Origin: Massilia soli
GTDB taxonomy: Bacteria; Pseudomonadota; Gammaproteobacteria; Burkholderiales; Burkholderiaceae_D
Assembly (NCBI RefSeq): GCF_016809835.1
Contig: NZ_JAFBIL020000003.1
Coordinates: 248,001-312,000, forward strand
Direction: 5' to 3'
DNA length: 64,000 nucleotides
Shown: positions 1 to 64,000 of the stretch, one piece after another
Layout of the letters: every line of letters starts with the position of its first letter
Position numbering within the stretch: the stretch's first letter is position 1
The notes under the pieces: model-generated
Databases searched by the model: none
What the model was told of the DNA's origin: nothing
What the model saw: only the letters and a program-made list of their open reading frames with translations
Translations under genes and position numbers: made by a program

Positions 1-1
1 C

Positions 2-1852
2 GGCCATGAGCTGCGCGTGCTGAAGGCGGCCGACATCGTGTTCCCGGCCGGCACCACCCCGCAATTCGTCGGTAACTCGGAAGGCTTCTATCGCGACGGC
101 GCCAATGCCACCAGCTCCTTCCTCGACCTGGACGGCAAGTACCGCGTCAGCGAAGACCTGACCGTCAAGGCGCTGGTCAGCGTCACCCGCGGCGTCGGCA
201 AGACCGACCGCGACGCCGGCACCACCTTCGCCCGCTACGGCACCGGTTTCTCGTACGCGCTCAATGGCCTGCATGACGCGCCAGATACGCGCTACATCGG
301 CGCCGGCAGCAACGTGCCCGGCCTGAATGCGGACGGCAGCGGCTACCGCATGGTCGGCCGCGCGGCCTCGGGCATCAAGACGGTCGACAAGGAAAAGAGC
401 CTCCAGCTCGACGCCGAGTACCGCCTCGACAAGGGCCTGTTCCAGTCGCTCGAAACCGGTGTGCGCCACGCCGACCACGACCGCACCAGCGGCCGCTTCG
501 GTCCTGCATTCAAGTCCGCGACGCTGGCCATCCAGGGACAGAACGGCGTGATGCCCTATCCGGACGACTTCGGCGATGGCCTGGGCGGCGGCAATTGGGA
601 CAACACCGGCTTTACCTATTCGCCAGAAGTGGTCAAGGCCTACTTCGATGCCGAAACCAAAACCACCACGCCGGAATTCGAACGCCGCGTGAACTCCGAA
701 ATCGACATGCGCGAGCGCCAGACCTCGGGCTACCTGATGGCCAACCTCGAGTGGGAAAAGCTGTCCGGTAACGTCGGCATGCGCGTCGTGCGCACCCAGG
801 TGAACGCGAACATTTCGACCCCGATCCCGGCCGGCGCTTGCGACCGTACCGAACCAGGCAAGCCGGCGACCACCTGCGCGGCCTACCCAGGCGCGATCAC
901 CACCGCCGGCGACGCCACCAGCTTCTACGACGGCGCGACCTTCAATCCGAAGGCCGGCATCATGTACTACAAGGCCAAGACCGACCGTACCTTCGACAAC
1001 TACCTGCCGAGCATGAACCTGCGCTACGAGCTGGAGAAGGACATGATCGTGCGCTTTGGCGCCAGCAAGACCATCGGCCGCCAGAACTACAACGTGCTGG
1101 GCGCCGGTTTCGGCACCCCGGTATGCGACGCCAATGGCTGCCGCGTGACCGGTCCTAACCCGGACCTGCGCCCGCTGACCGCCAAGAACGTCGATGTGTC
1201 GTGGGCCTGGTACTTCGCACGCCGTTCGCTGGTGGCGATCAATGCCTTCCACTCGAAGATCGATGGCTACGTCAAGACCGGCGCGACCGGCAGCTCGACC
1301 GTCGACCTGCTCGACCCGCGCGACCAGACCGTCAAGACCTTCGCGATCAATTCGTCCTCGCAGCAGGGCGCCAAGATCACCGGCCTGGAAGTGTCGTACG
1401 AGCAGCCATTCGGCGAGACCGGCTTCGGTTTCACCTCCAACGTCAGCCGCGCCAAGACCAAGGTCGATGACGGCCGTCCAATGGTTGGCGCATCCGACTG
1501 GGCCGGTAACCTCGGCGGCTACTACGAGAACGACGTGATGTCGGCGCGCCTGGTTGCCAACTACCGCGGCGAATACGTCAACAGCAGCACCGCGCCTTCG
1601 CCGACGGCCAACAGCCAGGGCCTGTCGATCATCAATGGCGTGGCCATGCCGACCGCCCCGACGATCGCCGCGCCGGTGACCACGCTGGCATTCTCGGCGA
1701 ACTACAACATCACGCCGCAGTTGACGCTGGCCTTCAGCGCGACCAACCTGACCAACGCCAAGCGCGCGCAATATCGCTACAGCGAAGAAGAGCCGCAAAA
1801 GCTGGACGTCAGTGGCCGCGGCTACTACCTGAACCTGCGCTACAAGTTCTGA
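2..1852 (+). CDS. TonB-dependent receptor, C-terminal part (5' end outside window)
   Basis: The frame is open from the first bases of the window, so this is the C-terminal 616 residues of a longer protein. The plug domain lies upstream and is not visible. What remains looks like an outer-membrane beta-barrel: alternating aromatic strands, long glycine/asparagine-rich loops, a loop with paired cysteines (CDANGC, near residue 375) and the outer-membrane C-terminal signature ending YLNLRYKF with terminal Phe. The style matches the large TonB-dependent receptors of Oxalobacteraceae and Caulobacter that import oligosaccharides or siderophores with energy from TonB-ExbBD. The substrate cannot be read from this part. 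A strong terminator follows 24 bases after the stop. Confidence 0.9.
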   Translation, partial: GHELRVLKAADIVFPAGTTPQFVGNSEGFYRDGANATSSFLDLDGKYRVSEDLTVKALVSVTRGVGKTDRDAGTTFARYGTGFSYALNGLHDAPDTRYIGAGSNVPGLNADGSGYRMVGRAASGIKTVDKEKSLQLDAEYRLDKGLFQSLETGVRHADHDRTSGRFGPAFKSATLAIQGQNGVMPYPDDFGDGLGGGNWDNTGFTYSPEVVKAYFDAETKTTTPEFERRVNSEIDMRERQTSGYLMANLEWEKLSGNVGMRVVRTQVNANISTPIPAGACDRTEPGKPATTCAAYPGAITTAGDATSFYDGATFNPKAGIMYYKAKTDRTFDNYLPSMNLRYELEKDMIVRFGASKTIGRQNYNVLGAGFGTPVCDANGCRVTGPNPDLRPLTAKNVDVSWAWYFARRSLVAINAFHSKIDGYVKTGATGSSTVDLLDPRDQTVKTFAINSSSQQGAKITGLEVSYEQPFGETGFGFTSNVSRAKTKVDDGRPMVGASDWAGNLGGYYENDVMSARLVANYRGEYVNSSTAPSPTANSQGLSIINGVAMPTAPTIAAPVTTLAFSANYNITPQLTLAFSATNLTNAKRAQYRYSEEEPQKLDVSGRGYYLNLRYKF

Positions 1853-1876
1853 TCGCAGGCGGCAGGGCGTAATGCA

Positions 1877-1903
1877 AACGGGGAGCGAAAGCTCCCCGTT
1901 TTT
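1877..1903 (+). terminator. Rho-independent terminator after the TonB receptor
   Basis: A perfect 10-bp stem AACGGGGAGC / GCTCCCCGTT closes a GAAA tetraloop and runs into a T tract. It ends the receptor transcript. Confidence 0.9.
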
Positions 1904-2156
1904 CATGGCGATGCCAGCTCCATGGTGACGCCGCCTTTTCTGTCGTCAGTCACATTGTTTCCCGAATGTGCGTCACCGTACGGTTGTGTTTTTGCCGCGC
2001 GATTAAGATGAACTTGTGTGAGCGAGCGCCCCTGCGGTAGACCCAAAGGTGCAGCCGCCTCAGCAGGTTAGCCGGTCGCCTCAAGGATCGGCACCAATTC
2101 AAGCGCCAGTGCCGCCTTGCGTGTGCTGGCCAGTTCATCAAGAAGCGGAGGCCGCC

Positions 2157-2315
2157 ATGTCGTCGTTCACTCATCCACCGAAGCACCTCGTCCGTGAATA
2201 CCTCGAGCGCCGCAAGCGCGCCGCCGGGCCGCCGCCGTCGCCGGAGGAAATCCGCCGCCAGCTTGGGTGGGCAATGATGATGCCGCAGGTGAAACTGCCA
2301 GCCGCACGTAATTGA
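2157..2315 (+). CDS. Small protein of unknown function (52 aa)
   Basis: The ATG at 2157 has a GGAGG ribosome site five bases upstream, which favours it over the longer open frame starting at 2049. The product begins MSSFTHPPKHL and is basic, with a run of arginines and lysines, a PPPSPEE segment and a hydrophobic WAMMMP patch. There is no signal peptide or membrane segment. I do not recognise a family. It stands alone between two terminated units, so context gives no function. Confidence 0.5.
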   Translation: MSSFTHPPKHLVREYLERRKRAAGPPPSPEEIRRQLGWAMMMPQVKLPAARN

Positions 2316-2412
2316 TCTTCATCGAGTCCTACAATGTCCCGTCGCGTCGTCCTATAGGTCGCATTGCATCGAGCACAGATAATGATAGAAACAACGCCAA
2401 CAGGAGAAACGC

Positions 2413-2589
2413 ATGACCAATCGTATCGGTAACAAAGACGAAGCCCAGCAACGCAGCAAGCAAGAGAAGCTGGAAACCAAGCGCACCAACATCGCACGCG
2501 AAGCCGAGAAAAAGGCCACCGCCAGCGCCAAATACCGCAACCAGGTCAAGGGCCAGCCAGCCCCGCATCAGTCGGCGCCACCTGCCTGA
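2413..2589 (+). CDS. Small charged, probably helical protein (58 aa)
   Basis: It starts at ATG 2413 behind an AGGAGA ribosome site and ends 20 bases before a strong terminator, so it looks like a complete single-gene unit. The product (MTNRIGNKDEAQQ...) is very rich in Lys, Glu, Gln and Ala and should form a long helix, ending in a Pro-rich tail (QPAPHQSAPPA). No cysteine or hydrophobic segment is present. The composition resembles small stress-type or nucleic-acid-associated proteins, but I assign no function. Confidence 0.6.
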   Translation: MTNRIGNKDEAQQRSKQEKLETKRTNIAREAEKKATASAKYRNQVKGQPAPHQSAPPA

Positions 2590-2609
2590 TTGTCAACCGC
2601 TTGGCAAGA

Positions 2610-2640
2610 AGCCCGCATCCTCACCGATGCGGGCTTTTTT
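2610..2640 (+). terminator. Rho-independent terminator after the 58-aa gene
   Basis: A 10-bp perfect stem AGCCCGCATC / GATGCGGGCT with a CTCACC loop is followed by six T residues. Confidence 0.9.
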
Positions 2641-2765
2641 CATTTTAGGCCCCGTTCGCCGGCGTGTTCGCCGTTCACCGGGCGCCAGCCGCCGTTCGCC
2701 GAAAAGCGCTGTCACGCCGCGCCGCGCCGTTGTATCTTGAAGCTGTTCTTTCAACGGGAGGCAAA

Positions 2766-3140
2766 GTGAACACCGAAAAATCGTATGAGTGGCGCCGGCA
2801 ATTGATGTGGGGGCTGGTGCTGATCGGCCTTGGCGTCGCCTTCTTCCTCGACCGCATGGACCTGTTCGACATCGATTCAGTATGGCATTATTGGCCGCTG
2901 ATCCTGGTCGTCGTCGGGATCAACAAGATGATTGGCTACCCGACCGCGAAGCATTTCTCGAACGGCTTGTGGCTGCTCTTCCTCGGCTTCTGGCTGTTCG
3001 CCACCTTTGAAAACATGTTCGGGCTCACCTGGCGTAACAGCTGGCCGATCCTGATCATCTTGTGGGGCGTGACACTGGTGGTCGAACCGTTCGTCCAACA
3101 ACGTTTTCCATCCACCCGGGAGCCGCGCGATGAAAAGTGA
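2766..3140 (+). CDS. LiaI-like membrane protein (DUF5668 type)
   Basis: The GTG at 2766 is chosen because GGGAGG lies seven bases upstream; the open frame back to 2664 lacks a ribosome site. The 124-residue product has four hydrophobic segments (about residues 13-28, 40-54, 65-80 and 91-107). It carries two copies of a W-P-x-x-L/I-I-x-x-x-G motif (YWPLILVVVG and SWPILIILWG), typical of the LiaI/LiaF-like transmembrane module. It overlaps the next gene by 11 bases and heads a four-gene operon with a LytS/LytTR pair. Cell-envelope stress sensing is therefore the likely theme (inference). Confidence 0.8.
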   Translation: MNTEKSYEWRRQLMWGLVLIGLGVAFFLDRMDLFDIDSVWHYWPLILVVVGINKMIGYPTAKHFSNGLWLLFLGFWLFATFENMFGLTWRNSWPILIILWGVTLVVEPFVQQRFPSTREPRDEK

Positions 3141-3840
3141 CCTGACCAGCCGCAGCCTGTCTAGCCAGGTGATCATGGGCGCCATCGCAATCGCTTTCGG
3201 CGTCGTCTTCCTGCTCGATAACCTCGATATCTGGGACTTCCGTCACGCGCTGCACTTCTGGCCGACGATCCTGATCGTCATCGGCCTGGTCAAGATGTGG
3301 GATTCGCGCGGTACCAGCGGCTACCTGATTGGGGGCGCGCTGGCGACCGTCGGCGTGCTGATGATCCTGCATCGCCTTGGCTACATTTACTTCAACATCC
3401 GCACCATGTGGCCGCTGTTCCTGATCGGCGTTGGCGGTTTCATCATCGTCAAGGCGCTGGCAAAGCGCAACCGCGGCGACGTCGTGCCGGGACTGAAGGC
3501 AGGCGAAAGCGACGACTCGGTGGTCGACATCACCGCCATCCTCGGCGGGTTCGAGCGCCGTATCGTTACCCAGGACTTCCGCGGCGGCGAGATCACCGCG
3601 GTGATGGGCGGCTGCGAGCTCGATATGCGCGATTCCTCGATCAAGGGCGAGGCGGTGATCAACGTGTTCGCGGTCTTCGGCGGCATTTCGATCAAGGTGC
3701 CGCGCGACTGGACCGTGATCCTGCACGGCACGCCGGTGATGGGTGGCTTCGACGAGAAGACCAACTCGCCCCCGGACGGCTCCAAGCGCCTGATCGTCAA
3801 AGGCTACGCCATCATGGGCGGCGTGGAAGTGCGCAACTGA
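3130..3840 (+). CDS. LiaF-like membrane protein with C-terminal envelope-stress domain
   Basis: The 236-residue protein starts inside the end of the preceding gene. Residues about 14-100 form four membrane segments of the LiaI-LiaF-like module (FWPTILIVIG, MWPLFLIGVG). Residues about 130-236 form a soluble beta-rich domain with repeated GG turns (AILGGFERR, AVMGGCELDM, AVFGGISIKV, PVMGGFDE, AIMGGVEVRN), the pattern of the LiaF/VraT C-terminal domain. In Firmicutes, LiaF holds a sensor kinase inactive until the envelope is stressed. Here a LytS-type kinase follows at once, with stop and start sharing ATGA, so a similar partnership is plausible but unproven. Confidence 0.85.
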   Translation: MKSDLTSRSLSSQVIMGAIAIAFGVVFLLDNLDIWDFRHALHFWPTILIVIGLVKMWDSRGTSGYLIGGALATVGVLMILHRLGYIYFNIRTMWPLFLIGVGGFIIVKALAKRNRGDVVPGLKAGESDDSVVDITAILGGFERRIVTQDFRGGEITAVMGGCELDMRDSSIKGEAVINVFAVFGGISIKVPRDWTVILHGTPVMGGFDEKTNSPPDGSKRLIVKGYAIMGGVEVRN

Positions 3841-4913
3841 TGCAAGGCGCGTTGTCGATCCGGCGTTCGCTCGCGCTGTTCCTGCCGGTCTGGCTGATGC
3901 TGGGCCTGGTGCTGGCGGGGATGGTGGTCGTCGCGACCGATGCCGGATGGACCAATGCGCTGTTGTTCGCACTGCCGATGACGATGGTGTACGCTTTCGC
4001 CGCCGGCTTCTCGGCCTACTATCTGTGCCGCGCGTATCCGCTGTCGCAAAAGAGCATCTGGTCGATCGTGCTGGTGCTGGGCCTGGCCGCCCTGGTATCC
4101 GGCGTATTGTGGATGGCCGCGGGGCTGGCGTGGAACGGCATGCTGCGCGCGCTGGAGGTCGGCTGGGCCGGCCTCGAGATGCCGCCGGCGCTGAAGGCAA
4201 TGGTCTTTGGCCTCGGCGTGATCCTGTATGGGTTGTGCGCGGTGGCCAATTACCTGGCCATTGAATTTGGCCGCGCCCGCATCTCCGAGCGGCGCGAGCT
4301 GGAGTCGAAGCTGATGGCACAGGAGGCTGAGCTGCGCATGCTGCGCACCCAGATCGACCCGCACTTCCTGTTCAACAGCCTGAACTCGATCAGCGCGCTG
4401 ACCTCGATCGACCCGGCGCGAGCGCGCGAGATGACGCTCAAGGTCGCGGACTTCTTCCGCCACACGCTGGGTCTCGAAGCGCATACGCAGGCCACCGTTG
4501 ACGACGAAATCGCGCTGGTGCAGGATTTCCTGTCGATCGAAAAGGTCCGCTTTGGCGCGCGCCTGGCGGTGCGCTGCGAGATCGACGAAGCGGCGCGGGC
4601 CTGCCTGCTGCCGCCGATGATCCTGCAGCCGCTGGTGGAAAATGCTGTCAAGCACGGCATCGGTGGATTGACCGGCGGCGGCACGGTGAACATCGTGGCG
4701 CGGCGCGACGCCTCTCAGCTGCGCATCAGCGTCGAAAACGACGTCGATGAAGACCAGGACAGTGGCGTGCCTGGCAACGGGATCGGGCTGGTCAACGTGC
4801 AGCAGCGGCTGGCCACGGCCTACGGGCATGAAAGCAGCGTGCACCACGCACGCCGAGACAATAAATACCGGGTCGAGCTGACACTGCCGGCCCGCACAAT
4901 AACGGAGCTGTGA
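3840..4913 (+). CDS. LytS/YehU-type sensor histidine kinase
   Basis: The start ATG shares its A with the stop of the LiaF-like gene (ATGA overlap). The 357-residue product has about four membrane helices in its first 140 residues and a short coiled linker. A His_kinase domain follows with phospho-acceptor His175 in the RTQIDPHFLFNSLNSISAL context. The ATPase half has an N-box (PLVENAVKHGI) and a G-box (GNGIGLVNVQQRL). This architecture is the LytS/YpdA family, which phosphorylates LytTR regulators. The partner regulator starts one base after this stop. Confidence 0.93.
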   Translation: MQGALSIRRSLALFLPVWLMLGLVLAGMVVVATDAGWTNALLFALPMTMVYAFAAGFSAYYLCRAYPLSQKSIWSIVLVLGLAALVSGVLWMAAGLAWNGMLRALEVGWAGLEMPPALKAMVFGLGVILYGLCAVANYLAIEFGRARISERRELESKLMAQEAELRMLRTQIDPHFLFNSLNSISALTSIDPARAREMTLKVADFFRHTLGLEAHTQATVDDEIALVQDFLSIEKVRFGARLAVRCEIDEAARACLLPPMILQPLVENAVKHGIGGLTGGGTVNIVARRDASQLRISVENDVDEDQDSGVPGNGIGLVNVQQRLATAYGHESSVHHARRDNKYRVELTLPARTITEL

Positions 4914-4914
4914 C

Positions 4915-5643
4915 ATGCGCGTGATGATCGTCGACGACGAAGAACTGGCACGCGGCGTTGTGCGCGAGTACCTCGGCGCGCACGCCGACGTCGAGATCGT
5001 GGCCGAATGCGCCAATGGGTTTGAAGCCGTCAAGGCGATCGCCGAGCTGGAGCCGGAGCTGGTCTTCCTAGACATCCAGATGCCCAAGCTTGACGGCTTT
5101 GAAGTGGTGGAGCTGGCGGGGCGCAAGGCGCGCTACATCTTCGTCACCGCGTATGACCAGTACGCGCTGAAGGCGTTTGAAATTCACGCCATCGACTACC
5201 TGCTCAAGCCTTTCAGCCAGAAGCGATTCGACGAAGCGCTGGCGCATGCCCGCTCCAGCCTGGGCAGCCAGCCCGGCCTTGCCGCGGCGATCAGCGAGGC
5301 ATCCCGGCGCGCCAAGCCGCTGGAGCGGGTGCTGATCCGCGACGGCGCCAAAGTCCACGTGATCGCAGCAGGTAAAATCGACTTCATCGAGGCGCAGGAC
5401 GACTACGTCAGCATCAGCGCGGAAGGCAAGGCGTGGCTCAAGACGCAGCGCCTGTCGGAACTGGAAAGCCAGCTCGATCCGCAGGCCTTCCTGCGCATCC
5501 ATCGCTCGTACATCGTCAACGTCGAACGCATCAGCCGCATCGAGCAGTCCGGAAAGGACAGCCACATGGCGATCCTGAAGGACGGCGCGCGCATTCCAAT
5601 CAGCCGCAGCGGCTACCAGAAGGTCAGGAACCTTATCCAGTGA
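4915..5643 (+). CDS. LytTR-family response regulator
   Basis: The 242-residue protein has an N-terminal receiver domain with acidic residues in MIVDDEE, phospho-acceptor Asp53 (FLDIQMPKLDGF), a conserved Thr (FVTAYD) and Lys (LLKPF). Residues about 140-242 form a LytTR DNA-binding domain (IDFIEAQDDYVSI, FLRIHRSYIVN, RIPISRSGYQKV). This is the AlgR/LytR class, which binds direct repeats in promoters. It ends the LiaI-LiaF-LytS operon. Its last 11 bases overlap the end of the convergent helicase gene. Confidence 0.95.
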   Translation: MRVMIVDDEELARGVVREYLGAHADVEIVAECANGFEAVKAIAELEPELVFLDIQMPKLDGFEVVELAGRKARYIFVTAYDQYALKAFEIHAIDYLLKPFSQKRFDEALAHARSSLGSQPGLAAAISEASRRAKPLERVLIRDGAKVHVIAAGKIDFIEAQDDYVSISAEGKAWLKTQRLSELESQLDPQAFLRIHRSYIVNVERISRIEQSGKDSHMAILKDGARIPISRSGYQKVRNLIQ

Positions 5644-7879
5644 GCTTCCACCAGCCGGGCAGCAGTTCGCTGACCTCGGGCTGGGCGAAGCGGTCATCGA
5701 TCAGATAGACCACGCCTTCATCCTGCTGCGTGCGGATCACCCGGCCCGCGGCCTGCACCACTTTCTGCATTCCGGGGTACAGGTAGGTGTAGTCGTATCC
5801 CGCACCGAACATCTCCTGCATCCGCTGCCTGAGCTGATCGTTGACAGCGTTCATCTGCGGCAGGCCGAGCGTGGCGATGAAGGCGCCGATCAGGCGCGCG
5901 CCGGGCAGGTCGATGCCTTCGCCGAACGATCCGCCCAGGACCGCGAAGCCAATCCCGCGGCTCTCCAGGGTAAATCGGCCAAGGAACTGCGCGCGCTCGT
6001 CTTCGTGCATGCGGCGCGCCTGCTGCCACGATGGTATGTCCTGGTGGCGCCGCGCCAGCTCCGCTGCGACCTGGTCCAGGTAATCGAAGCTGCTGAAGAA
6101 CGCCAGGTAGTTGCCAGGCGCCGCGTTGTACTGGCGCGCCATCAGGTCCGCGATCGGCGCTGCGGAGCGCGACCGGTGCTGGAACCTTGTCGAGATCTGG
6201 GTGACCACGTGCACTGCGAGCTGCTTGGCCTCGAACGGCGAGGCCACATCGACCCACGCGGTGCTGGCCGGCAGGCCGAGCAGGTCGCTGTAGTAGTGCC
6301 ACGGGCTGAGGGTGGCCGAGAACAGCGCGCTCGAATGGGCTACCGCGAAGCGCGGCTTCAGGAAAGGCGCGGGCACGATATTGCGGAGGCAAAGTTCGGT
6401 CGTGCGCGCATCGATGCGCGTGACGTCGAACAGCGAATGCGAACCGAATGATTCGGCCAGTTTCGCGAAGTGCAGCGCATCGAAGTAAAAGCGTTGCAGC
6501 GCCGGGTCCATCGGCCCCGGGTTTTCGGCCAGATGGTCGGTGATCGTGCTGCCGGCATTTTGCAGGGCCGCCAGCAGCTTGTCGGGCAGCTCGGGCAGCA
6601 CCTGATAGGGCGCGGTGATATCGCGGTCAAGCGCGGTCCAGCAGCGGCTCACCTTGTCGAGCGATTTCTTTACCAGTGCTGGCGCCGCCGCGCGGGCGGC
6701 GCGAAAGACCGCGCGATCCAGGCCGGCCGAGTACATCTTGCGCGCGCGCGACACCATGTTGTGCGCCTCGTCCACCAGCACGCTGACCTTCCATTGGTTG
6801 GCCAGCGTCAGGCCATACAGCATGCCGCCCAGGTCGAAGTAGTAGTTATAGTCGCCGATGATCACGTCGCTCCAGCGCGTCATTTCGCTGGCGAGGTAAT
6901 AAGGGCAGACATCGTGCGCCAGCGCGACGTCGCGCAACGCGGCCCGGTCAAGCGTGGGCGCCTGCACCGCCGCCGACCGGGCGGCTGGCAAACGGTCGTA
7001 GAAGCCTTTGGCGAGCGGGCACGACTCGCCATGGCAAGCCTTGTCCGGATGCTCGCAGGCCTTGTCGCGCGCGACCATCTCGAGCACCCGCAGCGGTATC
7101 ACCTTGCCGGACGTGCGGATGGTGTGGGTGGCGTCGAGCGCGAGCTGGCGGCCGGGCGTCTTGGCCGCCAGGTAAAACACTTTATCGAGCTGCTGCTGCG
7201 GCGCCGCCTTCAGCACCGGGAACAGGCTGCCGACGGTTTTGCCGATGCCGGTTGGCGCCTGCGCCAGCACGCAGCGGCCGCTGGTGTTGGCCTTGAAGAT
7301 GGTCTCGGCCAGGTCGCGCTGGCCGGGGCGGAATTCGGGGTAGGGGAATTGCAGCGTCGCCAGCGCGTCGTCGCGCGCCGCCCGGTGCGCCATCTCCTGC
7401 TGCGCCCACGCCACGAAGCGCTGGCACAGCTGCGCGAATATCTGCGCCAGCGATTCAGCCGACTGGGTTTCCCGCAGCACCGTTTCGGTCTGGCGGCCGA
7501 TGTCGAAGTAGACCAGCGCGAGGTTCACCTCCTTCATGCCCATCTGCTGGCACAGCAGGTGCCCGTAGACGCGCACCTGCGCCCAGTGCAGGTGGCGATG
7601 GTTGCCGGGCATCGACGCCAGATCGCCGCGATAGGTCTTGATCTCCTCGACCAGGTTCTGCTCCGGGTCGTAGCCGTCGGCGCGGCCGCGAACGTGCAGC
7701 GGCCCGTAGTCGCCCGACAGGCTGACCTCGGTGCGGTAGCTTGCGCCGCGCCGTCCTGTGACCAGCGCGTGGCCCTGGATGCCTTCCTGCGCGGTGGGCG
7801 AGGGCGTGAAGCGCAGGTCGAGGTCGCCCTGCTTGGCGGCGAACTCGCACAGTCCGCGCACGGCGACGACATAGCTCAC
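5633..7879 (-). CDS. Fe-S XPD/DinG-type DNA helicase with N-terminal PD-(D/E)XK-like domain
   Basis: Start GTG at 7879 overlaps the stop of the upstream nuclease gene (GTGA), so the two are translationally coupled. The 748-residue product begins with a RecB-like segment (GRADGYD... then EEIKTY, roughly residues 64-85), the D...ExK pattern of PD-(D/E)XK nucleases. The DEAD_2 helicase core follows: Walker A PTGIGKT with Lys214, four cysteines fit for a 4Fe-4S cluster (C275, C282, C287, C325), DEAH at 370-373, and C-terminal motifs GSFGEGIDLPG and QAAGRVIRTQQD. Family knowledge predicts 5'-3' unwinding of damaged or flap DNA. Nuclease activity of the N-domain is an inference. Confidence 0.9.
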   Translation of the reverse strand: MSYVVAVRGLCEFAAKQGDLDLRFTPSPTAQEGIQGHALVTGRRGASYRTEVSLSGDYGPLHVRGRADGYDPEQNLVEEIKTYRGDLASMPGNHRHLHWAQVRVYGHLLCQQMGMKEVNLALVYFDIGRQTETVLRETQSAESLAQIFAQLCQRFVAWAQQEMAHRAARDDALATLQFPYPEFRPGQRDLAETIFKANTSGRCVLAQAPTGIGKTVGSLFPVLKAAPQQQLDKVFYLAAKTPGRQLALDATHTIRTSGKVIPLRVLEMVARDKACEHPDKACHGESCPLAKGFYDRLPAARSAAVQAPTLDRAALRDVALAHDVCPYYLASEMTRWSDVIIGDYNYYFDLGGMLYGLTLANQWKVSVLVDEAHNMVSRARKMYSAGLDRAVFRAARAAAPALVKKSLDKVSRCWTALDRDITAPYQVLPELPDKLLAALQNAGSTITDHLAENPGPMDPALQRFYFDALHFAKLAESFGSHSLFDVTRIDARTTELCLRNIVPAPFLKPRFAVAHSSALFSATLSPWHYYSDLLGLPASTAWVDVASPFEAKQLAVHVVTQISTRFQHRSRSAAPIADLMARQYNAAPGNYLAFFSSFDYLDQVAAELARRHQDIPSWQQARRMHEDERAQFLGRFTLESRGIGFAVLGGSFGEGIDLPGARLIGAFIATLGLPQMNAVNDQLRQRMQEMFGAGYDYTYLYPGMQKVVQAAGRVIRTQQDEGVVYLIDDRFAQPEVSELLPGWWKLTG

Positions 7880-9525
7880 GCGCTGTGCTCCGCCCACTGG
7901 AGATAGCAGACCGAGATGGGCATCTGGTGCGCGGCGCAGTACTCGATCCAGCGCAGCTGGTTGTCCTGCAGCCGGTCCCCCGGACCCTTCACCTCGATCA
8001 TGTTGTAGCGCCGCTCGGCCGGCCAGAACTGGATCAGGTCGGGAAAGCCGGTGCGGTTGGACTTCACGTCGAGCAGGATGCGCTCGAACGATTTGCGCAG
8101 GTGCGACGCAGGGATGCAGGCCAGCGCGATGTCGAGCAGCTCCTCGCTGAGCGCTTCCCAGAACACGAACGGCGACTGCAGGCCGTGTTTCTCGGCGAAG
8201 GTGCGGCGGATCGTTTCGGTGTACTCGCCCGTGTCGAGCTGGTCGAGGCAGGCGCGGAACAGCGCTTCCCGGCGCAGGAAAAAGTCGGCGCTGAACAAGT
8301 CGGCCGGGCCGCGGTGGAACGGATGGAAGAACGCCCCGGGAATCGCGCAGAACACGGCTGGCCAGCAAAGCAGCCCGAACAGGCCGTTGATCAGCGCGTT
8401 CTCGACGTAGTAGACCGGTGCGTCCGCGCGCGCCAGGTGGTCGCGCACCACGCCTTCGACCCACCAGTCTTGCTGCGGCATCGGCAGGCACAGGTCAAGC
8501 CGCGTGACCGCCGGATTGCGGCGCGAGGCCGGCTTGACGTGGCCCAATTTGCGCGCCAGCCGCGGCGCGATACGCAGCAGTTGCTGGTGTTCGGCGTCGC
8601 TCTCCGGCGCCAGCCTGGCGGCCGACAGCAGCTCGAACGCTTCCTTGAACTGCTCGTTTTTCTCCAGCACGCGAATCGCGCGCGCACGCGCCCCGGGGAA
8701 GCTGCAGCGCGAATAGACGCGGTAGGCGTTGGGCCAGTCTTTCTGGCGCTCGCACTGCTGGCCGATCTGGAACAGCAAACGCGCGCGCCGGCTATTGAGC
8801 CAGTCGTTGTCGAACGGCGCCTCGGGCACTGCGCTCAGCACGTCTTCCAGCGGCTCGCTCGCCTCGAAACGCTCCTTGCAGCTGTGGAGTTCGAGGTAAT
8901 GGTCGATATCGCGGCGGGTCCGGAAGCCGCGCGAGGAGGCCGAGAACTCGACCTGTTCGTATTTATAGACACCGAGATCGGACAGCACGAACTCGGTCCA
9001 GTCCTGGCGCAGGTTGCCAAAGAAGATCAGGCGCAGGCGGTCGCACAGCGGCTTGACCATGATGTTGAAGACGGCGTCGCCCGAATCGCGGTACCAGCTT
9101 GAAAACGCGCGGGCGTCGCCGAAAGCGGCCCGCAAGGCTTCCAGCTGATCGGCCTTGCGGGCCTGTCTGGTGTGCTGGGACAGCCCGAAGACGGCGCAGA
9201 TTTCCGGCTTGGAGAGCAGCTCGAATAGCTGGTCGATGGTGATGACGGGATCGTGCTCGATCCAGCCGGTCGGCAGCAGCTTGCGCACCGCCTCGACGGT
9301 GCAGCCGATCTCGGCGTAACTGAGCTTGCTGGCACGGAAAAGGGTACCTTTGCGCATCACCATGCGGACGAACAAGGCACGCGACGCCTGCGGCAGCGCG
9401 GCAAACGCATCCATAAAGGCGCGCTCCTCGTCGGTCAGCAAATCGCTATAGCGTTCGCCGATCCATTCGAGCACCTGGTGAAAGTTGTCCAGGTAATAGA
9501 AGGGATTTTCAAGAACTTTGATCAT
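7876..9525 (-). CDS. VRR-NUC nuclease, bacterial FAN1-like
   Basis: The 549-residue protein starts at ATG 9525 (MIKVLENPFYYLDNF). It ends in a VRR-NUC domain with the full catalytic set: Asp496 in GFPDLIQFW, then Glu511 and Lys513 in MIEVKGPGDRLQDNQ. The N-terminal part contains a SAP-like helical region (SKPEICAVFGLSQHTRQARKADQL) and a TPR-like stretch, as in Pseudomonas FAN1. FAN1 enzymes incise 5' flaps and unhook interstrand crosslinks. The gene sits first in an operon with an Fe-S helicase and 48 bases downstream of a perfect LexA-type operator, so it is probably induced by DNA damage. Confidence 0.92.
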   Translation of the reverse strand: MIKVLENPFYYLDNFHQVLEWIGERYSDLLTDEERAFMDAFAALPQASRALFVRMVMRKGTLFRASKLSYAEIGCTVEAVRKLLPTGWIEHDPVITIDQLFELLSKPEICAVFGLSQHTRQARKADQLEALRAAFGDARAFSSWYRDSGDAVFNIMVKPLCDRLRLIFFGNLRQDWTEFVLSDLGVYKYEQVEFSASSRGFRTRRDIDHYLELHSCKERFEASEPLEDVLSAVPEAPFDNDWLNSRRARLLFQIGQQCERQKDWPNAYRVYSRCSFPGARARAIRVLEKNEQFKEAFELLSAARLAPESDAEHQQLLRIAPRLARKLGHVKPASRRNPAVTRLDLCLPMPQQDWWVEGVVRDHLARADAPVYYVENALINGLFGLLCWPAVFCAIPGAFFHPFHRGPADLFSADFFLRREALFRACLDQLDTGEYTETIRRTFAEKHGLQSPFVFWEALSEELLDIALACIPASHLRKSFERILLDVKSNRTGFPDLIQFWPAERRYNMIEVKGPGDRLQDNQLRWIEYCAAHQMPISVCYLQWAEHSA

Positions 9526-9572
9526 GGGGGACTGCCGGACTGGCCTGCTGGCCTGGCGCTAAAAACAGTGAT

Positions 9573-9592
9573 TACTGTGCATGCATACAGTA
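9573..9592 (-). promoter_or_regulatory. LexA-binding site (SOS box) of the FAN1-like/helicase operon
   Basis: The 20 bases fit TACTG-N10-CAGTA exactly, and the inner CTGT-N8-ACAG consensus also holds. A TATACT hexamer, a possible -10, overlaps its upstream edge at 9590-9595 on the minus strand. The start codon of the nuclease lies 48 bases downstream. This is the classical position for LexA repression. Confidence 0.85.
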
Positions 9593-9662
9593 TATCGCCA
9601 GTCAGCCCCAAGGCACAGGAAATTCGGCATTGCCCCGTGCGGAACGTGGCTTTTCCGGGTAT

Positions 9663-10415
9663 TTACGGCTCGGTCAACGGCTTCGGCGCGCATTTCTTTC
9701 CGACGCACGCCTCCTTTTCCAGCTGCGCGCGCTCGGCCGCATGGCGGGTCGAATGCGCAAGGATGGCGCTGATCAACGCGACATCGCTGTCAACTTCTGG
9801 CGCGCCCGACTGCGGCGCCTGTGTCGGCGTCTTTGTTTTTTTTGCGGCGGCAACGCGTGGCACTGGCTTGGCGGCCGGCACCTTGCTTGCCTTGGCGGCC
9901 TGGCGCGGCGCCGCAGCCGATCTGATCGGCGCGACTCTGGCGGCGGGCAACGCCGGGCTCACGCGCTCCTGCGGCGGCTGGGCCGCCACGGGGGGCTGCT
10001 CTTCCGGCTTGGCGATGTCGTCGCGCGGCAGCATGACCAGCGCCGGCTTGGCGGGCGCGGCAACCGCTGGTTCATCGACGATCATGGCCGCTTGCGGGGC
10101 CGGAATGCTGAACGACGGAACCGCCTGGCCGCGCATGCCGTCGTCAAGCGGCGCGGGTGCCTCGCGTTTGACTGCCGACGCTGGCAAGGCGCGCACACTG
10201 GTGGCGTTGCTGTAAGCGAGCCACGCGATCATCAGCGTCAGCAGCGCGGCCATCGAGCCGCCGATGATCAGCCAGCTTCGGTGCGCCCTCGTGCCGCTGG
10301 AGGAACCGCGCTCGAGCGACGCCAGGATGTTGTCCTCTGAAGCAGCCGAACGGCGCGAGGAAGACATAAGGTTCGGCCTTGTAGATCCGCTTTGATTTTC
10401 GTCTGAAGGGCGCAC
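9663..10415 (-). CDS. Single-pass membrane protein with Ala/Pro-rich periplasmic region, unknown function
   Basis: A GTG at 10415 is the preferred start because AGGAG lies seven bases upstream; ATG at 10367 and 10445 are in frame but have weaker sites. The 250-residue product has a short cytoplasmic N-terminus and one membrane helix (WLIIGGSMAALLTLMIAWLA). A long low-complexity Ala/Pro/Lys-rich stretch follows, then a small C-terminal segment with two cysteines (ACVGKKCAP). It is divergent from the TagX-like peptidase gene. A bitopic, TonB/TolA-like spacer shape is visible, but I do not recognise a family. A link to the adjacent T6SS is only by position. Confidence 0.7.
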   Translation of the reverse strand: MRPSDENQSGSTRPNLMSSSRRSAASEDNILASLERGSSSGTRAHRSWLIIGGSMAALLTLMIAWLAYSNATSVRALPASAVKREAPAPLDDGMRGQAVPSFSIPAPQAAMIVDEPAVAAPAKPALVMLPRDDIAKPEEQPPVAAQPPQERVSPALPAARVAPIRSAAAPRQAAKASKVPAAKPVPRVAAAKKTKTPTQAPQSGAPEVDSDVALISAILAHSTRHAAERAQLEKEACVGKKCAPKPLTEP

Positions 10416-10473
10416 GGTATAACTCCTATGATGGTGCTTCGCCATTCCGATTAGAAACAAACTGGGGAACTCG

Positions 10474-11313
10474 ATGCTGATCTTTATCGCATTTTTGTAC
10501 TTTTGTTTGGCCTGCAGCGCGATTTGGCTGGTCGTTTTTCCTTCGGGCAGGGAATTTGTTGCGCAGATCGTCAGCGGACGCTGGTCGCGCATCGATCAAC
10601 GCCTGTCCAGCTTGCACCAGGTGGGCGTGCGTGAGGTGGCCGAGTTACGGCATGGCACCGGGCGCCTGCTGTCGCGGCAGCTCAAATTCGCAAGGCGCAA
10701 TGCGCTCTGGCTTGGCGCCGGCCTGCTTGCCATCATTGTGCCGATGGTGGTGGTGCTGACCGTCGGCAAACCGGACGCGCTGCCTGGCTACGAATCGGCC
10801 GACCTGCCGCCGGATCCGAAAGTGCTCGCGTTGCTTGCCGGCGAAAACCTGGCCCCGCCGGCCGCGCTGCCGCCGATGGCGTTCAGCACGCGCGAAGTTG
10901 AACTGGTGCGCCCGATGCTGGTCACCGCCAGCCGCAACTGGGGCATGCTGCATCCGGACTTCCACCAGCGCCTGCTGATGGCCTTCAAGATCATGCGAGA
11001 AAAGCACGGTTACGAGATGGCGCTGCTGGAAGGCTACCGCAGCCCGGACCGCCAGAACCTGCTGGCCAGCATTGGCGCCCAGGTCACCAATGCGCGCGCT
11101 TTCCAGAGCTGGCACCAGTATGGACTGGCGGCCGACTGCGCATTCTGGCGCGATGGCAAGCTGATCATCTCGGAAAAGGACCCGTGGGCGATGCGCGGGT
11201 ACCGGCTCTACGGCGAAGTGGCCGAGTCGCTTGGCCTGACCTGGGGTGGGCGCTGGACAATGATGGACTTTGGCCACACCGAGCTGCGCGTCAAGGGAGT
11301 GATGCGCAAGTAA
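10474..11313 (+). CDS. M15-family peptidoglycan peptidase, TagX-like
   Basis: The 279-residue protein has two N-terminal membrane helices (about 3-24 and 76-96) and a C-terminal VanY/endolysin-type domain. The zinc ligands and motif are visible: SWHQYGLAADCAFW supplies His214 and Asp221, and FGHTEL supplies His268. EGYRSPDRQ is the usual upstream signature. Family members cut the peptidoglycan stem peptide. A membrane-anchored M15 enzyme next to T6SS genes matches TagX of Acinetobacter, which opens the cell wall for T6SS assembly. The gene lies 111 bases before tssM on the same strand, which supports that role (inference). Confidence 0.85.
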   Translation: MLIFIAFLYFCLACSAIWLVVFPSGREFVAQIVSGRWSRIDQRLSSLHQVGVREVAELRHGTGRLLSRQLKFARRNALWLGAGLLAIIVPMVVVLTVGKPDALPGYESADLPPDPKVLALLAGENLAPPAALPPMAFSTREVELVRPMLVTASRNWGMLHPDFHQRLLMAFKIMREKHGYEMALLEGYRSPDRQNLLASIGAQVTNARAFQSWHQYGLAADCAFWRDGKLIISEKDPWAMRGYRLYGEVAESLGLTWGGRWTMMDFGHTELRVKGVMRK

Positions 11314-11424
11314 CGCTGGCCCGGGGGCTGGCCGATTGTTGTTCGTCGTCAAATTTCCGCAGCGGGAATGGTGCCAACATTGCCTGCCGGATTTATCTTT
11401 CCAACCCTCGAGACGATTCCCACT

Positions 11425-14400
11425 ATGCGCCGACTTTGGCAATTCCTCACCGGTAGCCGCGTTATGGGCTTGATCGGGCTGGCCGCGCTGGCGGCAATCA
11501 TGTTCCTCGGCGCCGATGCCTTGCAGGTCGGCGCCATCTGGGTCGGAGCCGCCGCCCTCGCGCTGCTGCTCGGCTGGGGCATATTCTGGGGCGCGCGCTA
11601 TCAGTACCGACGACGCGCCGCCGGCAAACTGGGCGCCAGCATCATGCCGGCTGGCGAAGAAGGCGCGCAGGCGTCGCCCGGTTCGGGCGAAGTGGCGACC
11701 CTGCGCAAGAGCATGCTCGAAGCGATCGCCACGATCAAGACATCCAAGCTCGGCCTGGTCAGCGGCGCCGCCGCGCTGTACGAACTGCCGTGGTACATGA
11801 TCATCGGGAACCCGGCGGCCGGCAAGAGCAGCGCGATCGGCCACTCCGGCCTGCAGTTCCCGATCGCCGGCAGCAAGGCCGTACGCGGCGTCGCCGGCAC
11901 CCGCAACTGCGACTGGTTCTTCACCACCGACGGCATCCTGCTCGACACAGCGGGCCGCTATTCGGTGGAAGCTGGCGACCGGGCTGAATGGTTCTCCTTC
12001 CTCGACCTGCTCAAGAAGCACCGCAGCCGCGCGCCGATCAACGGCATCCTGATCGCGGTCAGCGTGTCCGAGCTGACCGGCGAACACGCGGAGAAGGCCG
12101 TCGAACTTGCGAAGAACCTGCGCACCCGCGTGCAGGAGCTGACCGAACGCCTTGGCGTGCATCCGCCGGTGTATGTCATCTTCACCAAGGCCGACCTGAT
12201 CGCAGGGTTCGGCGACTTTTTTCACGACACCGGCCGCATCGAGCGCGACCGCGTCTGGGGCGCGACAATCCGCTACAACCGGCGCCGCACGCACCAGGAC
12301 GTACTCGGCTTCTTCGACGAGCACTTCGACGAGCTGCACGACGGTCTGAAAGAAATGAGCCTGGCCAGCATGGCCGGAAACCGCGCCGCGCCGATGCGTC
12401 CTGGCGTATTTACCTTCCCGCTCGAATTCGCGGCGATCAAAAGCCCGCTGCGCGCCTTCCTGGCCACGCTGTTCGAGGAAAATACCTACCAGTTCAAGCC
12501 CGTGTTCCGCGGCTTCTACTTCACCAGCGCCTTGCAGGAGGGGCAGGTTCAGAACCTGTCCTCGAAGCGCGTCGCCAGCCGCTTCGACCTCGAACTGCGT
12601 GAAGAAAAGGGGGAACCGCAGGCCGAAGAGCAGTCCGGATACTTCCTACTCGACCTGTTTCGCAAGGTGATCTTCGCCGACAAGGACCTCGTCTCGCGCT
12701 ACACCAGCCCGTACGCGCAGCGCATCAAGTACGGCGCCTTCTTCGCGGCGACCCTGCTGCTTGGCGGCTCGCTCGCCGCGTGGAGCTGGTCGTACATGGG
12801 CAATGCGCAGCTGGTGGCCAACGTCCAGGCGGACCTCGACAAGGTCGTCAAGCTGCAGGACAAGCGCATCGACCTGCAATCGCGCCTCGAAGCGCTAGAC
12901 ATCCTCCAGGACCGCATCACCCAGCTGGAGCAGTACCGCGCCAGCCGGCCGCTGATGCTGTCGTTTGGCCTGTACCAGGGCGACACGCTGGAACGCAAGC
13001 TGCGCGACGAATACTTCGCCGGTGTACGCGCGGTGATGGTGGAGCCGGTTGTCGCCGGCATCGAGGGCCTGCTCAATGAGATGAATGCGAATGCCGCCCA
13101 GTTGCAGCCGCAAGCTGCCAATGCCCCGGCAGCCGCGCCGTCCAGGCCTGGCCAGCCATTCCAGGACGCCTCGCCGACCAACGTGGCTGACGCCTACGGC
13201 GCTCTCAAGACCTACCTGATGTTGGGTGACAAGACGCGCGCCGAGCCGAGCCACCTGAACGACCAGATGACGCGCTACTGGCGCGGCTGGCTCGAATCGA
13301 ATCGCGCCAACATGCCGCGCGAGCAGATGATCCGCAGTGCCGAGCGCCTGATGACGTTCTATCTCGGCCAGGTCGAAGACCAGGCCTGGCCGCAGGTGAC
13401 GCTCAAACTCGGCCTGCTCGATAGCGCGCGCGAAAACCTGCGCCGCGTGGTGCGCGGCACCCCGGCGCGCGAGCGTGTGTACGCCGACATCAAGGCACGC
13501 GCGTCGACCCGCTACCAGTCGATGACGGTGGCGCGCATCGTCGGCGACCCCGACAACCAGCTGCTCAATGGCAGCCACGCGGTACCGGGCGCCTTCACGC
13601 GCGAGGCTTGGGACAAGTTCGTCGCCGGCGCCATCAAGGACGCATCGAACAAGGAACTGCAAAGTACTGACTGGGTGCTCAAGACGGTGTCGCAGAACGA
13701 CCTGACGCTGGAAGGGAGCCCTGAACAGATCCAGAAGAACCTGGTCGACATGTACAAGAACGAGTACGCGAAAGAATGGCTGAAGTTCGTGCAAGGCGTG
13801 ACGATCACGGAGCTGAACGGATTCGACGCCAGCGTGCGTGCGATGAACCGCCTGGGCGATCCGCAGAATTCGCCGCTGGCCAAGCTGCTGGCGACGATTC
13901 ATCAGCAGACCTCGTGGGACAATCCGTCGTCCGCCGGCGCGATGTCTAAGGTCGAGAAGGGCGCCTTCGCCTGGTTCAAGGAAACCGTGCTGCGGCGCGC
14001 GCCAAGCGAAGCGCGCACGATGATCGACCAGCCGGGAATCGCCGGTGCTGCGCCCGTCATGGGGCCGATCGGGCGCGAGTTCGCCGGAGTGGCCCGCCTG
14101 GTTGGACTGAAGGAAAAGGATGCTTCCCTGATGACCGGCTACCTGGACAGCCTGTCGCGCCTGCGGTCGCGGTTGAACCAGCTGAAAAACCAGGGCGACC
14201 CGGGGCCCGGCGCCAGGCAGTTCATGCAGCAGACGCTGGAAGGCACGGGGTCCGAGCTATCCGACGGCCTGAAGTTTGTGGACGAGCAGATGCTGATCGG
14301 GATGACCGACACGCAGAAGATGGCGCTGCGCCCGATCCTCGTGCGGCCGCTGATCCAGGTGTTCGCCGTCATTGTCGGCCCGAGCGAGTCCGAGATCAAC

Positions 14401-15171
14401 AAGACCTGGCAGGTGCAGGTGGTCCAGCCATTCAAGAAGTCGCTGGAGACAAAGTATCCGTTCTCGCCCGCGTCGAGTGTGGAGGCCAGTTCCGCCGAAA
14501 TCGGCCAGTTCTTCGGGCCCGATGGGGTCATCGGAAAATTCGTCAACACGTCAATGGGCCCGCTGGTGGTAAGGCGCGGCGACGTGCTCTCGCCGCGCAC
14601 CTGGGCAGACATGGGCATCACGCTGGCGCCGCAGGCTGTGTCGGCGTTTCCTGGCTGGGTCGCGCCGCTGTCGGCCAATGGCGTCGCGGCGTCCAGCAGT
14701 CCGCAGACGGTATTCCAGCTGCAGCCGCTGCCGGCCACCGGCATCACCGAATACACCATCGACATCGACGGCCAGGTGATCCGCTACCGCAATACGCCGC
14801 CGGCGTGGACCAACATGGTCCATCCGAGTCCAGCGGGCGCGCCCGGCGTGCGCATCAGCGCGGTGACCTTCGACGGCCGCACCGTCGAACTGTTTAACGA
14901 GGCGGGGCAGTATGGGCTGAAGCGGATGATCGACGCGGCGGCACGCAAGCGCAAGGACGGCGGCGTGTTCGAGCTGCGCTGGGCCAACGGAAACGTGTCG
15001 GTTGCGGTCGACCTCAAAATCACGAGCAGCAACTCGGCCCGCGGAAATGGCGACGTAACGTCGCAGGACCGCGGCTTCAAGGGATTGCGGCTGCCGGAAG
15101 CGATCGTCGGGCGCGCGATGGACGCGCCCGCGCCGGCGGTGGCGGCGGTATCGGTGGGAGCTGCGCCATGA
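11425..15171 (+). CDS. tssM: T6SS inner-membrane protein TssM (IcmF)
   Basis: The start ATG at 11425 gives MRRLWQFLTG, the usual TssM N-terminus; an in-frame ATG at 11368 would add 19 residues. The 1248-residue protein has two N-terminal helices and a cytoplasmic GTPase-like domain with Walker A GNPAAGKSS (Lys134). A third helix lies near residues 432-452, followed by a large periplasmic IcmF/DUF1215-type region ending in the beta-rich domain that binds TssJ. With TssL and TssJ it forms the membrane complex that anchors the secretion tail. The last four bases overlap tagF. Confidence 0.96.
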   Translation: MRRLWQFLTGSRVMGLIGLAALAAIMFLGADALQVGAIWVGAAALALLLGWGIFWGARYQYRRRAAGKLGASIMPAGEEGAQASPGSGEVATLRKSMLEAIATIKTSKLGLVSGAAALYELPWYMIIGNPAAGKSSAIGHSGLQFPIAGSKAVRGVAGTRNCDWFFTTDGILLDTAGRYSVEAGDRAEWFSFLDLLKKHRSRAPINGILIAVSVSELTGEHAEKAVELAKNLRTRVQELTERLGVHPPVYVIFTKADLIAGFGDFFHDTGRIERDRVWGATIRYNRRRTHQDVLGFFDEHFDELHDGLKEMSLASMAGNRAAPMRPGVFTFPLEFAAIKSPLRAFLATLFEENTYQFKPVFRGFYFTSALQEGQVQNLSSKRVASRFDLELREEKGEPQAEEQSGYFLLDLFRKVIFADKDLVSRYTSPYAQRIKYGAFFAATLLLGGSLAAWSWSYMGNAQLVANVQADLDKVVKLQDKRIDLQSRLEALDILQDRITQLEQYRASRPLMLSFGLYQGDTLERKLRDEYFAGVRAVMVEPVVAGIEGLLNEMNANAAQLQPQAANAPAAAPSRPGQPFQDASPTNVADAYGALKTYLMLGDKTRAEPSHLNDQMTRYWRGWLESNRANMPREQMIRSAERLMTFYLGQVEDQAWPQVTLKLGLLDSARENLRRVVRGTPARERVYADIKARASTRYQSMTVARIVGDPDNQLLNGSHAVPGAFTREAWDKFVAGAIKDASNKELQSTDWVLKTVSQNDLTLEGSPEQIQKNLVDMYKNEYAKEWLKFVQGVTITELNGFDASVRAMNRLGDPQNSPLAKLLATIHQQTSWDNPSSAGAMSKVEKGAFAWFKETVLRRAPSEARTMIDQPGIAGAAPVMGPIGREFAGVARLVGLKEKDASLMTGYLDSLSRLRSRLNQLKNQGDPGPGARQFMQQTLEGTGSELSDGLKFVDEQMLIGMTDTQKMALRPILVRPLIQVFAVIVGPSESEINKTWQVQVVQPFKKSLETKYPFSPASSVEASSAEIGQFFGPDGVIGKFVNTSMGPLVVRRGDVLSPRTWADMGITLAPQAVSAFPGWVAPLSANGVAASSSPQTVFQLQPLPATGITEYTIDIDGQVIRYRNTPPAWTNMVHPSPAGAPGVRISAVTFDGRTVELFNEAGQYGLKRMIDAAARKRKDGGVFELRWANGNVSVAVDLKITSSNSARGNGDVTSQDRGFKGLRLPEAIVGRAMDAPAPAVAAVSVGAAP

Positions 15172-16139
15172 TGCGGGCGCCGGCGTCAGGCCGGATCGGC
15201 TACATCGGCAAGATCCCCACGCGCAGCGACTTCATCAAGGCGGCACAGGACATGCCGCTGATTGGCGTCCTCGATAACTGGATGGCCCAGGTCATGAGCC
15301 AGCTGCCTGGCGACGCGCGCTGGAAGCTCAATTACGACGCGCTGGCGCCGGTCAGCTTCGCGTTTGTCGGCCCGCGCCGCAAGCACGCGATCGCGGGGCA
15401 CCTGGTGGCCAGCAGCGACCAATCCGGGCGCCGCTTTCCGTTCCTGATGATGCGCACGCTGGAGGTTGGTGAGCCGGCGCAGTTTGTGTCGCGCTGCCCG
15501 CTGGTGCTCGAACCGCTCTGGACGCGTCTCGAAGGCCTCGCCCAGGACGTGCTGGGAGCGGCCGATCCATCGCCGCAGCTCCAGGCGATTAACGAAACGC
15601 AGATCGACCTCGATGAGCAAAGCGGAAACGCGTTGGCGACCTTCCTGGCCACTGGCACGGTCAGCTCGCTTGGCGCGCTGCTGTGCCGGGCCGACGTCAA
15701 ACAACTCGTGCTCGCGCTTGGACTGCTGCTGCAGCCCGTGATGCGAAGCGGCGCTGCCGATCTGCAGAAAAGCCTGGTCCTGCCGCTGCCGCTCAATAGC
15801 GACGCGCGCTATGCGGTTGCCGCATTCTGGCTCGAATTGATCGCTCCCTTCCTCGCCAGGGCCGATTTCGAGCTCGCGCTGTTCATCACCCAGATCGAGT
15901 TCAAGCCGGTGCTGGTTGTCGGTTTCAGCGGCGCCGCGGCCAGCACGCTGCACGCCATCATTGACCCGCTGATCGCGCGCGAACAGCAGATCAGCTTTGC
16001 CGACACGGGCTGGGTAGACGAGCAGCTCGGCTTCGACATCGACGTGCGCGCACTCGCCAGCTACCTCGACCAGCCGCAGCTGCCGCTCAAGCTCGCGCGC
16101 CAGCTGTTCTTGCAAACCTTCATCGGAGCCGCAACGTGA
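15168..16139 (+). CDS. tagF: T6SS-associated protein TagF
   Basis: The start overlaps the tssM stop (ATGA). The 323-residue protein opens with GRIGYIGKIPTRSDFIK, the signature of TagF/ImpM (DUF2094), and contains FVGPRRKHAIAGHL and RRFPFLMM segments of the same family. In Pseudomonas and Agrobacterium, TagF represses T6SS at the post-translational level, often with the TagE/PpkA-PppA pathway. No kinase or phosphatase partner (ppkA, pppA) is present in this window. The protein is cytoplasmic, with no signal peptide. Confidence 0.93.
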   Translation: MMRAPASGRIGYIGKIPTRSDFIKAAQDMPLIGVLDNWMAQVMSQLPGDARWKLNYDALAPVSFAFVGPRRKHAIAGHLVASSDQSGRRFPFLMMRTLEVGEPAQFVSRCPLVLEPLWTRLEGLAQDVLGAADPSPQLQAINETQIDLDEQSGNALATFLATGTVSSLGALLCRADVKQLVLALGLLLQPVMRSGAADLQKSLVLPLPLNSDARYAVAAFWLELIAPFLARADFELALFITQIEFKPVLVVGFSGAAASTLHAIIDPLIAREQQISFADTGWVDEQLGFDIDVRALASYLDQPQLPLKLARQLFLQTFIGAAT

Positions 16140-16894
16140 AAAAGCCTATTCTGTTCGCCGCCGCCTGGCTGATGGCGGCCAGCTGCCTGGCCTCGGTCGA
16201 GAGCGGCCCGGTGGTCGTCTCCGGCACGGTTGCCGACGAATCCAGCAAGGCTGGCCTGCTGGCGCGGCTGCGCGAAGTGTACGGCGCCGAGCGGGTGGTC
16301 GACCAGCTTGCGGTCGGCATGGTCGCCACGCCTGCGAACTGGGACAGTTATGTGCAGCGGCTGATCGGGCCGAACCTGAAGCTGATCACGCGCGGACAGC
16401 TCAAGGTGGACGGCAACGCCATCAGCCTGCGCGGCGACGTCGCCAACGAAGTACAGCGGCAGCGCATTGCCGGCGACATCGCCACCAGCCTGAACCCGAC
16501 CTACACCGTCAACAACGGCCTGCGCGTGGCCGCATCGGAGCAGGGCCTGCTCGACGCCGCGCTGGCCGACCGCATCATCGAGTTTGAGTCCGGCAAGGCG
16601 ACGCTGACCGAATCGGGCATGGGCATCCTCGACCAGATGAGCGCCGTGCTGCTCAAGCTGAAAAACAAGAAGGTCGAGGTGATCGGCCACACCGACAACT
16701 CCGGCTCGCGCGCCAGCAACCTCTCGCTCAGCCAGGCGCGCGCCGAGGCTGTAAAAGCCTACATCGTCACCAAGGGAATCGCCGCCGACGCGATCGCGGT
16801 ATCGGGCGAAGGACCTGACCGGCCGGTGGCCGACAACCGCGCCGCGGACGGCCGCGCCCGCAACCGCCGCATCGAATTCAAAGTCGCCCAGTAA
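16136..16894 (+). CDS. OmpA-family peptidoglycan-binding protein of the T6SS cluster
   Basis: A GTG start overlaps the tagF stop (GTGA). The 252-residue product has a signal peptide (KKPILFAAAWLMAASCLA) and a central region with BON-like repeats. Residues about 145-250 form a C-terminal OmpA domain: IIEFESGKATLTESG, VIGHTDNSGSR, LSQARAEAVKAYI, NRRIEFKV. The domain binds meso-diaminopimelate peptidoglycan. In T6SS loci such proteins (TagL/TagN-like) tie the membrane complex to the wall. The product is periplasmic or outer-membrane associated. It is the last gene of the tssM-tagF unit and is followed by a large palindrome. Confidence 0.88.
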   Translation: MKKPILFAAAWLMAASCLASVESGPVVVSGTVADESSKAGLLARLREVYGAERVVDQLAVGMVATPANWDSYVQRLIGPNLKLITRGQLKVDGNAISLRGDVANEVQRQRIAGDIATSLNPTYTVNNGLRVAASEQGLLDAALADRIIEFESGKATLTESGMGILDQMSAVLLKLKNKKVEVIGHTDNSGSRASNLSLSQARAEAVKAYIVTKGIAADAIAVSGEGPDRPVADNRAADGRARNRRIEFKVAQ

Positions 16895-16895
16895 T

Positions 16896-17014
16896 AATTC
16901 CAAAATCGGGGACAGACCGGGTCACGCTGACCACCATTTTAACAATTCCAAAATCGGGGACAGACCACCATTTTAGAAGATTCTAAAATGGTGGTCTGTC
17001 CCCGATTTTGGAAT
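16896..17014. repeat. Perfect 34-bp palindrome plus a third repeat copy between tag and tss genes
   Basis: A 22-base unit (ATTCCAAAATCGGGGACAGA plus CC) occurs at 16897-16918 and 16945-16966 and inverted at 16993-17014. The second and third copies belong to a perfect inverted repeat, arms 16945-16978 and 16981-17014, with a two-base loop. It sits between convergent genes and could act as a two-way terminator. GGGGACAGACC repeats of this kind are dispersed in many betaproteobacterial genomes. Confidence 0.9.
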
Positions 17015-17020
17015 GTCGCT

Positions 17021-17782
17021 TTAAGGAAGGGTGATGGTGACGTTGGCGGCGCGCGGGGGGAGCTTGACCAGGTCGTTGTAGGCGGCCAGGGTCTTGTCGG
17101 TGTCGCGGCTGAGCATGGCGTTGAAGCCGAGGTAGGCGCCGAGCCCGGCGAGGGCGAATACCGATGTCAGCACCCATAGCGACAGGTCGGTGCGCAGTTT
17201 GTTGGCGATCTGGTCGGGGCGGTCGGCGTGCGGCGCGAAGCCGCGTTGCTTGCCACGCATGCGCGCTATTTCGTCCCCTAGCCGCGCGCACATGTAGTTG
17301 AGCTTGTCAGGGGCGTCGAGCGCATACTTGCCCTGGAATCCCATTAGTAGACACAGGTGGAACACTTCCAGCGATTGCAGGTGCGCGCTGCCGCGCGCGC
17401 GCAGTTCTTCCAGCTTTTCGAAGAAATGCTCGCCGGCGAGCTGGTCGCCGAAGATCCTGAGCTGCAATGGCCGGGTTTCCCAGGCTTCGCGGATGGCATA
17501 GTCGGACCGCAGGATGATCTCGTCGACCGCGGCGCAGTAGGCGTACTTTGCGGCTTCAACATCTTCCGGCGGCACGCCGAGCTTCTTCGCGCGCCCGTCG
17601 ACGTCGCTCAGGAACGCGGTGATGTTGTCGACGAAGCCGGTTTTTCCGTGCGGTCCGGATCCATTTTTGAGCAAAAACAGCGCGTAGAAGCCTTCGTACA
17701 TCAGGTCCACCAGCGTGCGCGGCCCCGCCGACTCCGCACTGGCCGCCTCGCGCGCCGCGCGCCGTTCGACATGCGGCGTCAT
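17021..17782 (-). CDS. tssL: T6SS inner-membrane protein TssL (DotU)
   Basis: The 253-residue protein shows the DotU/TssL pattern: an N-terminal cytoplasmic hook domain (LVDLMYEGFYALFLLK, AKYAYCAAVDEIIL, HFFEKLEELR, EVFHLCLLMGFQGKY) and one C-terminal membrane helix (LSLWVLTSVFALAGLGAYLGF). The short periplasmic tail carries no peptidoglycan-binding OmpA domain; a separate OmpA-family gene lies just beyond the palindrome. TssL pairs with TssM and recruits the TssK baseplate adaptor. Here it follows tssJ after only 90 bases, with no tssK in the usual place between them. Confidence 0.95.
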   Translation of the reverse strand: MTPHVERRAAREAASAESAGPRTLVDLMYEGFYALFLLKNGSGPHGKTGFVDNITAFLSDVDGRAKKLGVPPEDVEAAKYAYCAAVDEIILRSDYAIREAWETRPLQLRIFGDQLAGEHFFEKLEELRARGSAHLQSLEVFHLCLLMGFQGKYALDAPDKLNYMCARLGDEIARMRGKQRGFAPHADRPDQIANKLRTDLSLWVLTSVFALAGLGAYLGFNAMLSRDTDKTLAAYNDLVKLPPRAANVTITLP

Positions 17783-17872
17783 GCAGCCACCTTCGCCATC
17801 GGTTTGATCGTTTTCACGGTTCCCTCACTCTGCGATTAGTCAGGATATAGCTTGCGGGAAATGTTGAGTTTC

Positions 17873-18391
17873 TCATTGACAGCGCACAGGGGAAGGCAGG
17901 GTTGCGCTCGTGCCGATGGCGTTCGCGCCGGCTCCGCTGCTGAGTGAGCACCCGTGGACGCCGACTGTGATGCCTCCCTGTGCCGCCTCGGCAGCGGCGT
18001 AGGCCAGCCGCCACCGCTGCGGCGCAGGCGCGTGAAACAGCGCCACGATCCCGACGAACGATGCATCACGGCTGATTCTCTCGACAACGTCGTGGCGCTG
18101 CCCCGGCACCAGCATCACTTCCTTGACGTCGATCAGGTCGGCGCCAAGCGCTTCTTTTTCCTTATGCGGCGTCAGAAAAGCGTCGTAAGGCGCCTGCCGG
18201 AACGCGGTGTCTTGTCGCAGCGTGTAGATGCGCGTAAGCACGGCGAGCGGCCGGCCCTGGGCGTCGACATTCAGCGCGTTCGCCGCGTGCAGCCGAATCG
18301 CAACGTTGCGTGTGGGCTCAGGCGTGCTCCGCGAAGCACATCCAGCGAGCAGAGCGGAAAACAGCAGCGGGAGCAAACAGGTCTGGCGCAT
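17873..18391 (-). CDS. tssJ: T6SS outer-membrane lipoprotein TssJ
   Basis: Start ATG at 18391 is preferred over 18397 because AAGGA lies five bases upstream. The 172-residue precursor has a lipoprotein signal with lipobox LLAGC. A small beta-sandwich domain follows (NVAIRLHAANALNVD, YTLRQDTAFRQAPYDAFL, VKEVMLVPGQ), typical of TssJ. The mature protein is lipidated, sits on the inner face of the outer membrane and binds the TssM C-terminus. The gene is divergent from the TPR lipoprotein and tssB unit across a 192-bp gap that probably carries both promoters. Confidence 0.92.
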   Translation of the reverse strand: MRQTCLLPLLFSALLAGCASRSTPEPTRNVAIRLHAANALNVDAQGRPLAVLTRIYTLRQDTAFRQAPYDAFLTPHKEKEALGADLIDVKEVMLVPGQRHDVVERISRDASFVGIVALFHAPAPQRWRLAYAAAEAAQGGITVGVHGCSLSSGAGANAIGTSATLPSPVRCQ

Positions 18392-18583
18392 GGTCATCCT
18401 TCAGATGTTGATAAGCCGAAGCGCCTATTTAAAGCCAAGCGCATCCGCCGCCCGTGACCTTGCGCAACTTCCATGGACGTTGAGCGATGCGAGGAGGAAA
18501 CCAGCTTCTATTGACCCGTCGCAATTTGCTCGATTTCCCCTGTCCAATAATAACGGCTGGATTAACGGTACTGGAGAGCAACC

Positions 18584-19168
18584 ATGTTGAAACGACTGAT
18601 TCCCGGCCTTGCAGTTGCCGCCTTGTTGTCCGGCTGCGCCACCACCGGGCAGCCGCCGGTGCCGGCCACTCACGGTACGGTGGCCGAAGCGCTTGCGTCG
18701 GCCAACGCCGCCGCAAAGGCCGGCCAGAAGGACAAGGCGCTGAGCATCCTGCACGATGCGGCACAGGCCAACCCGACCGATAAAACGCCGTGGATTCGCA
18801 TGGCGCAGATCCGCTACGACGCCCATGACTACGGCCAGGCCATCATCCTCGCCCAGCAAGCCCTGCAGCGCGATTCCAACGACATGGTGTCGCACAGCAT
18901 CGTCGCCGTGAGCGGCCTGCGCGTCGCCAGCAAGGCGCTGGCCGACCTGACCCGCAAGCAGAATCTGGCCGGCACGATCCGCTCGGAAGCGCAGGACCTT
19001 GCCAAGCTGTTACGCGCCAGCCTTGGTGAAGAAGAGCTGGTCCCTACTCTACGAGACAGAGAGAAACGCCCGGTCGCCGTCACACCCCGGCCACCCAAGG
19101 CGTCCACCCCGGCCGTAGCGACCGGCAAGCCAAAGCCCAACGACGACCCGTTCGCCGACCTGAAGTAG
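18584..19168 (+). CDS. TPR-containing lipoprotein of the T6SS cluster
   Basis: The 194-residue precursor has a signal peptide with lipobox LLSGC (Cys at about residue 18). Tandem helical repeats resembling TPRs follow (AEALASANAAAKAGQKDKALSILHDAAQANP, WIRMAQIRYDAHDYGQAIILAQQAL). The C-terminal tail is Pro/Lys-rich. Similar TPR lipoproteins commonly precede tssB in Burkholderiales T6SS clusters, but their role is poorly defined. It starts the rightward unit TPR-tssB-tssC-hcp-clpV-tssA, 55 bases before tssB. Confidence 0.85.
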   Translation: MLKRLIPGLAVAALLSGCATTGQPPVPATHGTVAEALASANAAAKAGQKDKALSILHDAAQANPTDKTPWIRMAQIRYDAHDYGQAIILAQQALQRDSNDMVSHSIVAVSGLRVASKALADLTRKQNLAGTIRSEAQDLAKLLRASLGEEELVPTLRDREKRPVAVTPRPPKASTPAVATGKPKPNDDPFADLK

Positions 19169-19223
19169 TTCCCGCCAGGCCGGCCTTCGCGCCGGCCATT
19201 TCCAGCCACCCCTCGGAGTTGTC

Positions 19224-19733
19224 ATGGCCAAAAACAATAGTGTGCAGAAGCGTCTGCAAAAAGTGCGTGCGCCCCGCGTGCAGATGACGTACGACGTCGA
19301 AGTCGGCGACGCGATCGAGAACAAGGAGTTGCCCTTCGTGGTCGGCGTCGTGGGCGACTTCGGCAACAATCCCGATGTCGAGAAAAAGCGCCTGAAAGAC
19401 CGCAACTTCGTCAATGTCGACGCCAGCAACTTTGACGAAGTGCTGGGCGGCGTCGCGCCGGTGGCCCAGTTCCGCGTGCCGAACCAGCTGAGCGAGAAGG
19501 GTGGCGAGTTTGCCGTCCAGCTGCAGTTCCGCGAGATGGCCGACTTCCGTCCCGAGTCGGTCGTGCAGCAGGTCGCCCCGCTGAAGGGCTTGCTCGAAGC
19601 ACGCACCAAGCTCGCCGACTTGCGCAACAAGCTGGCAGGCAACGACAAGTTGGAAGACATCCTCAGCGACGTTCTCAGCAATACGGAAAAGCTCGACGGC
19701 CTGCGCAAGGCAGCACCAGCGGAGGGCAAATAA
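19224..19733 (+). CDS. tssB: T6SS sheath small subunit TssB (VipA)
   Basis: The 169-residue protein matches TssB throughout: SVQKRLQKVRAPRVQMTYDVE at the start, LPFVVGVVGDFGNNP, and RNFVNVDASNFDEVLGGVAP. The length is that of the family. TssB pairs with TssC to form the contractile sheath around the Hcp tube. A GGAG site precedes the start, and the last base is shared with the start of tssC, which suggests coupled synthesis of the two subunits. Confidence 0.97.
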   Translation: MAKNNSVQKRLQKVRAPRVQMTYDVEVGDAIENKELPFVVGVVGDFGNNPDVEKKRLKDRNFVNVDASNFDEVLGGVAPVAQFRVPNQLSEKGGEFAVQLQFREMADFRPESVVQQVAPLKGLLEARTKLADLRNKLAGNDKLEDILSDVLSNTEKLDGLRKAAPAEGK

Positions 19734-21220
19734 TGTCAGCCGTTCTTTCCGATACCAAGGTCGCTCAAGCCGTCGAGCTCGACGCCGGCCTGCTGGACCA
19801 GATCGTCGAACAAAGCCGCGTCGCCAAGTCAACCAGCGAGCACGAGCGCGCGCGCGACATCATCTCCGAGCTGGTCAGCCAGGTGATGGATGGCACCGTC
19901 GTGATGTCGAACAACCTGTCGGCCACGCTGGACGCGCGCGTGGCCGAAATCGACCGCCTGATTTCAGAGCAGCTCAGTGCGATCATGCACGCGCCCGAAT
20001 TCCAGAAGCTCGAACGCAGCTGGACCGGCCTGCATTACCTGGTCACCAACTCGACGACCGGCGCCAACCAGCAGATCCGCATGATGAACGCGACCAAGAA
20101 AGAGCTGGTCAAGGACTTCCAGTCCGCGCTTGAATTCGACCAGAGCACGATCTTCAAGAAGGTCTACGAAGAAGAATTCGGCACCTTCGGCGGTGCGCCC
20201 TACGGCACCCTGATCGGCGACTTCGAGATCTCGCGCCAGCCTGAGGACATGTATTTCGTCGAGCAGATGTCGCACGTGGCCGCCGCTGCGCACGCGCCGT
20301 TCATCACTTCGGCCTCGCCCGAACTGTTCGGCCTGGAAACCTATAGCGACCTGAGCAAGCCGCGCGACCTCGCCAAGGTGTTTGACACCGTCGAGTATGC
20401 CAAATGGAAAGCCTTCCGCGAATCGGAAGACGCGCGCTATGTCGGCCTGACGCTGCCGCGCTTCCTCGGCCGCCTGCCGTTCAACCCGGTGGATGGCATC
20501 ACCACCGAAGGCTTCAACTTCGTCGAAGATGTGGACGGCACCGACCACCACAAATACCTTTGGTGCAATGCCGCGTATGCCTTCGCGACCAAGCTGACCA
20601 GCGCGTTTGAAAACTATGGCTGGTGCGCGGCGATCCGCGGCGTCGAAGGCGGCGGGCTGGTCGAAAACCTGCCGACCCACACCTTCAAGACCGACGAAGG
20701 CGAAGTCGCGCTGAAGTGCCCGACCGAGCTGGCCATCACCGACCGCCGCGAGAAGGAACTGTCCGACCTTGGCTTCATCTCGCTGGTGCATTGCAAGAAC
20801 ACCGCATACGCCGCCTTTTTCGGCGCCCAGTCGGCCCAGAAAGCGCGCAAGTACGCCAACGAGGCCGCCAACGCCAACGCCGTGCTGTCGTCGCAGCTGC
20901 AGTACATCTTCGCCGTCTCGCGCATCGCGCACTACATGAAGGCGATGATGCGCGACAAGATCGGCAGCTTCTCGGCCGCGTCCAACGTCGAGGAGTTCCT
21001 GAACCGCTGGTTGACCCAGTACGTGCTACTTGACGACAACGCCAGCCAGGATCAGAAGGCGCAATTCCCGCTGCGCGAGGCAAGCGTGCAGGTCAGCGAA
21101 GTGCCCGGCCGGCCGGGCGTCTACCGCGCCGTGTCGTTCCTGCGTCCCCATTTCCAGCTCGACGAGCTGTCCGTTTCGCTCCGTCTGGTCGCGGAGTTGC
21201 CGCAGTCGACCAAGAACTGA
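19733..21220 (+). CDS. tssC: T6SS sheath large subunit TssC (VipB)
   Basis: The 495-residue protein shows the TssC core: RSWTGLHYLVTNS, EFGTFGGAPYGTLIGDFE, LTLPRFLGRLPF, EDVDGTDHHKYLWCNAAYAFA, and the C-terminal AQFPLREASVQVSEVPGRPGVY followed by FLRPHFQLDELSVSLRLVAELP. It is full length. TssC and TssB assemble the sheath whose contraction drives the needle; the N-terminus of TssC is the site recognised by the ClpV recycling ATPase encoded three genes downstream. Confidence 0.97.
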   Translation: MSAVLSDTKVAQAVELDAGLLDQIVEQSRVAKSTSEHERARDIISELVSQVMDGTVVMSNNLSATLDARVAEIDRLISEQLSAIMHAPEFQKLERSWTGLHYLVTNSTTGANQQIRMMNATKKELVKDFQSALEFDQSTIFKKVYEEEFGTFGGAPYGTLIGDFEISRQPEDMYFVEQMSHVAAAAHAPFITSASPELFGLETYSDLSKPRDLAKVFDTVEYAKWKAFRESEDARYVGLTLPRFLGRLPFNPVDGITTEGFNFVEDVDGTDHHKYLWCNAAYAFATKLTSAFENYGWCAAIRGVEGGGLVENLPTHTFKTDEGEVALKCPTELAITDRREKELSDLGFISLVHCKNTAYAAFFGAQSAQKARKYANEAANANAVLSSQLQYIFAVSRIAHYMKAMMRDKIGSFSAASNVEEFLNRWLTQYVLLDDNASQDQKAQFPLREASVQVSEVPGRPGVYRAVSFLRPHFQLDELSVSLRLVAELPQSTKN

Positions 21221-21247
21221 ACCATCCCACCCACTTAGGAGTTCAAC

Positions 21248-21739
21248 ATGGCAATTGACGTATATCTGCAGATCGATGGCATCAAAGGCGAATCGACCGA
21301 TGACAAGCACCGTGACTGGATCGAGTGCAAGTCGGTCTCCTGGAGCGTGAGCCAGCCGAAGTCGGCGACGGCGTCGACCGGCGGCGGCCACACGGCCGAG
21401 CGCTGCGAGCATAGCGAGATCCAGGTCGCCAAGCTGGCCGACCTGGCCACGCCGATCCTGCTGCAGACCTGTTCGTCGGGCAAGACCATCCCGCGCGCCA
21501 AGATTGAATTCATGCGCGCCGACGGCCAGGGCGAACGGATTAAGTATTTTGAGATCGAACTGGAGAACGTCCTGATCGGCGACGTCAGCCCAAGCGTGGG
21601 CGAGGGCGACATCCTCACCGAACAGCTCGGCATTAAATTTTCGAAGGTGAAATGGAAATACACCCAGCAAAAGGTTGGCGGCGGCTCCGGTGGCAACACC
21701 TCGGGCGGCTGGGACCTGTCCTCAAACAAGATCGCGTAA
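21248..21739 (+). CDS. hcp: T6SS tube protein Hcp (TssD)
   Basis: The 163-residue protein has the Hcp fold signature: AIDVYLQIDGIKGESTDDKH, WIECKSVSWSVSQP, HSEIQVAKLADLATPILLQ and KIEFMRADG. Hexameric rings of Hcp stack into the secreted tube and carry small effectors. A TAGGAG site lies just upstream, in a 27-base gap after tssC. The Ser/Gly-rich C-terminal tail (VGGGSGGNTSGGWDL) is typical of this Hcp subgroup. Confidence 0.96.
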   Translation: MAIDVYLQIDGIKGESTDDKHRDWIECKSVSWSVSQPKSATASTGGGHTAERCEHSEIQVAKLADLATPILLQTCSSGKTIPRAKIEFMRADGQGERIKYFEIELENVLIGDVSPSVGEGDILTEQLGIKFSKVKWKYTQQKVGGGSGGNTSGGWDLSSNKIA

Positions 21740-21741
21740 TC

Positions 21742-21912
21742 ATGCGAACGCACGTCCGCGACAGCACCATCCGCGGATGTGCCACCACGCCTGGAACCCC
21801 CATGAGAAACCTGACGCGCGACACCCTCGAGCGGATGCGGCTGAAAAAACGCCTGGCGGTTGCAGGACTTATCGCCGTCATCATCGGCGGCCTGGTCAGC
21901 ACCGGCTATTGA
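21742..21912 (+). CDS. Possible small single-pass membrane protein between hcp and clpV
   Basis: Two bases after the hcp stop an ATG opens a 56-codon frame; an inner ATG at 21802 would give 36 residues. The shorter product is a compact membrane peptide: a basic N-terminal part (RNLTRDTLERMRLKKR), one hydrophobic helix (LAVAGLIAVIIGGLV) and STGY. The positive-inside layout suggests a real protein rather than chance, but no ribosome site is strong. I recognise no family. Confidence 0.4.
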   Translation: MRTHVRDSTIRGCATTPGTPMRNLTRDTLERMRLKKRLAVAGLIAVIIGGLVSTGY

Positions 21913-21988
21913 AATTCAAGCATCCACGCGCCGCGTTCGCCGCGGCGGCTTCCGTACGCCCCAACCCCTTCGATAGGACACGCACGCG

Positions 21989-24628
21989 ATGGACATCAAC
22001 CTGAAAACCCTGATCGGCAAGTTGAACGACACCACGCGCACGGCCGCAACCCGCGCGGCCAATATCTGCGTCGGACTGGGTCAGTACGAAGTCGACATCG
22101 AGCACGTGTTCCTGGCGCTGCTGGAGCAGCAGAACAGTGATTTCGTCCGCATCGTCTACCAGTGCGGCATCAGCCTGACGGGCCTGGAGTCCGACTTGCG
22201 CAACGAGGTTGGCCGTTTCGAGGCCGGCAGCGCGCGCACGCCGGTGTTTTCGCGCCACCTGCCCACGCTGTTCGAGCATGCCTGGCTGATCGCCTCGCTG
22301 GGCAACGGCCAGCCGCACCAGATCCGCAGCGGCCACCTGTTGCTGGCACTCTTGACGGTTCCCGAGCTGTCTCAGCTGGCGCACCGCGGCTCGCGCCTGT
22401 TCGCGCAGATCCCGCTCGACCGGCTCAAGCACGATTTCGACAAGATGACGCGCGGCTCCGACGAGTCGCGGCCGGCGTCGCCGCAGCCGGACGAAGGCGC
22501 CGATCCGGTCGGCGAGCTGACCGCCACCGACGCTGGCAAGACGCCGGCCCTCGACCAGTTCACCACCTGCCTGACGCAGCGCGCGCGCGACGGCAAGCTC
22601 GATCCGGTCATCGGCCGCGACCCTGAGATCCGCCAGGCGATCGACATCCTGATGCGGCGCCGCCAGAACAACCCGATCCTCACCGGCGAAGCAGGCGTCG
22701 GCAAGACCGCCGTCGTCGAAGGCCTGGCGCTGCGTATCGCCAGCGGCGACGTCCCCGACGTGCTGCGCGACACCGAGATCCACACGCTCGACATGGGCCT
22801 GCTGCAGGCTGGCGCCAGCGTCAAGGGCGAGTTTGAGAACCGCTTGAAGAACGTCATCGACGAGGTCAGGAAAAGTCCCCGCGCGATCATCCTGTTCATC
22901 GACGAGGCGCACACGATGATCGGTGCTGGCGGCGCGGCCGGCCAGAACGACGCGGCCAACCTGCTGAAACCGGCGCTGGCCCGCGGCGAACTGCGCACCG
23001 TCGCCGCCACCACCTGGGGCGAGTACAAGAAGTACTTCGAGAAGGACGCCGCGCTGGCGCGCCGCTTCCAGGTGATCAAGGTCGAGGAGCCAAGCGAAGA
23101 AGTCGCATGCGCGATGCTGCGCGGGATGGCGCCGCTGATGGAAAAACACTTCAAGGTGCGCGTCTACGACGACGCCATCACCGAAGCGGTGCGCCTGTCG
23201 CACCGCTACATCAGCGGTCGCCAGCTGCCAGACAAGGCGATCAGCGTGCTCGATACTGCCTGCGCGAAGGTGGCACTGGGCCAGAGCGCGACGCCGGCGC
23301 TGATCGAAAGCGGCACGCGCATGCTCGAGCGGATCGACGCCGAGTCCGCCGCATTGTCGCGCGAAGAAGCGGGAGGCGCAGACCACGGTGCGAAGCTGGC
23401 GCTGCTGCGCGCGCAGCGGGTGGAAGCGACCGCGGAGCAGGAACGCCAGCGCGCACGCTGGGACAAGGAGCAGTCGATCTGCGCCGAGATCAAGCGCCTG
23501 CGCACCGGCCTGGAGGAAGGCGGCGGCAAGGGCGACAGCGGCGCGCTGCGCAAGCTGGTCGAAGAACTGCGCGTTGTACAGGGCGAGGCGCCGCTGGTGC
23601 CGGTCCAGGTCGACGGCCACGTGGTCGCCGAAATCATCGCCAACTGGACCGGCATTCCGCTCGGACGCATGGTCAAGGACGAGATCAAGACGGTGATGAA
23701 CCTGCAGGGGCTGCTGGACGAACGTATCCTCGGCCAAGGCCACGCCAGCTCGGTCGTCGCCCAGCGCGTTCGTACCTCGCGCGCCAATCTCGATGATCCG
23801 AACAAGCCAAAGGGCGTGTTCCTGTTCGTCGGCACCTCGGGCGTCGGCAAGACCGAAACGGCCCTGGCGCTGGCCGACCTGCTGTACGGCGGCGAGCGCA
23901 AACTCATCACCATCAACATGAGCGAATACCAGGAGGCGCACAGCGTCTCGGGCCTGAAAGGTTCGCCGCCGGGCTACGTGGGCTACGGGGAAGGCGGCGC
24001 GCTGACCGAAGCCGTGCGCCGAAATCCCTACAGCGTGGTGCTGCTCGACGAGATCGAGAAAGCCCATCCCGACGTGCTCGAACTGTTCTTCCAGGTATTC
24101 GACAAGGGCGTGCTGGATGACGCGGAAGGCCGCGAGATCGACTTCCGCAACACGATCATCATCTGCACCTCGAACGCCGCATCTTCGCAGATCATGCAGG
24201 CTTGCCTGAACAAGAGCGCGGCCGAGATCCCCGGCCCGGACCAGCTGGCCGAATTGATCCGCCCGCAGCTGGTCAGGCATTTCAAGCCCGCGTTCCTGGG
24301 GCGGCTGACCGTGGTGCCGTTCTATCCGATTACCGATGATGTGCTGGCCAATATCATCCGCCTCAAGCTGGAGCACATCAAGCGCCGCGTAGCCAGCAAC
24401 CACCAGGCCGAGTTCCGCTTCGACGACTCGCTGGTCGAGGCAGTGCTTGCGCGCTGCACCGAGGTGGACTCCGGCGCGCGCAATGTCGACACCATCCTGA
24501 ACGGCACGCTGCTGCCCGAGATCGCAGGTACCGTGCTGGCCCGGATGGCCGAGGGCAGGGCGATGTCGGCGATCAAAGTCGGCGCGACCAAGGCCGGCAA
24601 GTTCAAGTACACCGTCGAACCCGCGTAA
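21989..24628 (+). CDS. clpV: T6SS sheath-recycling AAA+ ATPase ClpV (TssH)
   Basis: The 879-residue protein has a Clp N-domain (residues about 10-155), two AAA+ modules with Walker A lysines at 239 (GEAGVGKTA) and 621 (GTSGVGKTE), Walker B LFIDEAH and LLDEIEKAHPD, and the middle coiled-coil region. The N-terminus INLKTLIGKLNDTTRTAA distinguishes ClpV from the chaperone ClpB. It disassembles contracted TssBC sheaths. It is in operon order hcp, small ORF, clpV, tssA. Confidence 0.96.
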   Translation: MDINLKTLIGKLNDTTRTAATRAANICVGLGQYEVDIEHVFLALLEQQNSDFVRIVYQCGISLTGLESDLRNEVGRFEAGSARTPVFSRHLPTLFEHAWLIASLGNGQPHQIRSGHLLLALLTVPELSQLAHRGSRLFAQIPLDRLKHDFDKMTRGSDESRPASPQPDEGADPVGELTATDAGKTPALDQFTTCLTQRARDGKLDPVIGRDPEIRQAIDILMRRRQNNPILTGEAGVGKTAVVEGLALRIASGDVPDVLRDTEIHTLDMGLLQAGASVKGEFENRLKNVIDEVRKSPRAIILFIDEAHTMIGAGGAAGQNDAANLLKPALARGELRTVAATTWGEYKKYFEKDAALARRFQVIKVEEPSEEVACAMLRGMAPLMEKHFKVRVYDDAITEAVRLSHRYISGRQLPDKAISVLDTACAKVALGQSATPALIESGTRMLERIDAESAALSREEAGGADHGAKLALLRAQRVEATAEQERQRARWDKEQSICAEIKRLRTGLEEGGGKGDSGALRKLVEELRVVQGEAPLVPVQVDGHVVAEIIANWTGIPLGRMVKDEIKTVMNLQGLLDERILGQGHASSVVAQRVRTSRANLDDPNKPKGVFLFVGTSGVGKTETALALADLLYGGERKLITINMSEYQEAHSVSGLKGSPPGYVGYGEGGALTEAVRRNPYSVVLLDEIEKAHPDVLELFFQVFDKGVLDDAEGREIDFRNTIIICTSNAASSQIMQACLNKSAAEIPGPDQLAELIRPQLVRHFKPAFLGRLTVVPFYPITDDVLANIIRLKLEHIKRRVASNHQAEFRFDDSLVEAVLARCTEVDSGARNVDTILNGTLLPEIAGTVLARMAEGRAMSAIKVGATKAGKFKYTVEPA

Positions 24629-24638
24629 GGAGACCACG

Positions 24639-25496
24639 ATGCTGAACATCGAACAGCTGCTGGTTCCGATCACTGAAGCGTCGCCCTGCGGTGACGACAT
24701 CGCTTTCTCGCCGGAGGTCGACGCGATCTCGAAGGCGCGCCAGGCGGACGATCCTTCGCTGGAGCAGGGCGCCTGGGTCACCAGCCTGAAGGAGGCCGAC
24801 TGGAAGTTTGTCGCCTCGCGTTGCGCCCAGCTGATCGAGCAGCGCAGCAAGGACCTGCGGCTGGCCGTGTGGCTGGTTGAAGCGGCTGCCAAGACCTCGT
24901 CGTACCAAGGCATGGCCGACGGCCTGGCGCTGGTGGCGGCATTATGCGAACGCCATTGGGATCATCTCCACCCGCTGCCCGACGAGGGTTCATTCGAGCA
25001 GCGCATCGGCAACCTGTGCTGGATCGCGGCGCGCCTGCCGCAGCTGGTGAAGGAGATGCCGGGTCCGGACGCCGACACCGTCATGCGCTGCGCCGCGGCG
25101 CTGGTTCAACTGGAGAGCGTGGTGGATCAGCGCCTGGGCGCCGACGGACCTGGCTTCTCCGCCGCCCGGTCGGCAATCGAAAGCGTGATCCATGCGCTGG
25201 CACCGTCGGAAGGCGCCTTAATCAAGCCGGCAGACGCGCCAACGTCGATGACGCTGCCAGTCCACGACAGCCAGCTCGGGCCAGGCCCGCTGCAAACGCG
25301 CGCACAGGCGATCGCCCAGTTGCGCCAGGTGGCGGAGTACTTCCGCCGCACCGAACCGCACAGCCCTGTGGCCTACCTGGCCGACAAGGCCGCGGCATGG
25401 GGCGAGCAGTCCCTGCATGTCTGGCTACGCGGCGTCATCAAGGACGAATCCGCGTTTGCCCATATCGAAGAACTGCTTGGGCTGCAGCGAAATTAA
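24639..25496 (+). CDS. tssA: T6SS protein TssA, short form
   Basis: The 285-residue protein starts 10 bases after clpV with an AAGGAG site. The N-terminal ImpA domain is clear: LLVPITEASPCGDDIAFSPEVDAI, ADWKFVASRCAQLIEQRSKDLRLAVWLVEAA and GLALVAALCERHWDHLHPLPDEG. The C-terminal part is short (RAQAIAQLRQVAEYFRRTEPHSPVAYLADKAA), the TssA class of about 280-350 residues that marks baseplate and tail initiation. It closes the rightward T6SS unit and overlaps the convergent transporter gene by four bases. Confidence 0.93.
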   Translation: MLNIEQLLVPITEASPCGDDIAFSPEVDAISKARQADDPSLEQGAWVTSLKEADWKFVASRCAQLIEQRSKDLRLAVWLVEAAAKTSSYQGMADGLALVAALCERHWDHLHPLPDEGSFEQRIGNLCWIAARLPQLVKEMPGPDADTVMRCAAALVQLESVVDQRLGADGPGFSAARSAIESVIHALAPSEGALIKPADAPTSMTLPVHDSQLGPGPLQTRAQAIAQLRQVAEYFRRTEPHSPVAYLADKAAAWGEQSLHVWLRGVIKDESAFAHIEELLGLQRN

Positions 25497-26374
25497 GCCG
25501 GTGCCGCGGCCGCCGCGCGTGTCCTGCCAAGCACCAGGAAGCCGAACGCGGTTGCCAGCACGTACATGCTGACCGAGTAGATCGCCGCCGGCAGCATCAG
25601 CTGGAAGTCGCCCAGCACCGACAGCGCCACAAAAATCGCCAGGGTCGAATTATGGATGCCGATCTCGTAGCCGATGGCGATCGAATTTGGCTTGTCCAGT
25701 CCCATCAGGCGCGGCACGTAGTAGCCCATGCCAAGGCTGATGGCGTTGAAGGCGATAACCGCCAGTCCGATCGACGCGAAGGAGGTGGTCATGGCGGTCC
25801 ATTCCTTGGCGATCGCGATCACCGCCAGCGCTGCCAGCACCACCATGGAAAAGCGCTTCATCGGCGTATCCATGCGTGCCGCAAAGCCGGGCGCGCGCGA
25901 CTTGACGATCATGCCGATGGCAACCGGCACCAGAACGATGCCAATCACTTCGATGACTTTCCCGGTCTGCATCGGCACCACCTGGCCGGACCTGGCGAAG
26001 GTCTCGATGGCGAAATTGGCGATCAGCGGCAAGGTGACGATGGAGAGCAGGGTATTGATGGCGGTGAGCGAGATGTTCATCGCCACGTTGCCGCCAAACA
26101 GATGGCTGAACAGGTTGGCCGATACCCCGCCCGGCGACGCAGCCAGCAGCATCAGGCCGACCGCGTAGACTGGCGCCACGCCAAGCCCCACGATCAATCC
26201 GTAGCAGATCGCCGGCAGCACCGCGGCCTGCAAGGCCAAGGCCAGCACCACGGCTTTGGGATGGCCTAGCAAGCGCCGGAAGTCGCCGAGTGTGAGCGAC
26301 AGGCCCAGTCCAAACATGATCAGCGCAAGCGCGCCAATCAGCAGGGTAGGCAGCAGCGAAATGAAATTGCTCAT
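25493..26374 (-). CDS. Bile acid:sodium symporter family (BASS) transporter
   Basis: The 293-residue protein is nearly all hydrophobic, with eight to ten helices. It carries BASS signatures: MFGLGLSLTLGDFRRLLGHPKAV near the start, LLAASPGGVSANLFSHLFGGNVAMNISLTAINTLLS in the core, and AIGYEIGIHNSTLAI. The AASPGG and NxxxxIGxxNxxL elements belong to the substrate/sodium site of the family. Bacterial members move organic anions such as bile salts or keto acids; the true substrate is unknown. It is transcribed towards the T6SS genes and is not part of them. Confidence 0.88.
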   Translation of the reverse strand: MSNFISLLPTLLIGALALIMFGLGLSLTLGDFRRLLGHPKAVVLALALQAAVLPAICYGLIVGLGVAPVYAVGLMLLAASPGGVSANLFSHLFGGNVAMNISLTAINTLLSIVTLPLIANFAIETFARSGQVVPMQTGKVIEVIGIVLVPVAIGMIVKSRAPGFAARMDTPMKRFSMVVLAALAVIAIAKEWTAMTTSFASIGLAVIAFNAISLGMGYYVPRLMGLDKPNSIAIGYEIGIHNSTLAIFVALSVLGDFQLMLPAAIYSVSMYVLATAFGFLVLGRTRAAAAAPA

Positions 26375-26423
26375 TCAGGTCTCCTTATTGTGTATTTTTA
26401 TATTTGGCTACTACACAACGATA

Positions 26424-26999
26424 TTAGCGCATCAAATGCAGTTGCAGGTACTGCAGCAGCATGATCGTTTTGCCGTCGGCGATCTCGCCGCTGGCGACCA
26501 TCGCGATGGCCTGGTCGAAGCCTAGTTCGAGCACTTCGATGTCTTCGCCTTCTTCGATCAGGCCGCCGCCATCGCCGGTACGGTCGCCTGGCTGGTAGGC
26601 GCCGATGAAGAAGTGAATCCGCTCGGTGACTGAGCCAGGGCTCATGAAGGCGTCGTAGATTTTTTTGACCGCGTTGACGCGGTAGCCGGTTTCCTCTTCC
26701 GCTTCAAGCCGGATGCGTTCCTCGGGGCTGGCGTTGTCAAGCAGGCCGGCCGCGGCCTCGATCAGGAAACCGCTATGGCCATTGACGTGGGCGGGAATGC
26801 GGAACTGGCGCGTCAGCACCACGGTGCGCTGTTCGAGGTTGTAGAGGAGGATGGTGGCGCCGTTGCCGCGGTCGTAGACTTCACGCGTTTGCGCCTGCCA
26901 GCTGCCGTCGCGGCGGCGCAGGTCGAAGCTGAAGCGCTTCAGCACGTACCAGTTGTCGGACAATAGTTTTTCTTCGGTGATGCGGACACGGTCATTCAT
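26424..26999 (-). CDS. nudK: GDP-mannose pyrophosphatase NudK (Nudix hydrolase)
   Basis: Start ATG 26999 has AAAGGA six bases upstream and gives 191 residues, the length of E. coli NudK. Matching segments are [50 protein letters not shown], which is strongly NudK-like. The Nudix helix near residues 90-112 contains EAEEETGY. The family hydrolyses GDP-mannose and related sugar nucleotides. The gene is divergent from a DeoR regulator across an 80-bp gap that holds three phased CGTGCA repeats. Confidence 0.88.
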
Positions 27000-27033
27000 C
27001 GGGTTTCCTTTGACTTGGCATTTTTCAGGATAT

Positions 27034-27069
27034 CGTGCAAAATCGTGCATGGTCAAGAAAATACGTGCA
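27034..27069. promoter_or_regulatory. Three phased CGTGCA repeats, probable operator between nudK and deoR-type gene
   Basis: CGTGCA occurs at 27034-27039, 27044-27049 and 27064-27069, that is 10 and 20 bases apart, on one face of the helix. The cluster lies just before the DeoR-type start codon at 27080 and 35 bases from the nudK start. The likely reader is the DeoR-type protein itself (inference). Confidence 0.5.
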
Positions 27070-27079
27070 GAGGATTGAG

Positions 27080-27835
27080 ATGCTCACCAGTAAACGTAAA
27101 GCGTTTTTGATGGATGCACTGCGGCGCGACGGCCAGCTCGTGGCCAAGACCCTGTGCGCGGAACTAGCGGTATCGGAAGACACGATTCGGCGCGACTTGC
27201 GCGAAATGGCGCGCGATGGGCTGCTGGTGCGCGTCCACGGCGGCGCATTGCCGCTGTCGCCCGCGCTGGGCGATTTTGCCGCGCGCAGCCTGATTGCGCC
27301 AAGCGACAAGGTTGCGATCGGGCGTGCTGCAGCGCGGTTAGTGCAGCCAGGGCAGGTTGTGTTCATCGATGGCGGGACCACGTCGGCGCAGGTGGTGCGG
27401 CACCTGCCCGCGGACCTGAAAGCGACGATCGTCACCCATAGCCCATCGATCGCCGTTGAGCTGGTCGCCCATCCGAACATCGAGGTGATCATGCTGGGCG
27501 GGCGCCTGTTCAGGCATTCGGTCGTCGGCGTCGGCGCGGCCACGATTGAAGCGATCGGAAAGGTACGCGCCGACCTGTACCTGATGGGAGTAAGCAGCGT
27601 GCACCCGAAGGCCGGTTTATCGACCGGCGATTTTGAAGAGGCATGCGTGAAGCGTGCGCTATGCCATGCGGCGGCTGAAACGATCGTGCTTGCGTCGCCT
27701 GAAAAGCTGGCCACGGCGTCGCCGTATCAGATCGTGGAGCTCGGTGAAATCGGTGGCATTGTCGCGCTCGCGTCTACCGCGGCAGCGCTGACCGCACCTT
27801 ATAAAAAGATGGGCATTACGGTTTATCCTGCGTGA
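27080..27835 (+). CDS. DeoR-family transcriptional regulator
   Basis: Start ATG 27080 follows an AGAGGA site. The 251-residue protein has an N-terminal winged helix ([38 protein letters not shown]), the full DeoR recognition signature. The C-terminal sugar-phosphate sensor domain (DeoRC) includes [40 protein letters not shown] and [15 protein letters not shown]. Such proteins usually repress sugar catabolism genes and respond to phosphorylated sugars. No catabolic operon is adjacent; the nearest candidate target is divergent nudK, which handles sugar nucleotides. Confidence 0.92.
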
Positions 27836-27846
27836 GGCGCAAGAGT

Positions 27847-27875
27847 GCAGGGCGGCCAGGAACGGCCGGCCCTGC
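27847..27875. other. GC-rich hairpin between convergent deoR-type and phasin genes
   Basis: Arms GCAGGGCGGCC and GGCCGGCCCTGC pair with a single bulge around a six-base loop. There is no T tract, so termination is possible but not certain. Confidence 0.4.
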
Positions 27876-27888
27876 GTGATTCATCGGC

Positions 27889-28440
27889 CTATGCCTGTTT
27901 GCCGGCCTTGGCCGAGCTGACCTGGGCGGTCGCCTTGGCGATTTCCTGCTCGACGGTCTTTACCGCTTCGCGCGTGGCCTTGGTCACTTCTTCGTAGCCT
28001 TTGAAGGCGTTATCGATTGCGGCCTTGACGACGTCGACCGCGTTTTCCGAGCCCGGCTTGACGTTTTTGGTTACATCGTAGATCAGCGCCGACAGCGTAT
28101 TTTTCGCTTCTGCCATGTGATGGTCGGCCGCCTCGGTGAACTCCTTGTGGATGTCTTCGATGATGACCTTCAGCTGTTCGCCGTAGGCGACGGCGCCGCC
28201 CATGGCCGGCTGGACTTGGGAAGCTGCCGCATCCATTGCCGCTTTCGGGTCTTTGGCCTCGCTCATATCCTTGCCTGCAGCCATGGAGCCTTGGACCGAG
28301 TTCTTTGCGGTAGCCATATTAAGCGCGATGACCTGCTCAACGCCATCGACCGCTTTGCTGGTCAGCGCGTTAAAGGTGTTCATCTGGAGTTCGAAAAGCG
28401 TCTTGGTGGCGGATGCAAATTGTTCGGGATTCGTAAACAT
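27889..28440 (-). CDS. Phasin family protein
   Basis: The 183-residue protein begins MFTNPEQFASATKTLFELQMNTFNALTSKAVDGVEQVIALNMATAK, the conserved N-terminus of the betaproteobacterial phasins. It is mostly amphipathic helix and ends in an Ala/Lys-rich stretch. Phasins coat polyhydroxyalkanoate granules and control their number and size. A strong GGAG site precedes the start (CGAGGAGAAGTTA on the coding strand). No pha synthesis genes are in the window, so granule association rests on family membership. Confidence 0.92.
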   Translation of the reverse strand: MFTNPEQFASATKTLFELQMNTFNALTSKAVDGVEQVIALNMATAKNSVQGSMAAGKDMSEAKDPKAAMDAAASQVQPAMGGAVAYGEQLKVIIEDIHKEFTEAADHHMAEAKNTLSALIYDVTKNVKPGSENAVDVVKAAIDNAFKGYEEVTKATREAVKTVEQEIAKATAQVSSAKAGKQA

Positions 28441-28508
28441 TAACTTCTCCTCGGTGGATTGATTGCGGCGGGACGACGACTTTCTGATTCTCCAATACGT
28501 ATTTTGTA

Positions 28509-28715
28509 TTATTTACCGGCGACTAACTTTGTGCAATGGCTGTCACGATACGGCCCGGTAGCCTTTTCCCAGCCCGCGCCGAGCGGTGTCTGCGAACAAG
28601 CCAGCTTGCCGTCGAGCTTGCTACGCCACTGAAACCATGACGCAGGCGCAGCCATGGACGCGGCAGCCAGGCTGGCGATCACGAGGGTTAGACAGAGGCG
28701 AATGGTGGTTTTCAT
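28509..28715 (-). CDS. Small exported protein (68 aa)
   Basis: From ATG 28715 the product starts MKTTIRLCLTLVIASLAAASMA, a clear signal peptide with a likely cut after AMA/A. The mature part is about 45 residues with two cysteines (KLACSQ and DSHCTK), which could form one disulfide. The ribosome site is weak. An upstream in-frame ATG at 28727 is an alternative start. No family is recognised. Confidence 0.6.
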   Translation of the reverse strand: MKTTIRLCLTLVIASLAAASMAAPASWFQWRSKLDGKLACSQTPLGAGWEKATGPYRDSHCTKLVAGK

Positions 28716-28877
28716 GTTGCTGAGCATAGCCTGTCTGTGATTCAAGTCAAGCGTACCGCACAAAGTGCCTGGTGCGCGTTATCCGGAATCGGGACGCGCA
28801 ACGCAAAACGCCGACATCCTTTTGCAAAGATGACGGCGTTTTGCGGCATACAAATTCGGAATATACATCCGGTAGAG

Positions 28878-28962
28878 TGGTGCCCACGGAGGGACTCGAA
28901 CCCCCACACCTTGCGGCACATGGACCTGAACCATGCGCGTCTACCAATTCCGCCACGTGGGC
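28878..28962 (-). tRNA. tRNA-Leu(CAG), copy 2
   Basis: On the minus strand, an acceptor stem GCCCACG / CGTGGGC is followed by an encoded CCA end. The anticodon loop TTCAGGT lies between CATGG and CCATG, giving anticodon CAG. A short variable arm and GGTTCGAGTCC T-arm complete the fold. It is identical to the copy 193 bases away. Confidence 0.95.
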
Positions 28963-29070
28963 ACTGATACTACGACTTCAACAACAGCATTTTATTGACC
29001 GCCAAACTAAAACGCCGTAATCCGATGATCACGGCGCAAGAGCAAGACTACGGAAACACATCCGGTAGAG

Positions 29071-29155
29071 TGGTGCCCACGGAGGGACTCGAACCCCCAC
29101 ACCTTGCGGCACATGGACCTGAACCATGCGCGTCTACCAATTCCGCCACGTGGGC
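29071..29155 (-). tRNA. tRNA-Leu(CAG), copy 1
   Basis: This 85-base gene, including CCA, is identical to the tRNA at 28878-28962 and shares about 13 further bases past its 3' end (ACATCCGGTAGAG on the plus strand). The pair is a 193-bp tandem duplication and is probably cotranscribed leftward. Confidence 0.95.
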
Positions 29156-29491
29156 ACTGCTGCTGCTTTCGGCGTTGCCGCCGAGTTGTGCTATCATACT
29201 AGGCTTTGCAGTTTTGCGCCAGATTAACTTTCGTTATCGCCGCGCCGCTTCCGCCTGATACTCCTGCTGCTCTTCGCTTGCAACGTTGCCGTCGCCGCGA
29301 AAGACCAAAATTATAGGCGGAACAATTTGAAATGTCAAAGCTCATGCACGGTATTTTTCCAGCACGCTTCGTTAGGCGAATCGCCTAGCCTTCCGTTACA
29401 CTACGCATATCACCGTGTCAATATATTCACCGTGTCGGCAACTACTGCGCATGCTGCGCCGGTGCCGCCAAAAATAATTACAGAAAACGAT

Positions 29492-31966
29492 TTGAACCAA
29501 CCTACACACACCATTCCTAGCCGCGAGGAAATTCTCGGCATCTTCCGTTCCGCAGTTGTCGCGCTCGACGTCGAGTCGATCGCCAGCATGCTTGAGGTAA
29601 AGTCCTCCGCGATCGGCGTGCTCACGCGCCGCCTTAACGCGATGGAACGCGACGGCCAGATCCGCTCATCAAGCGATGGCACCTACGAGCTGGCAGACCA
29701 GTCCAGTTTCATCAGCGGCAAGGTCAGCGCGCACCGCGACGGCTTCGGCTTCGTGATCCCTGACGCGCCCGGCGAAGACCTGTTCCTGAACGATAAAGAA
29801 ATGCAGAAGGTCCTGCACGGCGACAAAGTGCTGGCGAAAGTCACCGGCACCGATCGCCGCGGCCGCCTCGAAGGCACCATCGTCGAAGTCGTCACCCGCG
29901 CCAATACCCACGTCATCGGCCGCCTACTCAAGGAAAACGATACCTGGATCGTCGCGCCGGAAGACAAGCGCATCGGCCAGGACATCCTGGTGTCCGGCTC
30001 GCCAGGCAAGGCCAAGTCCGGGCAGGTCGTCAGCGTCGAACTGCTCGAGCAGCCAGCGCGCTTCAAGCAGCCAGTCGGCCGCATCGTCGAAGTGCTCGGC
30101 GAGCTTGACGACCCTGGCATGGAAATCGAAATCGCCGTGCGCAAGTTCGGCGTGCCGCACATCTTCTCGCCAGCGGCGCTGAAGCAGGCCAACAAGCTGC
30201 CATCCGAAGTGCGCGACGCCGACCTGGCCGACCGTGTCGACCTGCGCGACGTGCCGATGGTGACTATCGACGGCGAAGACGCACGCGACTTCGATGACGC
30301 GGTCTACTGCGAACCTGTCCAGCTGGGCAAAGAAAACGGCTTCCGCCTGATCGTCGCGATCGCCGACGTGAGCCATTACGTCAAGCCGAACGATTCGCTC
30401 GATGTCGACGCGCTCGAGCGCAGCACTTCGGTGTACTTCCCGCGCCGCGTGATCCCGATGCTGCCAGAGAAGCTGTCGAACGGCCTGTGCTCGCTGAATC
30501 CGGCAGTCGACCGCCTGACGCTGGTCTGCGACGCGGTCATCTCGGCCAAGGGCGACATCCAGGCTTACCAGTTCTATCCGGCTGTCATCCACTCCGCTGC
30601 GCGCCTGACTTACAACGAAGTGGCCGACATCCTCGGTAATACGGCGGGCCCTGAAGCGGCGCGCCGTCCGGCCATCGTGCCGCACCTGCTGAACCTGAAC
30701 GACGTGTTCCACGCGCTGCTCAAGGCGCGCACAGTGCGCGGCGCGATCGATTTCGAGACCACCGAAACCTACATCGTCTGCAATTCGCTCGGCAAGATCG
30801 AGAAGATCATCCCGCGCACCCGCAACGATGCGCACCGCCTGATCGAAGAGTGCATGCTGGCGGCGAACGTCTGCGCGGCAGACCTGCTGGAGCGCCACAA
30901 GCATCCGGGCACCTACCGCATCCACGCCTCGCCGACCAAAGAAAAGCTGACCCAGGTCCGCACCTTCCTCAAGCAGGTTGGCCTGAACCTGAACGGCGGC
31001 GACAAGCCGACCGCCAACGACTACGCCGAACTGATGAAGCAGGTGAAGACGCGCCCGGACGCGCCGCTGCTGCAAACCATGCTGCTGCGCTCCATGCAGC
31101 AAGCGGTCTACAGCCCGGACAACATCGGCCACTTCGGCCTGGCGTATGAGGCGTATGCCCACTTCACCAGCCCGATCCGCCGCTACCCGGACTTGCTGAC
31201 GCACCGCGCCATCAAGGCCATCCTGCTCGGCAAAAAGTACGAGCCGAAGGGTATCGAGCTCGCTGGCCTGAACACCAACGTGTCGAACGCCACGCGCAAG
31301 CAGCAGGCCAAAGACAAGGCGGCAGGCACGCAGAAAAAAGAAAAAGACCTGACCATCTGGGATGCACTGGGCGTTCACTGCTCGGCCAACGAACGCCGCG
31401 CCGACGAAGCCTCGCGCGACGTCGAGGCATGGCTCAAGTGCTTCTTCATCAAGGACAAGCTGGGCGAGGAATTCACCGGCGTTGTCGCGGGCGTGACCAC
31501 CTTCGGCATCTTCGTGCAGCTCGACCAGCTGTACGTCGAAGGCCTGGTGCACATCACCGAACTCGGTGGCGACTACTTCCAGTACGACGAAGCGCGCCAT
31601 GAGTTGCGCGGCGAACGTACCGGCAAGCGTTTCCAGCTGACCGACCGCGTTACCGTCAAGGTGGCACGCGTCGACCTCGAAGCACGCAAGATCGACCTGG
31701 TGCTGGCAGGTTCCAGCGCGACCGAAGACACCGGCGCCGGCAAGCCGAAGAGCGCCGCGCACAAGGCGCTCGACGCCAAGCCGGCCAAGTCGCGCAAGCA
31801 GGGCGGCGACAACTCGGCGCGCTACCAGAAGATCGAAGCAGAAGAACCAGAACCGGCGCCAGCCCGTCCAAAGAAGCGCGCGAAGGATGCGGCTCCTGCG
31901 GCAAACAAGGCGGCGCCGCGTCCGGCAAAAAAAGCAGCATCCAAAACTAGCAATAAGAAGCGATAA
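29492..31966 (+). CDS. rnr: Ribonuclease R
   Basis: The open frame reaches back to 29327, but a TTG at 29492 starting NQPTHTIPSREEILGIFR gives 824 residues, close to the usual RNase R length; a GTG at 29431 is another option. Domains in order: winged helix, cold-shock domains (SGKVSAHRDGFGFVIPD), RNB catalytic domain with the acidic cluster TIDGEDARDFDDAV, S1 domain (EFTGVVAGVTTFGIFVQLDQLYVEGLVHITEL), and a Lys/Ala-rich basic tail. It degrades structured RNA 3' to 5'. rlmB follows after six bases, as in many proteobacteria. Confidence 0.96.
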   Translation: MNQPTHTIPSREEILGIFRSAVVALDVESIASMLEVKSSAIGVLTRRLNAMERDGQIRSSSDGTYELADQSSFISGKVSAHRDGFGFVIPDAPGEDLFLNDKEMQKVLHGDKVLAKVTGTDRRGRLEGTIVEVVTRANTHVIGRLLKENDTWIVAPEDKRIGQDILVSGSPGKAKSGQVVSVELLEQPARFKQPVGRIVEVLGELDDPGMEIEIAVRKFGVPHIFSPAALKQANKLPSEVRDADLADRVDLRDVPMVTIDGEDARDFDDAVYCEPVQLGKENGFRLIVAIADVSHYVKPNDSLDVDALERSTSVYFPRRVIPMLPEKLSNGLCSLNPAVDRLTLVCDAVISAKGDIQAYQFYPAVIHSAARLTYNEVADILGNTAGPEAARRPAIVPHLLNLNDVFHALLKARTVRGAIDFETTETYIVCNSLGKIEKIIPRTRNDAHRLIEECMLAANVCAADLLERHKHPGTYRIHASPTKEKLTQVRTFLKQVGLNLNGGDKPTANDYAELMKQVKTRPDAPLLQTMLLRSMQQAVYSPDNIGHFGLAYEAYAHFTSPIRRYPDLLTHRAIKAILLGKKYEPKGIELAGLNTNVSNATRKQQAKDKAAGTQKKEKDLTIWDALGVHCSANERRADEASRDVEAWLKCFFIKDKLGEEFTGVVAGVTTFGIFVQLDQLYVEGLVHITELGGDYFQYDEARHELRGERTGKRFQLTDRVTVKVARVDLEARKIDLVLAGSSATEDTGAGKPKSAAHKALDAKPAKSRKQGGDNSARYQKIEAEEPEPAPARPKKRAKDAAPAANKAAPRPAKKAASKTSNKKR

Positions 31967-31972
31967 CAAGAA

Positions 31973-32716
31973 ATGAAAAACAAAATGATTTTCGGGTTCC
32001 ATGCGGTGACCTCACGTTTGCGTCATGAGGCTTCATCGGTGGAAGAGATCTTTGTCGATGCGACGCGTAATGACCGCCGCATGCACGACCTGATCGCCGG
32101 CGCCAAGGCGGCCGGCGTGCGCGTGATGCCGGTTGATTCGGCACGCCTCGACAAGATCGTCGGAACCCGCCGCCACCAGGGCGTGATCGCGTTCGCCAGC
32201 CAGCTGGCCCTCGCGCGCAACCTGGACGAACTGCTCGATGCCATCGAAGGCCCGCCGCTGCTGCTGATCCTCGACGGCATTACCGACCCGCACAACCTGG
32301 GAGCCTGCCTGCGCGTTGCCGACGGCGTCGGCGCGCACGCTGTCATCGTACCGAAGGACCGCGCGGTCGGCCTGAACGCCACCGCCGCCAAAGTCGCCAG
32401 CGGCGCTGCCGAAACCGTGCCGTACATCACCGTGACCAACCTCGCACGCACCATGCGCGAGCTGAAGGAACGTGACATCTTGCTGATCGGCACGTCCGAC
32501 GATGCGGACAAGGGCTTGTACGAGGCGGATTTCAGCGGACCTGCGGCGCTGGTGATGGGCTCGGAAGGCGAGGGCATGCGCCGCCTGACGCGCGAGACCT
32601 GCGACGTCTTGATCAGCATTCCAATGTTTGGTTCGGTCGAAAGCCTGAACGTGTCGGTGGCGTCGGGTGTCTGCCTGTACGAAGCGCGCCGCCAGCGGAT
32701 TGCCAAAGAGGGCTAA
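31973..32716 (+). CDS. rlmB: 23S rRNA Gm2251 2'-O-methyltransferase RlmB
   Basis: The 247-residue protein is a SpoU/TrmH-family enzyme. It has an N-terminal substrate-binding domain ([32 protein letters not shown]), then the knotted SPOUT domain with motif 1 [33 protein letters not shown], motif 2 [19 protein letters not shown] and motif 3 [22 protein letters not shown]. It methylates G2251 in the ribosomal P-loop. The gene follows rnr in the common rnr-rlmB pair and is followed by a REPIN-like repeat. Confidence 0.96.
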
Positions 32717-32732
32717 CCACCGCATTCACAAC

Positions 32733-32846
32733 CGTCGTTCCCGCGAAAGCGGGAACCTATAGGACTAACGATATGCCGCTAACGGTGGCATCGCTGATCC
32801 GGCATAGGTTGCCGCGGGGCCGCCGAGGCCTGCGCGGGAATGACGG
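32733..32846. repeat. REPIN-like repeat, copy 1
   Basis: A hairpin CGTCGTTCCCGCGAAAGCGGGAAC at 32733-32755 (split here by its GAAA loop) and a degraded inverse (GCGCGGGAATGACGG at 32832-32846) flank about 75 bases. The layout is two REP sequences facing each other. A second copy lies at 34433-34541. Confidence 0.7.
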
Positions 32847-32961
32847 CCCTTGCTTCTCCGCACGAAAAATCCCCCCAGCCATTCTTGACCCCTCGTAAGC
32901 AAGCATGGAGCGAATGCGCTACCATGACTGTATCGCAACTGTTTCCTCCCATCCCAGTCCT

Positions 32962-33699
32962 ATGTTTTCCAAGCTCCGCGACGATATCAAGAGCATCATC
33001 GAACGTGACCCCGCAGCACGCAATGCTTGGGAAGTGATCACTTGTTATCCGGGTTTCCAGGCCATCATGATGCACGGCTGGGCGCACGCCTTCTGGCGCG
33101 CCAACCTCAAGTGGCTGGGCCGCTTTACCTCCTACCTCGCACGCATCATCACCGGCATTGAAATCCACCCCGGCGCCACCATCGGCCGCCGCGTGTTCAT
33201 CGACCACGGCTTCGGCGTGGTGATCGGCGAGACCGCCGTCATCGGCGACGACTGCACCATTTACCAGGGCGTCACGCTGGGCGGCACCTCGCTCAACAGT
33301 GGCACCAAGCGCCATCCGACGCTGGAACGCGGCGTGATCATTGGCGCAGGCGCCAAGGTGCTCGGCTCGTTCACCGTGGGCGAATACGCCAAGGTCGGAT
33401 CGAACGCCGTCGTTATCAAGCCGGTGCCTCCCGGCGCCACCGCCGTCGGCAACCCGGCGCACATCGTGCGCAAGGACGCCGATGCGCGCAGCGCGACCAT
33501 GTTCTCGGCCTACGGCGTCACGCCAAATGGCGACGACCCGCTCTCCAAGGCCCTGCACGGCCTGATTAACCACGCGGCACGCCAGGACGACCTGATGGAG
33601 CGCATGATGGCGACCCTGAAGGCGGCCGGTATCGCCTGCCCACAGATGCCCGAGTGTGATAAATTGGATTCGGCAGAGTTGAACAAACTGGTCGAATAA
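32962..33699 (+). CDS. cysE: Serine O-acetyltransferase CysE
   Basis: Start ATG 32962 ([25 protein letters not shown]) yields 245 residues, the short CysE class common in betaproteobacteria and Bacillus. It has a short helical N-terminal region and a left-handed beta helix with hexapeptide repeats ([43 protein letters not shown]). Active-site His occurs in the IDHG segment, and [20 protein letters not shown] follows. It makes O-acetylserine for cysteine synthesis. A longer upstream frame back to 32905 is possible but overlaps the probable leader. Confidence 0.94.
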
Positions 33700-33707
33700 G
33701 GACATCG

Positions 33708-34391
33708 ATGACTATTGAAGAATCAACTGGCGGCGCCGACAGCGCTGCCGAGCTGGATCCGTTCGAGATCCGCGTCCTCGCGGTGCTGGCTGAAAAAGAA
33801 GCGCTCACGCCCGATAACTATCCAATGTCGCTCAACGCGCTGACCAACGGCTGCAACCAGCTGTCCAGCCGCGATCCGGTGATGCACCTGTCCGATGAAA
33901 CCGTGGCCGAAGTGCTGCAACGGCTCATGCAGCGCAAGTACGTCAACGGCATCACGCAAGCCGGCGCCCGTGTGACCAAGTACGAGCACCGCATGCGCAT
34001 CAAATGGACGCTGGAGCAGGACAAGCTGGCGGTGCTGACCATCCTGATGCTGCGCGGTCCGCAGACCGCCGGCGAAATCCGCACCCGAAGCGGCCGTATC
34101 CACGAATTCAAATCGGTTGCCGAGGTCGAATCGGCGCTGCAGTTCCTGATCGATAAATACCCGCCGGTCGTCGCGCGCCTCGCGCTGGCGCCAGGCACCA
34201 AGGAGCCGCGCTACGGCCAGCTGCTGGGCGGTGAAGCCGCGCTGGCGCGCGAGGAGTCTGCATTCGGCGCGGTCTCGGCGCCGTCATCTGGCGGCCGCAC
34301 CGCGCAGCTTGAGCAGGAAGTGGCCGCCTTGCGCAGCGAGGTGGACGAGTTGAAGGCGCAGTTCGAGAACTTCAAACGCCAGTTCGAATAA
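33708..34391 (+). CDS. YceH-family (DUF480/UPF0502) protein
   Basis: The 227-residue protein starts behind an AAGGA site. It contains the paired winged-helix DUF480 fold: LDPFEIRVLAVLAEKEALTPDNYPMSLNALTNGCNQLSSRDPVM is almost diagnostic, followed by LTILMLRGPQTAGEIRTRSGRI. A C-terminal coiled-coil (AQLEQEVAALRSEVDELKAQFENFKRQFE) suggests a dimer. The family function is not established. It ends in a strong terminator shared with no other gene. Confidence 0.92.
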   Translation: MTIEESTGGADSAAELDPFEIRVLAVLAEKEALTPDNYPMSLNALTNGCNQLSSRDPVMHLSDETVAEVLQRLMQRKYVNGITQAGARVTKYEHRMRIKWTLEQDKLAVLTILMLRGPQTAGEIRTRSGRIHEFKSVAEVESALQFLIDKYPPVVARLALAPGTKEPRYGQLLGGEAALAREESAFGAVSAPSSGGRTAQLEQEVAALRSEVDELKAQFENFKRQFE

Positions 34392-34393
34392 AA

Positions 34394-34425
34394 AACGCCC
34401 CGCCAGAAATGCGCGGGGCGTTTTT
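34394..34425 (+). terminator. Rho-independent terminator after yceH-type gene
   Basis: A perfect 10-bp stem AACGCCCCGC / GCGGGGCGTT with a nine-base loop runs into five T residues. Confidence 0.9.
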
Positions 34426-34432
34426 GCAGGCA

Positions 34433-34541
34433 CGTCGTTCCCGCCAAGGCGGGAACCTATACTGCAGCCGTCCAGAGGAGAGCTGGTGGTCTTGGCCAAT
34501 ACGGACTGGGTATGGGTTCCCGCTTGCGCGGGAACGACGGG
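34433..34541. repeat. REPIN-like repeat, copy 2
   Basis: Two REP hairpins face each other: CGTCGTTCCCGCC with GGCGGGAAC at 34433-34455, and GGTTCCCGC with GCGGGAACGACG at 34515-34540. About 60 bases separate them. This copy is better preserved than the one at 32733. Confidence 0.8.
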
Positions 34542-34613
34542 TGGCGGTGGATTGTCTTTTCACGCCGGCAACCGAGAATCATGTCCGCCACATGGCTCGC
34601 CGGACTTTGACCC

Positions 34614-35585
34614 TTAGCCTTCGTCCTTCCAGCGGCGCAGGCGCATCGCGGCAAAGATCATCAGGCCGCCGGCAATTGCGCCAACCCAGACGCTAGGCGC
34701 TGCCAGTGTCATCCACGACTGTGCAAACACGTTGCCGAAGTCCATCGCACGGCCGTTGGTCAACAGCGCCGGGTGGACCTGTTCGAAGCCGAACCATGCG
34801 CCAGGCAGCAGGCCAAGCAGGCCGCGGGCGACGACGTTCTGAATGAACCAGTCGACGTTCATCTCCGAGCCAACCAGCTGTTCAGCCCACTTGACGATCA
34901 GGATCATGATGACCGGCGTACCGACCGCCCACAGGAACACCTTCGACTTCGCCCATGCCGACACCATCAGCAGCCAGCCGACTGTCGGCAGCGCCCACAG
35001 CGCGTACACTGGCAGCAGGCCAAGGATCTGCAGTGGGCCAAGGTAGACCTGCGACGACGTCAGTACCGCGCCGGCTATGTTGACCCCGTTGAAACCCATG
35101 ATGGCACAGGTAATCAGCAGGATCAGAATTGACGCGAACGTCGCAACCGCGATGGTGATCACTGGCGCCACCAGCAGGGCAGTGGCAACCTTGGACAACA
35201 CGGTCTGCTGGTCCGACACCGGCAGCGACTTCCAGAACAGGATGCTGCGGTCGCGGCGTTCTTCGAACATCGCGTTCAGGCAGTAGAAGAAGATGACCAC
35301 GCTGAGCATGATGTACAGCGGCGCCGCTGCGGCCAGGTAACCAGTCGTCATGGCGTTGACGAACATTTCCTGGTCCTGCGGCGCCAAGGTGTTGAAGGCC
35401 ATCGTCATGTTCGCGTCGCGGCCGTTGATGGTGATCGTGCCGCCAAATTTGCCCATGCTGATCGCGTAGACGATCGAGCCGCCGATAAACAAGACAATCG
35501 CGCTTGCCACCACGATCGGCGCCCAGAAGATCGCGCCCTTATGTTCCCAGAACTCGCGCTGGACCAGCCATTTCATCGTTTTCAT
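34614..35585 (-). CDS. ABC-2 type exporter, membrane subunit
   Basis: The 323-residue protein has about six hydrophobic helices and a large loop after the first one, the ABC-2 layout. Conserved pieces include MKWLVQREFWEHKGAIFWAPIVVASAIVLFIGGSIVYA at the start and FEERRDRSILFWKSLPVSDQQTVLSKV, the motif of gated ABC-2 permeases. It overlaps the ATP-binding gene by four bases and must work with it. In GntR/YtrA-type operons these exporters relate to antibiotic or envelope stress; the substrate is unknown. Confidence 0.88.
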   Translation of the reverse strand: MKTMKWLVQREFWEHKGAIFWAPIVVASAIVLFIGGSIVYAISMGKFGGTITINGRDANMTMAFNTLAPQDQEMFVNAMTTGYLAAAAPLYIMLSVVIFFYCLNAMFEERRDRSILFWKSLPVSDQQTVLSKVATALLVAPVITIAVATFASILILLITCAIMGFNGVNIAGAVLTSSQVYLGPLQILGLLPVYALWALPTVGWLLMVSAWAKSKVFLWAVGTPVIMILIVKWAEQLVGSEMNVDWFIQNVVARGLLGLLPGAWFGFEQVHPALLTNGRAMDFGNVFAQSWMTLAAPSVWVGAIAGGLMIFAAMRLRRWKDEG

Positions 35586-36439
35586 GCGTAGCTTCCTTTC
35601 ATCGTCGCTACGAACAGGTCCGCGACGCTTGGGTTTCTTGTTTCACCGAGTGCGGCAAGCTGGTGGCGCGGTACGCCGTCAAACAGCATCACCGACTTGC
35701 CGAACACCGTGCGCTGGTCGATCGGCTGCAGCGCGTTGGCCGCATTGAGCTTGTCGCCCGGTACCATCACTTCGGTATAGCGCTCGCCGACTTCGTCCAT
35801 CGATGCCGCCAGCACGATCTTGCCTTCGCGGATGAACATCAGGTCGGTCAGGATGTGCTCGACTTCTTCGACCTGGTGAGTCGTGATGACGATGGTCTTG
35901 TTCTCGTCGAAGTAGTCTTCCAGCAGGTTCTGGTAGAACTGCTTGCGGTACATGATGTCGAGGCCAAGGGTTGGCTCGTCGAGCACCAGCAGCTTGGCGT
36001 CGATCGCCATCACCAGCGCCAGGTGCAGCTGGACGATCATCCCCTTCGACATCGCCTTGACCTTCATGTCCGGCGTCAGCTTGGTCGCGGCGATATAGCG
36101 TTCTGCCTTTCCGCGGTTGAAACGCGGATGCACGCCTTCGACGAAGTCGATCGCTTCCTTCACACGCAGCCACTTCGGCAGGATTGCCACGTCGGCGATA
36201 AAACACACGTCCTGCATCAGTTCATCGCGCTGGGTGCGCGGGTCGAAACCGAGTACCGACAACTGGCCTTCAAACGGCACCAGTCCCAGCGCCGCTTTCA
36301 GCGTGGTGGTCTTGCCCGAGCCGTTAGGGCCGATCAGGCCAACGATGCGGCCGGCCGGGATGTCGAAGTCGATATTGTCGACCGCCACCCGCTTGCCGTA
36401 ACGCTTGGTCATGCCGCGTGCGGAAATCACGGCGTTCAT
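35582..36439 (-). CDS. ABC transporter ATP-binding subunit
   Basis: The 285-residue protein has the full nucleotide-binding set: Walker A GPNGSGKTTTLKAALGL, Q-loop region, a signature variant (MSKGMIVQLHLALVMAI) where the usual LSGGQ is replaced by MSKGM, Walker B LLVLDEPTLGLD and the H-loop THQVEEVE. The altered signature is common in YtrB/CcmA-like exporters. It overlaps both the GntR gene upstream and the permease downstream by four bases, so all three are one transcript. Confidence 0.93.
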   Translation of the reverse strand: MNAVISARGMTKRYGKRVAVDNIDFDIPAGRIVGLIGPNGSGKTTTLKAALGLVPFEGQLSVLGFDPRTQRDELMQDVCFIADVAILPKWLRVKEAIDFVEGVHPRFNRGKAERYIAATKLTPDMKVKAMSKGMIVQLHLALVMAIDAKLLVLDEPTLGLDIMYRKQFYQNLLEDYFDENKTIVITTHQVEEVEHILTDLMFIREGKIVLAASMDEVGERYTEVMVPGDKLNAANALQPIDQRTVFGKSVMLFDGVPRHQLAALGETRNPSVADLFVATMKGSYA

Positions 36440-36804
36440 GCCGAACCTCCCGGTGCCGCAGGGCGCAGCAGTTGCTCGAGGTTCAGGCCAAGGCGGCGGA
36501 TGCGCTCAACCATGGCCGGCCATTCTTCGCTCAGGAAGCGTTCGCGTTCGCTTGCCAGCAGTTTTTCACTAGCTCCTTCGGTAACGTACATGCCAATTCC
36601 CCTTCTTTTTTCTACTAGGTTATCGTCCACCAGTTCCTGGTACGCCTTCGAAACGGTGATTGGGTTGAGCTGGTATTCCGCGGCGATCTGTCGTACCGAG
36701 GGCAGTGCGTCGCCGGCTTTGAGAACGCCGTCGAGCATCATGCCGACGACCCGCTCCTTGAGCTGGCGGTAAATGGGGGTGTTGTCATTCCAGCCGATAG
36801 TCAT
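36436..36804 (-). CDS. GntR-family regulator, YtrA type
   Basis: The 122-residue protein is a short GntR: winged helix with IYRQLKERVVGMMLDGVLKAGDALPSVRQIAAEYQLNPITVSKAYQELVDDNLVEKRRGIGMYV, and a C-terminal tail of only about 45 residues with no effector domain. That length defines the YtrA subfamily, which autoregulates an ABC exporter operon. It is the first gene of this three-gene operon. A palindromic operator overlaps its promoter at 36877-36917. Confidence 0.93.
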   Translation of the reverse strand: MTIGWNDNTPIYRQLKERVVGMMLDGVLKAGDALPSVRQIAAEYQLNPITVSKAYQELVDDNLVEKRRGIGMYVTEGASEKLLASERERFLSEEWPAMVERIRRLGLNLEQLLRPAAPGGSA

Positions 36805-36876
36805 CGCCGACTCTCCTTGGTGGGTTTGTTTGGTGAACCATCATTCCTCCGGTGCTGAGGTGTTGTGATTAAGTGG

Positions 36877-36917
36877 TGTTGTAGTGAACTATAACACCAA
36901 GAAAAACGTTGTCAACT
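36877..36917 (-). promoter_or_regulatory. Promoter and YtrA-type operator of the GntR-ABC operon
   Basis: On the minus strand a perfect -35 TTGACA (36912-36917) and a -10 TATAGT (36890-36895) are 16 bases apart. A 24-base near-perfect palindrome with GGTGTT...AACACC ends (36877-36900, 10 of 12 pairs matched) covers the -10. Binding there would block RNA polymerase, as expected for autorepression. A further GGTGTTGT half-site starts at 36861. Confidence 0.8.
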
Positions 36918-36987
36918 TATTTTTGAACGCAGAAGCGAAGGGGGCGAAGATCGGCGGGTGCGCTTACGCTGACCCGCCGGATTGAAT

Positions 36988-38037
36988 TTAATCCAGCGGC
37001 GGAGCCGGAAACGCGACGACGTGATCAATATCGAGCCGAATGCCGATCTGCTCGCCAATCGCGTGATTGTGATGGCTCGGCACCAGCGACAGCAGCAGTT
37101 CGCCGCTCGGCAGCTTGAGTGTGTACATAAACTCGGCCCCGCGGAACGCCTTGGCCACCACCTCGGCCTGCTGTTCGCTTGCATCGTCATGCACCACGTC
37201 GTCCGGGCGCAGCAGTACCTTCACCATCGCGCCCACTTCGGCAGTGCCGGTATCGGACGGCAGCACGCCGAGTTCGACCTGGATCTGCCCCGGCTCGACA
37301 ATGGTCCCCGGCAGGAACACCCCCTGGCCCACGAAGTCCGCCACGAAGCGGTTCACCGGCCAGTGATACAGCTCGTACGGCGCGTCCCACTGTTGGATCC
37401 GGCCCTCGTACATCACGCCAATCTGGTCGGCAAGCGCAAACGCCTCGTGCTGGTCGTGCGTGACCAGGATGGCGGTGGTGCCTTCGGCCTTCAAAATGTC
37501 GCGCACCTCGATCGCCAGGCGCTCGCGCAGATCGACATCGAGGTTCGAGAACGGCTCGTCAAGCAGCAGCAAGCGCGGGCGCGGCGCCAGCGCACGGGCC
37601 AGCGCCACGCGCTGCTGCTGGCCGCCTGAGAGCTCATGCGGGTACTTTTGATCCTGCCCCGCCAGGCCGACCGTTTCAAGCAGTTCCGCCACGCGCGCAC
37701 TGCTGGCGTCCGCGCCCAGATCGCGCAGGCCAAAGCCGATGTTGGCCGCCACGCTCAGGTGCGGGAACAGCGCGTAGTCCTGGAACACCATGCCGATGCG
37801 GCGCTGCTCGGCCGGCACATGGTGGGTGGCGCTGCCAATCAGGCCGCCGGCCAGGAAAATCTCGCCCGCGCCGACATGTTCGAATCCCGCGATACAGCGC
37901 AGCACGGTGGTCTTGCCGCAGCCCGACGGCCCCAGCAGGCAGCCGATCTCGCCCGGCTCCAGCTGGAACGACAGGCGGTCGACGACCACGTGGGCGCCGT
38001 GCGCGTACGAGATGTCCTTTAGTTCGAGTAGGGGCAT
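36988..38037 (-). CDS. Ferric iron ABC transporter, ATP-binding subunit (FbpC type)
   Basis: The 349-residue protein has Walker A GPSGCGKTTVLRCIAGFEHV, signature LSGGQQQRVALARALA, Walker B LLLLDEPFSNLD, the H-loop THDQHEA and a C-terminal TOBE-like domain (KVLLRPDDVVHDD). The sequence around ALADQIGVMYEGRIQQWDAPYELYHWPVNRFVADFVGQG is typical of FbpC/FutC. It is divergent from the permease gene across 55 bases that include a Fur-box-like sequence. The ferric substrate is inferred from the FbpB and FbpA neighbours. Confidence 0.9.
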   Translation of the reverse strand: MPLLELKDISYAHGAHVVVDRLSFQLEPGEIGCLLGPSGCGKTTVLRCIAGFEHVGAGEIFLAGGLIGSATHHVPAEQRRIGMVFQDYALFPHLSVAANIGFGLRDLGADASSARVAELLETVGLAGQDQKYPHELSGGQQQRVALARALAPRPRLLLLDEPFSNLDVDLRERLAIEVRDILKAEGTTAILVTHDQHEAFALADQIGVMYEGRIQQWDAPYELYHWPVNRFVADFVGQGVFLPGTIVEPGQIQVELGVLPSDTGTAEVGAMVKVLLRPDDVVHDDASEQQAEVVAKAFRGAEFMYTLKLPSGELLLSLVPSHHNHAIGEQIGIRLDIDHVVAFPAPPLD

Positions 38038-38057
38038 GGCTGGTCCGAAGTTGATGA

Positions 38058-38076
38058 GTAATCAATTATAATTCTC
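38058..38076. promoter_or_regulatory. Possible Fur box between fbpC-type and fbpB-type genes
   Basis: The minus-strand reading GAGAATTATAATTGATTAC matches the 19-base Fur consensus at about 12 positions. It lies in the short divergent gap, where iron-dependent repression would reach both genes. Confidence 0.45.
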
Positions 38077-38092
38077 ATTTTCGGGATTGACC

Positions 38093-39763
38093 TTGCAAAC
38101 ACCTCGGCTTTTCAACATGAAGCGTCACATGCGGCGCGGTTTCCCGGCGCTGGTTGTCGCCGCCATGCTGGTTGCCGCGCTGATCGCGGTGCCTATCCTG
38201 AGCGTTACCGCCAACCTGCTGCTGGCAGGCGCCGGCGATACGTGGAGCCACCTGGCGTCCACGGTCCTTCCCGATTACATCCTCAATACCCTGATCCTGT
38301 GCGTCGGCGTCGGCATTGGTGTCGTCGTCGTGGGCGTGTCGACTGCGTGGCTGGTCAGCATCCATGATTTCCCGGGCCGCCGCATCTTCGAGTGGGCGCT
38401 GGTGCTGCCGCTGGCGGTGCCCGCGTACGTCATGGCCTACGCCTACACCGACCTGCTGCAGTTTGTCGGCCCGGTGCAGACATGGTTGCGCGAGACCTTT
38501 GACCTGAGCCCGGGCCAGTACTGGTTCCCCGATATCCGCACCGTTGGCGGCGCCTGCGTGGTGTTCGTGTTCGTGCTGTATCCGTACGTGTACCTGCTGG
38601 CGCGCGCTGCGTTCCTGGAGCGCGCCAGCGGCATGCTCGAAGTAGGGCGCTCGCTCGGACTTGGGCCGTGGGCCAACTTCTTTCGCGTGTCGCTGCCGCT
38701 GGCGCGGCCGGCGATTGCCGCCGGCGCCGCGCTGGCGCTGATGGAAACGCTCGCCGACTTTGGCGCGGTCACCTATTTCGGCGTGCCGACCTTCACCAGC
38801 GGGATCTATCGCGCGTGGTTCTCGCTGGGCGACCGGGTCGCCGCGGCGCAGCTGGCGGCGCTGCTGCTCGGGTTTGTCGCGCTGGTGCTGTTCCTCGAAC
38901 GGCTGTCGCGCGGGCGCGCACGCTTTCATAACACCACCGGGCGCAACCGGCCGATGCCTGGGTATCGCCTGCATGGCATGAAGGCGCTCGGAGCGGTGCT
39001 TGTGTGCCTGCTGCCGTTGATGCTCGGGTTCCTGGTCCCGGGCGGGACCTTGCTGCATATGGCGCTGTCTGAGGGCGACGCGCAGTTTGGCGAGCGCTTC
39101 ATCCAGCTGTCGCGTAACAGCTTCGTGCTGGCGGCGGTGACGGCGTTTGCGGCGGTGGTGGTGGCGGTGCTGCTGGCGTACGCCGCGCGCCTGACCGGTA
39201 CGCTGCTGCCGAAGGCAATCAACCGGTTTGTCGGGCTGGGGTACGCGGTGCCGGGTTCGGTGATCGCGGTGGGGATCTTGATTCCGGTGACGCGGCTCGA
39301 CGTATGGCTCTCGAGCCAGGTGCAGGCATGGACCGGCTACGCGCCGGGATTGCTGCTGACCGGCGGGATCGGGGCGCTGGTGTACGCGTACCTGGTGCGC
39401 TTCCTGGCGGTGTCGCTGCAGACGGTGGAAACCAGCCTGGCCAAGATTACGCCGACGATGGATGATGCGTCACGCTCGCTCGGCTTTGGGCACGCGGCCA
39501 CGCTGCGCAAGGTTCATTTGCCACTGCTGCGGGGCAGCCTGCTGACGGCGGGGCTGCTGGTGTTTGTGGATGTGATGAAGGAACTGCCAGCCACCTTGGT
39601 AATGAGGCCGTTTAATTTCGATACGCTGGCGACGCAGGCGTTCACCTTGGCGTCGGATGAGCGCTTGACGGAGGCGTCGACCGCGGCGCTGGCGATTGTG
39701 GTCGTTGGCGTGCTGCCGTTGATTTTGATGTCGTGGCAAATCGCGCGTAGCAGAAGGACGTAG
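38093..39763 (+). CDS. Ferric iron ABC transporter, fused permease (FbpB type)
   Basis: A TTG at 38093 has CGGGA six bases upstream; an ATG at 38117 (MKRHMRRGFPALVV) is a good alternative. The product of about 550 residues has roughly twelve helices in two halves. Each half carries an EAA-type loop for docking the ATPase (EVGRSLGLGPWANFFRVSLPLARPAI and DASRSLGFGHAATLRKVHLPLLRGSL). This fused-permease form is the FbpB/SfuB class. The stop codon lies inside an inverted repeat (39758-39859) that separates it from the convergent binding-protein gene. Confidence 0.92.
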   Translation: MQTPRLFNMKRHMRRGFPALVVAAMLVAALIAVPILSVTANLLLAGAGDTWSHLASTVLPDYILNTLILCVGVGIGVVVVGVSTAWLVSIHDFPGRRIFEWALVLPLAVPAYVMAYAYTDLLQFVGPVQTWLRETFDLSPGQYWFPDIRTVGGACVVFVFVLYPYVYLLARAAFLERASGMLEVGRSLGLGPWANFFRVSLPLARPAIAAGAALALMETLADFGAVTYFGVPTFTSGIYRAWFSLGDRVAAAQLAALLLGFVALVLFLERLSRGRARFHNTTGRNRPMPGYRLHGMKALGAVLVCLLPLMLGFLVPGGTLLHMALSEGDAQFGERFIQLSRNSFVLAAVTAFAAVVVAVLLAYAARLTGTLLPKAINRFVGLGYAVPGSVIAVGILIPVTRLDVWLSSQVQAWTGYAPGLLLTGGIGALVYAYLVRFLAVSLQTVETSLAKITPTMDDASRSLGFGHAATLRKVHLPLLRGSLLTAGLLVFVDVMKELPATLVMRPFNFDTLATQAFTLASDERLTEASTAALAIVVVGVLPLILMSWQIARSRRT

Positions 39764-39859
39764 GGCGGATAAGCAACGGCTCGGCGCCCCCGCACATCCG
39801 CGTGCCAGCGTCAACGTGACGCACGCACGCGGATGCGCTTTCGCTTATCCGCCCTACGT
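39758..39859. repeat. Inverted repeat between fbpB- and fbpA-type genes
   Basis: Arms ACGTAGGGCGGATAAGC (39758-39774) and GCTTATCCGCCCTACGT (39843-39859) are perfect 17-bp complements. Inner arms CACATCCGCGTGC and GCACGCGGATGCG also nearly pair. The TAG stop of the permease lies within the left arm. The unit probably terminates both convergent genes and resembles dispersed ERIC-like elements. Confidence 0.8.
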
Positions 39860-39860
39860 G

Positions 39861-40880
39861 TTACTTCCAGCCGGCGCGGTCGAACATCTTTTGCACCGCT
39901 GCCTGGTTTTTCGCCAGCTTGCCAACGTGGATCGTGTCAGCCTTGAACGCGCCCATCGCTTCCAGGCCAGGGTTCTTGACCTTGACGCTGGCGACAACCG
40001 GCCACTCGTTATTCCCGTCGGCGAAGTAGACCTGGGCCTGGTCCGATGTCAGGTACTCCAGGAACTTGATCGCGTTTTCCTTGTGCGGCGCGTGCTTTAA
40101 AATGCCGCCGCCCGAGACGTTGACATGCGCGCCTTGAGCCTTCTGGTTCGGCCACACCACGCCGAAGTTCGCGACGATCTTCTTATCTTCAGGCTTATCC
40201 GAGCGCATCATGCGCGCCACGTAGTAGCTGTTGGCCAGCGCGACGCCGCATTCGCCAGCTGCGACCGATTTGATCTGGTCGGTGTCGCCGCCTTTTGGCG
40301 AGCGCGCGAAATTGGCGACCAGGCCCTTGGCCCAGGCTTCGGTTTTCTCTGCGCCGATGTGTTCGACCAGCGCAGCGCCGAGCGACAGGTTGTACGGGTG
40401 CGAGCCGGAACGCACGCAGACTTTGCCCTTGAGCTTAGGGTTGGCCAGGTCTTCGTAGTTCTGCACGTCGGCCGGATTCACGCTCGCCTTGTTGTAGACG
40501 ATGACGCGCGCACGCGTCGAGAACGCGATCCAGTCTTCGGTGCGAAGGTGTGCCGGCACGCGCGCTTCGATGGTTTTCGATTTCCATGGCGCGAACAGCT
40601 GCAGTTCGTCGGCCTTTGCCAGGCGCGCCGCGTCAACGGTGATGAAGATGTCGGCAGGGCTGTTGGCGCCTTCGGTCTTGATGCGCTCAAGCAGTTCGTT
40701 TTCGCCCGCTTCGATGCGGTTGATCTTGATGCCGGTTTGTTTGGTGAAGTTCGCGTACAGCGCTTCGTCAGTTTGATAGTGGCGAGCCGAGTACAGGTTG
40801 ACTTCGTTTTGCTGCGCGAAGGCGGAACTGGCGCTGGCCGCGAAGAGGGCGGCGATGGCGCTGAGACGGAACATGGTCAT
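39861..40880 (-). CDS. Ferric iron ABC transporter, periplasmic binding protein (FbpA type)
   Basis: The 339-residue precursor has a signal peptide (FRLSAIAALFAASASSAFA, cut before QQNEVNLYSARHY). The family elements are NVLY/NLYSARHYQTDEALYANF at the start, and conserved tyrosines near ANSYYVARM that ligand ferric iron in FbpA/FutA proteins. An AGGA site precedes the start. A Fur-box match lies 38 bases upstream. It supplies iron to the FbpB/FbpC-type genes but is encoded convergently rather than in the usual A-B-C order. Confidence 0.93.
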   Translation of the reverse strand: MTMFRLSAIAALFAASASSAFAQQNEVNLYSARHYQTDEALYANFTKQTGIKINRIEAGENELLERIKTEGANSPADIFITVDAARLAKADELQLFAPWKSKTIEARVPAHLRTEDWIAFSTRARVIVYNKASVNPADVQNYEDLANPKLKGKVCVRSGSHPYNLSLGAALVEHIGAEKTEAWAKGLVANFARSPKGGDTDQIKSVAAGECGVALANSYYVARMMRSDKPEDKKIVANFGVVWPNQKAQGAHVNVSGGGILKHAPHKENAIKFLEYLTSDQAQVYFADGNNEWPVVASVKVKNPGLEAMGAFKADTIHVGKLAKNQAAVQKMFDRAGWK

Positions 40881-40916
40881 GGCGAATCCTGGCTGATGAA
40901 GTAACGAAACCAGAAT

Positions 40917-40936
40917 GATAAATGATAATCGTTATC
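40917..40936 (-). promoter_or_regulatory. Fur box upstream of the fbpA-type gene
   Basis: The core TGATAATCGTTATCA matches the Fur consensus; over 19 bases (40918-40936) 15 positions agree. It lies about 40 bases from the FbpA-type start codon, which fits iron-dependent repression. Confidence 0.75.
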
Positions 40937-40959
40937 ATCGCACGCGTTCTTGAACGCGC

Positions 40960-41718
40960 TTAAGCCAGGGGTTTGCCGTCCAGTCCGTGACGCGTGATTG
41001 CGCCGTCATTGTCGATCGATATCCAGCCGCCGCGCGGCGGAGCGGCGTCCACTTCCCAGTCCGGCAGCACGTAGCGGCGGCGCGCGCCTTGCCGGTGCAG
41101 GGCGGGGCGGTGGGTGTGGCCGTGGATGATGATGTCGCTGCCGGTCCGCGTAAACAGGTCGCTCACCGCGTCGGGCGTGACGTCCATGATCTCGTATGAC
41201 TTGGTGCCATGCGCTTCGCGGCTGCCTTCGCGCAGGCCGGCGATGATGGCCTTGCGCTGCGCCAGCGGCATCGCCAGGAACTGCTGCTGCCACGTAGGCT
41301 GGCGCACCTGGGCGCGGAATTCCATGTATTTGATGTCAGCCGTGCATTCGGCGTCGCCATGCACGAGCGTGACCTGCTGGCCGCCGATGTTGGTCACGTG
41401 CGGTTCGGCCAGCAGGGTCAGGCCGGCAGCGTGGGCAAACTGTTGTCCGACCAGGAAGTCGCGGTTACCGGCGATCCAGTAGACCGCCACGCCGGCATCG
41501 CTGACGGTGCGCAGGGCGTGAATGATTGATTGGTGAAACGGGGCGTCGAGGTCGTCGTCGCCGGCCCAGTACTCGAACAGGTCGCCGAGCAGGTACAGGG
41601 CTTGCGAGCCCATCGCACGCTCGGCCAGGAAGCGCTGGAATGCTTCGGCGTTATGCGGGTGCGAGGGCTGCAGGTGCAGGTCTGAGATAAACAGCGCAAG
41701 CGTGCGGGGCATTGTCAT
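40960..41718 (-). CDS. lpxH: UDP-2,3-diacylglucosamine hydrolase LpxH
   Basis: The 252-residue protein has the calcineurin-like metallophosphatase motifs of LpxH: LFISDLHL, YLLGDLFEYWAGDDD, WIAGNRDFLVG, LVHGDAECT and IIHGHTHRPALH. It cleaves the pyrophosphate of UDP-2,3-diacylglucosamine to lipid X in lipid A synthesis at the inner membrane. A second in-frame ATG two codons on is an equally possible start. Next to a cyclophilin gene, as in many betaproteobacteria. Confidence 0.95.
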   Translation of the reverse strand: MTMPRTLALFISDLHLQPSHPHNAEAFQRFLAERAMGSQALYLLGDLFEYWAGDDDLDAPFHQSIIHALRTVSDAGVAVYWIAGNRDFLVGQQFAHAAGLTLLAEPHVTNIGGQQVTLVHGDAECTADIKYMEFRAQVRQPTWQQQFLAMPLAQRKAIIAGLREGSREAHGTKSYEIMDVTPDAVSDLFTRTGSDIIIHGHTHRPALHRQGARRRYVLPDWEVDAAPPRGGWISIDNDGAITRHGLDGKPLA

Positions 41719-41753
41719 CGTGACGATACCCGAATCAAATGCCCGAGCGTCAT

Positions 41754-42242
41754 TTAGATGACTTCGACGCTTTCGATGATCACTGGCTCAGCAGGCACGT
41801 CCGAAAACATGCCGCTGCGGCCGGTCTTGACCTTCTTGATTGCGTCGACAACTTCCTTGCCTTCGGTAACTTTGCCGAAGACGGCGTAGCCCCAGCCGTC
41901 CTGGCCTGGATAGTCGAGGAAGGTATTGTTGGTGACGTTGATGAAGAACTGCGCCGATGCCGAGTGCGGGTCCGAGGTGCGGGCCATCGCCAGCGTGTAG
42001 GCGTCGTTCTTGAGGCCGTTCTTGGCTTCGTTCTCGACGGTCTGGTCGGCTGGCTTTTGCTTCATGCCTGGCTCGAAACCGCCGCCCTGGATCATGAAGT
42101 TGCCGATGACACGGTGGAAGATCGTGTTGTTGTAGTGACCCTTGTTGGCGTAGTCGAGGAAGTTGGCAACCGACTTCGGTGCTTTTTCTGCGTCGAGCTC
42201 GACGGTGATGTTGCCCATGTTGGTCTTGATCAGTACGGCCAT
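41754..42242 (-). CDS. ppiB: Cytoplasmic peptidyl-prolyl isomerase, cyclophilin type (PpiB)
   Basis: The 162-residue protein has no signal peptide and starts MAVLIKTNMGNITVELDAEKAPKSVANFLDYANKGHYNNTIFHRVIGNFMIQGGGFEPG. That contains the catalytic FHRV and QGGG elements. ARTSDPHSASAQFFINV and GYAVFGKVTEG complete the cyclophilin fold. It catalyses cis-trans isomerisation of proline bonds. It is the cytoplasmic partner of the exported paralogue 50 bases upstream. Confidence 0.94.
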   Translation of the reverse strand: MAVLIKTNMGNITVELDAEKAPKSVANFLDYANKGHYNNTIFHRVIGNFMIQGGGFEPGMKQKPADQTVENEAKNGLKNDAYTLAMARTSDPHSASAQFFINVTNNTFLDYPGQDGWGYAVFGKVTEGKEVVDAIKKVKTGRSGMFSDVPAEPVIIESVEVI

Positions 42243-42292
42243 GATATTTTTCCTGTCAGTTAAATTTATTATTCGGTGAATGCGCTGAGGCG

Positions 42293-42892
42293 TTATTTTA
42301 CAGCTTTGACGACTTTGACCGATTCAATAACCACCGGAATCACCGGAACGTTCTCGAAGCCTGGCTTGTCGTCCACCAGCACGCCCTTGATCTTGTCGAC
42401 CACTTCCTGGCCTTTGACGACCTTGCCGAACACAGCGTAACCATTGCCGTCAGCGCCCGGGTAGTCGAGCGGCGTATTGTCGGCCACGTTGATGAAGAAC
42501 TGCGAGGTTGCCGAATTCGGGTTGTCGGCGCGCGCCATGGCCACGGTATAGGTCAGGTTCGACAGGCCGTTCTTCGATTCGAGCGGAATCGCGTTCTTGG
42601 TGCGCTTTGGCTGCAGCTTGGTGTCATAGCCCCCACCCTGGATCATGAAGCCGTCGATCACACGGTGGAAGATGGTGCCTTTATAGAAGCCGCTTTTCAC
42701 ATAGCCGAGGAAGTTGGCGACCGATTTCGGCGCTTTTTCCTGGTCCAGTTCAAGCACGATCTCGCCCATGGTGGTCTTGATCGACACCTGCGGCGCGCTT
42801 GCCGCCAGTGCGGCGCCCGCGAGGGTCATCCCGGCGCAAAACATGGCAAGGCGCGACAGCAGGGGCGTACGGAACATCAGCGTTTTTTGCAT
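42293..42892 (-). CDS. Periplasmic peptidyl-prolyl isomerase, cyclophilin type (PpiA-like)
   Basis: Start ATG 42892 has GAAGGA upstream; the open frame back to 43159 lacks one. The 199-residue precursor carries a signal peptide (RLAMFCAGMTLAGAALA, cut before ASAPQ) and a cyclophilin domain with FHRVIDGFMIQGGG and SATSQFFINV. It should assist folding in the periplasm. It is transcribed with the cytoplasmic paralogue and is divergent from cysS. Confidence 0.92.
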   Translation of the reverse strand: MQKTLMFRTPLLSRLAMFCAGMTLAGAALAASAPQVSIKTTMGEIVLELDQEKAPKSVANFLGYVKSGFYKGTIFHRVIDGFMIQGGGYDTKLQPKRTKNAIPLESKNGLSNLTYTVAMARADNPNSATSQFFINVADNTPLDYPGADGNGYAVFGKVVKGQEVVDKIKGVLVDDKPGFENVPVIPVVIESVKVVKAVK

Positions 42893-43175
42893 TTTGTTTT
42901 CCTTCAGTTGAGGGGCGGGCTGCAGCCGCGCATGTGGGCTGTCAAGCCTTTCGCAGAAAAATAAACCTGCCGCGGTTGGGGCCAGCCGGTATTTTATCAA
43001 TGCTATACTTTGCGCAGAACGTCCCATTCTATCAAGAAGAACAATACAGAGGGTACCGACGATCTCGACGCAAGCCACGTTTGACCGGCGCACGCCCATG
43101 CGGTGACTGCGCCCGGTTTCGTTATTGCCCGGGCGCTTGGCACTCTCGACAAACAGCACGATAAAGCAAAGTCCG

Positions 43176-44573
43176 ATGAGCCAATTAAAGATCTATAACA
43201 CGCTGGCGCGTGACAAGCAGACTTTCATCCCGATCGAGGCCGGTAAGGTCAACATGTACGTATGCGGCATGACGGTCTATGATTACTGCCACATCGGGCA
43301 CGCGCGGATGATGATGGCGTTCGACGTGATTTATCGCTGGCTCGAGGCGTCCGGCTATGACGTCAAGTACGTTCGCAACGTCACCGACATCGACGACAAG
43401 ATCATCAAGCGCGCGGTGGAAAACGGCGAATCGATCACCCAGCTGGTAGCGCGCTTCGAAAAATTCATGGACGAAGACACGACCGCGCTCGGCATCCTGC
43501 CGCCAAGCGTGATCCCGCACGCGACCGACTACGTGCCGCAAATGCTCGGCATTATCGAACTGCTCGAACAAAAGGGCCTGGCCTACCAGGGCGAGGACGG
43601 CGACGTCAATTACGCCGTCCGCAATTTCCCTGGCTACGGCAAGCTGTCGGGCAAATCGCTCGACGACCTGCGCGCCGGCGAACGCGTCGACGTCAATACA
43701 GGCAAGCGCGATCCGCTCGATTTCGTGCTGTGGAAGTCGTCGAAAGAATCCGAACCGGACGAAGTAAAGTGGCCGTCGAAGTGGGGCAGCGGCCGTCCGG
43801 GTTGGCATATCGAATGCTCGGCGATGTCGTGCGCGACGCTCGGCCAGCATTTCGACATTCATGGCGGCGGCGCCGATTTGCAGTTCCCGCACCATGAAAA
43901 CGAGATCGCCCAATCGGAAGGCGCGTTCGGCCAGCCCATGACCAATTACTGGATCCATAACGGCTTTGTGCGCGTCGATAACGAGAAGATGTCCAAGTCG
44001 CTTGGTAACTTTTTTACGATCCGCGACGTCCTGAAAAAGTACGATGCCGAAGTGGTGCGCTTCTTTATCCTGCGCGCGCATTACCGCAGCCCGCTCAATT
44101 ATTCCGACGCCCACCTCGACGACGCGCGCATGGCATTAACCCGCCTGTACACCGCGCTGTCCGATGTCGACATCGGCTCGGGCGAATGCACGGTCGACTG
44201 GAACGAGGCGCACGCGGTGCGGTTCCGCGATGCGATGGATGACGATTTCAATACCCCGCTCGCCGTCGCAGCCCTGTTCGACCTGGCATCTGAAGTCAAC
44301 CGGACCAAGTCGCCGGTGCACGCACGCCAGTTCAAGGCGCTCGCTGGCGTCATCGGCCTGCTCGGCCGCACCGCGCAGCAATTCCTGCAATCTGGCGTGC
44401 TTGATGCGGGCGGCTTTGACGAAGCCACCATTGGCGCGCTGATCGAACAGCGCGCCGCTGCCAAGAAGGCCCGCAACTTTGCCGAGTCCGACAAGATCCG
44501 CGCTGACTTGCTGGCGGCCGGCATCGTCCTCGAAGACAAGCCTGACGGCACCACCAATTGGCGCCGTGCATGA
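43176..44573 (+). CDS. cysS: Cysteinyl-tRNA synthetase
   Basis: Start ATG 43176 ([17 protein letters not shown]) gives 465 residues, the normal length. The class I motifs are HIGH in [12 protein letters not shown] and KMSKS at residues 271-275 ([11 protein letters not shown]). The zinc ligands include Cys in [11 protein letters not shown] and the [10 protein letters not shown] and [10 protein letters not shown] segments. It charges tRNA-Cys. Its stop overlaps the start of a DNA glycosylase gene. Confidence 0.97.
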
Positions 44574-45232
44574 TGGCGCTACATAAGGACACGGCGGGCA
44601 CGACCTCGCTGATTCTCGAGGTGCCGTCGTACTGGGAAGAGGCGAAAGCCGAGCTCATGAAGCGCGACCGCATCATGAAGAAACTGATTCCCCAGTTTGG
44701 CGACCTGCACCTGGTCGGCCACGGCGATCCGTTCACCACGCTGGCGCGCTCGGTCGTTGGCCAGCAGGTCACCGCCAAGGCGGCCGACGCGGCGTGGAAC
44801 AAGCTGCTGATCGTTTGCCCGAAGATCACCCCCGCGCAAGTGATCAAGGCCGGCGCCGAGCAGCTGTCCGCCTGCGGCCTGTCCAAGCGCAAGACCGAAT
44901 ACATCCTCGACCTGGCCGACCATTTCAAGGCCAAGCGCGTGCACGCGAACCAGTGGGACCAGATGGAAGACGAGGCCGTCATCGCCGAACTGGTCCAGAT
45001 TCGCGGCATCGGGCGCTGGACAGCGGAGATGTTCTTGATATTTAATCTGCTCCGGCCAAATGTCCTGCCGCTCGACGACCCCGGTTTAATTCAGGGAATC
45101 AGCCAGAATTATTTCTCGGGCGAACCAGTATCCCGCAGCGATGCGCGCGAGGTATCGGCCAATTGGGAGCCATGGCGGACCGTTGCTACGTGGTATTTAT
45201 GGCGTAGTTTGGATCCTGTTCCGGTAGAATAG
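44570..45232 (+). CDS. DNA-3-methyladenine glycosylase, AlkA/HhH-GPD family
   Basis: ATG 44570 overlaps the cysS stop. The 220-residue protein shows the HhH-GPD fold: [22 protein letters not shown], the hairpin [17 protein letters not shown] and the catalytic loop [17 protein letters not shown] with the essential Asp. It lacks the N-terminal domain of E. coli AlkA and the Fe-S cysteines of EndoIII, so the short AlkA-like class (as in MAG1-type enzymes) fits. It removes alkylated purines. Confidence 0.9.
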
Positions 45233-45288
45233 CGAAAATTCGGCCGCCCGGCTTATTGGCGTCGGCCTGGAAATAACACGGAGTAATA

Positions 45289-46266
45289 ATGACTAAAACA
45301 ACCTTCCTCAATTTTGAACAGCCAATCGCAGAGCTCGATTCAAAGATTGAAGAGCTGCGCTTCGTCCAGGACGACTCGGCCGTCGACATCTCCGAAGAGA
45401 TCGACCGCCTGGCCAAAAAGAGCCAGCAGCTGACCAAAGACATCTACGCCAAGCTCACGCCATGGCAGGTGTCGCAGATCGCCCGCCACCCGCAACGTCC
45501 ATACACGATGGACTACGTGAACGAGATCTTCACCGACTTCCACGAATTGCACGGCGACCGCACCTACGCGGACGACCTGTCGATCGTCGGCGGCCTGGCG
45601 CGCTTCAACGGCCAGGCATGCATGGTCATCGGTCACCAGAAAGGCCGCGACACCAAAGAGCGCGCACTGCGCAACTTCGGCATGCCGAAGCCGGAAGGCT
45701 ATCGCAAGGCGATGCGCCTGATGAAGGTCGCGGAAAAATTCGGCCTGCCGATCTTTACCTTCGTTGACACCCCGGGCGCATTCCCAGGCATCGACGCCGA
45801 AGAGCGCGGCCAGTCCGAAGCAATCGGCCACAACCTGTACGTGATGGCGGAGCTCAAAGTGCCGCTGATCGCCACCATCATCGGCGAAGGCGGCTCCGGC
45901 GGCGCGCTGGCGATTGCGGTCGGCGACAATGTGCTGATGCTGCAATACGCAACCTACTCGGTGATCTCGCCGGAAGGCTGCGCATCGATCCTGTGGAAAA
46001 CGTCCGAGCGCGCTTCCGACGCCGCCGACGCACTGGGCCTGACGGCGCACCGCCTCAAGGCCATGGGCCTGATCGACAAGATCGTCAGCGAGCCGCTCGG
46101 TGGCGCGCACCGCGATCCTAAGCAAATGGGCGTGCTGCTCAAGCGCGCGCTGGCCGATTCGCTGCGCCAGTTCCATGGCATGAAAACCAAGGACCTGATC
46201 GAAGCCCGCCATCAGAAGCTGATGAGCTACGGCAAATTCAAAGAAACGACGCCGGCAGAAGAGTGA
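45289..46266 (+). CDS. accA: Acetyl-CoA carboxylase carboxyltransferase subunit alpha
   Basis: The 325-residue protein starts [25 protein letters not shown], the AccA N-terminus. Family blocks include [84 protein letters not shown] and [14 protein letters not shown]. Together with AccD it transfers carboxyl from biotin to acetyl-CoA in fatty acid synthesis. tilS starts at its stop. Confidence 0.98.
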
Positions 46267-47669
46267 GTCGGCAGCAAAGCGGGACACTCCCGGCAACATT
46301 CGCGCGGGCGCTTGATGCGCTGCGCGCGGATGTGGCTCCCACCTCCATCGCAATCGCCTACAGTGGCGGCCTCGATTCGTCGGCGCTGCTGCATCTGGCG
46401 GCCGCCTACGCGCGCGAGCACGAGATTGCGCTACATGCCTTCCACGTTCACCACGGCATCAGCGACAACGCCGATGCCTGGCTGGCGCATTGCGAGCGTA
46501 CCTGCGCCGCGCTCGGCGTGCAGTTCGCGGCACGCCGCGTCACACTGACAAAAACCAAATCCGGGGTTGAAGCCGCGGCCCGCAAGTTGCGCTACGCCGC
46601 GCTGGGCGACATGGCGCGCGAACACGGCGTGCGCCTGATGCTGACGGCGCACCACCTCGACGACCAGGCCGAAACGGTCTTGCTGCAGCTGCTGCGCGGT
46701 TCCGGCACAGCGGGCTTGTCAGGCATGGACAGCGCGAACGCCGCGCCTGAACTGCTCGGCAATGCAGACCTCGTGATGGCGCGCCCGCTGCTGCCGGTCT
46801 CGCGCACCGAGCTCGAGGCGTACGTTGCTGCCAACGCCGTTAGCTACGTCGAGGACGAATCCAACACCCATCCACGCTACGCGCGCAACGCACTGCGGCA
46901 CCAGGTCATGCCTGCGCTCGCGCAGGCGTTCCCAGGATACCAGGAGCGCTTTGCACGCAGCGCGGCGCACAATCAGTCAGCCCAGCGCCTGTTGAACGAA
47001 CTGGCCGTGCAAGACCTGGCGCAGTGCCTTGACGGCGATTCGATCGACGTGGCCAAGCTGCGCACGATGAGCCAGGACCGCGCCTACAACATGCTGCGCC
47101 ATTGGTTCCACACGCGCGCGCTGCGTATGCCATCAACCGCATGGCTGGCCGAGATGGTGACGCAGCTGGTTGAGGCGCGCCACGACGCGCAGCTGCTTGT
47201 TACGCACCCTGACTGCCAGATCCGCCGCCATCGCGATCGCCTGCACATCACGCCAAAGCTGGCCGATTTGGCTGGCATGCGCGACCCTGACGATGAAGGC
47301 ATCTTCTTCAAGGCAGGGCACTCGTTCAGTTGGAGCGGCGAAGCGCAGATGGCGTTCCCCGACTATGGCGGCACGGTGCATTTTGACGACGCGGACGAGG
47401 GGTTCGATGCAGAATGGCTGCGCGCCCAGAAGTTGATGATCGATTTCCGCAAAGGCGGCGAGCGCCTCAAGCCGGCGCACAACCGGCCGACGCGCGGACT
47501 CAAGTACCACTATCAGGCATGCAACGTGCCGGCGTGGGAGCGCGGACGCCTGCCGATTGTGTTCGCAGGCCGCGAGCTGCTGTTTGCCGCCGGCATTGGC
47601 ATGGACTGCCATCACATCCAGCAAGGGCCGGGAAAGCGGATCAAGCTGCGTTGGCAGTCGTCCGAATAA
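46263..47669 (+). CDS. tilS: tRNA(Ile)-lysidine synthase TilS
   Basis: A GTG start overlaps the accA stop (GTGA). The 468-residue protein has the PP-loop [19 protein letters not shown], the family motif [18 protein letters not shown] and [31 protein letters not shown]-terminal substrate-binding domain includes [51 protein letters not shown]. It modifies C34 of tRNA-Ile2 to lysidine so that AUA is read as Ile. Essential in most bacteria. Confidence 0.96.
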
Positions 47670-47688
47670 ACGTTATTTGGATATAACG

Positions 47689-47713
47689 ATATTCCAGTTT
47701 GTTATAGGAATAT
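47689..47713. other. AT-rich inverted repeat between tilS and lysC
   Basis: ATATTCC and GGAATAT flank an 11-base spacer in a stretch that is strikingly AT-rich for this genome. It could be a regulator site or part of the lysC promoter. No T tract follows, so it is not a terminator. Confidence 0.35.
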
Positions 47714-47799
47714 TCGCCTTATGACTTGAGATTTTGCAGCGCAACATGTAGAGTAAAGATCTTCATTTCTACACCTTTTGCGCGGATTTACTCACACTT

Positions 47800-49047
47800 A
47801 TGGCATTAATCGTCCACAAATACGGCGGTACGTCGATGGGCTCGACGGATCGCATCAAGAACGTTGCCGCCCGCGTCGCCAAATGGCATGACGCAGGGTA
47901 CCAAATCGTCGTTGTACCATCCGCGATGTCGGGCGAGACCAACCGCCTGATCGGCCTCGCCAAACAAATCATGGACCAGCCAGATCCGCGCGAACTGGAC
48001 ATGATCGCCTCGACCGGCGAGCAAGTCTCCGTCGGCCTGCTGGCGATGGCGCTGCTGGCGATCGGCAAGCAAGCGGTCTCGTACGCTGGCTGGCAGGTGG
48101 CCATCAAGACCGACTCGTCGTTCACCAAGGCACGCATCCAGTCGATCGACGACGCCAAAGTGCGCGCCGATCTCGACGCTGGCAAGATTGTCATCATCAC
48201 CGGCTTTCAGGGCGTGGATGATGAAGACAACATCGCGACCCTCGGCCGCGGCGGCTCCGACACCTCGGCCGTAGCGATCGCCGCAGCGATGAAAGCCGAC
48301 GAATGCCTGATTTACACCGACGTTGACGGCGTATATACGACCGACCCGCGCGTGGTGGAAGAAGCGCGCCGCCTGAAGACCATCACGTTTGAGGAAATGC
48401 TGGAACTCGCTTCGCTGGGCTCGAAGGTCCTGCAGAGCCGTTCCGTCGAATTCGCAGGCAACTACCGCGTACCGACGCGCGTGCTGTCGTCGCTGACCGA
48501 TCCCCTGATGCCGCTTGAAGAAGAAGCCAGCTCGGGCACCCTGATCTCGTTTGAGGAAGATACAAAAATGGAACAAGCAGTCATTTCCGGAATCGCATTC
48601 AACCGCGACGAAGCCAAGATCACCATCCTCGGCGTGCCGGACAAGCCGGGCGTGGCGTACCACATCCTGGGGCCGGTGGCTGACGCGAACATCGAAGTCG
48701 ACATGATCATCCAGAACCAGTCGGTGGAAGGCAAGACCGACTTCACCTTTACCGTCTCGCGCGGCGAGTACCAGAAGGCGATGGGCGTGCTGGAAGGCGT
48801 AAAGACCGAGATTGGCGCTGCCAGCGTCTCTGGCGACGCCAAGGTGTCCAAAGTGTCGGTGGTGGGCGTAGGCATGCGCAGCCACGTGGGCGTGGCCTCG
48901 CAGATGTTCCGCACGCTGTCGGAAGAGGGCATCAACATCCTGATGATTTCGACCTCGGAAATCAAGATTTCGGTGCTGATTGACGAGAAGTACATGGAAT
49001 TGGCGGTGCGCGCCCTGCACAAGGCCTTTGATTTGGAAAAAGAATAA
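47800..49047 (+). CDS. lysC: Aspartate kinase
   Basis: The 415-residue protein has the kinase domain signature IVHKYGGTSMGSTDRIKNVA, FQGVDDEDNIATLGRGGSDTSAVAIAA and YTDVDGVYTTDPRVV. Two ACT domains follow, the first around VISGIAFNRDEAKITILGVPDKPGVAYHIL. This alpha-beta layout is the lysine/threonine-feedback class. It starts the aspartate pathway to lysine, methionine and threonine. A possible internal start for a beta subunit lies at the ATG 48568 (MEQAVISGIAF), as known in some aspartokinases. Confidence 0.97.
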   Translation: MALIVHKYGGTSMGSTDRIKNVAARVAKWHDAGYQIVVVPSAMSGETNRLIGLAKQIMDQPDPRELDMIASTGEQVSVGLLAMALLAIGKQAVSYAGWQVAIKTDSSFTKARIQSIDDAKVRADLDAGKIVIITGFQGVDDEDNIATLGRGGSDTSAVAIAAAMKADECLIYTDVDGVYTTDPRVVEEARRLKTITFEEMLELASLGSKVLQSRSVEFAGNYRVPTRVLSSLTDPLMPLEEEASSGTLISFEEDTKMEQAVISGIAFNRDEAKITILGVPDKPGVAYHILGPVADANIEVDMIIQNQSVEGKTDFTFTVSRGEYQKAMGVLEGVKTEIGAASVSGDAKVSKVSVVGVGMRSHVGVASQMFRTLSEEGINILMISTSEIKISVLIDEKYMELAVRALHKAFDLEKE

Positions 49048-49141
49048 TTTTTTTCGAAAAACTTTGCGGGTTCCCTTGACCAAACCTGCTGGTGAACTGT
49101 AACATTCCGGTCTCTTGATCTGGCGTTGCTGGACCGGGAAA

Positions 49142-49234
49142 GGAGACGTGGCCGAGTGGCCGAAGGCACATCCCTGCTAAGGATGCATACGGCTTATACC
49201 TGTATCGTGGGTTCGAATCCCACCGTCTCCGCCA
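49142..49234 (+). tRNA. tRNA-Ser(GCT)
   Basis: Acceptor stem GGAGACG / CGTCTCC, an anticodon arm CATCC-CTGCTAA-GGATG with anticodon GCT, a long variable arm typical of serine tRNAs, T-arm GGGTTCGAATCCC and an encoded CCA. A UUCG-loop terminator follows nine bases on. Confidence 0.96.
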
Positions 49235-49242
49235 GTATTAAT

Positions 49243-49267
49243 AAAAACCCGCTTCGGCGGGTTTTTT
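49243..49267 (+). terminator. Terminator of tRNA-Ser
   Basis: Stem AAACCCGC / GCGGGTTT closes a TTCG tetraloop and ends in a T run. An identical copy lies 150 bases downstream. Confidence 0.9.
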
Positions 49268-49275
49268 CATTTTAA

Positions 49276-49382
49276 GCGGAGACGAGCAAGCCCCCTGCGG
49301 GGCTTGCGGGTGAGATTCGAAGACGATCGCGTACTCGCGATCGGGCGGCCTGCGGCACGTAGGCGAATCCCACCGTCTCCGC
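49276..49382 (+). other. Cloverleaf-like segment bounded by tRNA-Ser acceptor sequences
   Basis: Ends GCGGAGACG (49276-49284) and CGTCTCCGC (49374-49382) are a perfect 9-bp stem and repeat the tRNA-Ser acceptor. Inside are three hairpins: GCAAGCCCC/GGGGCTTGC (49286-49307), CGATCGCG/CGCGATCG (49324-49343) and GCCTGCG/CGTAGGC with one mismatch (49348-49364). No tRNA anticodon arm remains. It could be a decayed tRNA copy or a structured RNA. Confidence 0.45.
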
Positions 49383-49422
49383 CAGTATTAATAAAAACCC
49401 GCTTCGGCGGGTTTTTTCATTT
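49364..49422 (+). repeat. Direct repeat of tRNA-Ser 3' end and terminator
   Basis: These 59 bases are identical to 49214-49272: the last 21 bases of tRNA-Ser with CCA, the spacer and the whole UUCG terminator. The offset is exactly 150 bases. Duplicated tRNA 3' ends are the mark of att sites, though no integrase gene is present. Confidence 0.85.
49393..49417 (+). terminator. Second copy of the tRNA-Ser terminator
   Basis: Same UUCG-loop stem and T run as at 49243-49267, inside the 59-bp repeat. Confidence 0.85.
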
Positions 49423-49520
49423 CAGTCCGGTTATTTCAATCGAGGGACGCGGGCGCGTGGGGCCGACTTGCACCGTCATCGCCGCATCGCGACGCCACCT
49501 CGGCTGGCCGCCCCGTCCCA

Positions 49521-49733
49521 GGACTGGCCGGCAGCTTCTTCAATTCCCGATATGCCTACCGTCCACATGGCGAACTGGAGATCAACGAACCGACTCCGGC
49601 GTTCTCGATTGCCGCACAGCCTTCGCGCCTGACCCGTGCCGAAGTGCGCGCCGAGTTCATCCCGGCCCGTGGCGCCGGCGAGATCACCTTCACCGACTCG
49701 GGCACCCGTTCCGTCATGGCGCAGGAAGGTGCG
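49521..49733 (+). pseudogene. Gene fragment, possibly DUF4148-like
   Basis: In this frame about 70 codons read like real protein (NSRYAYRPHGELEINEPTPA, then RLTRAEVRAEFIPARGAGEITFTDSG). The second part resembles the Thr-Arg-x-x-Val-x-x-Glu repeat of small exported DUF4148 proteins. There is no start codon with ribosome site and the frame degenerates after about 49733, where the opposite-strand GH92 remnant begins. Confidence 0.4.
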
Positions 49734-49955
49734 CGGGAGCGGCTTGCCGTTCAGCGCCACCACTGCGCACGGTGAAGCGTTTGCCGCCTGCAGGTTCAGC
49801 ACCGCCTTGTCGAGGTAGGGACGGCCGATCGCGTACTCATTGCTGCCGGGCGCTACCGGATGGGGGCTGAGTGCGGTAAAGACGAACCAGGCCGGCATTT
49901 GGCCCAGGTCGTCGTTGCCCGACAGGCCGTTGAACGATGCCACCGCTCCGATCAC
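49713..49955 (-). pseudogene. Remnant of a GH92 alpha-mannosidase C-terminus
   Basis: The minus strand encodes FNGLSGNDDLGQMPAWFVFTAL, SPHPVAPGSNEYAIGRPYLDKAVLNL and VALNGKPLPRTFLRHD. The GNDD-GQM-AWYVF block and the PVAPGS-EY-IG-P run are the catalytic and C-terminal signatures of glycoside hydrolase family 92. Only about 80 residues of the usual 700 or more remain, with an internal deletion, so this is a dead fragment. Confidence 0.65.
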
Positions 49956-50142
49956 ATTTCCTGGTAGTGCTTCGCGACAAACAGCGCACTACGGGAAGGC
50001 GCTGACTGTTTAAAAACGGCGCCTCTATTCGTTGCCAATTTTTTTGCTCTGCGTTGAATCCATATCGGTCGGCATTGCGTAACTAGTGTCGAACACGCGT
50101 GTTCCGCGGCTGATTATTCCAGCTGCGAACCTAGCTTTTGAT

Positions 50143-51114
50143 ATGACCGAAAATATGCATTCAGACATCCCAAACCGCTCCGATGTGCTCATGGGGATTA
50201 AAGAAGTCGCCGACATGATGGGCGTGATGACGGAAAGCCTGCGCGCGTGGGAGCGACGGTACGGTTTCCCGAACCCAAGTCGAAACGCAAGCGGCGAACG
50301 TCAATATTCCGAGGCCCACATTGCGAGGCTCCGGCTGATCAAGGGGTTGCTGGATCGAGGCTACCGCCCGGGACGAATCATTCGGCTCGAAATGGACGAT
50401 CTGATATCGCTGAGCAACAAAGTTGGTGCTGGTGCTCCGCCTGTACCGCAGGACAAGCAGGAATTGCTTCAGCTATGCGTGGCCGCGATAAAAGCGCATA
50501 ACGGAGCGAACCTGCGGTCGATGCTGAACGGCCAACTGATGAGCAATGGTTTGCGCGACTTCGTGATCTACACCAGCGCTCCATTGACAAGCCTGGTGCA
50601 GACGGGGTGGATTGCCAATCAGTTTACGGTGTCAGAGACGTACCTTCTGACTGCCGCGCTCGAGCCTCTGATGCGCAATGCCATCACCAGGGCCGCCGCC
50701 GAAAGCGGTCACTTGACCGGGCCGAAAGTCGTGCTCGCCACACCGCCGCAGGATCGGTCACTCCTCGGCTTACTTTTTGTTCAAGCCTTATTTACGCTGG
50801 AAGGCGCGCAGTGCCAATCGCTAGGCGCGATCAACTTGACCGATCTCGTTGCGAGGTCGCGGGTAGATGACGTCGACCTCGCAGTCATGTGCTGCTCGCA
50901 AAGGATCTCGCCGCGCGCAGTCATCGAGAATACCAAACGTTTGCAGCAGGAACTGGGCAGGAAGATACTCGTCTCGACATCTCATAGCGACGCTGCCTCG
51001 GTCAGGCGAAGGATAGGCGATGATTGCACGTTGGACCTCACGGGTATCGGCGACACCGTTGCAAGGTGGCGCGAGGAATCTGCCACCTGGCCAGATGGAG
51101 CGTACGGCACCTGA
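50143..51114 (+). CDS. MerR-family regulator with degenerate B12-binding-like domain
   Basis: From ATG 50143 the product is 323 residues; GTG 50086 would add 19. A MerR winged helix comes first (GIKEVADMMGVMTESLRAWERRYGFPNPSRNASGERQYSEAHIARLRLIKGLLDRGYRPGRII). A helical bundle and a Rossmann-like domain follow, as in CarH/CarA/LitR. The B12-ligating E-x-H-x-x-G motif is not seen; the matching place reads PPQDRSLLGLLFVQALF. It may thus act without cobalamin, as CarA can. It borders the decayed tRNA-Ser region, with no target gene evident. Confidence 0.8.
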   Translation: MTENMHSDIPNRSDVLMGIKEVADMMGVMTESLRAWERRYGFPNPSRNASGERQYSEAHIARLRLIKGLLDRGYRPGRIIRLEMDDLISLSNKVGAGAPPVPQDKQELLQLCVAAIKAHNGANLRSMLNGQLMSNGLRDFVIYTSAPLTSLVQTGWIANQFTVSETYLLTAALEPLMRNAITRAAAESGHLTGPKVVLATPPQDRSLLGLLFVQALFTLEGAQCQSLGAINLTDLVARSRVDDVDLAVMCCSQRISPRAVIENTKRLQQELGRKILVSTSHSDAASVRRRIGDDCTLDLTGIGDTVARWREESATWPDGAYGT

Positions 51115-51397
51115 CGGCCATGGGGGAGTCGAACGGCGCTGCACTGCGGACGATTTTGACCATCACGCTGGCGCCAAGCCACCGCTGGTAGAGGCTCCCA
51201 GCAACCTGTATCGGATCGCCGACATACCACGGTCAAGGACCATGCTGCGGCGAGTTTTACCGCAAGGCATTTGCCCTGGCAAGACGCGAGTGACTGGTTG
51301 GCGCGCCAAGGGGCGATGCCGCCGCGGTGGATGCTGCGCGCAGGAGGAGGGGGGCACTGTGCTGGCCGCTTTCGCGGCCAGCAGGCTAACGATACAA

Positions 51398-51982
51398 CTA
51401 GGTCCGGGACGCCCGCACTTTATTACGGCGTCGCGACCCGATCAGGCCGGCCAGCGCCAGTCCCATCAGGGCAATGCTTCCAGGTTCAGGGATCGCTGTC
51501 CCATCTGCCACCGCCTCGACATTGTCGATGACGAATTCAATATCCGACATGAAGCTGACCTGGCTGAGCCCAGTCCAGTTCTCGAACGTGAAGGTGGTCA
51601 GCTCGCCCAGTTCAATCGTTTGCATCAGCTCCGTGCTGTCGCCCAGCAGGCCAGTAACGGTCAGCATGCCGAACCCCTCGATATCGAACAGCCCGAAGTC
51701 GACCGACAGCAGGTTGAACAGCCCGGTTTCCGCGCGCAGCACGAGCATTGAGCCCGGCAATACGAACAGGCCGCCTGTGCCGCTGGCGCCGACGCCATCC
51801 AGTGGCAGGAAGGTCGCGGCCTCGCCGGTAAAGGCATAGCCTTGTTCCGTGTAAGTCGCTACGTTCGTGTCGTTGTTGATGTCGACGATACCCGGCGTGT
51901 TGAAGTTGAGCACTTCCGCCTGGGCCAGCGCCGACACCGACAGCAGGGCCGCGAGGGCAAACTTTGATAAAGCGTGAGTCAT
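51398..51982 (-). CDS. PEP-CTERM sorted exported protein
   Basis: The 194-residue precursor has an N-terminal signal peptide (SKFALAALLSVSALAQA) and a C-terminal sorting tail: AIPEPGS, a hydrophobic helix IALMGLALAGLIG and SRRRNK. This is the PEP-CTERM signal cut by exosortase. The mature part is beta-rich and acidic with no cysteine (NFNTPGIVDINNDTNVATYTEQGYAFTGEAATFLPLDG). Proteins of this kind reach the surface or the exopolysaccharide matrix. No exosortase gene is in the window. Confidence 0.9.
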   Translation of the reverse strand: MTHALSKFALAALLSVSALAQAEVLNFNTPGIVDINNDTNVATYTEQGYAFTGEAATFLPLDGVGASGTGGLFVLPGSMLVLRAETGLFNLLSVDFGLFDIEGFGMLTVTGLLGDSTELMQTIELGELTTFTFENWTGLSQVSFMSDIEFVIDNVEAVADGTAIPEPGSIALMGLALAGLIGSRRRNKVRASRT

Positions 51983-52006
51983 ATTGTCTCTCCAAGAAAA
52001 TGATGG

Positions 52007-53563
52007 TTACTGGGCGCCAGGCAAAGGCGTGTTCAGGTAAGGGAAGCCAGTCAGGAACGGCTGCACCGCCTGGTCGACTGCGTCGTGGAGATTAAACGAA
52101 GTGGCTTTCAGCGGCACCTTGCTTGGGTTGCACTCGGTACCAAAGCCAAACGCATTGTTGTTCCCGTTTGCCATGCACAGGCCACCCATCGCAACCACCA
52201 GCGAGATGTCGACCACGTCATCCTTCGGTCGCCGGCCGTTTGGATAACCTGCGTTATCCGATCCACCGGCGAGGATATTGCCGACGATGCCGAGGCGGTT
52301 CTGCTGTGCGAACGGCACCGCAGGAATCGATGTGTTCAGGCGCAGCATCTCCGACGGCGTCACATTGGCGGGACGATTGATCCCGGTGATGCCGGTCAGG
52401 AATGCGATGACAAGATCGTTTCTTGGCAGATTGGTCGGCGCGGCGCCGCCTGCTGGCAGGTTGTAGGCAATCTCGACCAGGCGCGGCAGGGTTGGGTTGG
52501 TGACATACGACGCGAATTGCCCATCGCCCGACGGCATCGAACTGTTGAAGCGGTCCTTGTCCGGCAGTCCGATGATCACTTCGTTCACCAGCGGCATGCC
52601 GAGGCGCGACACCTGGACAAAGGCGCCGCCGTACGTGACGGTGGTCTGGTGTCCGCGTGGCGGGTTGGCATTGACCAGCTGGCTTTGGCGTACGCTGGCA
52701 GAGGTCCATCCGCCGATGACGGGGTCAGCCGTGGTCGTCGACAGCAGGCAGGACTTGCTCACTTCCAGCGCCAGGGTCGTGATGTTTTTGGTGCTGAGCA
52801 TATTTGGCGCCGCGTTGATCAGCGCGGGGTTGGTGATGGTCGACAGTGGCGCGTTGATCAGGTCGAAGATCGTGCCCAGGTTGACTGCGAAGCCTTCCTG
52901 GCGCTGCCCAACGAAGACGCGGCCTGGCGTGGCGCAGCCCGGAATGTTCACCGAGTAGATGTGCTGACCCGCATACGCGGCGTAGTTCGGGATGGTCTTG
53001 GTGCCGATGTTATCGGACGGCTTGTCGAAGCTGGCCGAGCCGGAACCAAAGCGCGTGATGGCCGCCGATTGTCCGGTGCGACGATTGCCCCTGATGACAT
53101 TCACCGTGAACTTCTCGTTCACATTCAACGCTGGCGCATTCGGCGCGCTGACCTGGCCCGCTTGGGTCAGCGGGATGGCGACATTCTGCGACCCGATCGG
53201 CAAGGTGATGCCTTTGAAATTGTTTTGGAAGCGGAATTGGAAGGTCAGGTCTTCGCGCGCATCGCCATTGTTATCGATGTGAATTTCGTAGAGCGCGTTC
53301 GGATCCATCTTGAAGTAATTCGGGCCGCCGTACGGATCCTGCAGCGGCTGATAATTGGCAATCAGTGTGACGTAGGCGGAGCGTCCGTTTTCATAACTGT
53401 TGAACATATAAAAATCCGTGCCGTCGACTTTCGGCTGGGTCGTGATGAAGGGCGCTTCGCGATGGCTGGAGGCAAACGCGGAAGCGGCCGGCAGCAACAT
53501 CGGAACGACCGCGGCAAGCGTGAGCGATAAAAGCCTAGTGCGGCGGAACGGTAACAGATGCAT
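52007..53563 (-). CDS. DUF4331 family exported protein
   Basis: Start ATG 53563 follows AGGAG by seven bases; the longer open frame lacks one. The 518-residue precursor has a signal peptide (LLSLTLAAVVPMLLPAASAFA) and opens ASSHREAPFITTQPKVDGTDFYMFNSYENGRSAYVTLIANYQPLQDPYGGPNYFKMDP, the DUF4331 signature. The GTDFY-F and NYQPL-DPYGGPNYF elements are family-typical, as is the C-terminal DVVDISLVVAMGG. The function is unknown; members are secreted and often near surface or sensory genes. It lies 24 bases from the PEP-CTERM gene, so the two are probably cotranscribed. Confidence 0.9.
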   Translation of the reverse strand: MHLLPFRRTRLLSLTLAAVVPMLLPAASAFASSHREAPFITTQPKVDGTDFYMFNSYENGRSAYVTLIANYQPLQDPYGGPNYFKMDPNALYEIHIDNNGDAREDLTFQFRFQNNFKGITLPIGSQNVAIPLTQAGQVSAPNAPALNVNEKFTVNVIRGNRRTGQSAAITRFGSGSASFDKPSDNIGTKTIPNYAAYAGQHIYSVNIPGCATPGRVFVGQRQEGFAVNLGTIFDLINAPLSTITNPALINAAPNMLSTKNITTLALEVSKSCLLSTTTADPVIGGWTSASVRQSQLVNANPPRGHQTTVTYGGAFVQVSRLGMPLVNEVIIGLPDKDRFNSSMPSGDGQFASYVTNPTLPRLVEIAYNLPAGGAAPTNLPRNDLVIAFLTGITGINRPANVTPSEMLRLNTSIPAVPFAQQNRLGIVGNILAGGSDNAGYPNGRRPKDDVVDISLVVAMGGLCMANGNNNAFGFGTECNPSKVPLKATSFNLHDAVDQAVQPFLTGFPYLNTPLPGAQ

Positions 53564-53973
53564 GACGAGTCTCCTGATGAGTAGATGGATCGGTTCGCGC
53601 CCGACGCAGCAAGTCACCAAGAAGCTTTGAGACGTTGCTGGAAATCCGGCAGACCGAATTGAATGAACTTCGAGGTGTCATCTAGCAGGAACCGTGCCGT
53701 GCACCAATCCACGCTATGACGTGGCAGGTTGAGCCAGATCAGATAGAAGGTGAAATGTAAGGAAGCTCGACGTAACAAATGCTACGGTCTATGCATTTAA
53801 GAACGATGTATTGCGCGGCGATACGTGGAAGGGCAAGGGGTCAGAGCCGACATTCGGACACGGGCGCCGTTGTAGGGTAATTCGAACAGGCTGGCCAGCC
53901 GCGGTGCGCTACTGCCAGCCGCACTCGCGAGGCGATGGCAAACGCATCGCCTCACTTGCATGTCGCCGGTACC
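53564..53973. other. 410-bp gap between DUF4331 gene and chemoreceptor gene
   Basis: No credible coding frame, repeat or RNA was seen. It must hold the leftward promoter of the DUF4331 unit, but I could not place a convincing -35/-10 pair. Confidence 0.5.
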
Positions 53974-55599
53974 TTACACCGCCAGCTGCAACGCACCCGC
54001 CTTGACTACCGGCGCGTGCCGTGGCCCCGGAGAACGCCCGCTACCCTGAAGCCGGAACACCGCCAGCGCGCTGGCAACGCTGTCAGCCTGCTCGGCCAGC
54101 GATCCGGCGGCAGCCGCCGCTTCCTCCACCAGTGCCGCATTCTGCTGCGTGATCGAGTCGAGCTCGCTGACCGCCTGATTCACCTGAACAATGCCGGTGC
54201 TTTGTTCGCGCGTTGCAGCAGCAATTTCTTCCATCACCCGCTTCACGTTGTCCACCGCGCCGATGATCTCGCCCATCGTCTGGCCGGCGGCGGCCGTCAG
54301 CCGGTTGCCTGCATCGACATTCGATATCGACACATCGATCAGTTGCTTGACCTCCTTGGCGGCCGTCGCGGTACGCTGCGACAGGTTGCGCACTTCCGTC
54401 GCCACGACGGCAAAGCCACGGCCGTGGTCGCCCGCACGCGCGGCCTCGACGGCGGCATTCAGCGCAAGGATATTGGTCTGGAAAGCAATCCCATCGATCA
54501 ACCCAATGATGTCGAGCACCTTGTGCGACGAGCTGCTGATCGCCTGCATCGTGCTGACCACTTCGCTGACCGTGTTGCCGCCGCGGCTGGCCATATCCGA
54601 CGCGCACATGGCCAGTTCGTTGGCAGTCTTGACGTTGTCGCTGCTTTGCGCGACGTTCTGCGTGAGCTGCTCCATGCTGGCCGCGGTTTCTTCCAGGCTC
54701 GACGCCTGGGCTTCGGTGCGGCCCGAGAGGTCCATATTGCCGGTCGCAATTTCACCCGTGGCCTGGCGGATCTCGTCGAAATTGCCGCGCACGTCGCCGA
54801 TCACGCTGAACAGGTTGACGGCGGTCTGGCGCAGTGCGGCAACCAGGTGGCCCATCTCGTTGTCACTGTCGTGGTCGATCCGCCCGGTCAGGTCGCACCC
54901 GGCCAGGCGCCTGGTGAACAGGATGGCGTCGTCCAGCGGGGCGAGCACCTTCTGATGCAGGATCGTCCACAGGCCGAGCGAGACCGCCACCGACAGCGCC
55001 ATCGCCGCGATTGCCCACGGCGACAGGGCCGCTTGCCATGTCAGCATCAGCATGGCGACCAGGGTCGCTGTCAGCAGCCCCATGCCGCCGTTAATTTGTG
55101 CGCGCAATGAAATGCGGCCAAGCGCGGCAACGCTATCGGCAACCCCCGAATGACGGAGGCGGCCACGGTGCAGCACCAGCTTGCGCGGGTTGCCTGCCTT
55201 GAATTCGCTGTACAGCGCGCTGGCGCTGGCTACCTGCTCGCGGGTCGGCTTGGTTCGCACCGACATGAAGCCGACCGCCTTGCCCGCTTCGATCACCGGC
55301 GTGACGTTGGCGTGGACCCAGTAATGGTCGCCGTTCTTGCAGCGGTTCTTGACCATGCCGGTCCATGGCATGCCGTCGCGAATCGTGGCCCACATGTCGG
55401 CAAACGCTTCCACCGGCATGTCCGGGTGGCGCACCAGGTTCTGCGGCGCGCCGATCAATTCATCTTTTGTGAAGCCGCTGACCTCGATGAAGTAGGGGTT
55501 CGCGTAGCGGATGTTCCCTTGCAGGTCCGTGGTCGAAACGATGGTCTTGCCTTCGGCGAGCTGGTATTCCTTGTTGGTGACTGGCGTGTTGAGGCGCAT
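53974..55599 (-). CDS. Methyl-accepting chemotaxis protein with PAS domain, Aer-like
   Basis: Start ATG 55599 has AGGAG nearby. The 541-residue protein starts with a PAS domain (NKEYQLAEGKTIVSTTDLQGNIRYANPYFIEVSGFTKDELIGAPQNLVRHPDMP) typical of Aer. Two close membrane helices at about 155-200, a HAMP region and the signalling domain follow, with the hairpin tip DIIGLIDGIAFQTNILALNAAVEAARAGDHGRGFAVVATEVRNLSQR. Aer proteins sense redox via FAD and drive energy taxis through CheA/CheW. No che genes are adjacent. Confidence 0.93.
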   Translation of the reverse strand: MRLNTPVTNKEYQLAEGKTIVSTTDLQGNIRYANPYFIEVSGFTKDELIGAPQNLVRHPDMPVEAFADMWATIRDGMPWTGMVKNRCKNGDHYWVHANVTPVIEAGKAVGFMSVRTKPTREQVASASALYSEFKAGNPRKLVLHRGRLRHSGVADSVAALGRISLRAQINGGMGLLTATLVAMLMLTWQAALSPWAIAAMALSVAVSLGLWTILHQKVLAPLDDAILFTRRLAGCDLTGRIDHDSDNEMGHLVAALRQTAVNLFSVIGDVRGNFDEIRQATGEIATGNMDLSGRTEAQASSLEETAASMEQLTQNVAQSSDNVKTANELAMCASDMASRGGNTVSEVVSTMQAISSSSHKVLDIIGLIDGIAFQTNILALNAAVEAARAGDHGRGFAVVATEVRNLSQRTATAAKEVKQLIDVSISNVDAGNRLTAAAGQTMGEIIGAVDNVKRVMEEIAAATREQSTGIVQVNQAVSELDSITQQNAALVEEAAAAAGSLAEQADSVASALAVFRLQGSGRSPGPRHAPVVKAGALQLAV

Positions 55600-55730
55600 G
55601 TGGCGCTCCTGCGAATGGAAAAATCGATTGTGATGGCCGGGGGGGAGGGGCCAATCGAAGTGCACCAGCGGCGAGAGAACAGCGAAAGCGCTGGCGCGGG
55701 ACGGGAACCGAGGACGAGGGTTCACTGAGA

Positions 55731-55758
55731 AGTATATCCACGGAAATAAACATGTAAA
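55731..55758 (-). promoter_or_regulatory. Probable promoter of the Aer-like gene
   Basis: On the minus strand TTTACA (55753-55758) and TATACT (55731-55736) are 16 bases apart, about 130 bases before the start codon. The fit to the housekeeping sigma factor is fair. A flagellar sigma-28 motif was not found. Confidence 0.45.
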
Positions 55759-55948
55759 GACATTCGACGTCGGCATCGCATCAAAACAACGCACTACCGA
55801 GAGGGTCTCGTGGCCGATTACCAGTGGTCGTGGGTGACGTGTGGCGGGCCGGCCCGCTCCTCTCGAAAAACATGCCGCATGATTTTCTTCTTGACCTTCC
55901 CATCGTTGGAAAGATCAATCTGAGCCTGTCCACATCAAGGAGAGCGCA

Positions 55949-56188
55949 ATGGAAAAAGTCAATCGCGTCCGTACCGCAAGGGGATATCGCGGCATGCCCA
56001 ACAAGGCCGCGGACACCTCCGGTCGTTCGGCAGGCGCGGCGCAAGAGCGGATGATCGACCTTGAACAGCGTCGCGGTGCCGTACCGGACCCAAGGCTCGC
56101 GACACCGGCGCCAGCACCGGCAAGCAAGTGTCTCATCTGCAAATTTCGACGGCCAGTCATCCTGGCGAAGGAGGGCGGTGATGCCTAA
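55949..56188 (+). CDS. Small basic protein with a CxxC pair, upstream of ferredoxin
   Basis: ATG 55949 has AAGGAG seven bases upstream. The 79-residue product is basic in its N-terminal part (KVNRVRTARGYRG) and ends with KCLICKFRRPVILAKEGG, where a CxxC pair could bind metal. It overlaps the ferredoxin start by eight bases, so coupling is possible. I recognise no family, and the Ala/Pro-rich middle could be non-coding drift. Confidence 0.45.
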   Translation: MEKVNRVRTARGYRGMPNKAADTSGRSAGAAQERMIDLEQRRGAVPDPRLATPAPAPASKCLICKFRRPVILAKEGGDA

Positions 56189-56519
56189 AATCACGTTGTT
56201 GCCCCATATTGAACTTGCTCCAGCCGGTGCTGAAGTGACCGTGCCTGCAGGGACCAGCATCTGCGATGCGCTTCTGGACAACAGAATCGGCATCGAGCAT
56301 GCATGCGGGAAAGTAGGGGCTTGCACGACATGCCATATCGTCGTTCGTCGTGGCTTCTCGTCCCTCGGCGACGCAAGCGAGAACGAGGAAGACATGCTCG
56401 ACCGGGCATGGGGCGTGGAACCACACTCCCGGCTGGCGTGTCAAGCAATCGTAGCCGACGCTGACCTGACCGTCGACATCCCGCGCTATTCGATCAATCA
56501 CGCAAAAGAAAACGAATAA
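56181..56519 (+). CDS. ISC-type [2Fe-2S] ferredoxin
   Basis: ATG 56181 has GGAGGG upstream. The 112-residue protein matches Fdx of the ISC system: [59 protein letters not shown], with cluster cysteines in the [12 protein letters not shown] run (C-x5-C-x2-C) and a fourth in [26 protein letters not shown] is strongly conserved. The isc operon is not here, so this may be a second copy that serves another electron path. A copper ATPase gene follows after 59 bases. Confidence 0.92.
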
Positions 56520-56578
56520 CCCGAGGTCCACCCGCCAAACTGGCGGTGCGGGGCCGACCACCTTTTGCCGGAGGCGAC

Positions 56579-58945
56579 ATGAAACTCGAACCGCACGAAC
56601 ATTCTCATTCCGCGACGCACCATCATCCTGCCAGTCCGCGCGAAAAGCCCCATACCGACCCAGTGTGCGGCATGCAAGTCGCAGATGACCCCGATCGCCG
56701 CATTGAGCATGAAGGCGCCGTTTACCATTTCTGCAGTGTGAAGTGCATGGATAAGTTTCGTGCCGGCCCCGCCGCCTACCTGAATGACCAGCAAGCAACG
56801 AAGATCCCCGAGGCGCCTGCTGGAACCATCTACACCTGTCCGATGCATCCGGAAATCAGGCAAGCGACACCGGGCAACTGTCCAATCTGCGGCATGGCAC
56901 TCGAGCCGTTGATGCCGTCGCTGGAAGACGATGAACATCCTGAGCTTGTCGATTTCCGCCGGCGGTTTCGCTGGACGCTGCCGCTCACGGTCGCGGTCAC
57001 GGTGCTCGCGATGGCGGGGCAGCGTATCTTCAGCGATGGCATTGCGTATCAGAGCTGGGTCGAGCTCGCCCTGAGCACTCCAGTGGTCCTTTGGGCCGGC
57101 TGGCCATTCTTCGTGCGCGGCGCCCGCTCCATCAAGAACCGCAATCCCAACATGTGGACCTTGATCAGTGCCGGGGTCGCCGCCGCCTACAGTTACAGCG
57201 TCATTGCGACGCTGGCGCCTGGCTGGTTCCCGCCCACGTTCGCGATGCACGGCCGCATCGGCGTGTATTACGAGGCCGCTGCCGTGATCGTGTCGTTGAC
57301 CTTGCTAGGCCAGATCCTTGAACTGCGCGCACGCTCCCAGACATCGGCCGCGATCAAGTCCTTGCTCGGCCTCGCGCCAAAAACCGCGCGGCGGATTCGC
57401 GCCGACGGCATTGAAGAAGATGTCGCGCTTGCGCATGTGCACATCGGCGACGCGTTGCGGGTGCGGCCAGGGGAGAAGGTTCCGGTGGACGGCGTGGTTC
57501 TCGAAGGCGAGAGCGCGGTCGACGAGTCGATGCTGACCGGCGAGCCGCTTCCCGTGACGAAGCGGCCCGGCGACACGGTGATTGGCGCAACGATCAACGC
57601 GAGCGGTAGCCTGGTCATCCGCTCGGAGCGCGTCGGGGCGCAAACGGTGCTGTCGCAGATTGTGCAGATGGTCGCGCAAGCGCAGCGCTCAAGGGCGCCA
57701 ATGCAGCGACTGGCCGACGTCGTCGCGGGCTACTTCGTGACGATCGTCGTCGCGATCGCACTGCTGACCCTATTTGGCTGGGGCTTGTTCGGTCCGCAGC
57801 CGAGCTGGGTGTATGGCTTCGTCAACGCGGTGTCTGTCCTGATCATCGCCTGCCCCTGTGCCCTGGGCTTGGCCACACCGATGTCGATCATGGCCGCAAC
57901 CGGACGCGCGGCCACGCAGGGCGTCCTGTTTCGCGACGCCGCAGCGATCGAGGCGATGCGCAAGGTCGATACGATCATCGTCGACAAGACCGGCACGCTG
58001 ACTGAAGGCAAACCGACTTTCGACCGCGCGGTCGCCGCAGCCGGATTCGATGAGGCCGATGTCCTGCGGATTGCTGCAAGCATTGACCAGGGCAGCGAGC
58101 ATCCGCTGGCCCACGCGATCGTCGCCGAAGCCCGGCGGCGCAACCTGGTGCTGGACAAGCCCGACGCCTTCGAATCGTCCAGTGGAATCGGTGTGCGTGG
58201 CACGCTACAAGGGCAGGCGGTAGCGTTGGGCAATACCGCCCTTATGGACGTCGAGAAGGTCGATTGGACGCCGCTGCAACAAACGGCGGAAGAGTTCCGG
58301 CACGTCGGTGCGAGCGTCATGTACCTGGCACAGCAGGGGCGGCTGGTCGGACTGATCGCGGTGTCCGATCCGGTCAAGGAAAACACGGCCGACGCCTTGG
58401 CCGCGCTGCGCGCGGCGGGAATGCGGGTGGTGATGGCGACGGGCGACGGCGTGACGACCGCAAAAGCAGTCGCTTCAAAGCTTGGTATTGCTGACGTCTA
58501 CGGCGAAGTCAAGCCACAGGACAAGCTGGCCTTGGTCGAGCAGTTCCAGCAGCAGCGACGCGTGGTGGCGATGGCCGGTGATGGCATCAACGATGCTCCC
58601 GCACTGGCAAAGGCCGACGTTGGCATCGCGATGGGCACCGGTACGGACGTCGCCATCAATTCGGCGCATGTAACGCTGGTCAAAGGCGACCTGCGCGCCA
58701 TTGCCAGGGCCAGGCTGCTGTCCATCGAGACCGTACGCAATATGCGGCAAAACCTTGGTTTTGCCTTTGTCTACAACGCGATGGGGATTCCATTGGCCGC
58801 AGGCGTTCTCTATCCGTTTACCGGGCAATTACTGTCACCGATGATCGCCGCGTTGGCAATGAGTCTGAGTTCGGTTTCAGTGATCGGCAACGCCTTGCGG
58901 CTACGCGGCAAGGCCACCTCGACGCAGCCGCCGAACCGGCCCTGA
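56579..58945 (+). CDS. Copper-type P1B ATPase with YHS and heavy-metal-binding N-terminal domains
   Basis: ATG 56579 has CGGAGG upstream. The 788-residue protein starts with a His-rich segment ([11 protein letters not shown]), a YHS domain (DPVCGMQV...[13 protein letters not shown]) and a zinc-ribbon-like heavy-metal domain ([22 protein letters not shown], split about CPMHP and CPICG). There is no HMA domain. The pump core has CPC at residues 425-427 ([13 protein letters not shown]), phospho-Asp469 ([10 protein letters not shown]), SEHPLAHAI and [26 protein letters not shown]. It exports Cu+ (or Ag+) from the cytoplasm. Confidence 0.93.
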
Positions 58946-58974
58946 CGACGCAAACCGCAGAGGGGCCGCGCAAC

Positions 58975-59682
58975 TTACGGCATGGGGGCGACCGCTACCT
59001 TGATCGACTTGTAGAATACGGTGCTCTTGGCTTCGAAACCGGAATCGATGCCAAAGTAGATCCAGATGTTTCCGCTGGCATCGCTCTTGACCGTCAACGG
59101 GGCCGAGCTTTTCAGGATCTTCGGCTGGTAGACCTGCGGACCGCAATCCGGCACCGTGTTGGCGACATTTCCGAGAACCTGGGATGCCGGCCCTGGCGTG
59201 GCCTGGTTGCCGCGATCGAGGTTGACCACGTAGCTGCCGTTCGCCAGCACGGTTTTCGGCTCGCTCGGGGCCGCGCCGGCCACCACGTAGACGCTTTCGC
59301 CTGGCGCGCCGCCGACGCCGACGCAGCCCGACGACTGGTTGGTGACGATCTCGATCTCGAAGCTGAGCTTGTATTGCGAGGATGGCTTGTAGCCGCCAAA
59401 TTTCTTTTTGCTATAGATGAACAGGTCGTCGCTGCGGTTGGTGCCGCCGGTGTAGTAGGCGTTGCCCGACAACGGCAGCGGCAGCGCGCGGGTCTGCCAC
59501 ACCACATCGGTCGGCTCGGTCGCCGCGTCGTAGTCGGCATACGCGCCTTGCCAGCCGTCGACGCTGCTGGCGAAGGTGGTAAGGATTTGCGGCGTCTGTT
59601 CGTCAAGGGAGCTGCCGCCGCAGGCGGCGAGCAGTGAAGCTGACGCAACGGCGCCAGCCACAAGTATGCTGCGAAGTTTCAT
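58975..59682 (-). CDS. Lipoprotein of unknown function
   Basis: The 235-residue precursor has a lipobox LLAAC preceded by a hydrophobic signal (ILVAGAVASAS). The mature part is beta-rich, with SSGCVGVGG and PDCGPQVYQP cysteines that may form one disulfide. The pattern FEIEIVTNQ...YVVAGAAPSEP...SYVVNLDRG...GNIWIYFGIDSGFEAKSTVFYKSIKV resembles carbohydrate-binding-like jelly rolls, but I do not claim that. It lies between a copper ATPase and a hybrid kinase, with no operon link. Confidence 0.8.
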   Translation of the reverse strand: MKLRSILVAGAVASASLLAACGGSSLDEQTPQILTTFASSVDGWQGAYADYDAATEPTDVVWQTRALPLPLSGNAYYTGGTNRSDDLFIYSKKKFGGYKPSSQYKLSFEIEIVTNQSSGCVGVGGAPGESVYVVAGAAPSEPKTVLANGSYVVNLDRGNQATPGPASQVLGNVANTVPDCGPQVYQPKILKSSAPLTVKSDASGNIWIYFGIDSGFEAKSTVFYKSIKVAVAPMP

Positions 59683-59797
59683 CGGATTACCTGTTAAGCA
59701 TGATGGGAGCTGGAAGAGTAGGCCAGTTCATGCTCAGGAAATAGTCAACAATTGTCGAAGAATTGTAAGACCCGGGCGCGCGGCCCGGCCCGCCGGG

Positions 59798-61828
<2,031 letters not shown>

Positions 61829-62179
61829 GAGGCGAGAGAGAATGTTCGAATGGAAAAAATGCAAGCTTGCCACAAACCGGCGTTGCCTGTCGCCATCTAA
61901 CAACGGAGCAATAATATTGCAACAACATCTAAAACTAAAAGTTTTTGATTGAAAGCACTTATTGAACAGGCGTGAGACTATTAGGTCAATAACGCTCCGC
62001 CCCGCATGGCAGCGAATGGATTTTCTCCAGGTCGCCTCCCCAATCAACGGACCCTGCCGGCGCGCGTTGACAACTTGCTGCCCCATTCCTGTCCCAAAAA
62101 TCGCACTCTGGCGCGCAACCCATTACTGTCCTTGCTGAAGCCGTTCTTCCGCAGCGATCCGTATTGTCCAGGTGTCGAG
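61829..62179. other. Divergent intergenic region with AT-rich core
   Basis: This 351-bp gap separates the hybrid kinase and the CHASE-GGDEF gene. An AT-rich stretch at about 61905-61970 contains AAAACT-AAA-AGTTTT (61931-61945) and is the likely place for both promoters. No coding frame was supported. Confidence 0.5.
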
Positions 62180-64000
62180 ATGAACGATTCCATCCTTGCC
62201 AAAGTGCGGCCCCATGCGCCGGCGATTGCCGTCCTGCTGGTGTGCATGATCGTCACGATCATGGCCAGCCTGTTCGAGCAGCATCACGCCGAAGAGCGCG
62301 CCGCGATGCACGCGTCGGCCGATGCGACCCAGTTCCAGCGTTCGCTGCAACAGGGGATCGACGCCTACCTGGCACGCAATCACAGCCTGGCCGCCCATTT
62401 CAGCGCGCTCGACGAGGCCCCCGGCGAGGCCGGCGTCGCCTCGTTCGACGCCTACATGCGCTCGGCCGACGGACTGCGCCACAACCCTGGGATGAGTTAC
62501 CTTGGCTATATCCGTCCGACTGCGCGCACCGCGCCGGTGACGGAAGCCGTTCCCGATCCGGCGTTTACTTATCCGTACCTGTACATTTTCCCGCACGACG
62601 CGCGCGCGCGCAGCGTCGCCTCGCTCGACCATGCCACGTTTCCCGAGCGCTGGCGCGCGCTGCAGCAGGCACGCGATAGCGGGCGCAGCGTCGTGACGCC
62701 AAGCCACCTGCCGCTCGCCAAGGTATCGCGCAGTCCGGTAGTGGTCCTGGTCACCCCGATCTACGATCCCAAGCACCCGAGTTCAACAGTGGCGGAACGG
62801 CGGCTCGCCCTGCGCGGTTACGTGTTCTCGATCTACTACATCGGCGAAATGATCGACCAGGTCATGGGCAAGGAGTTTCACGCGCTGTTCGACCTCGAAG
62901 TCTACGACGGCGAGGTGCGCGCCGAGAACATCCTGTATGACGGCGACCGCCAGGCCCATGCCCTGGAGCGCGATACGGGAATGCCGCTGGCGCACCGCGC
63001 CGGTGTCGATATCGGCGGGCGCGTCTGGCAACTGCTGTTCTATGCCAAGCCGGTGTATGTGCAGCGCTACAACAGCTGGATTGGCGCGGCCATCCTGGTG
63101 TTTGGCTTCGTCATGTCGGCGGCGCTGGCAGCTGGCATGCTGCGCTGGACGCGGCGCTCCCAGGCGCGCTGGAACCAGCGCAGCGCCCAGCTGGAATTCG
63201 ACACGGTGTTCGAGAACCATCCGGCGGCTGTGTATTCGCTCGATGTCGAGCGCCACATCCTCAACACCAATGCCCAGGCCTTGAGCGAATTCAAGGCCCG
63301 GAAACTCGATGTGATCGGCCGGCCGTTCGAGCGCTTCATCGTGCAGGACAAGCAGCAAGCTGCGCGTGCGCGCTTTGAGGAAACCTTGCGCGGCAATGCC
63401 GTGTCGTTCAATTCGGCGGTGGCCGACGGCGACGGTGTCCAGGTGGAAATCAGCGTGATCATGATCCCGGTAAAGGCGGGCCGCGCGGTGGCCAGCGTGC
63501 TGGCGATCGTCCAGAACATCACCGCGCAAAAGCAGCGCGAATGGCGCATGCAGGAGTCGCGCAAGATGCTGCAAATGGTGATCGACAACATTCCGCAGCG
63601 GGTGTTCTGGAAGGATACCAACTTCGCCTTCCTCGGCTGCAACAAGGCCGTCGCCACCGACGCCGGCCTGGCGCATCCTGACGAGATCATCGGACGCACC
63701 GATTTCGAACTGGCCTGGAGCGAGAATGCGCACCAGTACCGCCAGGACGACATCGAAACCCTGCGTACCGGGATCGCCAAGGTCAACTACGAGGAACCCC
63801 AGGATCGCGACGACGGCAGCTCCAGCTGGCTGCGGACCAGCAAGATTCCGCTGACCGACATGGAAGGCAACACCATCGCCTTGCTCGGCTTGTACGAGGA
63901 CATTTCGGAACGCAAGAAGATGGAAAACAAGCTGCGCGAGCTGGCCCATTACGACACCCTGACGGGCCTGACCAACCGCGCCTTCTTCCTGAGCCTGCTG
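62180..64000 (+). CDS. CHASE-PAS-GGDEF signalling protein, 5' part (cut by window end)
   Basis: ATG 62180 opens a frame that runs off the window, so 607 codons are visible. An N-terminal helix (AIAVLLVCMIVTIMASLF) and a second at about residue 300 flank a periplasmic CHASE domain (ADGLRHNPGMSYLGYIRPT, YPYLYIFPHDARARSVASLDH, VVLVTPIYDP). Two PAS domains follow (FDTVFENHPAAVYSLD and MVIDNIPQRVFWKDTNFAFLGCNK). The last visible segment, LRELAHYDTLTGLTNRAFFLSLL, is the start of a GGDEF domain. Cyclic-di-GMP synthesis is expected; an EAL domain beyond the edge cannot be excluded. Confidence 0.92.
   Translation, partial: MNDSILAKVRPHAPAIAVLLVCMIVTIMASLFEQHHAEERAAMHASADATQFQRSLQQGIDAYLARNHSLAAHFSALDEAPGEAGVASFDAYMRSADGLRHNPGMSYLGYIRPTARTAPVTEAVPDPAFTYPYLYIFPHDARARSVASLDHATFPERWRALQQARDSGRSVVTPSHLPLAKVSRSPVVVLVTPIYDPKHPSSTVAERRLALRGYVFSIYYIGEMIDQVMGKEFHALFDLEVYDGEVRAENILYDGDRQAHALERDTGMPLAHRAGVDIGGRVWQLLFYAKPVYVQRYNSWIGAAILVFGFVMSAALAAGMLRWTRRSQARWNQRSAQLEFDTVFENHPAAVYSLDVERHILNTNAQALSEFKARKLDVIGRPFERFIVQDKQQAARARFEETLRGNAVSFNSAVADGDGVQVEISVIMIPVKAGRAVASVLAIVQNITAQKQREWRMQESRKMLQMVIDNIPQRVFWKDTNFAFLGCNKAVATDAGLAHPDEIIGRTDFELAWSENAHQYRQDDIETLRTGIAKVNYEEPQDRDDGSSSWLRTSKIPLTDMEGNTIALLGLYEDISERKKMENKLRELAHYDTLTGLTNRAFFLSLL

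Follow-up and report, generated by a model that had tools for sequence, protein, structure and literature searches.

This locus raises the question of whether a pair of adjacent DNA repair genes in Massilia soli, coding for a FAN1-like nuclease and an Fe-S helicase, is under the control of the SOS repressor LexA. The window, which is the whole stretch of 64,000 nucleotides analysed here, contains the exact palindrome TACTGTGCATGCATACAGTA in front of the FAN1 gene (Table 1). We consider this box to be a working LexA operator that would repress the FAN1-helicase operon until the DNA is damaged, a reading to which we give a probability of about 0.86. The first-pass annotation had described an exact TACTG-N10-CAGTA in this place, 48 bases before the VRR-NUC gene and overlapping a possible -10. 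The pattern stands as described, and no other site in the window matches all 10 fixed letters. The distance to the FAN1 start codon is instead 47 nt (9526–9572), and the overlap is a fair description, as TATACT shares letters with the box on the minus strand. The shorter core CTGT-N8-ACAG also occurs only once in the window in its exact form, at the main box, and an operator of this type near the start codon is a feature shared with the LexA/SOS regulon of beta- and gammaproteobacteria. No full sigma-70 promoter was found in 9400–9900 by a sigma-70 consensus scanner. The weaker site CTGTTTTTAGCGCCAG lies at a distance of 22 nt from the main operator and may be a chance match, since the window has 14 sites of like quality (CTGT-N8-ACAG with at most one mismatch) and 15.8 were expected from shuffles.

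Table 1. Positions of the predicted features of the FAN1-helicase locus in the window.
Feature	Position	Strand	Basis
Fe-S (XPD/DinG-superfamily) helicase with N-terminal PD-(D/E)XK domain, 748 aa	5633..7879	-	Pfam, 9kqh
FAN1 homologue, 549 aa	7876..9525	-	FAN1_HTH, SAP and VRR_NUC domains (Pfam)
Possible second, weaker LexA-like site, CTGTTTTTAGCGCCAG	9553..9568	-	1 mismatch from CTGT-N8-ACAG
LexA operator (SOS box), TACTGTATGCATGCACAGTA on the minus strand	9573..9592	-	Sequence and pattern scans, conservation
Possible -10 hexamer, TATACT	9589..9594	-	Direct read; overlaps operator

The identity proposed earlier for the nuclease was upheld by its three Pfam domains, which lie in one protein and all score above cut-off (FAN1 HTH, 132 bits; SAP, 56 bits; VRR_NUC, 117 bits), and by an alignment over nearly the whole length with 4r89/5y7g, a bacterial FAN1 of solved structure (residues 5–544, E 2e-207). 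We take this chain to be the FAN1 of P. aeruginosa; the record itself says FAN1 homologue. In an alignment of 70 rows, in which the window's own genome was counted twice and from which the short rows L056 and L058 were excluded, residues E375, D496, and K513 were invariant and E511 was conserved in at least 90%. The catalytic role of these four VRR-NUC residues is known from PD-(D/E)XK enzymes, and the solved bacterial protein has all three domains and the conserved catalytic residues in common with the window FAN1. Eukaryotic FAN1 also has the VRR-NUC domain, and human FAN1 chains were matched with E about 1e-23; the bacterial protein has served in structural studies as a model of the human enzyme.

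The helicase gene begins with GTG, and this start and the FAN1 stop have 4 nt in common. The product of the gene was correctly described as an Fe-S helicase, as indicated by the Pfam domains Helicase_C_2 and DEAD_2, the match to the Finegoldia magna DinG (9kqh), and the predicted Fe-S cysteines C275, C282, C287, and C325, which are invariant in 40 rows together with the TGIGK, DEAH, and QAAGRVIR motifs. Both domains and the four cysteines are common to the DinG and XPD/Rad3 helicases. The nuclease domain at the N terminus of the helicase had been missed. There, PDDEXK_1 reaches its cut-off (22 bits, E 1.7e-4), the predicted domain has E78, E79, K81, and Q101 invariant and D68 conserved in at least 90% (25 rows), and the structure model (pLDDT 89.4) matches Cas4, RecE, and Exo5. 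As modelled, the domain has the PD-(D/E)XK core fold with a D...ExK putative active site. The alignment with 9kqh runs from end to end, including its nuclease-like N-terminal domain, although the putative active-site Asp D68, nearly invariant in the family of the window helicase, is Ala in 9kqh. The protein is not taken as an E. coli-type DinG (NF008729), because it scores 79.9 bits versus a curated cut-off of 598 and because a separate true DinG was present in three genomes of the Pseudomonas-type family f15. A fourth genome was searched, that of the window itself, and it gave only matches below the cut-off. YoaA was likewise rejected (82.2 bits versus a curated cut-off of 680). In PADLOC, the helicase matches "type IV DinG".

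From what is known of related proteins, FAN1 would be expected to incise 5' flaps beside a block or crosslink, and the helicase to unwind 5' to 3' while its PD-(D/E)XK domain trims the displaced strand. By this analogy, the two proteins may act together as a crosslink-repair module. Eukaryotic FAN1 belongs to the Fanconi crosslink pathway, whose Fe-S helicase is FANCJ, and FANCJ is weakly matched by the window helicase (9ej9, E 2.6e-9). The functional parallel would be one of analogy and, in contrast to the eukaryotic pathway, control here would be transcriptional. A serious competitor, which we place a little under an even chance, accepts LexA control and gives the operon its main job at 5' flaps, stalled forks, R-loops, or blocked ends arising from many kinds of damage. 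A 2026 paper reports induction of the P. aeruginosa FAN1 gene (PA1865) by UV-C and ciprofloxacin (PMC12796719), neither of them mainly a crosslinker. The predicted Cas4/RecE/Exo5 fold of the nuclease domain would also suit end trimming, and no mutant phenotype was found among the matches listed by a literature search of partly accessible sources. The closest solved relative, 4r89/5y7g, argues for crosslinks as a natural substrate, as it is a bacterial FAN1, a nuclease for which the same paper cites crosslink unhooking (Gwon 2014, Jin 2018, in PMC12796719).

The operator is conserved in front of the FAN1 orthologues of sister species, as would be expected for a member of the LexA regulon. FAN1 loci were anchored by tblastn; anchoring by a short protein motif had overlooked 21 of 60 loci. 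Of the 41 named relatives, 39 have an exact CTGT-N8-ACAG ahead of FAN1, and only L052 (six of the eight letters) and L058 (a doubtful seven, with a FAN1 frame that is short too) have no convincing box. With Pseudomonas set aside, 39 of the remaining 40 named loci had at least seven letters, versus 1.9 in shuffles, while the starts of other long ORFs in the same 40 loci reached seven letters in 40 of 433 cases and all eight in 2 of 433. The footprint extends into the spacer, which holds 1.1–1.8 bits versus 0.2–0.8 in the flanks. In a draw across the phylum, seven letters were reached by all seven genomes of the window's order and by 15 of the 16 of family f15. Among the FAN1 genomes outside these two groups, 22 of 27 fell below that level, and four of the five sites that reached it appear to be chance, off-consensus, or degenerate matches. 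A variant box was considered for family f20, in which seven of the eight FAN1s miss this level; six of them have a TGGAT-N2-ATGAACAGT stretch in common, and some lexA promoters of the family have sites altered in one half. Over all 145 scored loci, with the window's own genome among them and a few genomes counted twice, 119 reached seven letters, or 120 when slightly more positions were scanned; the second FAN1 of G035 (L172) was outside this scoring.

FAN1 and the helicase are closely linked in 40 of the 41 named relatives. A near-match box was found in all 44 testable linked operons of the Pseudomonas type, from 68 linked loci of which 24 did not extend far enough to cover the FAN1 promoter (G1187, in which the contig ends inside the helicase, was dropped). 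The 17 genomes with unlinked FAN1 and helicase genes form one Pseudomonas-type clade (support 100/97) and represent one evolutionary split event, not 17. The helicase tree excludes eleven divergent or outside loci (L218–L228), and the joining of its long rows L203 and L210 is doubtful. In this clade, 14 of the 17 helicases have a LexA-type box of their own (seven of eight letters), and the FAN1 box was kept in all 13 FAN1s examined from the 17 genomes. Because both genes have boxes after the split, their co-regulation, beyond simple adjacency, appears to have been maintained. In the linked operons, a seven-letter site near the helicase was seen in 10 of 68, and eight of these share one stretch, which we read as FAN1 coding sequence. 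In G249, a candidate for a second, independent split, FAN1 has a box and no helicase lies within the 4.4 kb downstream of it.

It could be argued that the two genes are adjacent by history only, the box serving FAN1 and the helicase being a passenger. Consistent with this, the helicase was found at E 1e-20 in none of the 11 FAN1 genomes of distant families, and G019 (L219) lacks both a FAN1 match and the box although it has a helicase. The separate boxes of the split-clade helicases, together with the close linkage in the named relatives and in eight distant pairs, make this explanation improbable. To tie the box to the helicase as a general rule would also be too simple: the FAN1s of the split clade keep their box, the eight distant linked pairs are mostly without one (one exact, one weak and far upstream), and the helicase of G019 stands without both. 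The recurrence of the operator in related bacteria, including a group in which the genes are no longer adjacent, makes it probable that DNA damage induces both of them jointly.

A single match to the LexA DNA-binding family was found in the host genome, and the operator in the FAN1 promoter region matches the motif of this host. The perfect form TACTGT-N8-ACAGTA occurs at nine distinct sites in 4.99 Mb, versus about 0.07 expected from the base composition of the window, and several of these sites head known SOS genes; the genes they precede include imuA, dinB, a PA0069-family gene, and one for an error-prone DnaE polymerase. Versions with one mismatch are found before recA, ruvC, and priA, as well as between ssb and uvrA, and a two-mismatch version lies 27 nt upstream of lexA. 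The sites at lexA, recA, imuA, dinB, and ruvC thus rule out a different host LexA motif. The looser versions of the motif are not clearly enriched in the window or the genome: TACTG-N10-CAGTA with at most two mismatches gave 12 sites in the window versus 7.3 in shuffles (11 of 100 shuffles reached 12), and with at most three mismatches the whole genome gave 409 sites versus 822 for the reversed control pattern.

Another S24-family repressor, for example from a prophage or plasmid, might be the main reader of the site, and at least one other S24 protein is encoded in the genome (L008). We regard this as very unlikely, as the same motif stands before lexA, recA, imuA, and dinB and the conservation of the box spans species that do not have to share a prophage. 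Least credible of all is a chance LexA-like sequence without a role, for although loose matches are as frequent in the window as in shuffles, it is rejected on the number of perfect sites in the genome, the conservation of the exact core in the named relatives, and the control ORF starts.

LexA control of the operon is, as far as sequence comparison can tell, well supported by the host motif, the conservation in sister species, and the case of the split operon. In an undamaged cell, a LexA dimer would sit on the box, over the likely -10, and repress the operon. Upon DNA damage, RecA filaments would trigger the self-cleavage of LexA, and in M. soli one message would then give both proteins, the helicase being translated by means of the start-stop overlap.

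These observations may also bear on P. aeruginosa, in which PA1865 and PA1866 are induced by UV-C according to the 2026 paper, where 15 known SOS genes are counted and both genes are placed outside the three known damage regulons (PMC12796719). LexA control of bacterial FAN1 was not found among the matches listed by our literature search of partly accessible sources, and a search by terms in the available text of PMC13114513 gave no matches. The near-sister G508 has ATCTGTATGCATGAACAGTA before FAN1, and in the nearest genome to P. aeruginosa examined, the FAN1 fragment is 93% identical to the PDB chain. Judging the P. aeruginosa promoter from this near-sister, the box offers a candidate, testable regulator for the damage induction of PA1865 and PA1866. 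In a broader reading, to which we would give even odds, beta- and gammaproteobacteria possess a dedicated repair branch for crosslinks or blocked ends that is switched by LexA and composed of FAN1 and a non-DinG Fe-S nuclease-helicase, that selection keeps as one regulon even when the genes have separated, and in which the box regulates PA1865/PA1866. The conservation of the box in Oxalobacteraceae as well as in Pseudomonas-type genomes, and its presence at each of the two genes after the split, point to an SOS-controlled two-protein system, with the helicase-nuclease as a candidate partner of bacterial FAN1.

The exact LexA-type palindrome that the first-pass annotation had reported is present as a perfect TACTGT-N8-ACAGTA, in the gap between a 309-aa ORF and the gene for the VRR-NUC nuclease FAN1. 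The frame of the following helicase gene opens at 8491 in the ORF list, and homology supports a GTG start at 7879. This start and the FAN1 stop share the letters GTGA, and the tblastn offsets of -1, -4, and -7 in the close relatives L020–L022 fit it. Translated from an internal start as 234 aa, the 309-aa ORF gave no Pfam match. The second, weaker LexA-like site is only partly kept in L020 and L021.

Features around the box and the nine distinct perfect boxes of the genome (L, fetched locus; C, contig)
Feature	Coordinates	Strand	Remarks
309-aa ORF	9663-10592	-	upstream of box; ORF list
Box	9592-9573	-	perfect palindrome, 47 nt upstream of FAN1 ATG; one of the nine
Weaker LexA-like site	9553-9568		about two helical turns from main box
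FAN1	9525-7876	-	second element, after box
Helicase	7879-5633	-	third element, after box and FAN1
LytTR response-regulator gene			tail to tail with helicase; 11-nt overlap, 5633-5643
Perfect box, L002	C1:79639		before error-prone DnaE polymerase, gene cut by locus end
Perfect box, L003			before imuA
Perfect box, L004			before dinB
Perfect box, L005	1501-1520 (C11:923876)		about 70 nt before C5 cytosine methylase, 1592-2641
Perfect box, L006	1501-1520 (C22:16215)		about 260 nt before DncV-like cyclase, 1779-2786
Perfect box, L007	C22:96407		near gene without assigned identity
Perfect box, L008	C33:62850		before S24 peptidase gene
Perfect box, L010			before PA0069-family radical SAM gene

Both protein identities proposed earlier were borne out. 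FAN1 contains HTH, SAP, and VRR_NUC domains, and its alignment with the solved bacterial FAN1 spans 540 residues; in 70 rows E375, D496, and K513 are invariant, and E511 is kept in at least 90%. The Fe-S helicase has DEAD_2 and Helicase_C_2 domains and four cysteines invariant in 40 rows. Over its N-terminal 190 residues it matches PDDEXK_1, at the cut-off of that family, and the predicted structure of this part (pLDDT 89.4) resembles 9kqh, Cas4, RecE, and Exo5; SSO0001, among the matches, is a Cas4. E78, E79, K81, and Q101 are invariant in 25 sequences, and D68 nearly so. In 9kqh, the DinG of Finegoldia magna and a solved full-length relative, an Ala aligns to D68, so that the form with a complete catalytic site may be the one in the window's family. 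An E. coli-type DinG was rejected (score 79.9 bits, cut-off 598); a separate true DinG is present in three genomes of family f15, and the window's genome has another DinG-like gene, scoring below the cut-off. PADLOC matches the helicase to its 'type IV DinG' model (E 2.9e-117), a label that may mistake a chromosomal helicase family for a CRISPR-associated one.

Loose LexA-like sites showed no clear enrichment within the window, and with up to three mismatches the whole genome has fewer sites (409) than the reversed control pattern (822). Perfect sites, on the other hand, number 9 in the 4.99-Mb genome against 0.07 predicted from base composition. One-mismatch sites lie before recA, ruvC, and priA and between ssb and uvrA, and a two-mismatch site lies 27 nt upstream of lexA. 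As these sites precede lexA, recA, and other SOS genes, and LexA_DNA_bind has a single match in the genome, the motif of the host is that of the box, and the idea that the host LexA reads a different one found no support.

Among the other perfect boxes, those of L002, L007, and L008 have the identical 20 letters TACTGTGTTTTTATACAGTA or their reverse complement, and the identical spacer may reflect a copied promoter. The L005 methylase resembles type II methyltransferases. The L006 product is a DncV-like cyclic-nucleotide synthase by Pfam (PADLOC Cyclase, E 1e-125), which suggests a CBASS-type defence under LexA control.

Nor is the box missing in sister species: exact CTGT-N8-ACAG was found upstream of FAN1 in 39 of 41 named relatives, starting 31–68 nt before the gene in all but L038 (162 nt) and L050 (114 nt). 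L052 has FAN1 without a box, and L058 a doubtful match of 7 of the 8 letters. The helicase follows FAN1 in 40 of the 41, and was not found in L058. In the 40 loci left after setting aside the single Pseudomonas (L059), 39 reach 7 of 8 and 38 reach 8 of 8, where dinucleotide shuffles expect 1.9 and 0.06; at 433 other long ORF starts of these loci, found mechanically, the counts were 40 (9%) and 2. Of these relatives, Massilia agrisoli (92%) and M. polaris (91%) come closest, and we therefore infer a Massilia-like host. Short FAN1 frames in L056 (Massilia sp. H-1, 298 aa; its helicase frame is also short) and L058 (Noviherbaspirillum denitrificans, 408 aa) could come from either sequencing errors or decay.

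FAN1 is present in 50 of 398 genomes drawn across the phylum. At least 7 of 8 letters precede it in 7/7 genomes of the window's order (families f1, f2, and f5), in 15/16 of family f15, taken as Pseudomonadaceae because its member G508 shares 93% identity with the solved FAN1 fragment, and in 5/27 of all remaining families. Of these five, G308 has a plausible site, two (family f22) have a common off-consensus site, that of G276 is degenerate, and that of G274 resembles a chance match. Of 30 genomes, picked mainly among those lacking the FAN1 box, 25 reach 7 of 8 in the lexA promoter, so a change of motif does not by itself account for the missing box of many distant FAN1 genes. The five that fall short are G111 and G274, whose LexA is divergent, and three f20 genomes. 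Eight further distant FAN1-helicase pairs gave an exact box in L310 and a weak far-upstream site in L308; the contig of another, L311, includes almost no promoter. Six f20 genomes (L078, L080, L082, L084, L086, and L089) have a common TGGAT-N2-ATGAACAGT stretch before FAN1, which resembles a LexA box in which one half has decayed, and altered half-sites also occur in the lexA promoters of some of them. In the window's order, G019 (L219) keeps the helicase, with no FAN1 match and no box before it. G249 (L075, L305) has FAN1 with exact CTGT-N8-ACAG and no helicase within 4.4 kb downstream, possibly a second operon split.

In genus g39, of Pseudomonas-type genomes, the helicase is present in 78 of 79. 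Among 77 placeable genomes, FAN1 lies directly upstream in 68 (linked), while the helicase stands apart in 9 (split). For 44 of the linked genomes the locus extends through the FAN1 promoter, and each of these 44 has a box of at least 7 of 8 letters. Split helicases have their own box in 7 of these 9 genomes and in 9 of 10 of a separate set, or 14 of 17 combined, as two genomes are common to both sets. A CTGG-N8-CCAG palindrome is kept in two of the three failures (L207 and L255); L240 has neither. All 13 FAN1 copies examined in split genomes retain the box; in these 13 the two genes are separated by at least some 200 kb or lie on different contigs, and the helicase was absent from four regions fetched around split FAN1. 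Four linked genomes checked likewise had no own helicase site. Across the 68, 10 have a helicase-adjacent site, 8 of them the same stretch, read as probable FAN1 coding sequence. In a tree of 90 helicase N-termini, the 17 split ones form one clade nested among the linked (100/97), so the operon split once, and the 14 boxes do not count as independent cases. Within this clade the alignment indicates that the box is the conserved part: the spacer holds 1.5 bits and the flanks 0.8 and 0.5 (14 rows), half-site conservation coming partly from row selection.

PMC12796719 places P. aeruginosa PA1865 (FAN1) and PA1866, both reported as UV-C induced, in none of the three known damage regulons. According to that paper, PA1865 is up with ciprofloxacin and down with peroxide, Gwon 2014 and Jin 2018 are cited for it in crosslink unhooking, and 'additional layers of regulation' are still to be found. 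The literature search, which covered mainly papers free of subscription, turned up none that names LexA as a regulator of FAN1; it covered the original P. aeruginosa SOS studies through their citation in PMC12796719. The near-sister G508 carries a LexA-type box, ATCTGTATGCATGAACAGTA, before FAN1, and a box of this type would offer a simple answer for the missing regulation. From sequence comparison, the box of the window is with high probability a LexA operator, and the FAN1-helicase pair is a predicted SOS-regulated operon. The split clade supports a joint function of the two proteins, and crosslink repair would be a plausible purpose of the pair.
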